DNA of 38,523 bases from Verrucomicrobiota bacterium (GTDB lineage Bacteria; Verrucomicrobiota; Verrucomicrobiia; Opitutales; Opitutaceae). Made by a program: the position numbers and the translations under genes. The DNA is taken from assembly GCA_016235555.1 (NCBI GenBank), contig JACRKC010000011.1, forward strand, positions 1 through 38,523, given 5' to 3'. Below the pieces are notes generated by a model, which saw nothing but the letters and a program-made list of their open reading frames with translations, did no database searches and was not told the origin of the DNA. This document shows, in pieces, positions 1 through 38,523 of the stretch. Positions within the stretch are counted from its first letter, which is position 1, and every line of letters begins with the position of its first letter.

Positions 1-33
1 CGCGATGCGCACCCGCGGCGCGCATCGTGGATT

Positions 34-66
34 TTTCCCGGCGGGGTTCGGCGACCCCGCCCTACA
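34..66 (+). repeat. REP family A (GTAG type), solo copy
   Basis: The core is GGCGGGGTTCGGCGACCCCGCC-like: GGCGGGGT and ACCCCGCC arms form a hairpin, followed by CTAC, so on the minus strand it begins with GTAG. The same unit recurs at 629-664 in the same orientation and at 555-581 inverted. It lies just downstream of the RAYT-1 stop codon. GTAG plus an imperfect palindrome is the classical REP layout known from RAYT-associated repeats. Confidence 0.85.
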
Positions 67-77
67 ACAAACCCGCG

Positions 78-614
78 CTACCAGGTCAGATCCGCACCTT
101 CACCGGCGTGGGGCCACGAATCGGGGGTGGCGGCGAGCCCGGCGCGCACGGGGTTGGCGCGGACGTAATCCCATTTTTCGGCATAGCTCCGCGGCGAACG
201 CAGGACGTGATCGAAGAATTCGAGCTGCCACACGGGCGGTGGCGTGCCGGTGGCGTCGCAGATTTGTTTCGCGGTCCAGCGCTTCCAGTCGCGGACAAAC
301 GCGGAAAGCGGTTTCGCGTCGGGTCGCGGACGCGCGAAGCAATGCACGTGATCGGGCATGATCACGTGCCGGCCGACGACCCAGCCGTGAACGCGGTCGG
401 CATCCTGCCACGTGGCGAGGAGAATTTCCGCCGCGGCCGGTTGCGTGAGAATCGGGCGGCGGGCTGCCGTGCAGCACGTGAGAAAGTAGATCGGGTTGTC
501 GACCCATACGTTGTGCAGCCGGTGCAGATGGTCGCGGTCGGGCGGTGGTTCGACTGTAGGGCGGGGTCGCCGAACCCCGCCGTCTTCTGGATTGGGGTTG
601 GGTGCGGAGCACAT
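78..614 (-). CDS. REP-associated tyrosine transposase (RAYT-1)
   Basis: A 178-residue single-domain Y1/HUH transposase of the TnpA-REP family. These enzymes nick and join single-stranded REP DNA through a tyrosine. The HUH metal-binding motif is visible as MPDHVHCF near residues 85-92. The presumed nucleophile is the Tyr in KWDYVRANPVRAGL near residue 150, typical of the family. The ATG at 614 is the only upstream Met, but residues about 12-21 (VRRPRP and neighbours) are encoded by a family-A REP at 555-581. The family-like part starts only at about RLHNVWVDNPIYF, so the N-terminus may be a repeat-derived extension and a downstream GTG is possible. REPs of the same family lie on both sides (34-66, 629-664), the usual arrangement for a RAYT and its substrate repeats. 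No frameshift or internal stop is seen. Confidence 0.9.
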   Translation of the reverse strand: MCSAPNPNPEDGGVRRPRPTVEPPPDRDHLHRLHNVWVDNPIYFLTCCTAARRPILTQPAAAEILLATWQDADRVHGWVVGRHVIMPDHVHCFARPRPDAKPLSAFVRDWKRWTAKQICDATGTPPPVWQLEFFDHVLRSPRSYAEKWDYVRANPVRAGLAATPDSWPHAGEGADLTW

Positions 615-664
615 GGGGCGGCCGAAAATTTCCCGGCGGGGTTCGGCGACCCCGCCCTACATCA
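555..664. repeat. REPIN of family A spanning the RAYT-1 start
   Basis: Two inverted REPs. The first (555-581) reads GTAG then GGCGGGGTCGCCGAACCCCGC. The second (629-664) reads GGCGGGGTTCGGCGACCCCGCC then CTAC. Paired inverted REPs of this kind are REPINs/BIMEs. The RAYT-1 ATG (612-614) lies between the arms. The right arm ends four bases before the stop codon of the DUF4139 gene. Confidence 0.8.
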
Positions 665-667
665 AAC

Positions 668-2401
668 TCACGGCTCGAGGCCGGTCACTTGCACGTCGTT
701 CGGGTGGTCGATGCTGAACTTCAGGGTGAGCTCGCGCTTCTCGCCGGGCTTGAGGTCGAGGGTCCACTTGAGCGCGCCCTCGGCGGTGGGCTTGATTTCC
801 TTCGCCTCGGGGGCGAGCTGTTTCACCACGATCTTCTCGTTGCGGGAAACGGGGAGCTGGTCGTTCACGATGATGCGCGCGGCGGTCTTCTTGTTGTTCT
901 GGAGCGTGAGGAGATATTCGTAGGTGATGCGCTTGCCGCTGTTGGTGAGGCCGGTGTCCTCGGTGAAGCGCTGCACGCGTTTGTGCTTCACGGCGATGCC
1001 CTCGTCGGCGCCGAGTGCGAGGTCGAACTTTTCGCCGGACATCACGGTGCGGAGGTGGCTCGTGGCGACGAAGGTGCCGTCGAGAAACACGTTCATCGCG
1101 CCGGCGAGCAGCGGGAAGTCGGACGAGTTGACGACTTTCGCGGTGAGAAACGCGGCGGGCTGGAGCTTGGGCGTGGTGAGGTATTCAGGAGTGGCGGCGA
1201 GCGGCGCGGTCGTGATCGGGACTTTCTGCGGGGAATTGTCGCTCGCGACGCTGGCGGGGGAGGTGATTTTGAAGGAGGCGCTGGTGGCGGAAGCTTCGAA
1301 CTCGGCTTGTGCGGCCATGGCTTCGAGTGGTTCCGGCGCGGCGGCTGATGCGGCCTGAGTCGCCATTGGCATGTTTAACGTCACAGCTCTTCCTGCTGCC
1401 ATTTCGGCTCGTTGTCGCTGCTGAGCTTCGAGCAAAACTTTGACCGCAGTCTCACGTGTGCGGGCGTCGTTCATCAACTTCTGGTCCCTGACAGCTCTAT
1501 CGAACACATCCACCGCCCACGGCCGCTGTTCCGGCGCGGCGCCGCCGAGGCTTGGGCGCGCGGTTGAGAGGGTGAGCGCGACGTCCTTCCAATCCTCGCC
1601 GGTGTTCTGGCGGACGATGCCGTGGTAGGCGAGGGCGATGGTCTTTTCGTTGGAGTTCACGCGGGCGTCGTAGCTCGGCATCCAGCTCGCGCCGGGCACG
1701 GCGTAGCTGAGGGTGAGATCGAGCTGGCCGGCGGTGGCGGCGTCGAGGCGGACGGTCACGGTCTTGAAGCTGCGGCCGCCGGAGCCGCGGAGCTGGTTGA
1801 GCTGGCGCTGGGCGGCGTCGATCTTCGCGGCGAGTTCCTCCTGCTGGGCGGTGAGGGTCTGGCGGGCGGTGGCGAGTTTGCTGAGGTTTTCCTCGAGGAA
1901 CTGAAGCAGCTTGGCGGATTCCTCGATGGACATGCGCGGGGCGCTGTCCTTCACGGGCGGGGCGGTGGCGGCGCCTTCGAGGCGGCCGAGCGACTTTTCC
2001 TGCATGGCGAGCAGGTTGGCGCGGTCGTCGAGCACGCGCTTCTGTTTGCCGAGATCGCGGAGCTCGTCTTCGAGGGCTTTGACGCGTTCGTTGGGCGTCG
2101 CATCGACGAACGTGGTGCGCGCGGCCACGTCGAGAATCGTCACCTGCGCGGCGCCGCGACCGGAGACTTGGAGGGACTGGTCGACGAGGTTGGCGGGGAG
2201 TTTCTCGAACGTGACCTCGGCGGCGCCAGCGGCGGCGAGGTCGAGGGCGGCGGTGCGGGTGACGATGGCGCGATCGGTGTAGACGGTGACGGCGGTGATC
2301 GCGGACTTGGCGGAGAGGGGAGCGGCGAAGGCCGGGAGGCGGGAGACCGGAGAGAGGAGGCAGGAAAGGGCGGCGAAGGCGCGGAGGTTTTTTGCGGTCA
2401 T
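668..2401 (-). CDS. Secreted DUF4139 / MuiA-like protein
   Basis: A 577-residue protein of the DUF4140/DUF4139 family, often annotated as mucoidy inhibitor MuiA-like. Its biochemical role is not established. The ATG at 2401 precedes a signal peptide (MTAKNLRAFAALSCLL..., cleavage probably near AFA-AP); a GTG seven codons upstream is less likely. Residues ~30-100 (ITAVTVYTDRAIVTR) match the N-terminal DUF4140 strand region. Residues ~105-220 contain two charged coiled-coil stretches (RVKALEDELRDLGKQKR; NLSKLATARQTLTAQQEEL). The DUF4139 beta domain fills the C-terminus, with LDLTLSYAVPGASWMPSYDAR and GEKRELTLKFSIDHP. A Gln/Ala-rich segment (~residues 320-390) interrupts the domain and is lower in GC than its surroundings. 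It ends next to a REP and lies upstream of RAYT-1 on the same strand, with no sign of a functional link. Confidence 0.85.
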   Translation of the reverse strand: MTAKNLRAFAALSCLLSPVSRLPAFAAPLSAKSAITAVTVYTDRAIVTRTAALDLAAAGAAEVTFEKLPANLVDQSLQVSGRGAAQVTILDVAARTTFVDATPNERVKALEDELRDLGKQKRVLDDRANLLAMQEKSLGRLEGAATAPPVKDSAPRMSIEESAKLLQFLEENLSKLATARQTLTAQQEELAAKIDAAQRQLNQLRGSGGRSFKTVTVRLDAATAGQLDLTLSYAVPGASWMPSYDARVNSNEKTIALAYHGIVRQNTGEDWKDVALTLSTARPSLGGAAPEQRPWAVDVFDRAVRDQKLMNDARTRETAVKVLLEAQQRQRAEMAAGRAVTLNMPMATQAASAAAPEPLEAMAAQAEFEASATSASFKITSPASVASDNSPQKVPITTAPLAATPEYLTTPKLQPAAFLTAKVVNSSDFPLLAGAMNVFLDGTFVATSHLRTVMSGEKFDLALGADEGIAVKHKRVQRFTEDTGLTNSGKRITYEYLLTLQNNKKTAARIIVNDQLPVSRNEKIVVKQLAPEAKEIKPTAEGALKWTLDLKPGEKRELTLKFSIDHPNDVQVTGLEP

Positions 2402-2476
2402 GGCGGTGGGGATAGACTGCACGGAACCGGAAACGAGCCAACGGCGAAAAAATTAGGGAAGGTGGACCGGTTCGGA

Positions 2477-2560
2477 GGTGGAGCGCGTTGACCCCAACGC
2501 GCTTGGCTCGGATCGACCGGTCGCCATCGAACCAGCGTCTTGAGGTCAAGCCGCTCCACC
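2477..2560. repeat. REPIN family B (GGAG type)
   Basis: Begins GGTGGAGCGCGTTGACC and ends GGTCAAGCCGCTCCACC. The left arm hairpin is GCGCGTTGACCCCAACGCGC. The right arm (rc) carries the alternative stem GCGGCTTGA. It lies in the divergent gap between the DUF4139 gene and the delta-60 gene. Other paired copies are at 8938, 9490, 25099, 33930 and 36357; single arms are at 8757 and 9593. Confidence 0.85.
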
Positions 2561-2670
2561 TCCACCGCCCAACTTATTCACAGGTTATTCTTTCCCGGAA
2601 CCGATACCCACCGCCGGCTGTTATCCGTCTTGCGCAGGCCGCGCGCGTAATTTCTTATCCAACCTCCTTT

Positions 2671-5600
2671 ATGCCCATTGCCTCGTTTTTCCGGTCCGCC
2701 GCGCGTCCGCTGCGGGCACTTTTCGTTGCGTCGCTGACGGTTGCCGCGGCGCTGGCCCAGTCTCCGTCCGCGGCCGACGGCTTCGATCCCAACGTCGACG
2801 GCAACGTCTACGCCCTCGCCGCGCAGGCGGACGGCCGGGTGATCCTCGGCGGCCAGTTCAGCACGCTGCGGCCGAGCATCGGCGTCGCCGCGGCGCGCAC
2901 CAACCTCGCCCGTGTCAACATCGACGGCTCCCTCGATCTCTCCTTTGACCCCGGCGCCGACGGCCCGATCCGCGCGGTCGTCCTCCAGTCCGATGGCAAG
3001 CTCCTCGTCGGTGGCAAGTTCGATCGCATCGCCGGGGCGGCACGCACCAACCTCGCCCGCCTCAACGCCGACGGCTCGCTGGATGCCACGTTCAACGCCG
3101 GCGCGATCAACGCCGTGGTCAACGCCATCGTGGTCCTCCCCGACGGCCGCCTCGTGATCGGTGGCGCGTTTACCAGTGTCGCCGGCACGGCCCGCGGTCG
3201 CTGCGCACGCTTGAGCGCGACCGGCGCGCTCGATGCGACGTTCAACCCGAATTTCAACAACATCGTCTTCGCGCTCGCGACGCACGCCGAGGGCAAGGTC
3301 ATCGTCGGCGGCGCGTTCACCTCGCTGCAACCGCCGCAGGAGTCGGCGCCCACGGGCCGCGGCCGCCTCGCCCGCCTCAATCCGAATGGCACGCCCGATT
3401 CCCAGTTCGACGGCGGCGCCAACAACAGCGTTTACGCCATCGCGGTGCAGCGCGACGGCCGCATCATCATCGGCGGCGCGTTTTCGACCGTGCAGCCGAT
3501 CCTCACGCCGTCGGCCCAGAGCCGCTCGCGCCTCGCGCGTCTGCAACCCACCGGTGACTTCGACAGCTCGTTCATCGCCGGGGCCAGCGGCGATGTGAAC
3601 GCCCTCATCGTGCAACCCGACGGCTCCGTGCTCGCGGGCGGCGTGTTCTCTTCCGCGTTCGGCGGCGGCATCGCCCCGGCCGGTCGCAGCTTCCTCGCGC
3701 GTTTCTCCGCCGACGGTGCGCTCGACACCAATTTCACGCCGGGCGTCAACCAGGCCGTGAGCGCTCTCGCGCTTCTGCCCGACGGAAAGTTCGTCGCCGG
3801 CGGCTACTTCACCCGCGCCGCCAGCCGCGGCCTTCCGGTCGGCGTCATTCGCAACCGCCTCGCCCGCTTCAGCGCCGACGGCTCCCTCGACGCCACGCTC
3901 GCCCTCGAGGACGCGGGCCGCCCGCACTTCAGCATCGTGCAGAGCGACGGCCGGATTCTCATCGCCGGCACCTTCACCAGCGTGGGCGGCACCACCCGCA
4001 ACTACTTCGCCCGCCTCAACGCCGATGGCACGCTCGACCCCGCGTTCAACCCCAATCCCAACGGCCAGATCAAGTCCATCGCCCTCCAGAGCGACGGCCG
4101 CATCCTCGTCGGCGGCACCTTCACCAGCATCGGCGGCGTCTCGCGCAACCGCCTCGCCCGCCTCAGCGCCGCAGGCGTCGTCGACACGGCCTTCGACCCC
4201 AACCCCGACTCCGCGGTCGAGGCCCTCGCCGTGCAGAGCGACGGCAAGATCCTCGTCGGCGGCGCGTTCATTTCAATGACGCCCAACGGCGCCACCACCT
4301 CCACCACGCGCCTCCACCTCGCCCGCCTCAACACCGACGGCACCCTCGACACCGCGTTCGACCCCAGCGCGAGCAACAGCATCCTCGCCATCGCGGTCCA
4401 GTCGGACGGCAAGATTCTGGTCGGCGGCACGTTCACCACCTTCACTCCGCCCAGCAGCAACACCATCACCCGTGCCTACCTCGCGCGCCTCGCCACCGAC
4501 GGCAAGGTCGACGAGACCTTCCACCCCTCGCCCAACGGCGCCGTGCTCGCGCTCGCCCTCCAGGCGGACGGCAAGGTCATCGCCGGCGGCACGTTCACGA
4601 GTTTCCCCATCCCCAACGTCGCGGCCGACGCCGCCGTCACCACCTACACCCGCAACCGCATCGCCCGCCTCAACACCGACGGCGCCCTCGACACCGCGTT
4701 CGACCCCAACGCCAACGGCATGGTCAACACCGTCGCCGTGCAGTCCGACGGCAAGATTCTCCTCGGCGGCGTGTTCACCACGCTCACGCCCAACGGCACC
4801 GATCCCACCAAGTGGACCCAGCGGTTCTACGTCGCGCGGGTCGAAGCCTCCGGCGCCGTCGACACGACGTTTGACTTGGGCCTCGACGAACGCTCTGGCA
4901 ACAACGTCACCAGCCTCCGCGTGCAGGCCGACGGCCGGATTCTCCTCTGCGGCGGCTTCACCTCGCTGCGTCCGGGCAACACCGGCACCCGCGTCGCCCG
5001 CTCCCGCCTGATCCGCCTCAACGCCAACGGCACGCTCGACACCGCCTTCAACCCCGCCGCGGGTGGCGCCAATCCCGGCGCGATCAATGCCATCGCGGTG
5101 CAGGCGGACGGCCGCATCGTGATTGCCGGCGCGTTCACCGATTTTGCCGGCACCGGCACGAGCAACATCGCCCGCATCCATCCCGAAGGCGCGATCGACA
5201 CCTCGTTCAGCCGTGCCACCGGCGCGGACGGCGCCATCAACGCCGTCGCCATCCGCCCCGATATCACCGGCATCGTCCCCCAGCTCCCCGGCTTCGCCTG
5301 GCTCAACGCCTCCGCCACCGGCCTCGTCTCCACTTTCCGGGTGCCGTCCAACCTCTCGCTCAGCGGCACCGTCAGCGTCTTCGCCTTCGAGAGCGACGGC
5401 TCGCTCCTGCTCGGTGGCTCGTTCAGCAACCTCGCCACCGCCACCGGCGGCAACCTGATCCGCATCAAGCCGGACGGCACGCTCGACACCTCCTTCAACC
5501 CCTCGCCCAACGGCACCGTCAATCTTATCACCGTCCAGCTGGACGGCCGCATCCTCGTCGGCGGCACGTTCACCGGCTTCTCCCCCAACGGCGGCGAACT

Positions 5601-8600
5601 CGTCACCCGCAACCGCCTCGCCCGCCTCAACCGCGACGGCACGGTGACCAAGTTCGACCCCAACCCGAACTCCAACGTCACCTCCCTCGTCGAGCTGGCC
5701 AGCGGTCGCGTCCTCGTCACCGGCCAGTTCACCAGTTTCACCACCAATCTCGTCACCACGACCACGACCACGGATTCCACGGCCACGTCGACCGACAAGA
5801 GCAGCACCGAAACCAAGACCAACGCCGACGGCAGCACGACCACCACCACCATCACGGTCTCCGGCACCACCAAGACCACCACGGTCACCACCTCGAGCGG
5901 CGGCGCCACGACGGCGCGCAACTTCATCGCGCTTCTCACCACCGACGGCGATGTCGAGACCAGCTTCGATCCCAATCCCAACGGGCCCCTCAGCTCCATG
6001 GTCGTCCAGGCCGACGGCAGGATCGTGATCGGCGGCGCCTTCACCACCGTCGCGCCCAACGTCACCACCACCGGCGGCAGCGGCACGGCCGGCACCACCA
6101 CCACGACCAATTCCGACAACACCGTCACCACGGTCACCGTCACCGTCGCCAACAACGTCACGACGACCGTCACCTCCACGCTCTTCTACCGCAACTACCT
6201 CGCCCGCCTCAACGCCGACGGCACCATCGACCGCACCTACGACCCCAACCCCAACGCCACCGTCTACGCGCTCGCGCTCCAGGCCGACGGCAAGGTCCTC
6301 GTCGGCGGCGAATTCACCAGGATGGGCAACACGCCCCGCTTCAACCTCGCCCGCATCAACCCCGACAACGGCGTCGACTCCGCGTTCGACCCGAATCCCA
6401 ACGCGCTCGTCAACCGCCTCGCCGTGCAGCCCGACGGCTCGATCCTCTTCTCCGGCGCCTTCACCACCGTGCAGCCGGCCGGCGCCGCCTCCGTCCCGCG
6501 CCGCGGCTTCGCCCGCATCGCCGCCGGCGGCGCGCTCGACCTCGGCTTCGACCCCGTGCCCAACGGCGCCATCAGCGCCTCCGCCGTGCGGCCCGACGGC
6601 ACCCTCGTCCTCGCCGGCGAGTTCACCGAATTCAACCCCGGCGGTGTGATGTTTGTCGGCGGCAGCTTCTCCAACATCGGCGGCCTGCCCGCCGCCGGCC
6701 TCGCCGCGCTCAACAACGACGGCTCCGCCAGCTCGAACTTCCTCCCGAACCCCAACGGGGCCGTCAGCGCCCTCCTCATCCAGCCCGACGGCCGCCTCGT
6801 GGTCGGCGGCGCGTTCACCCAGATCGCCGGCACCGCGCGCAACGGCCTCGCCCGCTTCAGTGCGAATGGGACGCTTGACGCGACGTTCAATCCTGCGCCC
6901 GGAGCAGTCACGGCGGTCGCGATCCAACCGGACGGAAAGCTGCTGCTCGGCGTCGGTAGCTCCGTGCGGCGCATCGAATCCGACGGCCGCAGTGACGCCA
7001 CGTTCAGCACCGCGTTTGCCACCACCAGCACCGTGGGTGTGCGCGGGCTGGCCGTGCAGGCGGATGGCCGCGTCCTGGTGCTGGTCGGGGGATCAATTCT
7101 TCGTCTCAATGCCAACGGTTCTGGCGAGAGCACGTTTACCGATGCTTCGCTGAATGCCACCGGAACGACGATCGCTCTTCAGTCCGACGGCCGGATCTTC
7201 AAAAATGGAGTTCGCCTCACCACTACGGGTGCGGCGGATGCTTCCTTTGCTCCAGCCCCTGATGCATCGGTGTCAGCCGTGACGGTGCAAACCGACGGTC
7301 GCGTCCTCCTCGCCGGCGCCTTCAAGTCCGTCGGCGGTCTGACCCGCGTCGGCCTCGCCCGTCTCGCCCCCACCGGCACCGCCGTGCAATCGATGGCCAT
7401 CGCCGGCGGCACCGGCGCCACGCGCAACCTCGTCTGGATGCGCGACGGCACCAGCATGGAGCTCTCCAGCGTGCGCTTCGAAGTCTCGCAGGATGGCCGC
7501 AACTGGACCGTCCTCACCGCCAACGCCCAGCGCGCCACCGCCACCCGCGGCTGGCAGTCCGGCAACGTCACCGTCCCGGTCAACGCCCCCTTCTACGTGC
7601 GCGCCCGCGGCCTCGTCGCCAGCGGCACCGGCACCTCCGGCATCGTCGAATACACCCAGCAGTTCAACCTCTCCGACTCCGCCCGCTTCGTCGGCCCCGC
7701 CGCCACCGGCGACATCGCCAACGCCGTCATCGATGCCAAGACCGGCCAGGCCTACTTCGCGCAGACCTCTTCCGCCGGCAACGGCGACTTCGTGATCGCC
7801 GCCGCCCCCGCGCTCGTCGACGTCGTCACCATGCCGCCCACCGCGCCCGGCTCGGTCGTGGTCGACGGCGGCGCCGGCACCGCGCGCATCGCCAATCTCT
7901 CCGTGCGCTCCCGCGTGACCGCCGACACCCCGCTCATCACCGGCTTCGCCATCAGCGGCACCACGCCGCGCACCGTGCTCCTGCGCGGCGTCGGCCCGAG
8001 CCTCGGCGTGTTTGGCGTCACCGCGCCGCTCGCCCAACCGCGCCTGCAACTCTTCGATTCCGCCGGCCGCCTGCTCGTCGAAAACAACGGCTGGGCCGCC
8101 ACGCCCGCCAACGTCGCCGCGGTCGGCGAAGCGATGGCCCGCACGGGCGCGTTCCCGTTTGCCGCCAACTCCGGCAACGACGCCGCCGTCGCCCTCACGC
8201 TCGCGCCCGGCGCCTACTCGATGCAGGTGCAGGACCGCAGCCCTTCGACTGGCTCAGGGCAGGCCGGCACGGGCGGCGTCGCCCTCGCCGAAATTTACGA
8301 CGCCGACACCGCCACGACCTCGCGCCTCGTCAACCTCTCCTCGCGCAGCAGCGTGACCTCGGCCGACGGCGCCTTCATCACCGGCTTCGTGGTCAGCGGT
8401 GGCACCAGGAACCTGCTCGTCCGCGGCCTCGGCCCGGCGCTCATGCAGTTTGGCGTGAAGGACGTCCTGCCCGATCCGATGGTGAGCGTCTACGATGCCA
8501 CCGGCCGCCTCGTCTCAACCAACGATAACTGGACCAACGCGACCGGCGCACTCGGCGCGCAAGTGAGCGCCTTCCCGCTCACGGCCGGCAGCTCCGATGC

Positions 8601-8739
8601 CGCGCTCAGTCTCAGCCTCGCGCCCGGTGCCTACACCGTGCAGATCTCCGCCGCGCCGCCCGCCGGCCGCGGCGGCCCCGCCGATCTGGTCCTCGCCGCC
8701 ATCGGCGCCGCGATGCTCGAAGTCTACGAGCTGCCGTAA
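2671..8739 (+). CDS. Giant secreted delta-60 repeat protein
   Basis: A 2022-residue exported protein. The ATG at 2671 starts a signal peptide (MPIASFFRSAARPLRALFVASLTVAAALAQ); open frame extends upstream only through a REPIN. Residues ~35-1570 are a long array of 50-60-residue units with the consensus ALAVQSDGKILVGGxFT...RNRLARLNADGTLDxxFNPNPNG, i.e. delta-60 repeats, expected to form beta-propeller-like blades. Two Thr-rich insertions interrupt units at ~1027-1083 and ~1130-1171. One unit near residues 1315-1335 is collapsed (GEFTEFNPGGVMFVGGSFSN). After the array comes a fibronectin-like segment, then two copies of a ~140-residue domain (LITGFAISGTTPRTVLLRGVGPSLG; FITGFVVSGGTRNLLVRGLGPAL), ending in EVYELP. 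A short dispersed repeat is embedded in frame at 8241-8264. No sorting motif or catalytic residues are recognised; a surface or adhesive role is inference. Confidence 0.9.
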   Translation: MPIASFFRSAARPLRALFVASLTVAAALAQSPSAADGFDPNVDGNVYALAAQADGRVILGGQFSTLRPSIGVAAARTNLARVNIDGSLDLSFDPGADGPIRAVVLQSDGKLLVGGKFDRIAGAARTNLARLNADGSLDATFNAGAINAVVNAIVVLPDGRLVIGGAFTSVAGTARGRCARLSATGALDATFNPNFNNIVFALATHAEGKVIVGGAFTSLQPPQESAPTGRGRLARLNPNGTPDSQFDGGANNSVYAIAVQRDGRIIIGGAFSTVQPILTPSAQSRSRLARLQPTGDFDSSFIAGASGDVNALIVQPDGSVLAGGVFSSAFGGGIAPAGRSFLARFSADGALDTNFTPGVNQAVSALALLPDGKFVAGGYFTRAASRGLPVGVIRNRLARFSADGSLDATLALEDAGRPHFSIVQSDGRILIAGTFTSVGGTTRNYFARLNADGTLDPAFNPNPNGQIKSIALQSDGRILVGGTFTSIGGVSRNRLARLSAAGVVDTAFDPNPDSAVEALAVQSDGKILVGGAFISMTPNGATTSTTRLHLARLNTDGTLDTAFDPSASNSILAIAVQSDGKILVGGTFTTFTPPSSNTITRAYLARLATDGKVDETFHPSPNGAVLALALQADGKVIAGGTFTSFPIPNVAADAAVTTYTRNRIARLNTDGALDTAFDPNANGMVNTVAVQSDGKILLGGVFTTLTPNGTDPTKWTQRFYVARVEASGAVDTTFDLGLDERSGNNVTSLRVQADGRILLCGGFTSLRPGNTGTRVARSRLIRLNANGTLDTAFNPAAGGANPGAINAIAVQADGRIVIAGAFTDFAGTGTSNIARIHPEGAIDTSFSRATGADGAINAVAIRPDITGIVPQLPGFAWLNASATGLVSTFRVPSNLSLSGTVSVFAFESDGSLLLGGSFSNLATATGGNLIRIKPDGTLDTSFNPSPNGTVNLITVQLDGRILVGGTFTGFSPNGGELVTRNRLARLNRDGTVTKFDPNPNSNVTSLVELASGRVLVTGQFTSFTTNLVTTTTTTDSTATSTDKSSTETKTNADGSTTTTTITVSGTTKTTTVTTSSGGATTARNFIALLTTDGDVETSFDPNPNGPLSSMVVQADGRIVIGGAFTTVAPNVTTTGGSGTAGTTTTTNSDNTVTTVTVTVANNVTTTVTSTLFYRNYLARLNADGTIDRTYDPNPNATVYALALQADGKVLVGGEFTRMGNTPRFNLARINPDNGVDSAFDPNPNALVNRLAVQPDGSILFSGAFTTVQPAGAASVPRRGFARIAAGGALDLGFDPVPNGAISASAVRPDGTLVLAGEFTEFNPGGVMFVGGSFSNIGGLPAAGLAALNNDGSASSNFLPNPNGAVSALLIQPDGRLVVGGAFTQIAGTARNGLARFSANGTLDATFNPAPGAVTAVAIQPDGKLLLGVGSSVRRIESDGRSDATFSTAFATTSTVGVRGLAVQADGRVLVLVGGSILRLNANGSGESTFTDASLNATGTTIALQSDGRIFKNGVRLTTTGAADASFAPAPDASVSAVTVQTDGRVLLAGAFKSVGGLTRVGLARLAPTGTAVQSMAIAGGTGATRNLVWMRDGTSMELSSVRFEVSQDGRNWTVLTANAQRATATRGWQSGNVTVPVNAPFYVRARGLVASGTGTSGIVEYTQQFNLSDSARFVGPAATGDIANAVIDAKTGQAYFAQTSSAGNGDFVIAAAPALVDVVTMPPTAPGSVVVDGGAGTARIANLSVRSRVTADTPLITGFAISGTTPRTVLLRGVGPSLGVFGVTAPLAQPRLQLFDSAGRLLVENNGWAATPANVAAVGEAMARTGAFPFAANSGNDAAVALTLAPGAYSMQVQDRSPSTGSGQAGTGGVALAEIYDADTATTSRLVNLSSRSSVTSADGAFITGFVVSGGTRNLLVRGLGPALMQFGVKDVLPDPMVSVYDATGRLVSTNDNWTNATGALGAQVSAFPLTAGSSDAALSLSLAPGAYTVQISAAPPAGRGGPADLVLAAIGAAMLEVYELP
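8241..8264 (+). repeat. Short dispersed repeat inside delta-60 gene
   Basis: CCCTTCGACTGGCTCAGGGC followed by AGGC, encoding SPSTGSGQA. It shares TTCGAC...CTCAGGGCAGGC with the minus strand of 9860-9883 in the sialate esterase gene. It lengthens a loop between QVQD and GGVALAEIYD that is shorter in the sister domain downstream. Confidence 0.65.
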
Positions 8740-8756
8740 CGGTAGCTCTGTCCTGA

Positions 8757-8785
8757 GGTGGAGCGCGTTGCCCCCAACGCGCTTT
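8757..8785 (+). repeat. Solo REP arm, family B
   Basis: GGTGGAGCGCGTTGCCCCCA followed by ACGCGC: one hairpin arm without its partner, 17 bases after the delta-60 stop. It opens a gene-free stretch (8740-9033) occupied almost entirely by repeats. Confidence 0.75.
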
Positions 8786-8807
8786 CATTTGTTTTGGGTC
8801 CGATACC

Positions 8808-8887
8808 GCGAAGCTGGCTTCGCCATGGATGGGTAGCGACGAGCACCAGCGAGTCGAAGCGCGTCGGCTCGACGGCGCTCGCCGCTA
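8808..8887. repeat. Two further REP families, tandem
   Basis: First, CGCGAAGCTGGCTTCGCC (8808-8825), a small hairpin followed by TGGATGGG. A close relative lies at 23266-23295. Second, a GTAG-type REPIN at 8833-8887 that starts GTAGCGACGAG, ends CTCGCCGCTAC and has a GTCGAAGCGCGTCGGCTCGAC centre. Confidence 0.65.
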
Positions 8888-8937
8888 CAATGTATGGTCG
8901 AAGGTGGCACGGCGGGATTGCTCAAATGCTTCTCCGA

Positions 8938-9017
8938 GGTGGAGCGGCTTGACCTCAAGCCGCTTGCTCCGAAGCCGGCCGGACCCGCCAAAAGCGCGTT
9001 GAGGTCAACGCGCTCCA
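8938..9017. repeat. REPIN family B upstream of RAYT-2
   Basis: Left arm GGTGGAGCGGCTTGACCTCA... with stem GCGGCTTGA/TCAAGCCGC. Right arm ends GAGGTCAACGCGCTCCAC with stem GCGCGTTGA/TCAACGCGC. The arms differ by paired substitutions that keep both stems intact. It ends 16 bases before the RAYT-2 ATG. Confidence 0.9.
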
Positions 9018-9033
9018 CACCGAGCCTTGCGCG

Positions 9034-9504
9034 ATGCGCGAATACCCCGGCCGCCTGCATCACAACACACCGGCGTGGGTGGGAGACGGAGCGCTGTTCC
9101 ACGTGCGTGTGCGGGCTATGCCGGAACACCCCTCGTTGATCGAATCCCCACTCGCTTCCGATCTGCTCCGTGCCGCGCGCCGCTACCACGAACTCGGCCA
9201 CTGGTGGTGCGAGCTTTTCCTGCTGATGCCCGATCACGCCCACGCTCTGCTGGTGTTTCCGCGCGAGCCGGGAATGTCCGCGGCAATGCGCCACTGGAAG
9301 CGTGGCACGGCCCGCTTCCAGCGCGTCATTTGGCAGGAAGGTTTTTTCGATCACCGCCTGCGCAGCCCAGCCGAAGCCGGCGAAAAGTGGCACTACGTCC
9401 GTCGCAACCCCGTCGTGAAAAATCTCTGCACGACAGAAGACGGCTGGCCATGGTGGTGGAGCGGCATCATCGAAAACCCGCTGCTTGCAGGTGGAGCGCG
9501 TTGA
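9034..9504 (+). CDS. REP-associated tyrosine transposase (RAYT-2)
   Basis: A 156-residue Y1/HUH transposase of the TnpA-REP type. The HUH motif is MPDHAHALLVF (residues ~65-75). The likely nucleophile is the Tyr of EKWHYVRRNPVVKN (~residue 129). The HWWCELFLLMPDHAH block and WKRGTARFQ...WQEGFFDHRLRS are typical of RAYTs. The ATG follows a family-B REPIN by 16 bases. The last codons and stop (GGT GGA GCG CGT TGA, 9490-9504) are themselves the first bases of the next family-B REPIN, so the repeat supplies the stop codon. The enzyme differs clearly from RAYT-1 and is embedded in a different REP family, so family B is its probable substrate (inference from position). The frame is intact. Confidence 0.9.
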   Translation: MREYPGRLHHNTPAWVGDGALFHVRVRAMPEHPSLIESPLASDLLRAARRYHELGHWWCELFLLMPDHAHALLVFPREPGMSAAMRHWKRGTARFQRVIWQEGFFDHRLRSPAEAGEKWHYVRRNPVVKNLCTTEDGWPWWWSGIIENPLLAGGAR

Positions 9505-9607
9505 CCCCAACGCGCTTTCAGAAGTTCCGCCGGCCCCCAAGCCAGCGTCTTGAGGTCAAGCCGCTCCACCTCGACCATCGCGCATCCGTCGCGCAACGCG
9601 CTCCACC
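9490..9607. repeat. REPIN family B overlapping the RAYT-2 stop, plus extra arm
   Basis: A paired element runs 9490-9570 (GGTGGAGCGCGTTGACC ... GGTCAAGCCGCTCCACC). A third, degenerate arm follows at 9593-9607 (CAACGCGCTCCACCC). Its GGTGGAG head abuts the stop codon of the minus-strand sialate esterase gene, so the element connects the 3' ends of two convergent genes. Confidence 0.8.
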
Positions 9608-11254
9608 CTACCACGCGTCGCTCCGAAACGGCACCGCCGGCAGCCCCGCGCTGTTGTAGAGATTCGCCTCGGGCGCGTTTTTCCAGGCGTAGCGCACCGC
9701 CACCGGCTCCTTCACCTGCGGCGACGACACCAGCAACGTGTCGCGCTCGATCCGAGCGGTCGCCGGGAAAAACTTCCGGTCCGCGCCCGCGACTTCGAGC
9801 GACTGCACGGGCTTGTCGCGGGCGATCAAGCCGGTCGCGTGCGTAAACCGCACGCGCAGCGCCTGCCCTGAGTCGGTCGAACGCGCCGCGCCCGCCCCGG
9901 CGGGCAGGCTTTCGCGCGTCGCGCTCGCAAACGTCGGTCCCGTGTCGTCGCCCATCACGCCGTAGACGCGGTTCTTCGCCAGCAGTGCGAGCCGGCGGCC
10001 TACCTCCTGTTTGTTCGCCGGGTGGATGTCCTTCGGGTCGCCGATGTCGATCGCCAGCGCCTGCCCGGTGTTGGGCAGCGCGAGGGTCTTCGTCTGCGCT
10101 TCGCGCAGCGCCGCCCAACTCGCGCCGCTTGCGTCCGCGCCGACCGTGAAGTTGGCGAGGTTGGCCCAATAGAAGGGAAAGTCTCCCTGCCCGAAATGCG
10201 CCCGCCACGCCGTGATCATCGCGGCGAACAGCGCGTGATACTCGGCGGCGCGCTCGGCGTTGCTCTCGCCCTGATACCACAGCGCGCCGCGCAGCGCGTA
10301 GGGCAGTAGCGGGTTGATCATGCCGTTGAACAGCGCGGTCGGCGTCCACGGATCGCCCGGGCCGCGCGGGGCGCGTGGGCGCGGGTTTTTCTTCAGCCAA
10401 GCCGCCCGCGCGTCGCCCGCCGGGGCCTTCTTGCCCTTCGCGGCCTTCGTTGCGCCCGCGGCTTCCGCGGTGACAGCCGCCTCGGCCTTCGTCCACGCGG
10501 CGAACGCCTGCTCGTAGGCTGCGCGATTGGCGGGATAGGCGGCGACATTCTGCTGCCAGCGCTCACGCACGACGCCGAACTCCGGCCGGCTCGCGAGCGC
10601 GGCCGGGCTCAGCCACGACTCGACCGGCGTGCCGCCCCACGAGCTGTGCACGAGGCCGACCGGCACGCCGAGTTTTTGGAAAATCTCCCGCGCGAAAAAA
10701 TATCCCACCGCCGTGAAGCCGCCCGCCGTCTGCGGCGACGCCGCCTCCCAACCGCTCGTCTGCACGGTGTCGGCGGGCGCCGCGGCCACCGTTTGGGCGA
10801 TCCGCACGTGGCGGATGAGCGGGAGATTCGCCGCGGCCACCTCCGCCGCCGCGTTGATCACACGGGTGTTGGCCTGCCACGTGCCGGGGCGCGCCTCGAC
10901 GGTCATCTCCATGTTCGACTGTCCCGAGCACAGCCACACTTCGCCCACGAGCACGTCGCGCACGACGAGGGCGTTGGTGCCCGTCACCGTGAGGTCGGCG
11001 CCCTGCGCGCTCGCGGCGAGTTTTTCCAAATACACGATCCAGCGTCCGTCGGCGCCGGCGGTGGCGGCGGCGGTCTGACCGCGAAACTCCACGCGCACCT
11101 TCTCGCCCGGTGCGGCCCGGCCCCACACGGGCACGGGCTGGTCGCGTTGGAGCACCGCGTGGTCGGTGAAGAGCGGCGCGAGCGTGACCTCGGCACGGAC
11201 CGCGCACGACGCGGCGAACCAGAGTGCAATCAGGAGCGGGGACAGGCGTTTCAT
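9608..11254 (-). CDS. Sialate O-acetylesterase-family protein
   Basis: A 548-residue SGNH-type esterase predicted to remove O-acetyl groups from sialic acid or other glycans outside the cytoplasm. The ATG at 11254 begins a signal peptide (MKRLSPLLIALWFAASCAVRA). Family motifs in order: FTDHAVLQRDQPVPVWG (~29-45), LCSGQSNMEM with nucleophile Ser113, SSWGGTPVESW, LWYQGESNA, and GDPKDIHPANKQEVGRRLA, which supplies the Asp/His pair. An Ala/Lys-rich linker (TAEAAGATKAAKGKKAPAG) precedes the conserved WYQGESN block. A short dispersed repeat sits in frame near residues 458-465 (RSTDSGQA). The gene is divergent from the CE15-like esterase with about 100 bases between starts. Both are probably secreted and act on acylated polysaccharide; the specific substrate cannot be read from sequence. 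Confidence 0.9.
   Translation of the reverse strand: MKRLSPLLIALWFAASCAVRAEVTLAPLFTDHAVLQRDQPVPVWGRAAPGEKVRVEFRGQTAAATAGADGRWIVYLEKLAASAQGADLTVTGTNALVVRDVLVGEVWLCSGQSNMEMTVEARPGTWQANTRVINAAAEVAAANLPLIRHVRIAQTVAAAPADTVQTSGWEAASPQTAGGFTAVGYFFAREIFQKLGVPVGLVHSSWGGTPVESWLSPAALASRPEFGVVRERWQQNVAAYPANRAAYEQAFAAWTKAEAAVTAEAAGATKAAKGKKAPAGDARAAWLKKNPRPRAPRGPGDPWTPTALFNGMINPLLPYALRGALWYQGESNAERAAEYHALFAAMITAWRAHFGQGDFPFYWANLANFTVGADASGASWAALREAQTKTLALPNTGQALAIDIGDPKDIHPANKQEVGRRLALLAKNRVYGVMGDDTGPTFASATRESLPAGAGAARSTDSGQALRVRFTHATGLIARDKPVQSLEVAGADRKFFPATARIERDTLLVSSPQVKEPVAVRYAWKNAPEANLYNSAGLPAVPFRSDAW
9860..9883 (-). repeat. Short dispersed repeat inside sialate esterase gene
   Basis: On the minus strand TTCGACCGACTCAGGGCAGG then CG, matching TTCGAC...CTCAGGGCAGGC at 8241-8264. 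It encodes STDSGQA in a loop before the LRVRFTHATGLI strand and keeps the frame. Confidence 0.6.
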
Positions 11255-11351
11255 CCGGGAAGAGGACAACAGTCGAAGCCGAATGGCCGCCCGTTCCGAG
11301 CGCGAAAACCGCCGGGCTTGCCCCGGCGTCCGCCCGCGCCAGCATCGCGCC

Positions 11352-12644
11352 ATGCTCTCGCGACTATCCCCCCTGCTGTTCGCGCTCACCGCCGGTCTCG
11401 CGCTCGCCGCCAACCAGCCCGGCATCAACTACGACGAGGCCAAGGTCCGCCCCTACACGCTGCCCGATCCGCTCAAGCTGGCCGACGGCTCCCCGGTGCG
11501 CGATGCCGCGGTGTGGCGCGCGAGGCGCCGCGCCGAATTGCTCGAGTTGTTCGCGCGCGAAGTCTACGGCCGCACGCCCGGCGGCCGGCCGGCGGCGATG
11601 CATTGGGAGGTCACGTCGATCGACCGCGCCGCGCTCGGCGGCAAGGCTGTGCGCAAGGAAATCACGGTCTGGTTCACCGCGAAAAAAGACGGCCCGCGCA
11701 TGCACCTGCTCGTTTACCAGCCGCCGGGCGCGGCCGGTGCGCACCAGCCGTGGCCCGCGTTTCTCGGACTGAATTATTACGGCAACAACTCCGTGAACGC
11801 CGATCCCGGCCTCGCGCTTTCGACGCGCTGGATGCGCACCAACGCCGAGCTCAAGATCGTCAACAGCCGCGCCACCGAGGGCACGCGCGGCGCGCACGCC
11901 TCCCGCTGGGAGGTCGAGACCGTCGTCGCCCGCGGCTACGCCACCGCCAGCATCTACTACGGCGACCTCTGCGAAGACCGCCCCGAGGGGCTCAAGTCCG
12001 ACGTGGCCACGCTCTTTGGCACGCCGCCCACCGAGCAGCGCCGCGGCGAGGAATGGGGCGCCATCGGCATCTGGGCGTGGGGGCTCTCCCGCGCGCTCGA
12101 TGTGCTCGCGGCTGATCCCGAGATCGATGCGAAACGGGTCGCCGTGCATGGCCACTCGCGCCTCGGCAAGACCGCGCTCTGGGCCGCCGCGCAGGACGAG
12201 CGTTTTGCGCTGGCGATCTCCAACGATAGCGGGGCTGGCGGTGCGGCGCTCTCGATGCGCGACTACGGCGAGACCGTCGAGCGCCTCAACACCTCGTTCC
12301 CGCACTGGTTCGCGAAGAATTTTCGCGCCTACAACGCCCGCGAGTCCGCGCTCCCCGTCGACCAGCATGAACTGCTCGCGCTCATCGCCCCGCGCCCGCT
12401 GCACGTCGCGAGCGCCGAGGACGACAAATGGGCCGACCCCCGCGGCGAGTTTCTCGCGGTGAAAGCCGCCGAGCCGGTCTATGCGCTCTTCGGCAAGAAG
12501 GGTCTCGGCCGCGCCGAGATGCCGGCCGTGAACCAGCCCGCGCTCGGCGACGCCCTCGCCTACCACATCCGCACCGGCCCGCACGACATCAAGCCCTACG
12601 ACTGGGCGCAGTATCTCGATTTTGCGGACCGCGCGATGAGGTGA
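11352..12644 (+). CDS. CE15-like glucuronoyl methylesterase
   Basis: A 430-residue alpha/beta hydrolase resembling carbohydrate esterase family 15, which cleaves ester links to (methyl)glucuronic acid, for example between lignin and xylan. The ATG at 11352 starts a signal peptide (MLSRLSPLLFALTAGLALA). The signature GHSRLGKTALW places the nucleophile at Ser269. The terminal His is likely His411 in GPHDIKPYDW. The region HVASAEDDKWADPRGEF is the conserved pre-His segment. Upstream open frame without a signal peptide is rejected as start. It is divergent from the sialate esterase and convergent with the sulfatase, the latter gap being filled with REPs. Bacterial CE15 members vary in substrate, so glucuronoyl esterase is the family assignment rather than a proven activity. 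Confidence 0.88.
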   Translation: MLSRLSPLLFALTAGLALAANQPGINYDEAKVRPYTLPDPLKLADGSPVRDAAVWRARRRAELLELFAREVYGRTPGGRPAAMHWEVTSIDRAALGGKAVRKEITVWFTAKKDGPRMHLLVYQPPGAAGAHQPWPAFLGLNYYGNNSVNADPGLALSTRWMRTNAELKIVNSRATEGTRGAHASRWEVETVVARGYATASIYYGDLCEDRPEGLKSDVATLFGTPPTEQRRGEEWGAIGIWAWGLSRALDVLAADPEIDAKRVAVHGHSRLGKTALWAAAQDERFALAISNDSGAGGAALSMRDYGETVERLNTSFPHWFAKNFRAYNARESALPVDQHELLALIAPRPLHVASAEDDKWADPRGEFLAVKAAEPVYALFGKKGLGRAEMPAVNQPALGDALAYHIRTGPHDIKPYDWAQYLDFADRAMR

Positions 12645-12650
12645 GCCGGT

Positions 12651-12791
12651 GTAGCGGCCGAGGTGACGAGGCCGGCCACAATCACAGCTCAAGCGGTCCC
12701 GCTTCTCACGAAGCGGGCTACGGGGAAGTGTAGCCCGGCTCGCGAGAGCCGGGACTCGTCGGCCTCCCTCCGTCGACGGCGACAATTCTAC
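12651..12791. repeat. Cluster of GTAG-type REPs between convergent genes
   Basis: At least three hairpins: GTAGCGGCCGAGGTGACGAG (12651 on); CCCGCTTCTCACGAAGCGGG then CTAC (12698-12721, inverted); GTAGCCCGGCTCGCGAGAGC then CGGG (12730-12753). A further CTAC ends near 12791. This fills the whole gap between the CE15-like and sulfatase stop codons. It may also act as a transcription barrier, but no U-tract terminator is present. Confidence 0.75.
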
Positions 12792-12794
12792 CGC

Positions 12795-15107
12795 CTACCG
12801 CGGCGGCGCCGTGTCGAACACCACTTCGCGGATCGTCCCGCGGAACGCGAACGGCGGCGCGTAGTCCTCGCTCACCGGCGTGTAGAGATCGCAGCCGAAG
12901 TCCAGCGTCTCGTGGCTGACGTTGCCCGGCATCGCGTGCGGCACGCGTCCGCGCCCGATGGCGCGGCCGTCGAGGGAGAGGGTCACATTGGCGTCACCCG
13001 CCTTCGCGAGCGCGAACTCCGCCCGCACCGTGTGCGCGCCGGCGGGCAGCGGCTCGGCGCCCGTCACAGTCGTGCGTTCCTCACCGGCGTAGTTGTAGTG
13101 AAACACGAGACGGTTGTTCAGGATGTAGAGCGCGTAGCCCGCGAAACGCCCGCCGTGCGCGACGAGCACGCCGTCGCCGCTCGCGTCGGTCGCGGCGCGA
13201 TCGAGCGATACGGTGAGTGTCATCGAGAGATTGCGGCGCTCGGGCGCCGTGTATTTGTGCAGGCCGGAGAGCGGCGGGTGGTAGACCACGTGCGTGCGTT
13301 GCAGGTTTTCCGGCGGGCGCAGCATGTCGCGGTCGAGGAAGCGGTCGTCGAGTGGATAGACGTCGTTGCGCTGGGCTTCGCGCTCCCAGACGGCGAGCAG
13401 CTCCGCGACCTTGGCGGGCTGCGCCTTCGCGAGATCGCGCAGCTCCGTCGGGTCGTTCGCGAGGTCGTAGAGTTCCCACGTGTCCTGCTCCCACGGCGTG
13501 CCGCTCTTGTGCCAGGCGACGAGCTTCCAGCCCTCATGCACGATCGCGCGGTGGCCGTAGATTTCGAAATGCTGCGTGCGGTGGCGCGCGGGCGCGGCGG
13601 CGTCTTCTTTTGGCCACGTGTAGGCGAGACTCGTGCCGTCGGAGATCGGCCCATTCGTAGCGGAACGCGTGAGCGTTTCGCTGTTGAGCGAAAGCCTCAC
13701 GGCTTCCGCTACGGGTGTCGTTGGAGTGATTCCCGCGACGTCGAGCACGGTCGGCAGCACGTCGGTCACGTCGGTGAACTGCGGCCGGATCGCACCGGCA
13801 TCGGTGATGCGCGCGGGCCAGTGGGCGATGAGCGGTGTGCGGATGCCGCCTTCGTGCACGGTGCCTTTCTGGCGGCGGAAGGGCGTGTTGCCCGCCTGCG
13901 TCCAGCCGATGGGGTAAGTCGGATAGGTCATCGGCCCGCCGAGCTGGTCGTAGTGCGCGAGGCCGCCGGCGAGCGTGCCGTGCTGGTTGGTCGAGAAAAG
14001 CCGCATCTCGTTCCAGATGCCCTCGGCGCCACCCTCGGGGCTCGCGCCGTTGTCGGAGGCGAGGAGGATGAGCGTGTTCTTCATCTCGCCCGTGCGCTCG
14101 AGCCAGTCGAGCAGCCGGCCCATCTCGCGGTCCGTGGCCTCCAGGCACGCCGCGAAGCACTCGTAATAACGCGCGAAGAGCCGGCGCTCGTCGGCCGAAA
14201 GCTCGGCCCACGGCTTCACGCCGGGATTGGGCGGCGGCAGCGGCGTGTCGCGCGGGATGAGGCCGAGTTGTTTTTGTCTTTCCAACGTGGCCGCCCGCAC
14301 GGCGTCCCAGCCCGCGTCGAACTTGCCGCGCCACTTCGCCAGCAGCTCCGGTGGCGCGTGGTGCGGCGCGTGACCCGCGCAGTAGGCGAGGTAGAGGAAG
14401 AACGGCCGCTCCGCCGCCGTCGCGCGTTGCTCGGAGAGAAAGTCGATCGCGCGGTCCGTGAAATCCGCGTCCATGAAATAATCGCCGCCGTGCGGGCGCG
14501 TGGCCGCGGGCGTCACGCGCGTTCGGTCCGCGAAAATCTCCGGCGCAAACTGGTTCATGTCGCCGCCGATGTAACCATAGAAGTGGTCGAAGCCGCGGCC
14601 CGTGGGCCAGTGCGCGGACTCGCCGGCGGGATTCGCGTCGGCCATCGGCGCGAGGTGCCATTTGCCGACGGCATACGTGCTGTAGCCGGCGGCGCTCAGG
14701 TGCTGCGCGAGCGTGACGGCGTCGGGGCGGATGCCGCCGCGGCTGTTGGGAAATCCGTTCGAGTATTCGGCGATCGTGGCGACGCCGACGGCGTGGGGGT
14801 TGCGCCCGGAGAGCAGCGCCGCGCGCGTGGGCGAGCACACGGAACGCACGTGGAAGTTGTTGTAACGAATCCCGCCGCGCGCGAGCCGGTCGATATTCGG
14901 CGTGGCGAGCGACGAGCCGTAGCAGCCGAACTGCCCGAAGCCGACGTCGTCCCACAGGATCACGATCACGTTTGGCGCGCCCGCCGCCGGACGCCCGCGG
15001 GCCGGCCACTGCGGTGTGGCGTCGCGGTAGGTGCGGGGTTCGGCGGCGTGCGCCGCCAACACGGCGCCGAAAAACAACCAGGGGTGAAATGCGCGCATGC
15101 GGTTCAT
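12795..15107 (-). CDS. Secreted arylsulfatase
   Basis: A 770-residue sulfatase (alkaline-phosphatase fold) that should hydrolyse sulfate esters, probably on a polysaccharide, outside the cytoplasm. The ATG at 15107 precedes a signal peptide (MNRMRAFHPWLFFGAVLAAHAA); Met4 is an alternative. NVIVILWDDVGFGQFGCYG contains the Asp53/54 metal ligands. SVCSPTRAALLSGR is the C-x-P-x-R site, with Cys91 expected to become formylglycine. This needs a maturase (anSME or FGE) not found here. HGTLAGG...KGTVHEGGIRTPLIAHWP is the usual C-terminal catalytic region. Residues ~600-770 form a beta-rich extension (GDGVLVAHGGRFAGYALYI) seen in the long arylsulfatases. A GTAG-type REPIN is present in frame at residues ~466-484, between VAGITPTT and PISDGTSLAYTW. 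The gene is divergent from the lyase gene. Confidence 0.92.
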   Translation of the reverse strand: MNRMRAFHPWLFFGAVLAAHAAEPRTYRDATPQWPARGRPAAGAPNVIVILWDDVGFGQFGCYGSSLATPNIDRLARGGIRYNNFHVRSVCSPTRAALLSGRNPHAVGVATIAEYSNGFPNSRGGIRPDAVTLAQHLSAAGYSTYAVGKWHLAPMADANPAGESAHWPTGRGFDHFYGYIGGDMNQFAPEIFADRTRVTPAATRPHGGDYFMDADFTDRAIDFLSEQRATAAERPFFLYLAYCAGHAPHHAPPELLAKWRGKFDAGWDAVRAATLERQKQLGLIPRDTPLPPPNPGVKPWAELSADERRLFARYYECFAACLEATDREMGRLLDWLERTGEMKNTLILLASDNGASPEGGAEGIWNEMRLFSTNQHGTLAGGLAHYDQLGGPMTYPTYPIGWTQAGNTPFRRQKGTVHEGGIRTPLIAHWPARITDAGAIRPQFTDVTDVLPTVLDVAGITPTTPVAEAVRLSLNSETLTRSATNGPISDGTSLAYTWPKEDAAAPARHRTQHFEIYGHRAIVHEGWKLVAWHKSGTPWEQDTWELYDLANDPTELRDLAKAQPAKVAELLAVWEREAQRNDVYPLDDRFLDRDMLRPPENLQRTHVVYHPPLSGLHKYTAPERRNLSMTLTVSLDRAATDASGDGVLVAHGGRFAGYALYILNNRLVFHYNYAGEERTTVTGAEPLPAGAHTVRAEFALAKAGDANVTLSLDGRAIGRGRVPHAMPGNVSHETLDFGCDLYTPVSEDYAPPFAFRGTIREVVFDTAPPR
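13657..13712. repeat. REPIN family D inside the sulfatase gene
   Basis: Starts GTAGCGGAACGCGTGAGCGT and ends CACGGCTTCCGCTAC. The two 25-base arms match at about 21 positions, with CG/GC swaps at both mismatched spots, and meet at TGTTGA. It is read in frame on the minus strand as VAEAVRLSLNSETLTRSA. Confidence 0.85.
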
Positions 15108-15262
15108 CGGCCCGCACGGTGTCGGCGATGTCCTCCCGGTGCAATGTCAGGCTGCCACGCGAAGTGCCGGAAGGTGCCTCTCGGTTTTCTGCCTGCGACA
15201 GGACGCCTCAGCCACGCTTGCTCGCCTCGTCGATGGCAGAAAGGCGGGATGCGTCCCATCCG
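15108..15262. other. Divergent intergenic region, no gene seen
   Basis: Lies between the sulfatase start and the terminal-inverted-repeat element, so it should hold the sulfatase promoter. I see no convincing -35/-10 pair, operator or small gene. Confidence 0.5.
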
Positions 15263-15400
15263 GGTGTAACTCAAAGTGAGGTCATCTTTCGAGGGCCTCG
15301 GCTGTAGCGGCGGTCTATGACCGTCGGCGTTGCGCCAAGGGAATTCGTTCGGCGGTCATAGACCGCCGCTACAAATCGCTGACCTCAGTTTGAGTTGCAC
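15263..15400. mobile_element. MITE-like element copy 1 with internal REPIN
   Basis: 138 bp. Left end GTGTAACTCAAAGTGAGGTCA; right end (rc) GTGCAACTCAAACTGAGGTC, about 19 of 21 matching. Inside, a GTAG-type REPIN (15304-15372) runs GTAGCGGCGGTCTATGACCG ... CGGTCATAGACCGCCGCTAC. It has no coding capacity. Copies 2 and 3 are at 31939-32077 and 34602-34732. Confidence 0.8.
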
Positions 15401-15463
15401 TTCGGACCATCCGATGCGCTCCGGTGCAACTGGGCACGGCGGTGCAGCGTCTCCGGCTGGCAC

Positions 15464-17701
15464 ATGCACCCCACGCGCACGCTTCTCGCCGCCGCCGCGT
15501 TTTTGCTGACTTTTCTTCGCGCCGCCGATCCCGCGATCCCCGTCCCGCCGCCGGAGCATCCGCGGCTCTACCTCCGGGCCACCGACGTCGCGAAATTGCC
15601 GCAGCGCCTCGCGCATCCGGTGCTCGCCCCGGTGGTCGCGCGACTCGAGCGCAACGCCGCGCGCTCGCCGCAGGCGCGCGTCGAGTGGCAGGCGCTCCAG
15701 CAACTCGTCCGCCCCGACGCGACGCAGGCGCGCATCATCATCGCCGACACGCTCGCGTTGCTGAAAAAATGCGAACTTGCCGACCGCCAGGACGCCTGCC
15801 GCGAGACCGGCCGCATGATGGTCACCGGCGCCATCGTCTACGACTGGCTCTACGCGCGGCTCACGGCCGAGGATCGGCGCACGTTCATCACCGAGCTCGT
15901 CCGTCTCGCGAAGACGCAGGAGTGCGGCTACCCGCCCACGCGCGGCGGCTCCGTGACCGGCCACGCGTCCGAGGCGATGATCATGCGCGACATGATCTCG
16001 GCGGGCATCGCGATCCACGACGAGGAGCCGGAGATGTATCGCCTGGCCGCGGGCCGCTTCTTCCGCGAGCACCGGCCGGCGCGCAACTGGTTCTACCCGG
16101 GCGGTGCCTATCACCAGGGCGATTCCTACGGTGCGCACCGCTACTCGTGGGATCTGTTTCCGCTCTTCATCTTTGACCGGCTCGGCGCGGGCAACGTTTA
16201 CAACGCTGCGCAGCGCTTCGTGCCCTACCTCTGGGTCTACACCACGCGTCCCGACGGCCAGCGCCTGCGTGCCGGCGACACCTTCAAACACAGCACGCCC
16301 TGGGGCCAGCCGTGGAACGAGTTCGGCGGCACGCTCCTCACCGCGAGCTATTACGGCGACGGCGTGCTGCTCAGCCACGCGTTGAAACAGGACGGCGCCA
16401 ACTCCCTCGAACCCATCTTCGAATTGCTCTGGCGCGATCCCGACCTGCCGTCGCAGCCCGTCGCGTCGCTGCCGCTCTCGCGCTATTTCGGTTCGCCGTT
16501 CGGCTGGATGGTCGCGCGCACGGGCTGGGGTGAGGATGCCGTGATCGCCGAGCTCAAAATCAACGAATACAACTTCGCCAACCACCAGCATCTCGACGCC
16601 GGGGCGTTTCAACTCTACGCGCGCGGCGCGCTCGCGCTCGATTCCGGCCTCTACGAAGGCGGTTCGTCCGGCAACTATGGCAGTCCGCACCACAAGAACT
16701 ATTACTGGCGCACGATCGCGCACAACTCGCTGCTGGTTTACGATCCCGCCGAGAAGTTCAGCTCGAAGGGTGACTACGGAAACGACGGCGGCCAGCGTCT
16801 GCCGCGCCACACCCGCTCGGAGGCGGCCACCCTTGAAGCTTTGCTCGCACCGGACAACGGCTACCGCACGGGTCGCGTGCTCGCGCACGGCTTCGGCCCC
16901 GACGCGCAGGCGCCGGCCTACACGCTGCTGCAAGGCGACATCACCGCCGCCTACAGCAAAAAAGTGAGCGCCGTCACGCGTTCGTTCGTGTTCCTGAACC
17001 TGAAAAACACGCGCGTGCCGGCCGCACTCATCGTGTTCGACCGCGTGGTGAGCGCCGATCCCGCGTTCAGGAAATTCTGGCTGCTGCACGCGCAGGAAGA
17101 GCCGCGCATCGACGGCCCGCGCGCCACCGTCAACCGCACCGAGCACGACGCGCGCGGGCAACTGAACCTCGACGTGCTGCTCCCCGCCGCCGACAACGCC
17201 GACCTCCAGAAGATCGGCGGCCGCGGCAAGGAATACTGGGTCTTCGGCACCAACTGGGCGAACGACGTCGACCCGGCCCGCGAAGCCCGCACATCACACG
17301 AAACCGGCGTCTGGCGCCTCGAGCTCTCGCCCAAACACGCCGCCGCCGAGGATCTGTTTCTCACGGTCATGCAGACCACCGACCGCACGTCGCCCGCGCG
17401 TCTGCCCGTGCAGCGCATCGACGCCGGCGAACGCGTGGGCTGCGTCCTCACGAGCGACGATGCCACGTGGCTCGTGCTGCTGAGGAAAGATAATGCGCGC
17501 TCGGCCGAGCGAGTCGCTTTCACCGCGCCGAGCGCGAAACGCTGCCGCATGCTCCTCACCGATCTCGCGCCTGGCCGCTGGGAGGCGCGGCGTGCGGGCG
17601 CGGGCGAGGTGGTTGCGTTCAGCGTGGAGTTGGATTCGGGCGCCGGTTGGCTTGAAGGCGCGGCTGGTGATTGGAGCGTGACCCAGGTGACCTCCCGCTG
17701 A
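15464..17701 (+). CDS. Heparinase II/III-family polysaccharide lyase
   Basis: A 745-residue secreted protein resembling heparinase II/III-type lyases, which cleave uronic-acid-containing polysaccharides by beta-elimination. The ATG at 15464 begins a signal peptide (MHPTRTLLAAAAFLLTFLRA); upstream open frame belongs to the MITE end and is rejected. An alpha-helical (alpha/alpha)-toroid region spans ~40-340, with DWLYARLTAEDRRTF, GGAYHQGDSYGAHRYSWDLFP and AGDTFKHSTPWGQPW. The conserved C-terminal beta-domain entry is KINEYNFANHQHLDAGAFQLYARGALALDSG, followed by NYYWRTIAHNSLLVYDP. Tyr in GDSYGAHRYSWD and His in ANHQHLDAG are candidate catalytic or metal residues by family analogy. Length fits heparinase II (PL21-like). 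It is divergent from the sulfatase, with the MITE between them, consistent with action on a sulfated glycan (inference). Confidence 0.88.
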   Translation: MHPTRTLLAAAAFLLTFLRAADPAIPVPPPEHPRLYLRATDVAKLPQRLAHPVLAPVVARLERNAARSPQARVEWQALQQLVRPDATQARIIIADTLALLKKCELADRQDACRETGRMMVTGAIVYDWLYARLTAEDRRTFITELVRLAKTQECGYPPTRGGSVTGHASEAMIMRDMISAGIAIHDEEPEMYRLAAGRFFREHRPARNWFYPGGAYHQGDSYGAHRYSWDLFPLFIFDRLGAGNVYNAAQRFVPYLWVYTTRPDGQRLRAGDTFKHSTPWGQPWNEFGGTLLTASYYGDGVLLSHALKQDGANSLEPIFELLWRDPDLPSQPVASLPLSRYFGSPFGWMVARTGWGEDAVIAELKINEYNFANHQHLDAGAFQLYARGALALDSGLYEGGSSGNYGSPHHKNYYWRTIAHNSLLVYDPAEKFSSKGDYGNDGGQRLPRHTRSEAATLEALLAPDNGYRTGRVLAHGFGPDAQAPAYTLLQGDITAAYSKKVSAVTRSFVFLNLKNTRVPAALIVFDRVVSADPAFRKFWLLHAQEEPRIDGPRATVNRTEHDARGQLNLDVLLPAADNADLQKIGGRGKEYWVFGTNWANDVDPAREARTSHETGVWRLELSPKHAAAEDLFLTVMQTTDRTSPARLPVQRIDAGERVGCVLTSDDATWLVLLRKDNARSAERVAFTAPSAKRCRMLLTDLAPGRWEARRAGAGEVVAFSVELDSGAGWLEGAAGDWSVTQVTSR

Positions 17702-17735
17702 GTCCCGCCCGCCTAATCGAGATTTCCGCGGGCGA

Positions 17736-17804
17736 GTAGCAGCCGAGGTGACGAGGCTGGCTTTGCGGATTGTTGCCTGACGGCCTCCTCACGTCGGCCG
17801 CTAC
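17736..17804. repeat. REPIN family F between convergent genes
   Basis: Starts GTAGCAGCCGAGGTGACGAG then GCTGG and ends CACGTCGGCCGCTAC. Compared with GTAGCGGCCGAGG...GGCCGG at 12651, a G-to-A and a C-to-T change compensate each other, keeping the hairpin. It fills the gap between the lyase stop and the esterase stop. Confidence 0.75.
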
Positions 17805-17820
17805 ATCCGGGCTGCTCGGT

Positions 17821-18666
17821 CTATCGCGTGTGCTTCAACAACCACGCGTAGAGTTCGGGGTTGTTGTAGGTCTCGGTCCAGGAGTCGTGCTTCGCCTCGG
17901 GGTAGACCGTGAGCTGGATGTCTTTCACGCCGGCTTTCTTCAGCTCGCTTGCCATGATCTCGGATTCCTCAAGCGCCACGGTCGGATCTTTCGCGCCGTG
18001 GAAGGCCCAAACGCCGAGGCTCGTGAGTGCGGTCTTCTTTTCGCGGCCGCTGCGGCGGACGTCGACTTTCTGTCCGCCGCCGCAGATCGGGGCGATGGCG
18101 GCGAAACGCTCCGGATATTTGATGCCCACGCTCCAAGTGCCAAAGCCGCCCATGCTCAGGCCGGTGAGGTAAATCCGTTGCGCGTCGACCCGGTGTTTCG
18201 CGGCCATCTCGTCGACGAGCGCGAGCACGCCGTCGTCGTCCCACCACGTGCCGGCCGGGCACTGCGGGGAGACGACGATGAAGTTGGCCTTGAGGAAGGC
18301 GGCGGATGCCTCGCGCTTCGCCTTGGCTTCGGGTGTTTCGGCGGGCGGCGGGGTTGCGCCCGGCGCGGGTGCCGCCGCAGGCACGGGACCGCGGATCAGT
18401 TTCGGCGGGCCGTGAATCGCGACCTTCCACGGATCGGAGCCGCGCTCGCCGGAGCCGTGGAGAAACACGATCAGCGGCCAGGTCTTCGTGCCGCTGGCTT
18501 CGTAGCCGTCGGGCAGCGAGAGCAGGTAGGTGTAGCCGACCTTCTTGGTGATGATCTTTTCGAAGGTGGCGACAGATTGTGTTTCGGCGGCGAAGCCGAA
18601 GGTCGTGACCGCGCAGGCGAGCGAGGCGGCGAGGGCACGGAGGAGGCGGCGGCAGGCAGTTTGCAT
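17821..18666 (-). CDS. Secreted serine esterase (PHB-depolymerase / prolyl-oligopeptidase-like)
   Basis: A 281-residue alpha/beta hydrolase of the predicted-peptidase/esterase group (COG4099-like). The ATG at 18666 starts a signal peptide (MQTACRRLLRALAASLACAVTTFGFA). WPLIVFLHGSGERG is the oxyanion-hole region. The nucleophile is Ser171 in GLSMGGFGTW, the acid probably Asp227 in AFHGAKDPTV, and the base His260 in YPEAKHDSW. A Pro/Ala-rich loop (residues ~96-112) is inserted before the second conserved strand (FIVVSPQCP). It is convergent with the lyase gene and divergent from the repeat lipoprotein. Such enzymes often act as acetyl- or feruloyl-esterases in polysaccharide loci, but the substrate cannot be assigned. 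Confidence 0.85.
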   Translation of the reverse strand: MQTACRRLLRALAASLACAVTTFGFAAETQSVATFEKIITKKVGYTYLLSLPDGYEASGTKTWPLIVFLHGSGERGSDPWKVAIHGPPKLIRGPVPAAAPAPGATPPPAETPEAKAKREASAAFLKANFIVVSPQCPAGTWWDDDGVLALVDEMAAKHRVDAQRIYLTGLSMGGFGTWSVGIKYPERFAAIAPICGGGQKVDVRRSGREKKTALTSLGVWAFHGAKDPTVALEESEIMASELKKAGVKDIQLTVYPEAKHDSWTETYNNPELYAWLLKHTR

Positions 18667-18753
18667 GGGATAGGGAAAATACGGGACGCGTTGGCGGTGA
18701 CGACAGGGAAGCGTTGGCCGGGTGCGGACTGGTTTAGGGTGGATATCTCTGCT

Positions 18754-21264
18754 ATGCCGGCGCGGATGAATCGAATCATTTCTCGGGCGATTGTAGCGGG
18801 AATGTTTTCATGGCTGGCGGGGTGTGCGATGGCGGGCGCTCCGGCTCCGAACCCGTCGGATCCCCTGCCACCGATTAAGTCGGCGGGCGACGCGGCGTTT
18901 GGCAGGCCGCCGACCAGAAAGATCTCACTCGAGCAGGTGGTGCAGGAAATTCGTCAGGTCGATCAGAATGGTTCCTGGTTGCTGAACAAACAGTGGGAGA
19001 TCCTCATCAATTCGCTCGTCGCTTCCGAGATCCCCACGGTGCTCGATGCGGTGGAAAAAATGCGGGCACTCGGCCCGCAGACGATGCTGCGCAACGCGTT
19101 CTTTTCCCGTTGGGGTGAAACCGATCCCGCGGCGGCGATGGCGCGGGCGCTGGCGATTCAGAACGACGAACTCCGCGCGACGGCCCGGCGCTCCGTGCTC
19201 CAAGGCTGGATGTATGCGAACCCCAAGGAAGTCGTGAAGTGGGTGGGCCAGTTGCCCGAAGGGACTTTGCGAACCGAGATCGGCACGATGGTCTTGGGCT
19301 ACGCGATGACCAATGATCCTTCGAGCGTGGTCGGAATTGTGCGCAACCCAGACGGCACGACGGCGAGTGTCGGCATTTCGGTGGGCCCAAGCGGCAGGGG
19401 AGCGGGCGGGAGCCCGGCCGCGGCGGGGTCCGAGCAGGATCTGCAGGCGCAGATCATTCAAGCATCGGCGCTGGCCGGTGAAATCGATCGGGTGAGCGCC
19501 TACAGCAAGGCTGGCGCGGCCTGGGCCGCGCGCGATCCGCACGCCGCCATGAAGTGGGCCCTGTCTCTACCGGCGGGAAACGAACGGGACCTCGTTGCTT
19601 TCAACACGGTCATGGCGTGGGCGCGACGCGCTCCCGCGGAGGCGAATCAGTTCATGCTCGCCCAGCCGAAGTCGGACTGGCGCAGGTCGAGGTTCGGCGA
19701 TGCGTTTCGCGTCTGGGGCGAGCGCGATGTGCAGGCGGCAGTGGCCTGGGCCAGGACGGTGAACGACCAGGAATTGAAGTCGGCCTTGCTTAACGGCGTG
19801 ATCGAACCGTGGACCAAGAAGGATCCCGAGGCTGTGGCGGAGTATGCGCTTACGCTGCCGGCCGGTTACGCGGCCAACTCGGCGATCGAAAGACTCGTGG
19901 CGCAGTGGTCCACGACGAATCCGATGGCCCTCGGAAACTTCCTGCGGCGGGCGACCCCCGCGCAGCGAACCAGCCAGGCCTTCATCTACGGGCTGTCGAA
20001 CTGGGTGCAATCGGCGCCGGAAGCTGCGCTGGCGTTTGTGTTGAAAGAGCTCTCCGGTTCGCAGCGGCAAGATTTCGCCGTGCGCGCGCTTGCGGCGGTG
20101 GCGAAACGCGACCTGGCCGAAACGAAAAAGACCATCGAGAACCTGCCCGACGGCCCCGAGAAAACGCAGTTGATCCGAGCGGCGGTCGCAGCAACCGCGA
20201 ACGAGAATCCTGAATTCGCCCTGTGGCTGTTCGCGAAATTACCCGCGGGCACGGCCCAATGGGAAACGACGAGCGCCATCGGCCAGGTGATGGCACGTTC
20301 CGACCCCGCGAAAGCGCTGGCGTGGGCAAAGGCCCTCCCGAACGGTCCGGCCAAGCTCACCCCCCTGCAAGCCGCCTTGCGCCGCATGGCGGAGACCGAT
20401 CCGGACAAAGCCCTGGCCGAGACGCTCAGCCTCCCACCGAACCAGATGCGAACCGAGTTGGTGAACGACGTGGTGGGTCGCATTGCGCAAACAGATCCGG
20501 CTCGCGCGGCGCGCGAGGTTGCTGCGATCGAGGATGTCGCGCTCCGGGTTTCCGCGATTCGACCGCTGGTGTCTGTGCTGGGACGCACCGATCCGGTCGC
20601 GGCTGTAAAAGTCGTGATGACGCTACCGGTGAGCGAGGCGCGCGGCACCTTGCTCAACGAGATGATGCAGACGTGGGCGCAAGTGGATGTGAATGGTCCG
20701 ATGCGCTGGGCGGAGACGCAGACTTCGCCGATGATTCGGTCGCTCGCGTATGGTGCGGCAGTGCAGGTGCTCGCCAACTATGCCCCCGCGGAGGCTGCGG
20801 CGTTGCTCGACAAAATCCCCGTCGCTGACCGCCTCGAACGGGCAACGAGTTTCGTGTGCGACTCCTGGAGTCGCCACGATCCCGCAGGAGCCGCGCGCTG
20901 GGCGGCGAGCCTGCCGCCGGGGACTGTCCGGGCGCTGGCATTGCCCAAAGTGGTGGTCTCGTTTGCCCGCGCCGATCCTGCCGCGGGCAGCACGTGGTTG
21001 GAGACCCTGCCGGCGGGATCGGAGCGCGACCGCACGATTCAAGCATTTGTTGGCGTGGTCGCAACGGACCGCGCCGCCGAACTCAAGGAATGGCCGGCGA
21101 GAATCGGCGATCAGGAAACGCGGTTCCTCGCCATTGAGATGATAGGACGGCATTGGCTGCGCACCGATGCCGAGGCGGCCAACCGCTGGCTGGCGGCCAC
21201 CGATCTGCCGGGCGAACGGCGCACGAAGCTGCGACCGGCGCCGCCGGGCGACTATTACCGTTAG
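18754..21264 (+). CDS. Lipoprotein with tandem helical repeats, function unknown
   Basis: An 836-residue protein from ATG 18754. ATG 18766 (MNRIISRAIVAGMFSWLAGC) gives a cleaner lipoprotein signal with lipobox LAGC, Cys20 counted from that start, and may be the real one. The remainder is about twenty divergent 30-40-residue helical units with the recurring core DPxAAxxWAxxLPxGxxRxxxxxxxxxxWAxxDP. Examples are DPHAAMKWALSLPAGNERD, DPAKALAWAKALPNGPAK and DPAGAARWAASLPPGTVR. This predicts an extended alpha-solenoid, suited to protein binding. A Gly/Ser-rich loop (GPSGRGAGGSPAAAGSEQ, ~200-220) interrupts the array. No enzymatic motif is seen. Its stop lies 10 bases from the convergent upp stop. 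Similar proteins occur in Verrucomicrobiota as hypotheticals; I do not recognise a characterised homologue. Confidence 0.85.
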   Translation: MPARMNRIISRAIVAGMFSWLAGCAMAGAPAPNPSDPLPPIKSAGDAAFGRPPTRKISLEQVVQEIRQVDQNGSWLLNKQWEILINSLVASEIPTVLDAVEKMRALGPQTMLRNAFFSRWGETDPAAAMARALAIQNDELRATARRSVLQGWMYANPKEVVKWVGQLPEGTLRTEIGTMVLGYAMTNDPSSVVGIVRNPDGTTASVGISVGPSGRGAGGSPAAAGSEQDLQAQIIQASALAGEIDRVSAYSKAGAAWAARDPHAAMKWALSLPAGNERDLVAFNTVMAWARRAPAEANQFMLAQPKSDWRRSRFGDAFRVWGERDVQAAVAWARTVNDQELKSALLNGVIEPWTKKDPEAVAEYALTLPAGYAANSAIERLVAQWSTTNPMALGNFLRRATPAQRTSQAFIYGLSNWVQSAPEAALAFVLKELSGSQRQDFAVRALAAVAKRDLAETKKTIENLPDGPEKTQLIRAAVAATANENPEFALWLFAKLPAGTAQWETTSAIGQVMARSDPAKALAWAKALPNGPAKLTPLQAALRRMAETDPDKALAETLSLPPNQMRTELVNDVVGRIAQTDPARAAREVAAIEDVALRVSAIRPLVSVLGRTDPVAAVKVVMTLPVSEARGTLLNEMMQTWAQVDVNGPMRWAETQTSPMIRSLAYGAAVQVLANYAPAEAAALLDKIPVADRLERATSFVCDSWSRHDPAGAARWAASLPPGTVRALALPKVVVSFARADPAAGSTWLETLPAGSERDRTIQAFVGVVATDRAAELKEWPARIGDQETRFLAIEMIGRHWLRTDAEAANRWLAATDLPGERRTKLRPAPPGDYYR

Positions 21265-21274
21265 TTCACGCCGC

Positions 21275-21895
21275 TCACGTCCCATACAGCCGGTCGCCGA
21301 AATCGCCGAGGCCGGGGAGGATGTATTTTTTCGCGTTGAGCGCGCGGTCGAGGGCGGCGGTGTGGATCACGGTGCCGGGGTGGTGTTTCTCCACTTCGGC
21401 CACGCCCTCCGGCGCGCTCACGATGCAGACGAGCGTGGGAGCGACGGCGCCGTGGCTTTTCACGACGTCAAGCGCCTGCACGGCGCTGCCGCCGGTGGCG
21501 AGCATCGGATCCACGATGAAGACGTGGCAGCCGGTCAGCGGCGGGAGTTTGCAGTAGTAACTGCGCGCGACGGCGGTGGCGTGGTCGCGTTCGAGGCCGA
21601 CGTAGCCGACGCTCACGTCGGGAAAAATATCCGTGAACGGCTGCACCATGCCGAGGCCGGCGCGGAGAATCGGGACGACGACGAGCGGCTGGTGCGTGAG
21701 CACGCGGCCGGTCACGCGCTCGAGCGGAGTCTCGACGGTCTTTGCCTCGGTCTCGATCTCGGCGGTGGCCTCGATCGCGAGCAGGAGGCCGAGTTGGTAG
21801 GTAAGCGTGCGGAAGGTCGCCGGCTTGGTGGTCTGGTCGCGCAGGTGGGTGAGGATGTGCGCGGCGAGCGGGTGGTCGAGGACGTGGACGGGCAT
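21275..21895 (-). CDS. upp: Uracil phosphoribosyltransferase
   Basis: A 206-residue cytosolic enzyme that makes UMP from uracil and PRPP (pyrimidine salvage). Family features in order: LRDQTTKPATFRTLTYQLGLLLAIEA (N-terminal helices), VVVPILRAGLGMVQPF (~72-87), the PRPP loop VFIVDPMLATGGSA (~125-138), and the C-terminal uracil-binding region YILPGLGDFGDRLYGT. Length is standard for Upp. The ATG at 21895 directly follows a short AT-rich leader (21901-21935) related to the one before the DUF5069 gene. It is last in a same-strand run after the Tat hydrolase gene. No attenuator or PyrR-type element is seen. Confidence 0.97.
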   Translation of the reverse strand: MPVHVLDHPLAAHILTHLRDQTTKPATFRTLTYQLGLLLAIEATAEIETEAKTVETPLERVTGRVLTHQPLVVVPILRAGLGMVQPFTDIFPDVSVGYVGLERDHATAVARSYYCKLPPLTGCHVFIVDPMLATGGSAVQALDVVKSHGAVAPTLVCIVSAPEGVAEVEKHHPGTVIHTAALDRALNAKKYILPGLGDFGDRLYGT

Positions 21896-21947
21896 GGAGG
21901 AATTTTTGATTTACGATTTAGGATTTATGATTGCCCGAACCGGCGGC
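21896..21947 (-). repeat. AT-rich leader repeat upstream of upp
   Basis: On the minus strand it reads AATCATAAATCCTAAATCGT then AAATCAAAAATT and ends five bases before the ATG. The same word set (AATCATAAATC, CGTAAATCATAAATT) forms both arms of the element at 31469-31570 beside the DUF5069 start. Base composition contrasts sharply with the GC-rich surroundings. Confidence 0.65.
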
Positions 21948-23249
21948 TCACAGCCAGCGGTCGAACCAGGCGAAGGTCTCGTCCTGTAGCGCGGGCGGGA
22001 AGGAGTGGACGATGTCGTGGAAGCTGCCGCGGAATTTTTCCGGGAGGCCGGCTTTGGCGTAGATCTTGGTCAGTTTTTCCACAGCGGCCTGCATGCCTTC
22101 GAGCGGGTAGAGTTGATCGCGGAGGCATTGTTGCACGAGGAGCGCGCCGGGGGCGTGGAGTGCGGCGGCGTCGGGCAGGTCGAGCGACGAGTAGAGGCCG
22201 GGCGTGAACGCCATCCACGTGTGGCGGATGTGGTGGTGGAGCTGGTGCGCGAAGGCGGTCATCCAGCCGGTGATCGACGCGGCCTTGATGCGCGGATCGG
22301 CGGCGATGAGGTGCGCGGTGCGCAGGCCGCCGCCGGAGAGGCCGGCGGCGCCGATGCGTGCGGGATCGACGTCGGGGCGGCTGGCGAGGTAGTCGACCGT
22401 GCGCATGTCGTCCCACGCGAGCAGGCCGGGCCACGAGGCGCCGGCGGCCGAGAGTGTTTTCGCGGTGAGATGCTCGTAGAAACCGCAGACCCGGTTGATC
22501 GCGGCGATCCACCCGGGCGAACCGGGCGCGGCGGCGAGCGCGGCGCGATGCTGGTCCTTGACCTCGGGAAACACGCGCGAGGGATCGAGCGCCTCGGCGC
22601 GGAGGCGGCGTTCGCCGAAGTAAAACGCGTCGGCGACGATCACGATGTAGCCGCGCCGCACGAGCGCCTCGGCCCACGGGCGGCCGTCGCGCGAACGAAA
22701 CTCCGTGAGCACCGCGGGCTCGCCGGGCGCCGAGAGAATCTTTTCGTGACCCCACGTGTAGCGGCCGCTGTGGCAATGCATCGCGACGACGGCGGGGAGG
22801 CGGCCGCGGCGTTTCGCGGGGATGAGCACGCGCGCGGGGATATCGTAGGCGGCGGTCGCGCGGATTTTCACGACCTCGATGGAAAACCCGTCGCGTTCCT
22901 CGCGGCGCAGGATCTCGGCGCTGAGCGGAGCGGGCGTGGGGTGGTAACTGTGATGCCGGCGGAGCACGGGGCGCGCGGCGGCTTTCCACGCGTCGAGCGA
23001 ACTCCATTGCGGATCGAGGAAGGTGAGGCGCGGCGGCTGGTCGCGGGCGATCCACGCCATGAGGTCGTGGTGATTGGCGAGGTCGGGTGGAATTTCTTTG
23101 GGCGGGGCGGCGGGTGCGGGCATGGCGGGGGCATTGGCTTCGGCGGCGCTCGCCGCGGTGGTGAGGAGCGAGTCAATCGGCAGCGCGAGCGCGCCGAGCA
23201 GGCCGAGGGCTTCGCGACGCGTGACGGTGGGCGGGGTGGATTCGTTCAT
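21948..23249 (-). CDS. Tat-exported alpha/beta hydrolase (acetyl-xylan-esterase-like)
   Basis: A 433-residue hydrolase of the acetyl xylan esterase/abhydrolase_7 type. The ATG at 23249 gives an N-terminus TVTRREALGLLGALALPIDSLL, an RR-containing Tat-like signal; further upstream frame is repeat sequence. Core features: LPAVVAMHCHSGRYTWGHEK (oxyanion region), GYIVIVADAFYFGERR, nucleophile Ser305 in GAAGLSGGGLRTA, acid probably Asp378 in QQCLRDQLYP, and base His411 in GSFHDIVHSF. A His-rich helix (HQLHHHIRHTW) follows the nucleophile elbow. It lies between upp and the acylase gene on the same strand, separated from the latter by a strong hairpin. The natural substrate is not evident; deacylation of a glycan or xenobiotic ester is plausible. 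Confidence 0.85.
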   Translation of the reverse strand: MNESTPPTVTRREALGLLGALALPIDSLLTTAASAAEANAPAMPAPAAPPKEIPPDLANHHDLMAWIARDQPPRLTFLDPQWSSLDAWKAAARPVLRRHHSYHPTPAPLSAEILRREERDGFSIEVVKIRATAAYDIPARVLIPAKRRGRLPAVVAMHCHSGRYTWGHEKILSAPGEPAVLTEFRSRDGRPWAEALVRRGYIVIVADAFYFGERRLRAEALDPSRVFPEVKDQHRAALAAAPGSPGWIAAINRVCGFYEHLTAKTLSAAGASWPGLLAWDDMRTVDYLASRPDVDPARIGAAGLSGGGLRTAHLIAADPRIKAASITGWMTAFAHQLHHHIRHTWMAFTPGLYSSLDLPDAAALHAPGALLVQQCLRDQLYPLEGMQAAVEKLTKIYAKAGLPEKFRGSFHDIVHSFPPALQDETFAWFDRWL

Positions 23250-23265
23250 TTGCGGTGGCTTCGAG

Positions 23266-23363
23266 GCCGCGAAGCTCGCTTCGCCTTGGTTGGGAAGAGA
23301 CGGGCGGGAAGTTCTCCGGGGAGCGCCTGCGTCTCGCGGCACGCCAGACGCAGGCGCTCCCCG
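23266..23363. repeat. Palindromic repeats between acylase and hydrolase genes
   Basis: First a hairpin CGCGAAGCTCGCTTCGCC (23266 on), related to 8808-8825. Then a perfect 18-base inverted repeat, CGGGGAGCGCCTGCGTCT (23317-23334) with its complement at 23346-23363 around an 11-base loop. There is no U-tract, so terminator function is uncertain. Nothing else is seen between 23250 and 23417. Confidence 0.75.
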
Positions 23364-23417
23364 AAACCGGATGAAATCGTGAGTGGCATTGGTTTGATCG
23401 AATGTCCCGGGGCATCC

Positions 23418-25922
23418 TTAAGGCGCCAGCGTGAGGGTGTATTTGGTTTCGCCGGGGAGGAGCGGGGCCGGCTCGCCGCGCGCCCACGCATCATAGCCGG
23501 CGTGGAAGAAGGGCGAGAGCGGATGCGCGCTCTGGCCGCCGGGCATGTGAAAGAGGCCCTCGGCTTCGCGACCGGGCGCGACGACGAAGCGCTCGCTCGC
23601 ACCGTGGGTCGGGCTCTGCACGCGGGGCATGTTGGAGTCACCCGGCAGCGGGACGGCCGGCTGATTCAGCCAGCCGGTCAGCCATTTCGGCGCGACTTTG
23701 GCGAACGGATGCCGGACGCGCGCGGTGTTGTGGCGGCCCCACGTGGCTTCGGCGAGCGGCACGCCTTGCTGGGCGAGGTCGGCGACGACGGCGTCGGCGG
23801 CGGCGAGGAGCAGGGCGTCCCAACTGGCGAAACGCGGATCGAGCAAGTGGAGCGGCTTCTCGCGCACGAGCGTTTGCAGCGCGTCTTCGTAGCGCAGGTT
23901 GTGCCAGTCGAAGCGCGCGTAGGCGTCGCGGCACGGTTCGAGGATCGGCGCCAATGCGAGGTCGGCGACCTCGCTGCGGAACGTCCGCACGAGGCGGTAG
24001 CTCACGGAGTCGACGCTCGCGCGGCCCTCCCACTTTTCGACGAGCGTGCGCAGCTCGGCGCGGGTTTTGTTTTGCGCGACGGCGTCGGGCGTGAGGGCGG
24101 CGAGGAGAATCTTCTGCCACGCGCCGAGCATCACGGCGCGGTCGTCGAGCTGCACGGCGAAGAGGTCGCGCGGCGTGGCCTTGGTGGCGGCGAGCGCGGT
24201 GAGATCGTCGCGGATTTGCGCGGCCCGGGCGGGCGCGGCCGGGCCGCCGTCGCCGAGGAGAGCGCCGGGCGCGCCGCCGAGCGCGCGGTTGTTGCCGGTC
24301 CAGAGCTGGCCTTCCTTCGCCAGCGCCACGGAGGGCAGGCCCGCGGCCGTGGATTTCACGACGGGCACTTCGTCGGGCGGGAGCATGCCATCCCACTTGC
24401 GGTCGCCGAAAGTCCACTGGATGGGCAGGCGACCGTCGAAGCCGATGCGCCGCGGCACGCGGCCGGCGATGGTCCAGGCGATCGTGCCGTCGGCGCCGGC
24501 GATGAGGCAGTTCTCGGCGGGGATGCCGCAGCGGTGGGCGATGGCGATGGCTTCGTCGACGGTGCGCGCGCCGGCCATGCGGGTGAGTTCGAGATTCGTT
24601 GCTCCGGGATCGTGGGCGAGCCAGCGGTAGGCGAGGGGGCGGTGTTTCTTGTCGCCTTCGTCGATGAGCGGTCCCCAGACGGTCCACAGGGTTTCGAGTT
24701 CGACGTCCTTACCGCCCTTCACGCGGATCGTCTCGCGCCGCACGTCGAACTCGAGGTTTTCGTCGCCGCGGCGGTAGAGGGACGGGGCGATGGTGTTGCG
24801 CTGCACCACGACCACGTCGCTCGTGTCGATGTAGGCGTCGGTGAAACCCCACGCGACGCGGCCGTTGCTGCCGGCGACGATGCCGGGGGCGCCGGGGAGC
24901 GTGACGCCGACCACGCGCTGGTGGCCGCCGGCGTCGTCCCACTCGAGCACGGCGCGATACCAGATATTGGGCACGCCGTGGTCGAGGTGCATGTCGTTCG
25001 CGAGGAGCGCGGCGCCGCTGGCGGTGCGCGGGCCGGCGAGCGCGAAAGCGTTGGAGCCGGGGAAAAATTCGGGATCGCGGGCGGGGAAGAGATCGAAAGG
25101 TGGAGCGCGTTGACCCCAACGCGCTTCAGGGTTTTCGCTTCGAACCAGCGCGTTGGGGTCAACGCGCTCCACCACGGACAGGCTTTTCCGCCCGCGCAGA
25201 TCGATGATCTTGGGCGAAGGGATGGGCGGGAGCGGGGCGGTGGAGCCGTCGAGCGCGGCGTCGCTCGGGCCGATCAGCGGATTGAAAAACGCGATGGCTT
25301 CGTCGCCGTAGGTCTCGCGCAGCGCGGCGAGCGAGCGCTCGCGCCGGCCGTCGTCCTCCTGGAGATCGAACCACATCGCGAACGTGACGAGCGCGGAGTC
25401 TTCGAGGCGCCACGGCTGCGGGCTGGTGCGCAGCACGAGGTATTCGAAGGGCCGCGCGGCGAGCGCGTCGCGGCCGGCGTTGACGCCCGCGGTGTAGGCC
25501 TCGGCGAGGGCGCGTTCGCGCGGTTCGGCGCGGGCGACGATTTCCCGGGCGATTTTCCGGAAGCCGTGGAGCCGCGCGCTCCGGTCGATCGGCACGGCGG
25601 CGGCACCGAAGAGCTCGGCGAGTTCGCCGGCGCCGCGGCGGCGCAGCAGATCCATCTGGAAAAAACGTTCCTGGCCGTGCAACCAGCCGAGGGCGCGCAT
25701 GGCATCGACCTCGGTGGCGGCGCGCACCGTGGGCACCCCGAGCGCGTCGCGGGTCACGCTGACGGGCGCGCCGAGTCCCGCGGCCGTCGCGCGGCCGTCG
25801 AGTTGCGCCCGGCTGGCGCGGAGGCTCAGGTAGAACCAGCCGCCGGCGGCGACGAGGAGCAGCGCGAGAGCGCTCAGAGCGAAGACGACAACGCGGACGA
25901 ACTGGGCGGCACGGAGTGGCAC
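23418..25922 (-). CDS. Penicillin acylase-family amidohydrolase with in-frame REPIN
   Basis: An Ntn-hydrolase of the penicillin/AHL/cephalosporin acylase family. A single precursor is autocleaved into alpha and beta chains and hydrolyses amides outside the cytoplasm. GTG 25922 gives a clean signal anchor (QFVRVVVFALSALALLLVAAGGWFYL); GTG 25961 and TTG 26027 are alternatives, the latter overlapping the kinase gene. The alpha chain shows ALGVPTVRAATEVDAMRALGWLHGQERFFQMDLLRR. The nucleophile is Ser290 at FFPG-SNAFALAG, the expected autoproteolysis site. The beta chain has LLANDMHLDHGVPNIWYRA, VTLPGAPGIVAGSNGRVAWGFTDAYIDTSD, and later FGDRKWDGMLPPDE. Residues ~250-275 (VERVDPNALVRSENPEARWG) are a REPIN translated in frame, in the spacer just before Ser290. 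The gene follows the histidine kinase on the same strand. The substrate could be a beta-lactam, an acyl-homoserine lactone or another amide. Confidence 0.9.
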   Translation of the reverse strand: MPLRAAQFVRVVVFALSALALLLVAAGGWFYLSLRASRAQLDGRATAAGLGAPVSVTRDALGVPTVRAATEVDAMRALGWLHGQERFFQMDLLRRRGAGELAELFGAAAVPIDRSARLHGFRKIAREIVARAEPRERALAEAYTAGVNAGRDALAARPFEYLVLRTSPQPWRLEDSALVTFAMWFDLQEDDGRRERSLAALRETYGDEAIAFFNPLIGPSDAALDGSTAPLPPIPSPKIIDLRGRKSLSVVERVDPNALVRSENPEARWGQRAPPFDLFPARDPEFFPGSNAFALAGPRTASGAALLANDMHLDHGVPNIWYRAVLEWDDAGGHQRVVGVTLPGAPGIVAGSNGRVAWGFTDAYIDTSDVVVVQRNTIAPSLYRRGDENLEFDVRRETIRVKGGKDVELETLWTVWGPLIDEGDKKHRPLAYRWLAHDPGATNLELTRMAGARTVDEAIAIAHRCGIPAENCLIAGADGTIAWTIAGRVPRRIGFDGRLPIQWTFGDRKWDGMLPPDEVPVVKSTAAGLPSVALAKEGQLWTGNNRALGGAPGALLGDGGPAAPARAAQIRDDLTALAATKATPRDLFAVQLDDRAVMLGAWQKILLAALTPDAVAQNKTRAELRTLVEKWEGRASVDSVSYRLVRTFRSEVADLALAPILEPCRDAYARFDWHNLRYEDALQTLVREKPLHLLDPRFASWDALLLAAADAVVADLAQQGVPLAEATWGRHNTARVRHPFAKVAPKWLTGWLNQPAVPLPGDSNMPRVQSPTHGASERFVVAPGREAEGLFHMPGGQSAHPLSPFFHAGYDAWARGEPAPLLPGETKYTLTLAP
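25099..25174. repeat. REPIN family B inside the acylase gene
   Basis: 76 bp from GGTGGAGCGCGTTGACCCCA to GGGTCAACGCGCTCCACC, a near-perfect paired element. It is read on the minus strand in frame, with the phase GTG GAG CGC GTT GAC, giving VERVDPNAL. The same phase is used in the oxidoreductase copy at 33930. Confidence 0.92.
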
Positions 25923-25974
25923 GGGAGTGGGCGCACTGTGGGTGTTGGCCCGGCGAACCACAAGCCGGCGTCGC

Positions 25975-28900
25975 TCACCGGCCGTCGAGCGTCTGGCGCA
26001 CCATGGTGAACAGCGCGTGCGCCTCAAACGGTTTCTGCAGGAAGTTCTGGCCGGGTTTCAGCTCGATGCCGCGGTGGACGATATCGGCGCTGTAGCCGGT
26101 CATGAGAATGACCTTCAGGGCCGGGGAGTCGCCTTGGAGGCGGTCGGCGAGATCGCGGCCGGAGATGCCTTCCGGCATCACCAGGTCGGTCAACAGCAGC
26201 GCGATTTCCTGGCGGTGGTCCGACCAGAGTTTCAGGGCGCCGGGCCCGTGCTCGGCTTCGAGCACGCGATAGCCGTGCTGCTTCAGCAGCAGGCGGGTCA
26301 CGTCGCGCACCGCCGGCTCGTCCTCCACGAGGAGGATCGTTTCGGTGCCGCGGGGCGCCGGCGCCGGGGCGGGAAGGGCGGCCGGGAGAACGGCGGACTC
26401 GTCGATCGGCAGCAGCACCTCGAAGGTCGTGCCGGCGCCCAGCCGGCTGTCGACGAGGATGGCGCCCCGGTGCTGGCGCACGATCCCAAAGATCGTGGCC
26501 AGGCCCAGCCCGGTGCCCTGGCCGATGGGTGTGGTGGTGAAAAACGGTTCGAAGATGCGCGGCAGCACCTCCGGGGCGATGCCGGCGCCGGTGTCGCGCA
26601 CCAGCAGGCACGCGTAGGGCCCCGGGGTCAGGTCGGGATGGCGCTGCGCCTCCTCCGGCGGCAGAATCCGGCGGCTGGTTTCCAGCATCAGCCGGCCGCC
26701 GTGCGGCATGGCGTCGCGGGCGTTGACGGCAAGATTGAGCAGCACTTGCGCCAGCATCCCGGCGTCGGCGTGGATCGGAATCGGCCCGGCGTGGAGCGCG
26801 ATTTCCAGCCGGATGTCCTCGCCGACCATCCGCCGGATCATCTTGGTGTCCTCGGTGACGACGTCGTTCAGGTTGAGATGCGCGGGCTGCATCATGGAGC
26901 GGCGGCTGAAGGCCAGCAGCTGGCTCGTGAGCCTGGCGGCGCGCTGGCCGAGGCGCTGCACCTCGGCGAGGGCCTCGGCGACCGACGGGGACAACCGGGC
27001 CTCGTGGCTCGCGAGCTCCGCCCGGGCGAGGATGGCGGTGAGGATGTTGTTGAAGTCGTGCGCCACGCCGCCGGCGAGCTGGCCGATCGCCTCCATTTTC
27101 TGGGACTGGCGGAACTGGCCCTCGAGCTCGCGGCGGGCCGTGATGTCGACCATCGTGATCACGGCCAGGAGCGGCCGGCCGGTCGTATCGTCGCGGGCGA
27201 GCGTGCCGGTGAAGGTGAACTGTTTTTTCCACCCGGCCTGCCGGTGGATCAGGGTGGCTTCCCAATTGCGCACGGTTTCGCCCCGCAGGAGGCGGGCGAG
27301 CGGCCACTGTTCGTGGGGCACGACCTGGCCGTCCGCGGCGCGGAACTCGAACGTGCCGGTGAACTCGTCCAGGTGCCGCCGGCATTCGTCGAGACTGCGG
27401 TAGCCGTGGAGTTCGAGCGCGGCCCGGTTCCAATACACCAGCTGGCCGTCGAGTTCGGACACGACCACGCCCTCGGAGAGGTTGTCGAGGCTGGCCTGGA
27501 GCAGGGCGAACTGCCGGGCGCGCGCCTGCTCGGCCTCGGCGAGGCGGGCCTCGGCGCGTTGGCGGTCGGTGATGTCGAACACCAGCGACAACACGCACGC
27601 GCGTCCTTGCAGATCGATCCGCTCGGCGGAGCTGAGCGAGTGCCGGAGTTCGCCGGATTTGGTGCGGAAGGACTGCTCGAACTGGGTCAGTTTTCCGGTG
27701 TCCCGCAACGCGGTGGCCAGGCGTTCGCGGTCCTTCGGCTCCGGCCACAAGCCGAGCTCCAGCGAGGTGCGTTCGAGCACCTCGTCCCGATCCGCGTAGC
27801 CGAACAGCCGGAGAAACGCCTCGTTGACCTCGATCAACCGTCCCTCCGCGAGCGTCGAGAGGAACATCGCCACCGGGCTGGCGCGAAACGCGACCTCGAA
27901 CCGCTCCTCGCTCCGGCGCAGATTGGCGGCGTCCCGGGCCTGCTGGATCGCGATCGACGCGGCGTGGGTCGCCAGGCGCAGGGTCATCTCATGCACGGCG
28001 GTCGGCTCGCGGGGCTCGCGGGCATACAGCGCGAGGGTGCCCAGCACCTCGCCCACGCGGCCGAAGATGGGGGTCGACCAGCAGGCGCGCAGGCCGTGCG
28101 CGCGGGTCAGCTCGCGGTAGTCGGCCCAGAGCGGGTCCGCGTCGATATCGGTGACGGTCACGGTCTGCCGGCGGAAGGCGGCGGTGCCGCAGGATCCGAC
28201 GTTGGGTCCGATCGCCACGCCATCGATGGCGCGGCAATAGGCGGCGGGCAGGTTCGGGGCCGCGCCGTGGTGGAGCCGGCGGGTGTGGGGATCGAGCACC
28301 AGGACCGAGCAGACCCAGCCGTCCCAGCCGTCCGCGCGCGCCTCGGTGTAGCGGCAGATTTCCTCCAGCGTGGCCGCGAGCGGCTGCCCGGCGGCGATGT
28401 GTTCGAACAGGTCGCGCTGGCCGGCGATCAATTCGTTGGCGAACTTCTGCGTCGTGATGTCCCGCGAAATCCCGGCGATGCGATAGATGCGGCCCTGCAC
28501 GTTGCGGATCGGCACGAGCGTGGTGCTCCAGCAATGGCGGCCCGCCGGGTAGGTCAGGTCCGACTCGTAGTGCACCACCCGCCCCGATTCGAGGCACTCG
28601 CGATAACGGGGCATCAGGATGGCGGCGTTCTCCGGCGGCAGGACTTCGTCCGGCGAGCGACCGTGGACGGCGGCCGAGGTGAGGCCGGTCACTTTTTCGC
28701 AGCGCGGGTTGAAGGTCTCGTAGGCGAAGCGGCCCTCGTTGCTGACACTCATGACGAACACGGCGTCGTCCATGTTGGCGTAGATCTCCGCCAGCCGCGC
28801 CTCGCTCCGCAGCAACTCCTCGGTGGTGTGCAGGCGCTCCAGGGTGCCGCCGCAGTGATCGGCGAGGCCCTGCAGGGTCGCGAGATCCTGTTCGGTGAAG

Positions 28901-30450
28901 GCGTCGAAGGCGTAACTCTGCACCGACAGCACGCCCACGGCGCGGGTCTGCCAGCGGATCGGCACGGCCATGATCGAGGCGGAAAGGCGCGTGGTGTCGC
29001 CGAACATCACGGTGTCGGCGGAGACGACCAGGGGCGGCTGGCGCAGGATCAGCACCGCACCCTGCTCGAGGACGCGGCGCGCGCGCGGCGCGATGGCCGC
29101 GACGGGCCGGGCGATCTCCACCTCGCGGCGCCGGCCGTCGATCACGTCGATGGTCAGGAGCGTGTGCATGAGGTTTTTGTCCCACTGCGAAACCTCGAGC
29201 GAGCCGGCGTCCCACGACCACAGCGTGTCGGCGGCGGCGAAAATCACGCGCCCGGCCTCCTGCGGCGTGCGGGCGGCGCCGAGGTGGGCCTCGAGCGAGA
29301 GCAGGGTGTTGCGCAGCGTCTCGGCGGATTTGCGTTCGGAGTTGTCCCGGACGAAACCGGTGAATTGCGGCGGTTCGCTGGGCAGCCGCGTGATCGTGAG
29401 CTCGATCGGAAACTCGCGGCCGTCGGCGCGGACGCCGGTCAGTTCGAGGTGGCGCCCGAGCATGTGCGACTCGCCGGTGGCGATGCAGTGCGCGAGGGCG
29501 AGGTTGTGCCGTTCGCGCAGAGCGGGGGGGATGATCACGTCGGCGAGGGACCGGCCGCGCACCGCGGTGCCCGCGTGGCCGAAGATGCGCTCGGCGGCGG
29601 GGTTGAAGTCGACGATGAGGCCTTCGTGGTCGATGGTGATGATGCCGTCCATCGCATTCTCCACGATGGAGCGCGTCCTCGCCTCGCTGGCCTGCTGCGC
29701 CGTTTCCCGCGCCTGCACCTGCCCGGCCATGCGGTTGATTGCCTCGCCCACCTGGGCCAGTTCGTCGCGACCCCCGAGGTTCGAGCGGATGTCGAGCCGG
29801 CCCGCCGCCATGGCCTGCGTGGTCGCCACCAGCGTCATCGCGCGGTGGGAGACGGCGTGGTGGGAATACCACCACAGGCCCGCGCTGCACAGCGCGACCA
29901 GGCCGAGGAGGATCATGTCGCCATTGCGCAGCGCGGCGAAGGCCGGCGCCTTTTGCGCGGCGATATCCAAGCCGGTGCAGAAGCAGCCCACCCGCCGCGG
30001 CGCACCGGTGGCATTGAGCGCGAGGGGAAATGCCGCCCAGAGCGTCCGGCGATCCTCGGAGAACGCGAATTGCGGCTGGCCTTCGCGGCGGGCCCGCTCG
30101 ACCAGGGGCGCGAGCGGGGCCGCCACGTCGGCGAGGCGCCGGCCGGGCAGCGCGGGCGCCGCGGCGTTGATCACGCCGCCCTCGTCGCAGATCAGGGCCT
30201 GTTGCAGGTGCGGAATCACCTTCAGCCGCGCCAGCACCGCGCGGGCCGGCTGGTCGGTCCCGCGGGCAAACCCCTCCTCCATTTCGGGGCTCACAAACTG
30301 CCCCAGCCCCGCCGCTCGCTGCTGCATGAGGGCCTCGTTGCGCTGGTTGATTTCGCGGGTCCGCAGCCCGAAGGCGACGGCGATGAGCATTGCGCTCATG
30401 GCCAGAAAGCCGAGCGGCAGCGAGTAGCGCAGGGGAGGATGGGGGGGCAT
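25975..30450 (-). CDS. Multi-sensor hybrid histidine kinase
   Basis: A 1491-residue membrane kinase. The ATG at 30450 is chosen because upstream frame is antisense to gntK. Order: TM1 (~8-29, YSLPLGFLAMSAMLIAVAFGL), an extracytoplasmic sensor (~30-165), TM2 (MILLGLVALCSAGLWWY), HAMP (MAAGRLDIRSNLGGRDELAQVGEAINRMA), PAS1 (~259, ENAMDGIITIDHEGLIVDFNPAAERIFG), GAF1 (~383-530), PAS2 (~549), GAF2 (~690-810, GPNVGSCGTAAFRRQ and LRACWSTPIFG), PAS3 (~844), PAS4 (~980). HisKA follows with phosphoacceptor His1131 in GGVAHDFNNILTAIL, HATPase (~1194-1323; GAGIAPEVLPRIFEPFFTTT, GQGTGLGLATI), and a C-terminal receiver (ETILLVEDEPAVRDV) with Asp1422 in LLLTDLVMP. No DNA-binding output is fused, so a phosphotransfer partner elsewhere is expected. 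It sits 53 bases after gntK and directly before the acylase gene. The signal is unknown. Confidence 0.95.
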   Translation of the reverse strand: MPPHPPLRYSLPLGFLAMSAMLIAVAFGLRTREINQRNEALMQQRAAGLGQFVSPEMEEGFARGTDQPARAVLARLKVIPHLQQALICDEGGVINAAAPALPGRRLADVAAPLAPLVERARREGQPQFAFSEDRRTLWAAFPLALNATGAPRRVGCFCTGLDIAAQKAPAFAALRNGDMILLGLVALCSAGLWWYSHHAVSHRAMTLVATTQAMAAGRLDIRSNLGGRDELAQVGEAINRMAGQVQARETAQQASEARTRSIVENAMDGIITIDHEGLIVDFNPAAERIFGHAGTAVRGRSLADVIIPPALRERHNLALAHCIATGESHMLGRHLELTGVRADGREFPIELTITRLPSEPPQFTGFVRDNSERKSAETLRNTLLSLEAHLGAARTPQEAGRVIFAAADTLWSWDAGSLEVSQWDKNLMHTLLTIDVIDGRRREVEIARPVAAIAPRARRVLEQGAVLILRQPPLVVSADTVMFGDTTRLSASIMAVPIRWQTRAVGVLSVQSYAFDAFTEQDLATLQGLADHCGGTLERLHTTEELLRSEARLAEIYANMDDAVFVMSVSNEGRFAYETFNPRCEKVTGLTSAAVHGRSPDEVLPPENAAILMPRYRECLESGRVVHYESDLTYPAGRHCWSTTLVPIRNVQGRIYRIAGISRDITTQKFANELIAGQRDLFEHIAAGQPLAATLEEICRYTEARADGWDGWVCSVLVLDPHTRRLHHGAAPNLPAAYCRAIDGVAIGPNVGSCGTAAFRRQTVTVTDIDADPLWADYRELTRAHGLRACWSTPIFGRVGEVLGTLALYAREPREPTAVHEMTLRLATHAASIAIQQARDAANLRRSEERFEVAFRASPVAMFLSTLAEGRLIEVNEAFLRLFGYADRDEVLERTSLELGLWPEPKDRERLATALRDTGKLTQFEQSFRTKSGELRHSLSSAERIDLQGRACVLSLVFDITDRQRAEARLAEAEQARARQFALLQASLDNLSEGVVVSELDGQLVYWNRAALELHGYRSLDECRRHLDEFTGTFEFRAADGQVVPHEQWPLARLLRGETVRNWEATLIHRQAGWKKQFTFTGTLARDDTTGRPLLAVITMVDITARRELEGQFRQSQKMEAIGQLAGGVAHDFNNILTAILARAELASHEARLSPSVAEALAEVQRLGQRAARLTSQLLAFSRRSMMQPAHLNLNDVVTEDTKMIRRMVGEDIRLEIALHAGPIPIHADAGMLAQVLLNLAVNARDAMPHGGRLMLETSRRILPPEEAQRHPDLTPGPYACLLVRDTGAGIAPEVLPRIFEPFFTTTPIGQGTGLGLATIFGIVRQHRGAILVDSRLGAGTTFEVLLPIDESAVLPAALPAPAPAPRGTETILLVEDEPAVRDVTRLLLKQHGYRVLEAEHGPGALKLWSDHRQEIALLLTDLVMPEGISGRDLADRLQGDSPALKVILMTGYSADIVHRGIELKPGQNFLQKPFEAHALFTMVRQTLDGR

Positions 30451-30503
30451 CACATCAAGGTCGCGCCGGACAGTAGGTAACCTACGGCGCCCCCGCTCGC
30501 GGA

Positions 30504-30989
30504 CTAAAGCGAAAACTTCCGGCGGATCTCCGCGACGATCGCGGCGGGCGGCTGCGCGATGTCGACGACCAGCGCGTCCGACGGCGGCTCGAGCGCCTCG
30601 AATTGCGAGGTGAGCATCTCCGGCTTCATGAAATGCCCCTGGCGGGCGATCATGCGTTCGAGGATCACCGCGAAATCGCCGGCGAGGTGGACGAGTTTCA
30701 CGTTGGCCGGATCGCCGAGGAGGACGGAGCGGTAGCGCTCCTTCAACGCCGAGCAGGTGAGCACGGCGCTCTCGCCGCGCGCCACGCAGGCGTCGATGTG
30801 CGCGCGGATCGCGGCCAGCCACGGCGCGCGATCGCGGTCCGTCAGCGGGATGCCGCTGGACATCTTGGCCACATTCGCCGGCGGATGAAAATCGTCGGCG
30901 TCGCGGAAGCTCCACCCGAGTTCGGCCGCGAGGGCGAGGCCGATGGTGGTCTTGCCGCAGCCGGCCACGCCCATGAGGAGGATGACCAT
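30504..30989 (-). CDS. gntK: Gluconokinase
   Basis: A 161-residue cytosolic kinase converting D-gluconate to 6-phosphogluconate, feeding the pentose phosphate or Entner-Doudoroff route. The ATG at 30989 begins at MVILLMGVAGCGKTTIG, whose Walker A (GVAGCGKT, 7-14) is in the normal N-terminal position; the longer upstream frame has no homology-like sequence. Other GntK signatures: WSFRDADDFHPPANVAKMSSGIPLTDRDRAPWL (gluconate-binding region), VLTCSALKERYR, and ARQGHFMKPEMLTSQFEALE. Length is typical. It starts 11 bases after the DUF5069 stop on the same strand, suggesting co-transcription. No GntR-like operator or transporter is seen nearby. Confidence 0.93.
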   Translation of the reverse strand: MVILLMGVAGCGKTTIGLALAAELGWSFRDADDFHPPANVAKMSSGIPLTDRDRAPWLAAIRAHIDACVARGESAVLTCSALKERYRSVLLGDPANVKLVHLAGDFAVILERMIARQGHFMKPEMLTSQFEALEPPSDALVVDIAQPPAAIVAEIRRKFSL

Positions 30990-31000
30990 GGCGGGGCGGG

Positions 31001-31462
31001 TTATTTCAGCCAGACCTGCTCCGCGACCGGATCGCGCCCTTCGTCGAAGTCGAGGTAGTCGAACATCGTCATGACGGGCTGCGATTCGAGGCCGCTTTCG
31101 GCGATGCGCTGGCGGAGGCGGGAGTTCACCTCGTCGCGCCAGCCGCGTTTCATCATGAATTGATTCCAGACGAGGCACTCCTCGTCGGTGCGCGGGCCGC
31201 CGCGTTCGTGGCACCACGCGAGCAGGCCCTCGTCGGTCAGGCCGCCGGCGAGCACGCGCGCCGTCAGCTCCGCGTGGCGCACGCGCAGAAACGAGCAGCA
31301 ACGCGTGTCGAAGAGGCCGGGTTTGGCGTCACCGAGGTTGCCGACGTAGTCCGGCGGGAGTTTGCCCTCCGCGTGGAGCCGGATCTTGTCCAGCATGCGG
31401 CCGAAATAGACGAGGCGGCCGACCTTGGCGTAGGGACTGCGGAGACCGGGGATGGCGGGCAT
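31001..31462 (-). CDS. DUF5069-family protein
   Basis: A 153-residue cytosolic protein matching the DUF5069 pattern: MPAIPGLRSPYAKVGRLVYFGRMLDKIRLHAEGKLP at the start, then DYVGNLGDAKPGLFDTRCCSFLRV and GLLAWCHERGGPRTDEECLVWNQFMMKRGWRD. The function of the family is not known to me; no catalytic motif is evident. The ATG at 31462 is directly preceded by an AT-rich palindromic repeat. The gene is probably co-transcribed with gntK 11 bases downstream. The pairing might indicate a link to sugar-acid metabolism, but that rests on proximity only. Confidence 0.85.
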   Translation of the reverse strand: MPAIPGLRSPYAKVGRLVYFGRMLDKIRLHAEGKLPPDYVGNLGDAKPGLFDTRCCSFLRVRHAELTARVLAGGLTDEGLLAWCHERGGPRTDEECLVWNQFMMKRGWRDEVNSRLRQRIAESGLESQPVMTMFDYLDFDEGRDPVAEQVWLK

Positions 31463-31468
31463 GGAAAA

Positions 31469-31570
31469 ATTTATGATTTACGATTGATGATTTTTGATTG
31501 GCCGGACGAGCCGCCGCATGGCGGACCGGCGAGTCATCAATCAAAAACCGTAAATCATAAATCATAAATT
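31469..31570. repeat. AT-rich palindromic element upstream of DUF5069 gene
   Basis: Arms AATTTATGATTTACGATTGA... and ...AAATCATAAATCATAAATT flank a GC-rich centre (GCCGGACGAGCCGCCGCATG). It lies between the small membrane protein stop and the DUF5069 start, ending six bases before that ATG. It is related to the single arm at 21901-21935 before upp. Confidence 0.75.
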
Positions 31571-31580
31571 CGCCCGGCCG

Positions 31581-31883
31581 TCAGGCCCGGCGCGTGCGTC
31601 CGTAGTAGATCGCCGTCGCGAGCACGCCTAGCAGCCACGTGGGAAAATTGATCCACAGCTGATGGATCGGCACGTGGTAGTGCACGACCGCCCAGATGAT
31701 GAGCACGTGCTTCACGGCGATGAGCACCCAGCACCCGCAGATGAGGCGCTCGACGCGCGGATCGCGGCGCTCGGCGGTGGCCGTGCGCACTTCCTGGACG
31801 AAGGCGTCCTGGACGGCCGCGGGCGAAGGCTGGCCCGCGATGAGTTGGGTCAGATTGGCAAACACAGGTGGGAACGCGCGCAC
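31581..31883 (-). CDS. Small two-helix membrane protein, unknown
   Basis: About 100 residues from GTG 31883 (VRAFPPVFANLTQLIAG); longer readings run into the MITE, where the upstream TTG at 32009 is not credible. The N-terminal half is soluble and charged (QDAFVQEVRTATAERRDPRVERL). Two hydrophobic helices follow, CGCWVLIAVKHVLIIWAVVHY and LWINFPTWLLGVLATAIYYG, ending in GRTRRA. I do not recognise the family. It is first in the minus-strand run leading to DUF5069 and gntK, with an AT-rich palindrome downstream. The start is uncertain. Confidence 0.55.
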   Translation of the reverse strand: MRAFPPVFANLTQLIAGQPSPAAVQDAFVQEVRTATAERRDPRVERLICGCWVLIAVKHVLIIWAVVHYHVPIHQLWINFPTWLLGVLATAIYYGRTRRA

Positions 31884-31938
31884 CGTAGCGGCGTTCGCCG
31901 AAAAGAAAAGCGCGCGGTGGGTTTTCCGTCGTGGACGA

Positions 31939-32077
31939 GTGTGACTCAAATTGATGTCAGTGACTTGTAGCGGCGGTCTATGACCGCCGAACGAAGGCCC
32001 TTGGTGCAACGCCAGCGGTCATAGACCGCCGCTACAACCGAGCAGCACTCGAGAACTGACCTCAGTTTGAGTTGCAC
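31939..32077. mobile_element. MITE-like element copy 2
   Basis: 139 bp. Left end GTGTGACTCAAATTGATGTC; right end (rc) GTGCAACTCAAACTGAGGTC. The internal REPIN runs 31967-32035 (GTAGCGGCGGTCTATGACCG ... GCCGCTAC). It is flanked on both sides by CCGTCGTGGACGAG (31926-31939 and 32078-32091), a 14-base direct repeat that may be a target-site duplication. Confidence 0.8.
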
Positions 32078-32080
32078 CCG

Positions 32081-32160
32081 TCGTGGACGAGGCGTCCCGC
32101 CTCGTGCCCGCGGCTTGGCGCCACAGGGCGAGGAAACGAGGCGAGACGCCTCGTCCACGA
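32081..32160. repeat. REPIN family E' before the oxidoreductase start
   Basis: TCGTGGACGAGGCGTCCCGC then CTCGT at the left matches the right arm (rc) at 24 of 25 bases. Each arm also folds on itself (ACGAGGCG/CGCCTCGT). It ends at the base before the TTG that is the likely start of the oxidoreductase. Confidence 0.8.
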
Positions 32161-34587
32161 TTGAAACGCGTCCGCCGCCTGCTCAACGTCCCGCGCGTGC
32201 CCGACCCCGCTCTTCCCGCTGCCCAGCCGCCACCCGAATCCTCGCCGGCGCGCCTTGCGGCACCGAGCGCTCATGCCGCCGGCCTCGGCGGCGTGGTGGC
32301 GGCGACGCGGCACACGTTCGGACGCGCCGGCGTGGCGCGCGGCACCAAGCTGCTGCTGGAGGTGAACCAGAAGGACGGCTTCGACTGCCAGTCGTGTGCG
32401 TGGCCGAGCCCGGACGGCGAGCGGCACACGTTCGAGTTTTGCGAAAACGGCGCCAAGGCCGTGGCCGACGAGGCGACAACGAAGAAAATCGGGCACGAGT
32501 TTTTCGCCGCGCATTCGGTCGCCGCACTCGCCGCCCGGAGCGACCACTGGCTCAACGCGCAGGGCCGGCTCGTCGAGCCGCTTGTGCTGCGGCCGGGTGC
32601 CACGCACTACGCGCCCCTCGCGTGGGACGAGGCGTTCGCGCTCATCGCGAGCGAGTTGCGCGCGCTGGCGTCGCCGGATGAGGCGGCGTTCTACACCTCG
32701 GGCCGGACGAGCAACGAGGCGGCGTTTCTCTGGCAGTTGTTCGCGCGGCAGTTCGGCACCAACAATCTCCCCGACTGCTCCAACATGTGCCACGAGTCGA
32801 GCGGCGCCGCGCTCAGCGAGAGCCTCGGCATCGGCAAGGGCACGGTGACGCTGGAGGACTTCGAACGCGCCGATGCCATCTTCGTGATCGGCCAGAATCC
32901 GGGCACCAACCACCCGCGCATGCTCACGTCGCTCGAAGCCGCGAAGCGCCAGGGCGCGACCATCGTCTCGATCAACCCGCTGCCCGAAGTCGGCACGGAG
33001 CGTTTCAAAAATCCGCAGGATTTTCTCAATCCGCTGAAGGCCCTGCCCACGCTGCTCGGCAAAGGCTCGCGCCTGGCCGACCTCTGGCTCCAGCCGCGTA
33101 TCGCCGGCGACCTCGCGCTGTTCAAGGGCCTCATGAAGGAAATGCTCGCCGCCGAGGATGCCGCGCCGGGCACGGTGTTCGACCAGGCGTTTATCCGCGA
33201 ACACACCCACGGCTTTGAAGCGCTCGTGGCCGATCTGCGGGCGGCGAACTGGGATGAAATCGTCGCCGCGAGCGGCGTGCCGCGCGAGCAGATCGCCGTG
33301 GCCGCGCGAATCGCGATGCGTGCGCGCGCCACGATTTGTTGTTGGGCGATGGGCCTTACGCAGCAGCCCGACTCGGTCGCGACGATCCAGCAGATCGTCA
33401 ACTTCCTCCTGTTGCGCGGCAACGTCGGCCGCCCCGGCGCCGGCGCGTGCCCGGTGCGCGGGCACTCCAACGTGCAGGGTGACCGCACCATGGGCATTTG
33501 CGAACGGCCGCCCGCATGGATCGACCGACTCGACGCCGAGTTCGGCCTGAAATCGCCGCGCGCCCACGGCCTCGACACGGTCGGCACGATTCGCGCGATG
33601 GCTGAGGGCCGGGTAAACGTGCTCGTCGCGCTCGGCGGCAACTTTTTGTCGGCCACGCCCGACACGGAGTTCACCGCGGCGGCGCTGCGCCGCTGCACGC
33701 TCACCGCGCACGTTTCGACCAAGCTCAACCGCGCGCACCTCGTGACCGGCCGCACCGCGCTCATCCTGCCGTGCCTCGGCCGCAGCGAACGCGACGTGCA
33801 GGCGGGTGGCGAGCAGTTCGTGACGGTTGAGGACTCAATGGGAATCATCAACCCGTCGCGCGGCCGGCTCGCACCCGCGTCGGCGCACCTGCGCAGCGAG
33901 GTCGCGATCGTGTGCGGGATTGCATCCGAGGTGGAGCGCGTTGACCACAACGCGCTTTCAGGATCATCGAACGCACCTCAAACCAGCGCGTTGAGGTCAA
34001 CGCGCTCCACCCCCTGGCCAGACTTCGTAACGAACTACGATCTCATCCGCGACCGCATTGCGCGCGTCGTGCCGGGGTTCGAGGACTACAACCGCCGCAT
34101 CCGCGCGGGTATTTTCCACCTGCCCAACGCTCCGCGGGATCGCCGCGAATGGCGCACGCGCACGCAGCGGGCGAACTTCATTGTCGCGCCGATCCCGCGC
34201 CCGGTGATCGCGGCCGCTGAATTCGTGATGATGACGATCCGCTCGCACGATCAGTTCAACACGACCGTCTACGGCCTCGACGACCGCTACCGCGGCGTGT
34301 TCGGCGGGCGGCGCGTGGTGTTCATGCACGAGGATGACATCGGCGTGCTCGGTCTGATGCAGGGCCAGCGCGTCGACCTCACCAACCGCCACGGCGGAGT
34401 GGAGCGGGTGGCGCGCGGGTTCATGGTCGCGCCTTACCGGATCCCGCGTGGCTGCGTGGCGACGTATTTCCCGGAGGCCAACGTGCTCGTGCCCATCGGC
34501 CTGACCGCCGCGAAGAGCAACACCCCGGCGAGCAAATTCGTCGTCGTGACGATTGCGGCCAGCCGGGGCGCGCGCCCGCCCGGTTGA
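32161..34587 (+). CDS. FdhF/YdeP-like molybdopterin oxidoreductase with in-frame REPIN
   Basis: About 808 residues, a molybdopterin-binding oxidoreductase of the formate-dehydrogenase-alpha-like (YdeP/TIGR01701-type) family; the true electron donor is unknown. TTG 32161 (LKRVRRLLNVPRVP) is chosen because the upstream ATG 32083 lies wholly in a palindromic repeat. Family blocks: LLLEVNQKDGFDCQSCAWPSPDG (Cys76, Cys79), FYTSGRTSNEAAFLWQLFARQFGTNNLPDCSNMCHESSG, FVIGQNPGTNHPRML, CCWAMGLTQQPDSVATIQQIVNFLLLRGNVGRPGAGACPVRGHSNVQGDRTMG, and the C-terminal dinucleotide-binding domain (VMMTIRSHDQFNTTVYGLDDRYRGVFG). There is no signal peptide, so it is probably cytosolic. Residues ~590-617 (EVERVDHNALSGSSNAPQTS) are a family-B REPIN translated in frame, between the conserved EDSMGIINPSRGRL block and the dinucleotide-binding domain. 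Confidence 0.9.
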   Translation: MKRVRRLLNVPRVPDPALPAAQPPPESSPARLAAPSAHAAGLGGVVAATRHTFGRAGVARGTKLLLEVNQKDGFDCQSCAWPSPDGERHTFEFCENGAKAVADEATTKKIGHEFFAAHSVAALAARSDHWLNAQGRLVEPLVLRPGATHYAPLAWDEAFALIASELRALASPDEAAFYTSGRTSNEAAFLWQLFARQFGTNNLPDCSNMCHESSGAALSESLGIGKGTVTLEDFERADAIFVIGQNPGTNHPRMLTSLEAAKRQGATIVSINPLPEVGTERFKNPQDFLNPLKALPTLLGKGSRLADLWLQPRIAGDLALFKGLMKEMLAAEDAAPGTVFDQAFIREHTHGFEALVADLRAANWDEIVAASGVPREQIAVAARIAMRARATICCWAMGLTQQPDSVATIQQIVNFLLLRGNVGRPGAGACPVRGHSNVQGDRTMGICERPPAWIDRLDAEFGLKSPRAHGLDTVGTIRAMAEGRVNVLVALGGNFLSATPDTEFTAAALRRCTLTAHVSTKLNRAHLVTGRTALILPCLGRSERDVQAGGEQFVTVEDSMGIINPSRGRLAPASAHLRSEVAIVCGIASEVERVDHNALSGSSNAPQTSALRSTRSTPWPDFVTNYDLIRDRIARVVPGFEDYNRRIRAGIFHLPNAPRDRREWRTRTQRANFIVAPIPRPVIAAAEFVMMTIRSHDQFNTTVYGLDDRYRGVFGGRRVVFMHEDDIGVLGLMQGQRVDLTNRHGGVERVARGFMVAPYRIPRGCVATYFPEANVLVPIGLTAAKSNTPASKFVVVTIAASRGARPPG
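33930..34011. repeat. REPIN family B inside the oxidoreductase gene
   Basis: 82 bp, GGTGGAGCGCGTTGACCACA ... GAGGTCAACGCGCTCCACC. The left arm is read GTG GAG CGC GTT GAC, identical in phase to the acylase copy; the right arm is read as ALRSTRSTP. No stop or frameshift results. Confidence 0.92.
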
Positions 34588-34601
34588 GCGGCTCTGCGCG
34601 G

Positions 34602-34732
34602 GTGTGACTCAAACTGAGGTCAGTGATTTGTAGCGGCGGACCGTCGAACGAATCCCCTTGGCGCAACGCCGGCGGTCATAGACCGCCGCTACAACCGAGG
34701 CCTTCGAGAACTGACATCAGTTTGAGTCACAC
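34602..34732. mobile_element. MITE-like element copy 3
   Basis: 131 bp with the best-matched ends: GTGTGACTCAAACTGAGGTC and (rc) GTGTGACTCAAACTGATGTC. The internal REPIN (34630-34692) lacks about six bases of its left arm compared with copies 1 and 2. It lies 14 bases after the oxidoreductase stop. Confidence 0.82.
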
Positions 34733-34788
34733 CCGCTCCGCGCTCGCGCCGGAACAATCTTGTGCTATCGTTCGTCAGAACAGGCATC

Positions 34789-35316
34789 ATGAAAACGACA
34801 CGGATCCTCCTGCTATTGGCGGTGGCGCTCGCCGGGGCGTGGCGGCTGGCGGCGTTCGACAAAAACGGTCCGCGCGTCGAGGTAAACTACCTCGAGCCGG
34901 AGAAGTTCACCGATGTGCGCGACAGCTACCCCGAGGGCACCGACGCAGGGCGCGAAGCCACGCTGGCCGAGTTGAGGAAATACCTCGTCGGCCGGGCGGA
35001 CAAGCTGGTGCCGGCCGGTCAGAAGCTCAGGATCACGATCACCGACGTGGACCTGGCCGGCGATTTCGAACCGTGGCTGGGACCGCGGTGGGCCGACGTG
35101 CGCATCGTCAAAGACCTCTATCCGCCGGCCATCAGCCTCGCGTTTCAACTGGTCGACGAGCGCGGCCAGGTCCTCAAGTCAGGCAAACGCGAACTGCGGG
35201 ATCTCGCTTTCCTGATGAAGCTCACGATGGGCTTCCGCGACGATCCGCTGCGGCACGAGAAAGCGCTGCTCGACGACTGGCTGAGCTTGGAATTTCGGGA
35301 GCCGAAAGCAGGCTGA
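34789..35316 (+). CDS. DUF3016-family secreted protein
   Basis: A 175-residue protein of the DUF3016 family, function unknown. The ATG at 34789 starts a signal peptide (MKTTRILLLLAVALAGAWRLAAF); an upstream non-Met start would add nine residues. The body carries the family pattern VEVNYLEPEKFTDVRDSYPEGTDAGREATLAELRKYLVGRADKLVPAGQKLRITITDVDLAGDFEPW, followed by VRIVKDLYPPAISLAFQLVDERGQVLKSG. No catalytic residues are apparent. It is expected to be periplasmic. It lies downstream of MITE copy 3 and upstream of the S4 gene, with a hairpin between. Confidence 0.85.
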   Translation: MKTTRILLLLAVALAGAWRLAAFDKNGPRVEVNYLEPEKFTDVRDSYPEGTDAGREATLAELRKYLVGRADKLVPAGQKLRITITDVDLAGDFEPWLGPRWADVRIVKDLYPPAISLAFQLVDERGQVLKSGKRELRDLAFLMKLTMGFRDDPLRHEKALLDDWLSLEFREPKAG

Positions 35317-35335
35317 GACCGGTTGGAACCGGTGG

Positions 35336-35357
35336 GCCGGCACGTCCCGGTGCCGGC
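35336..35357 (+). terminator. Possible hairpin after DUF3016 gene
   Basis: GCCGGCAC and GTGCCGGC form an 8-base stem around GTCCCG, inside a wider TGAGACC...GGTCTC frame. There is no U-tract, so it may be only a structured spacer. The rest of 35317-35456 shows nothing further. Confidence 0.3.
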
Positions 35358-35456
35358 ATTGTGGTCTCCGTCTCACGCGGGCGCCGGGACGCGCCCGCCC
35401 ACCTGCCTGAAATCGCGTTTGCCGGTCGGGACGCGTGGGCCCAACGTGTCGTCCGC

Positions 35457-35846
35457 ATGACCCGGCCTGTCCCCGCTTCCGCCGCCCGCCTCGACAAGTG
35501 GCTGTGGGCGGTGCGCCTCTTCAAATCGCGGGCGCTGGCGACCGATGCCTGTCGCGCGGGCAGCGTGCGCATCCGCGACGACGCCGCGAAACCCGCGCGC
35601 GAAGTGCATCCGGGCGAGATCGTGACCGTGCGGCAAGGGCTCGTGGTGCGGACGTTGCGCGTGGTGGACGTGCCGCGTTCGCGCGTCGGGGCGAAGCTCG
35701 TGGCGGTTTACTGCGAGGATCTCACGCCAGCGGAGGAGTTGGCCAAGGCGCGCGAGCAGCGCGTGCAACAGGTGCTCGCCCGCGAAAAAGGCAGCGGTCG
35801 TCCGACGAAACGCGACCGGCGGTTGCTCGATCGGCTTTTTGAATAG
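35457..35846 (+). CDS. S4-domain RNA-binding protein (Hsp15-like)
   Basis: A 129-residue cytosolic protein with an N-terminal S4 domain (RLDKWLWAVRLFKSRALATDACRAGSVRIRD, ~10-40, then AREVHPGEIVTVRQG). A basic C-terminal tail follows (AREKGSGRPTKRDRRLLDRLF), the layout of Hsp15/HslR. Such proteins bind 50S-nascent-chain-tRNA complexes and help ribosome recycling after heat shock. The ATG at 35457 fits the family N-terminus; the frame extends upstream without homology. Its stop codon overlaps the first base of a long inverted repeat leading to the thioesterase gene. Confidence 0.9.
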   Translation: MTRPVPASAARLDKWLWAVRLFKSRALATDACRAGSVRIRDDAAKPAREVHPGEIVTVRQGLVVRTLRVVDVPRSRVGAKLVAVYCEDLTPAEELAKAREQRVQQVLAREKGSGRPTKRDRRLLDRLFE

Positions 35847-35923
35847 CCGCAAAGAGGCGCAGAAGGCGCAAAAACTTCCGAACCGCCGGATTTCTTTTGC
35901 GCCTTCTGCGCTTTTTTGCGGCC
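35846..35923. repeat. Long inverted repeat between S4 and thioesterase genes
   Basis: Left arm GCCGCAAAGAGGCGCAGAAG then GCGCAAAA; right arm TTTTGCGCCTTCTGCGCTTT then TTTGCGGCC. The stem is about 27 bases with one small mismatch region and a 20-base loop. It starts on the S4 stop codon and ends 15 bases before the thioesterase ATG. It resembles a dispersed repeat type rather than a terminator. Confidence 0.7.
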
Positions 35924-35938
35924 AATGTTTGGGTTCGC

Positions 35939-36352
35939 ATGAACGTCTACTCCAGGTTCGAAACCGAACTCGCCGTCCGTCCGGACGACATCGATCTCTA
36001 CCAGCATGTGCACTCCACGCGCTACCTCGACTACGTGCTCGCGGCGCGGTTCGAGCAGATGGAGAAGAACTACGGGATGTCGATGAAGGTGTTCGCCGAC
36101 AGGGGGTTGGGGTGGTTCATGACCTCCGCGACGATCCACTACAAACGACCCCTCGGCTGGGGTGACCGCATGGTGGTGCGCTGTTGGATCACGCAGTTCA
36201 CGGAGACGGGCTGCCGGTTGTCGTTCGAGATCGACAAGTTGCCCACGGGCAAGCGCTCGTGCGACGGGCACTGCGATTACACTTTGGTGACGCTCGCCAC
36301 CGGCCGGGCCACGCCGCTGCCGGAGGACGTGAAGGCGAAGTATTCGATCTGA
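35939..36352 (+). CDS. Hotdog-fold acyl-CoA thioesterase (4HBT/YbgC type)
   Basis: A 137-residue cytosolic hotdog protein expected to hydrolyse acyl-CoA thioesters. The ATG at 35939 gives MNVYSRFETELAVRPDDIDLYQHVHSTRYLDYVLAARFEQME. The PDDIDLYQHVHSTRYL segment corresponds to the 4HBT active-site motif with its Asp. FMTSATIHYKRPLGWGDRMVVRCWITQFTETGCRLSFEI is the central beta-sheet. Length is typical. It follows the S4 gene across a palindromic repeat on the same strand. The native acyl chain cannot be inferred. Confidence 0.9.
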   Translation: MNVYSRFETELAVRPDDIDLYQHVHSTRYLDYVLAARFEQMEKNYGMSMKVFADRGLGWFMTSATIHYKRPLGWGDRMVVRCWITQFTETGCRLSFEIDKLPTGKRSCDGHCDYTLVTLATGRATPLPEDVKAKYSI

Positions 36353-36356
36353 GCGT

Positions 36357-36477
36357 GGTGGAGCGCGTTGACCTCAACGCGCTTTTGGTGGGAGGGGCTT
36401 TACGCCCCGACGAGTCGCGGGGTAAACCCGCTCCCACCTCCCAAACCAGCGCGTTGAGGGGACAACGCGCCCCACCC
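36357..36477. repeat. Nested REPIN: family B interrupted by another REPIN
   Basis: Outer arms GGTGGAGCGCGTTGACCTCA and GGACAACGCGCCCCACC are family B. Between them (36388-36437) lies a second paired element, GGTGGGAGGGGCTTTACGCC ... GGGGTAAACCCGCTCCCACC, with its own GGGCTTTACGCCC hairpin. It starts four bases after the thioesterase stop. Confidence 0.8.
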
Positions 36478-36651
36478 CGGAAAATTGCCTTGCGTCGGCG
36501 GGCCGGGCGTGCGTCCTTCGGCGCCTCGTTAGTGAAAGCGTTAGATGACAGGATCTGGTGAGTCGTTGGCTGAGCGTCTGGCTTAAGTGATGATTTCGAA
36601 ACCCAAGGTGGGAACGGAACTGGCAGAGACGGTGGATCTACGAAATATCAC
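36478..36651 (+). other. Leader region of the RRM gene, no gene seen
   Basis: 174 bases upstream of the RNA-binding-protein ATG and lower in GC toward the gene (GTGATGATTTCGAAACCC, CGAAATATCAC). It may hold the promoter and a structured 5' leader. I see no clear -35/-10 or cold-shock box. Confidence 0.35.
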
Positions 36652-37032
36652 ATGAGCAATTCCAAACTCTACGTTGGAAACCTCTCCTTCAAGACCACCG
36701 AAGACGAGCTCCGCGCCGCTTTCGGCCAGTTCGGTTCCGTGACCGACGTTTACGTCGCCATGGACAAAATGACCGGCCGCCCGCGCGGTTTCGCGTTCGT
36801 GACCATGGGCACCGCCGAAGAGGCGAAGGCCGCGGCGGAGAAGATGAATGGCACCGACCTCGGTGGTCGCGCCCTCACGGTCAATGAGGCCCGTCCCAAG
36901 GAAGAGCGCCCGGGTGGCGGCTTCGGCGGTGGCGGCGGCGGTCGCGGCTTCGGCGGCGGTCGTAGCGGCGGCGGCGGCGGTGGTGGTGGCTGGCGCGGCG
37001 ACCGCGGCGGCGACCGCGAGCGCCGTTACTAA
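36652..37032 (+). CDS. Glycine-rich RRM RNA-binding protein
   Basis: A 126-residue cytosolic protein with one RRM (residues ~5-82). RNP2 is LYVGNLSF and RNP1 is RGFAFVTM, both with intact aromatic residues. A Gly/Arg tail follows ([20 protein letters not shown] to [12 protein letters not shown]). This is the layout of bacterial Rbp proteins, which resemble eukaryotic glycine-rich RNA-binding proteins. Members in cyanobacteria are often cold-induced and bind mRNA. A strong intrinsic terminator 31 bases downstream makes this probably a monocistronic gene. It is adjacent to an RNA helicase, so an RNA-remodelling pair under cold or translation stress is plausible (inference). Confidence 0.95.
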
Positions 37033-37062
37033 TCGGCCCGCTTCCAATCACTGAATTTTCGA

Positions 37063-37100
37063 GGGACGGAGTCCTTTGGGGCTCCGTCCCTTTTCTTTTT
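37063..37100 (+). terminator. Intrinsic terminator of the RRM gene
   Basis: Stem GGGACGGAG (37063-37071) with CTCCGTCCC (37082-37090), loop TCCTTTGGGG, directly followed by TTTTCTTTTT. This is the clearest rho-independent terminator in the window. Confidence 0.9.
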
Positions 37101-37190
37101 CGTAGCCGCGAGCGTGAGCGAGTGGACCGAATCTTTTCATCGCGGTTTGTTCCGCCCCGCTCACACCCGCAGCTCCGCTGCCTCACTCTC

Positions 37191-38405
37191 ATGCCTTTCA
37201 AAGCTCTTCATCTCTCCGATCCCGTCCTGCGTGGCGTGCAAGCCGCCGGCTACACCGATCCCACGCCCATCCAGCTCCGCGCCATCCCCGCCGTCCTCGG
37301 CGGCGGCGATCTCATCGCTTCGGCGCAAACCGGCACGGGCAAGACCGCGGCGTTCGCGCTGCCCATCCTCACCCGTCTCGGCAAACACGCGCCGCGCCCG
37401 CGCGTGCTCGTGCTCGAGCCCACGCGCGAACTCGCCGCGCAGGTCGAGACCTCCTTCCGCGACTTCGCCCGCTTCACCGATCTGCGCACGGTCGCCGTCT
37501 TCGGCGGTGTCGGTTACGGTTTTCAACGCCAGGAACTCAAGCGCGGCGTCGATATCGTCGTCGCCACCCCCGGCCGGCTCGTCGACTACCTCAAGGAGGG
37601 CACGATCAACCTCCGCGATATCAGCATCCTCGTGCTCGACGAGGTCGACCGGATGCTCGACATGGGTTTCCTGCCGGTCGTGAAGGACATCATCGGCCGC
37701 TGCCCGCGCGAGCGGCAGACGCTGTTTTTCTCCGCGACGGTGCCGCCCGAGATCCAGGCGATCGCCTCTTTCGCGGTGCGCAATCCGACGCGCGTCGAAA
37801 TCGGCCGCGCCCGCTCGGTCAACGAATCGGTCAACCACGCGCTCTACCCGGTGGCGTGGGAGCAGAAGTTCGATCTCCTGCTCGCCCTGCTGGAGCGCAC
37901 GGACTTTGACAGCGTGCTGGTGTTTTCGCGCACGAAGCACGGCGCCGACAAAATCGCGCGCAAGCTCAAGTCCGCCAACCACAGCGTGGCGGTGTTGCAC
38001 GCGAACCGTTCGCAGAACCAGCGCCTCGAGGCGCTCGCCGGCTTCAAGAGCGGCAAATACGAAATCATGGTCGCCACCGACATCGCCGCCCGCGGCATCG
38101 ACGTCGCCGGCGTCTCGCACGTGATCAACTACGACGTGCCGGAGAATCCCGAGGATTACGTGCACCGCATCGGCCGCACCGGCCGAGCGCAGGCGGTCGG
38201 CGACGCGTTCACGCTCGTGACGCCGGAAAACGCCGGTGACATCCGCGACATCCAGCGCTTCATCGGCGCGAAGATTCCCGAGCTGCGCCTCGAAGGCTTC
38301 GACTACAAGCCGCTCGCGCCGCGTCCGGCGCAGCCGCCGCGCGGCAGCCTGCCCGGGCAGCTCCGCCCGCACGGCGGTGGTGGCCGCTGGCGGGGCCGGC
38401 GCTGA
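37191..38405 (+). CDS. DEAD-box ATP-dependent RNA helicase (RhlE-like)
   Basis: A 404-residue cytosolic RNA helicase. The ATG at 37191 gives MPFKALHLSDPVLRGVQAAGYTDPTPIQLRAIP, placing the Q motif normally. Motifs: I AQTGTGKT (45-52), Ia PTRELA (77-82), Ib TPGRL, II DEVD (151-154) in place of DEAD, III SAT (182-184), IV VLVFSRTKHGADK, V ATDIAARGIDV, VI HRIGRTGR (325-332). The short basic tail (PRPAQPPRGSLPGQLRPHGGGGRWRGRR) resembles RhlE and may aid RNA binding. It follows the RRM gene after a terminator, so it has its own promoter. Its 3' end abuts the glgX remnant on the opposite strand. Confidence 0.95.
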   Translation: MPFKALHLSDPVLRGVQAAGYTDPTPIQLRAIPAVLGGGDLIASAQTGTGKTAAFALPILTRLGKHAPRPRVLVLEPTRELAAQVETSFRDFARFTDLRTVAVFGGVGYGFQRQELKRGVDIVVATPGRLVDYLKEGTINLRDISILVLDEVDRMLDMGFLPVVKDIIGRCPRERQTLFFSATVPPEIQAIASFAVRNPTRVEIGRARSVNESVNHALYPVAWEQKFDLLLALLERTDFDSVLVFSRTKHGADKIARKLKSANHSVAVLHANRSQNQRLEALAGFKSGKYEIMVATDIAARGIDVAGVSHVINYDVPENPEDYVHRIGRTGRAQAVGDAFTLVTPENAGDIRDIQRFIGAKIPELRLEGFDYKPLAPRPAQPPRGSLPGQLRPHGGGGRWRGRR

Positions 38406-38427
38406 GCCGGCCGGGGCTCGGTTTGGG

Positions 38428-38523
38428 ATCGGGGTGGAGCGCGGTGAACCCCTTCACGTGGGTCTCGTAGCTGATCGTGTGCGCCATCGGCCGGGCCGGA
38501 TGGGCGTCGTGCCCCCAGTCGAC
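38428..38523 (-). pseudogene. glgX: Fragment of glycogen debranching enzyme GlgX
   Basis: Reading in from the right edge, the minus strand encodes VDWGHDAHPARPMAHTISYE followed by THVKGFTALHPD. This matches the conserved GlgX segment D-W-x-D-D-x-P-x-R-x-P ... Y-E-A-H-V-K-G-x-T-x-L-H-P, about 150-190 residues into the E. coli enzyme. After HPD the similarity stops and the frame runs into sequence antisense to the helicase 3' end. There is no room for the ~500 C-terminal residues, so the gene is truncated here. The 5' part lies outside the window. Confidence 0.7.

Follow-up and report, generated by a model that had tools for sequence, protein, structure and literature searches.

The window analysed here, that is, the whole stretch of 38,523 nucleotides, carries on its minus strand an open reading frame of the penicillin acylase family, and within this frame lies a paired palindromic repeat of the REPIN type. 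The features of the locus, in window positions, are as follows.

23418..26027, minus strand: open reading frame of the penicillin acylase family with a TTG start, matching PF01804 (Penicil_amidase) with E 7.6e-142.
25053..25055, minus strand: codon of the aligned autoproteolytic nucleophile, Ser325, placed by alignment.
25099..25173, no strand given: REPIN of 75 nt (GGTGG...CCACC), made of two inverted 27-nt REP arms and a 21-nt centre.
25099..25125, plus strand: left REP arm, with the tag GTGG and the stem AGCGCGTTG/CAACGCGCT.
25147..25173, minus strand: right REP arm, the 27 nt of the left arm in reverse complement.

The true start of the acylase is probably a GTG within the open reading frame, near 25919. 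Read on the minus strand in the frame of the acylase, the REPIN has no stop codon and encodes V285-P310, a stretch that ends 15 residues before Ser325. This serine (GSN motif) aligns with residue 1 of 4hst_B, the beta chain of a solved cephalosporin acylase, and a serine occupies its column in 104/104 aligned homologues. Hence both the profile match and the serine at the start of the beta chain place the protein in PF01804. These results bear out the sequence-only reading, which had proposed a REPIN translated in frame in a penicillin acylase and ending about 15 residues before the predicted autoproteolytic Gly-Ser; the open frame, the family match and a codon-usage model, which finds one coding frame running through the REPIN, all agree on this. 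It could be argued that no protein is made, either because the gene is decaying or because high GC content opened the frame by chance, since long chance open reading frames are common here and several REPIN-spanning ones failed as genes through the element. Against this, the acylase aligns end to end with homologues up to 60% identical, the nucleophile region is conserved and the codon score is strong, and we regard this explanation as the least probable of those considered, with hardly any chance of being correct. Identity to the closest homologues found is about 60%, rising to 64% where only part of the protein is aligned. The closest named relatives belong to Opitutaceae, Opitutae and Verrucomicrobia records, and the organism is accordingly placed in or near the Opitutaceae.

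The two arms of the REPIN are identical in reverse complement across all 27 nt. In the predicted folds, a single arm forms an unpaired head followed by the stem with AGCGCGTTG/CAACGCGCT, and the full strand forms one long hairpin of -63.3 kcal/mol. The element had previously been described as a 76-bp paired palindrome at 25099-25174 of the GGAG type. The palindrome holds, but its extent is 75 nt, to 25173, and the class label does not, as the predicted fold shows GTGG as the unpaired 5' tag ahead of the hairpin stem that is expected of a REPIN; the tag is thus better called GTGG, a variant of GTAG, than GGAG.

We searched the element's own genome (8.03 Mb in 140 contigs, the window being contig C79) for further copies. 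The 15-base head of the arm, with at most one mismatch, occurs at 419 places, compared with 38 for a reversed control, and the exact REPIN pattern occurs at 36 places, compared with 0 for the reversed control pattern. Looser patterns, in which only the outer eight bases on each side were fixed, gave 27 pairs with a length of 68-74 nt, against 1 in the control, and 42 with a length of 75-86 nt, against 0, hence 69 REPIN-like pairs in total; one of them, C92:65223 (L162), looks like a chance match. Exact pairs were present in 7 of the 57 genomes searched, the own genome included: 36 in the own genome, 5 in G026, 2 in G001 and one each in G017, G024, G028 and G031. With inverted 27-nt arms and copies far above chance in the own genome, the identity of the element as a REPIN, as first proposed, is well founded. 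Moreover, the copies are dispersed and mostly intergenic, as REPINs are expected to be, with 62/69 pairs lying outside genes or at gene ends and many at tight same-strand gene junctions according to the codon model. Three further copies in the window fall outside genes by the same model.

2477..2560, no strand given: REPIN copy outside genes.
8938..9019, no strand given: REPIN copy outside genes.
9490..9570, no strand given: REPIN copy outside genes.

Another REPIN, at window 36355-36478, contains in its centre a second palindrome (GGTGGGAG...CTCCCACC), apparently a nested repeat. The window also holds a RAYT-like Y1_Tnp open reading frame (PF01797, E 7.2e-6) at 81-656 on the minus strand, flanked by REPs of another family with the tag GTAG (GTAGGGCGGGGTC, at 53, 556 and 648); since this open reading frame carries the GTAG-tagged family on its flanks, the window contains at least two REP families. 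We considered whether this RAYT could be the cognate mover of the REPIN, and this is unsupported, because its flanking REPs belong to the other family. Ten Y1_Tnp matches were found in the own genome, one of them with a GTGG REP about 1.1 kb off; within the stretches analysed, a clear copy directly adjoining the match was seen at none of these ten loci, two of which are clipped by contig ends.

We next turn to the position of the insert in the protein. The homologue alignment comprises 104 full-length rows from both strands, with four identical pairs among them (L021, L036, L038, L039 and L040 lacked a full row and were left out), and the spacer segment was counted from residue 230 to Ser325. 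This segment has 95 residues in the present acylase and 66-111 (median 77.5) in the 104 homologues; in the 15 nearest it has 79, 79, 91, 82, 79, 67, 91, 79, 79, 70, 79, 77, 78, 111 and 76. Measured against the most frequent length among the nearest homologues, 79, the gain would be 16, and we earlier read this as a replacement with a net gain of 16; that reading is no longer firm with L018 (70) and L024 (67) among the nearest, given that removing the 25 residues of the repeat from 95 leaves 70, inside the natural range. A plain addition of 25 residues may thus have occurred, which would fit L018. An exact empty site was not seen among the homologues found, the closest being about 60% identical, and the net gain cannot be fixed because spacer length varies so much among relatives. 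Hence the claim that the element adds about 25 residues is sound for the repeat-encoded length and unsettled for the net gain (67-111 in the nearest homologues vs 95). Homologues with a same-length spacer of unrelated sequence had been named as evidence against the proposal, and L054, L095 and L103 provide it in part, their segment also being exactly 95 residues with other sequence; spacer length alone is no proof, and the repeat identity rests on the DNA copies that occur elsewhere in the genome.

The length of this segment varies more than that of any other internal part of the protein. Among insertions of at least 14 residues relative to the consensus columns, 19/23 lie in the spacer, 3 at residue 562 and 1 at residue 367, and segment length has a standard deviation of 9.2 in the spacer and 8.3 at the N-terminus; nowhere else does it exceed 4.8, the value for the region of residue 562. 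The spacer before the nucleophile is therefore the main internal length-variable site of the acylase family. An AlphaFold2 model of the acylase (810 residues, 35 sequences in the input alignment) reached a mean pLDDT of 88.7 and a pTM of 0.91, and a structure search with it returned D-succinylase, cephalosporin acylases and penicillin acylases as top matches. The sole stretch of three or more residues with pLDDT below 50 is model 229-253 (full numbering 288-312), and the repeat occupies model 226-251. Such low values are expected at the repeat as for any unique loop, because the alignment is silent on it, so that they may partly mirror the absence of the repeat from the alignment; the model nevertheless shows the remainder of the acylase predicted to fold without the repeat. 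The placement of the REPIN in the spacer before the nucleophile is thus upheld, in a segment predicted to be disordered and at a site where the family tolerates a change in length.

We propose that a GTGG-tagged REPIN, non-autonomous and thought to be moved by a RAYT, entered the acylase gene in a stop-free frame, and that its sequence would now account for the greater share of the precursor segment that links the alpha and beta parts. The insert would have survived since this segment needs no folding and presumably becomes exposed, or is removed, on self-cleavage of the precursor ahead of Ser325. That a REPIN landed in frame in the acylase spacer and has persisted there as a close to neutral insert is, in our view, well supported and quite probable: the insert is most likely close to neutral, and it most likely persisted since the flexible segment tolerates foreign sequence. 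By analogy with known acylases, maturation may discard the repeat peptide. The insert might instead alter maturation, so that autoproteolysis is slowed or shifted and the repeat has a regulatory effect instead of being neutral. In favour of this, spacer length has been a subject of study in this fold: going by their titles, PDB entries include spacer-shortened and spacer-removed mutants of cephalosporin acylase and a spacer-shortened MacQ solved uncleaved. On the other side, natural segments of 66-111 residues coexist with a serine kept in 104/104 homologues, so that 95 residues lie within the family range; we consider altered maturation improbable, though the most serious competitor of a close to neutral insert.

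Genes other than the acylase also carry REPINs in this genome. An element was called as lying in a gene by a codon-usage model, for which training and scoring used the same stretches, when at least 30 coding bases extended beyond it on both sides, and 7/69 REPINs qualified. Because 30 coding bases were demanded on each side, REPINs overlapping gene ends count as outside; L154, counted outside, seems to be read at a gene end. A cruder test on 240-nt flanks also placed seven in genes, but with L177 instead of L163; the gene-segment test is the one used here, and L163, which it selects, has a Pfam match. Besides the acylase, the hosts are as follows.

33930..34011, plus strand: REPIN in the gene of a formate-dehydrogenase-like molybdopterin oxidoreductase (32071-34584), in frame between PF00384 and PF01568.
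REPIN in the gene of a sugar ABC ATPase, with two ABC_tran stretches and the repeat after the first.
REPIN in the gene of a glycosyltransferase 9, with a Pfam match.
REPIN in the gene of an SBD_N/NBD_C protein, with a Pfam match.
REPIN in the gene of a DUF6298 protein, with a Pfam match.
REPIN in the gene of a FecR protein, with a Pfam match.

The palindrome is thus translated in frame in the acylase and in six Pfam-supported genes of unrelated functions. An OEP open reading frame and two histidine kinase ones, all with Pfam matches, were set aside, as the codon model does not find coding sequence on both flanks of the REPIN. Across the 69 REPINs, one frame on each strand is free of stops in only 15 and 18 elements, respectively, and each of the remaining four in 43 to 52. 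A frame-preserving length was not significantly enriched in genes (5/7 vs 28/62 outside; Fisher p 0.25). The 73-nt class (75 nt with the outer bases) had at first looked special to genes, with 8/9 exact copies of that length within long open reading frames; it was dropped, since 12/15 lie outside genes by the codon model, and the length of an open reading frame alone is misleading as evidence for a gene in a GC-rich genome.

The gain in length was compared with close homologues for three of the seven proteins (acylase, oxidoreductase and ABC ATPase). In the oxidoreductase, the segment has 75 residues compared with 54-59 in 14/15 homologues and 73 in one (L227), and subtracting the repeat's 27 codons leaves 48, below every homologue; at the site of the REPIN, L227 (identity about 81%) carries extra residues of a different sequence. 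In the ABC ATPase, the segment has 81 residues vs 63-70 in 10/10 homologues, and subtracting 25 leaves 56. In both proteins the gain is smaller than the repeat, which would mean that native linker was either lost at insertion or trimmed later. For the glycosyltransferase, 138 residues around the REPIN align with 128 of 3tov, a weak hint that replacement may have happened there too; PDB sequence searches with other REPIN-bearing proteins did not show the inserted stretch. A gain smaller than the repeat in two proteins suggests that repeats can replace linkers, and this bears on the mode of REPIN insertion. These hosts also bear on the idea that the repeat works as an RNA or DNA hairpin (in RNA stability, or in ribosome pausing at the alpha/beta border) and that its translation is a side effect. 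The predicted stability of the hairpin and the many copies at tight gene junctions, where an action of REPs on RNA has been suggested (PMC3733652, in the portion available), would suit such a role, but the acylase REPIN lies deep within a single gene and the families of the other host genes are unrelated; a hairpin function therefore seems very unlikely to us. The acylase and its companion hosts show at which sites a mobile repeat can turn coding, namely linkers and, here, a segment that maturation may discard.

Different repeats were found in the same spacer in two further acylases. In L095, from a Pseudomonadota MAG, the spacer includes a repeat, about 52 bases long, for which scoring 40 of 142 candidates gave at least 45 matches in the MAG, itself counted; in L087, from a MAG titled Proteobacteria, it includes another, palindromic repeat, about 42 bases long, for which scoring 40 of 59 candidates gave at least 44, itself counted. 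Both acylases are read through in one frame, and both repeats, judged by eye, differ from the REPIN. In samples taken from the top of the lists, 7/20 and 5/20 copies of the two repeats fall within coding regions, and 11/12 of the open reading frames hosting them have Pfam matches, a ThiF protein, polyketide synthases, a DNA topoisomerase and leucyl-tRNA synthetase being among these hosts; as these repeats enter genes often, their insertion in the acylase is less surprising. Short palindromes in frame in host genes of this sort, among others, were observed in two MAGs, G057 (L186-L205) and G058 (L206-L225). In ten other long spacers, chosen for their length, no high-copy repeat was found (33 candidates scored per genome): nine matched only themselves, and L084 had, besides itself, a single weak hit (79% over 58 nt). 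The search covered the spacer part of these genes; insertions of at least 14 residues also occur in the spacers of L112, L102, L056, L044, L026 and L019 and, four in number, at residues 367 and 562. The resulting 3/13 repeat-bearing spacers do not give a rate, because L087 and L095 were chosen for the appearance of their peptides.

The shared site reflects, at least in part, where the fold accepts inserts. More tentatively, and with the balance of our judgement against it, the self-excised spacer of Ntn acylases could be a recurrent landing pad, entered independently by different repeat families in at least three lineages, with maturation deleting the peptide. If so, mobile DNA would be erased at the protein level and not by splicing. 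The acylase spacer offers a simple test system, since mass spectrometry of the chain ends would tell whether the repeat peptide is kept or lost.

The present protein resembles the penicillin and cephalosporin acylases (Ntn hydrolases, PF01804) in its fold, the GS border at the nucleophile and the spacer before the beta chain, and differs from known ones in that the spacer is mostly made of a mobile repeat. For three penicillin acylases, the accessible part of PMC3461476 reports the removal of spacers 9, 37 and 54 residues long. REPs translated within genes have been known since 2013, so that the acylase REPIN is a further example of them: as far as its available text goes, a study in BMC Genomics (PMC3733652) reports REPs within open reading frames of several species, with Opitutus terrae having the highest intragenic GTAG count and GTGG occurring in most of its GTAG-20 elements, finds that over half of the intragenic inserts are dimers or groups coding for 20-30 residues, and argues that linkers and loops may render intragenic REPs neutral. 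Like the acylase REPIN, these O. terrae elements are palindromic, lie inside open reading frames in a member of Opitutaceae and commonly carry GTGG. The word acylase is absent from the main text of that study; in its available parts we found neither a measure of net length nor a predicted structure, and a protein site shared by different repeats is given there only for recB in two Xanthomonas. In the open-access literature, nothing on palindromic repeats in acylases was found among the first 8 of 9 matches, and a search on REPs of Opitutus and its relatives listed no paper on this case. In the searches made, we did not find in print the acylase spacer as a host site, other repeats at this site in two further lineages, or a gain smaller than the repeat in two proteins.

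Two further systems invite comparison. The Rickettsia palindromic elements, of about 150 bp and with nearly half of their copies in open reading frames (PMC10969869, in the part available), are likewise palindromic inserts translated in unrelated conserved proteins (excerpts of PMC10969869 and PMC3733652); they are larger and far more often within genes than the 7/69 here, and they are likened by published description. With in-frame palindromes in seven unrelated conserved genes, the analogy in effect that the sequence-only reading had drawn with them is justified. The REPINs of Pseudomonas fluorescens, as described in the accessible text of PMC3116915, share the two inverted REPs with a centre, the single hairpin, the many copies and the presence of RAYT genes, but their REPs are nearly all extragenic, with 14 of 1,067 16-mers overlapping genes.

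Besides the REPINs, the window contains other repeats. A dispersed inverted repeat of about 100 nt, with copies 89% alike, occurs at window 15261-15401, 31938-32042 and 34591-34743, and short AT-rich repeats of the ATTTATGATTTACGATT type lie amid GC-rich DNA at window 21902-21942, 31469-31505 and 31526-31562. Furthermore, the long stretch at window 2782-7434 carries about 20 diverged repeats, with a spacing of mostly about 147-190 nt.
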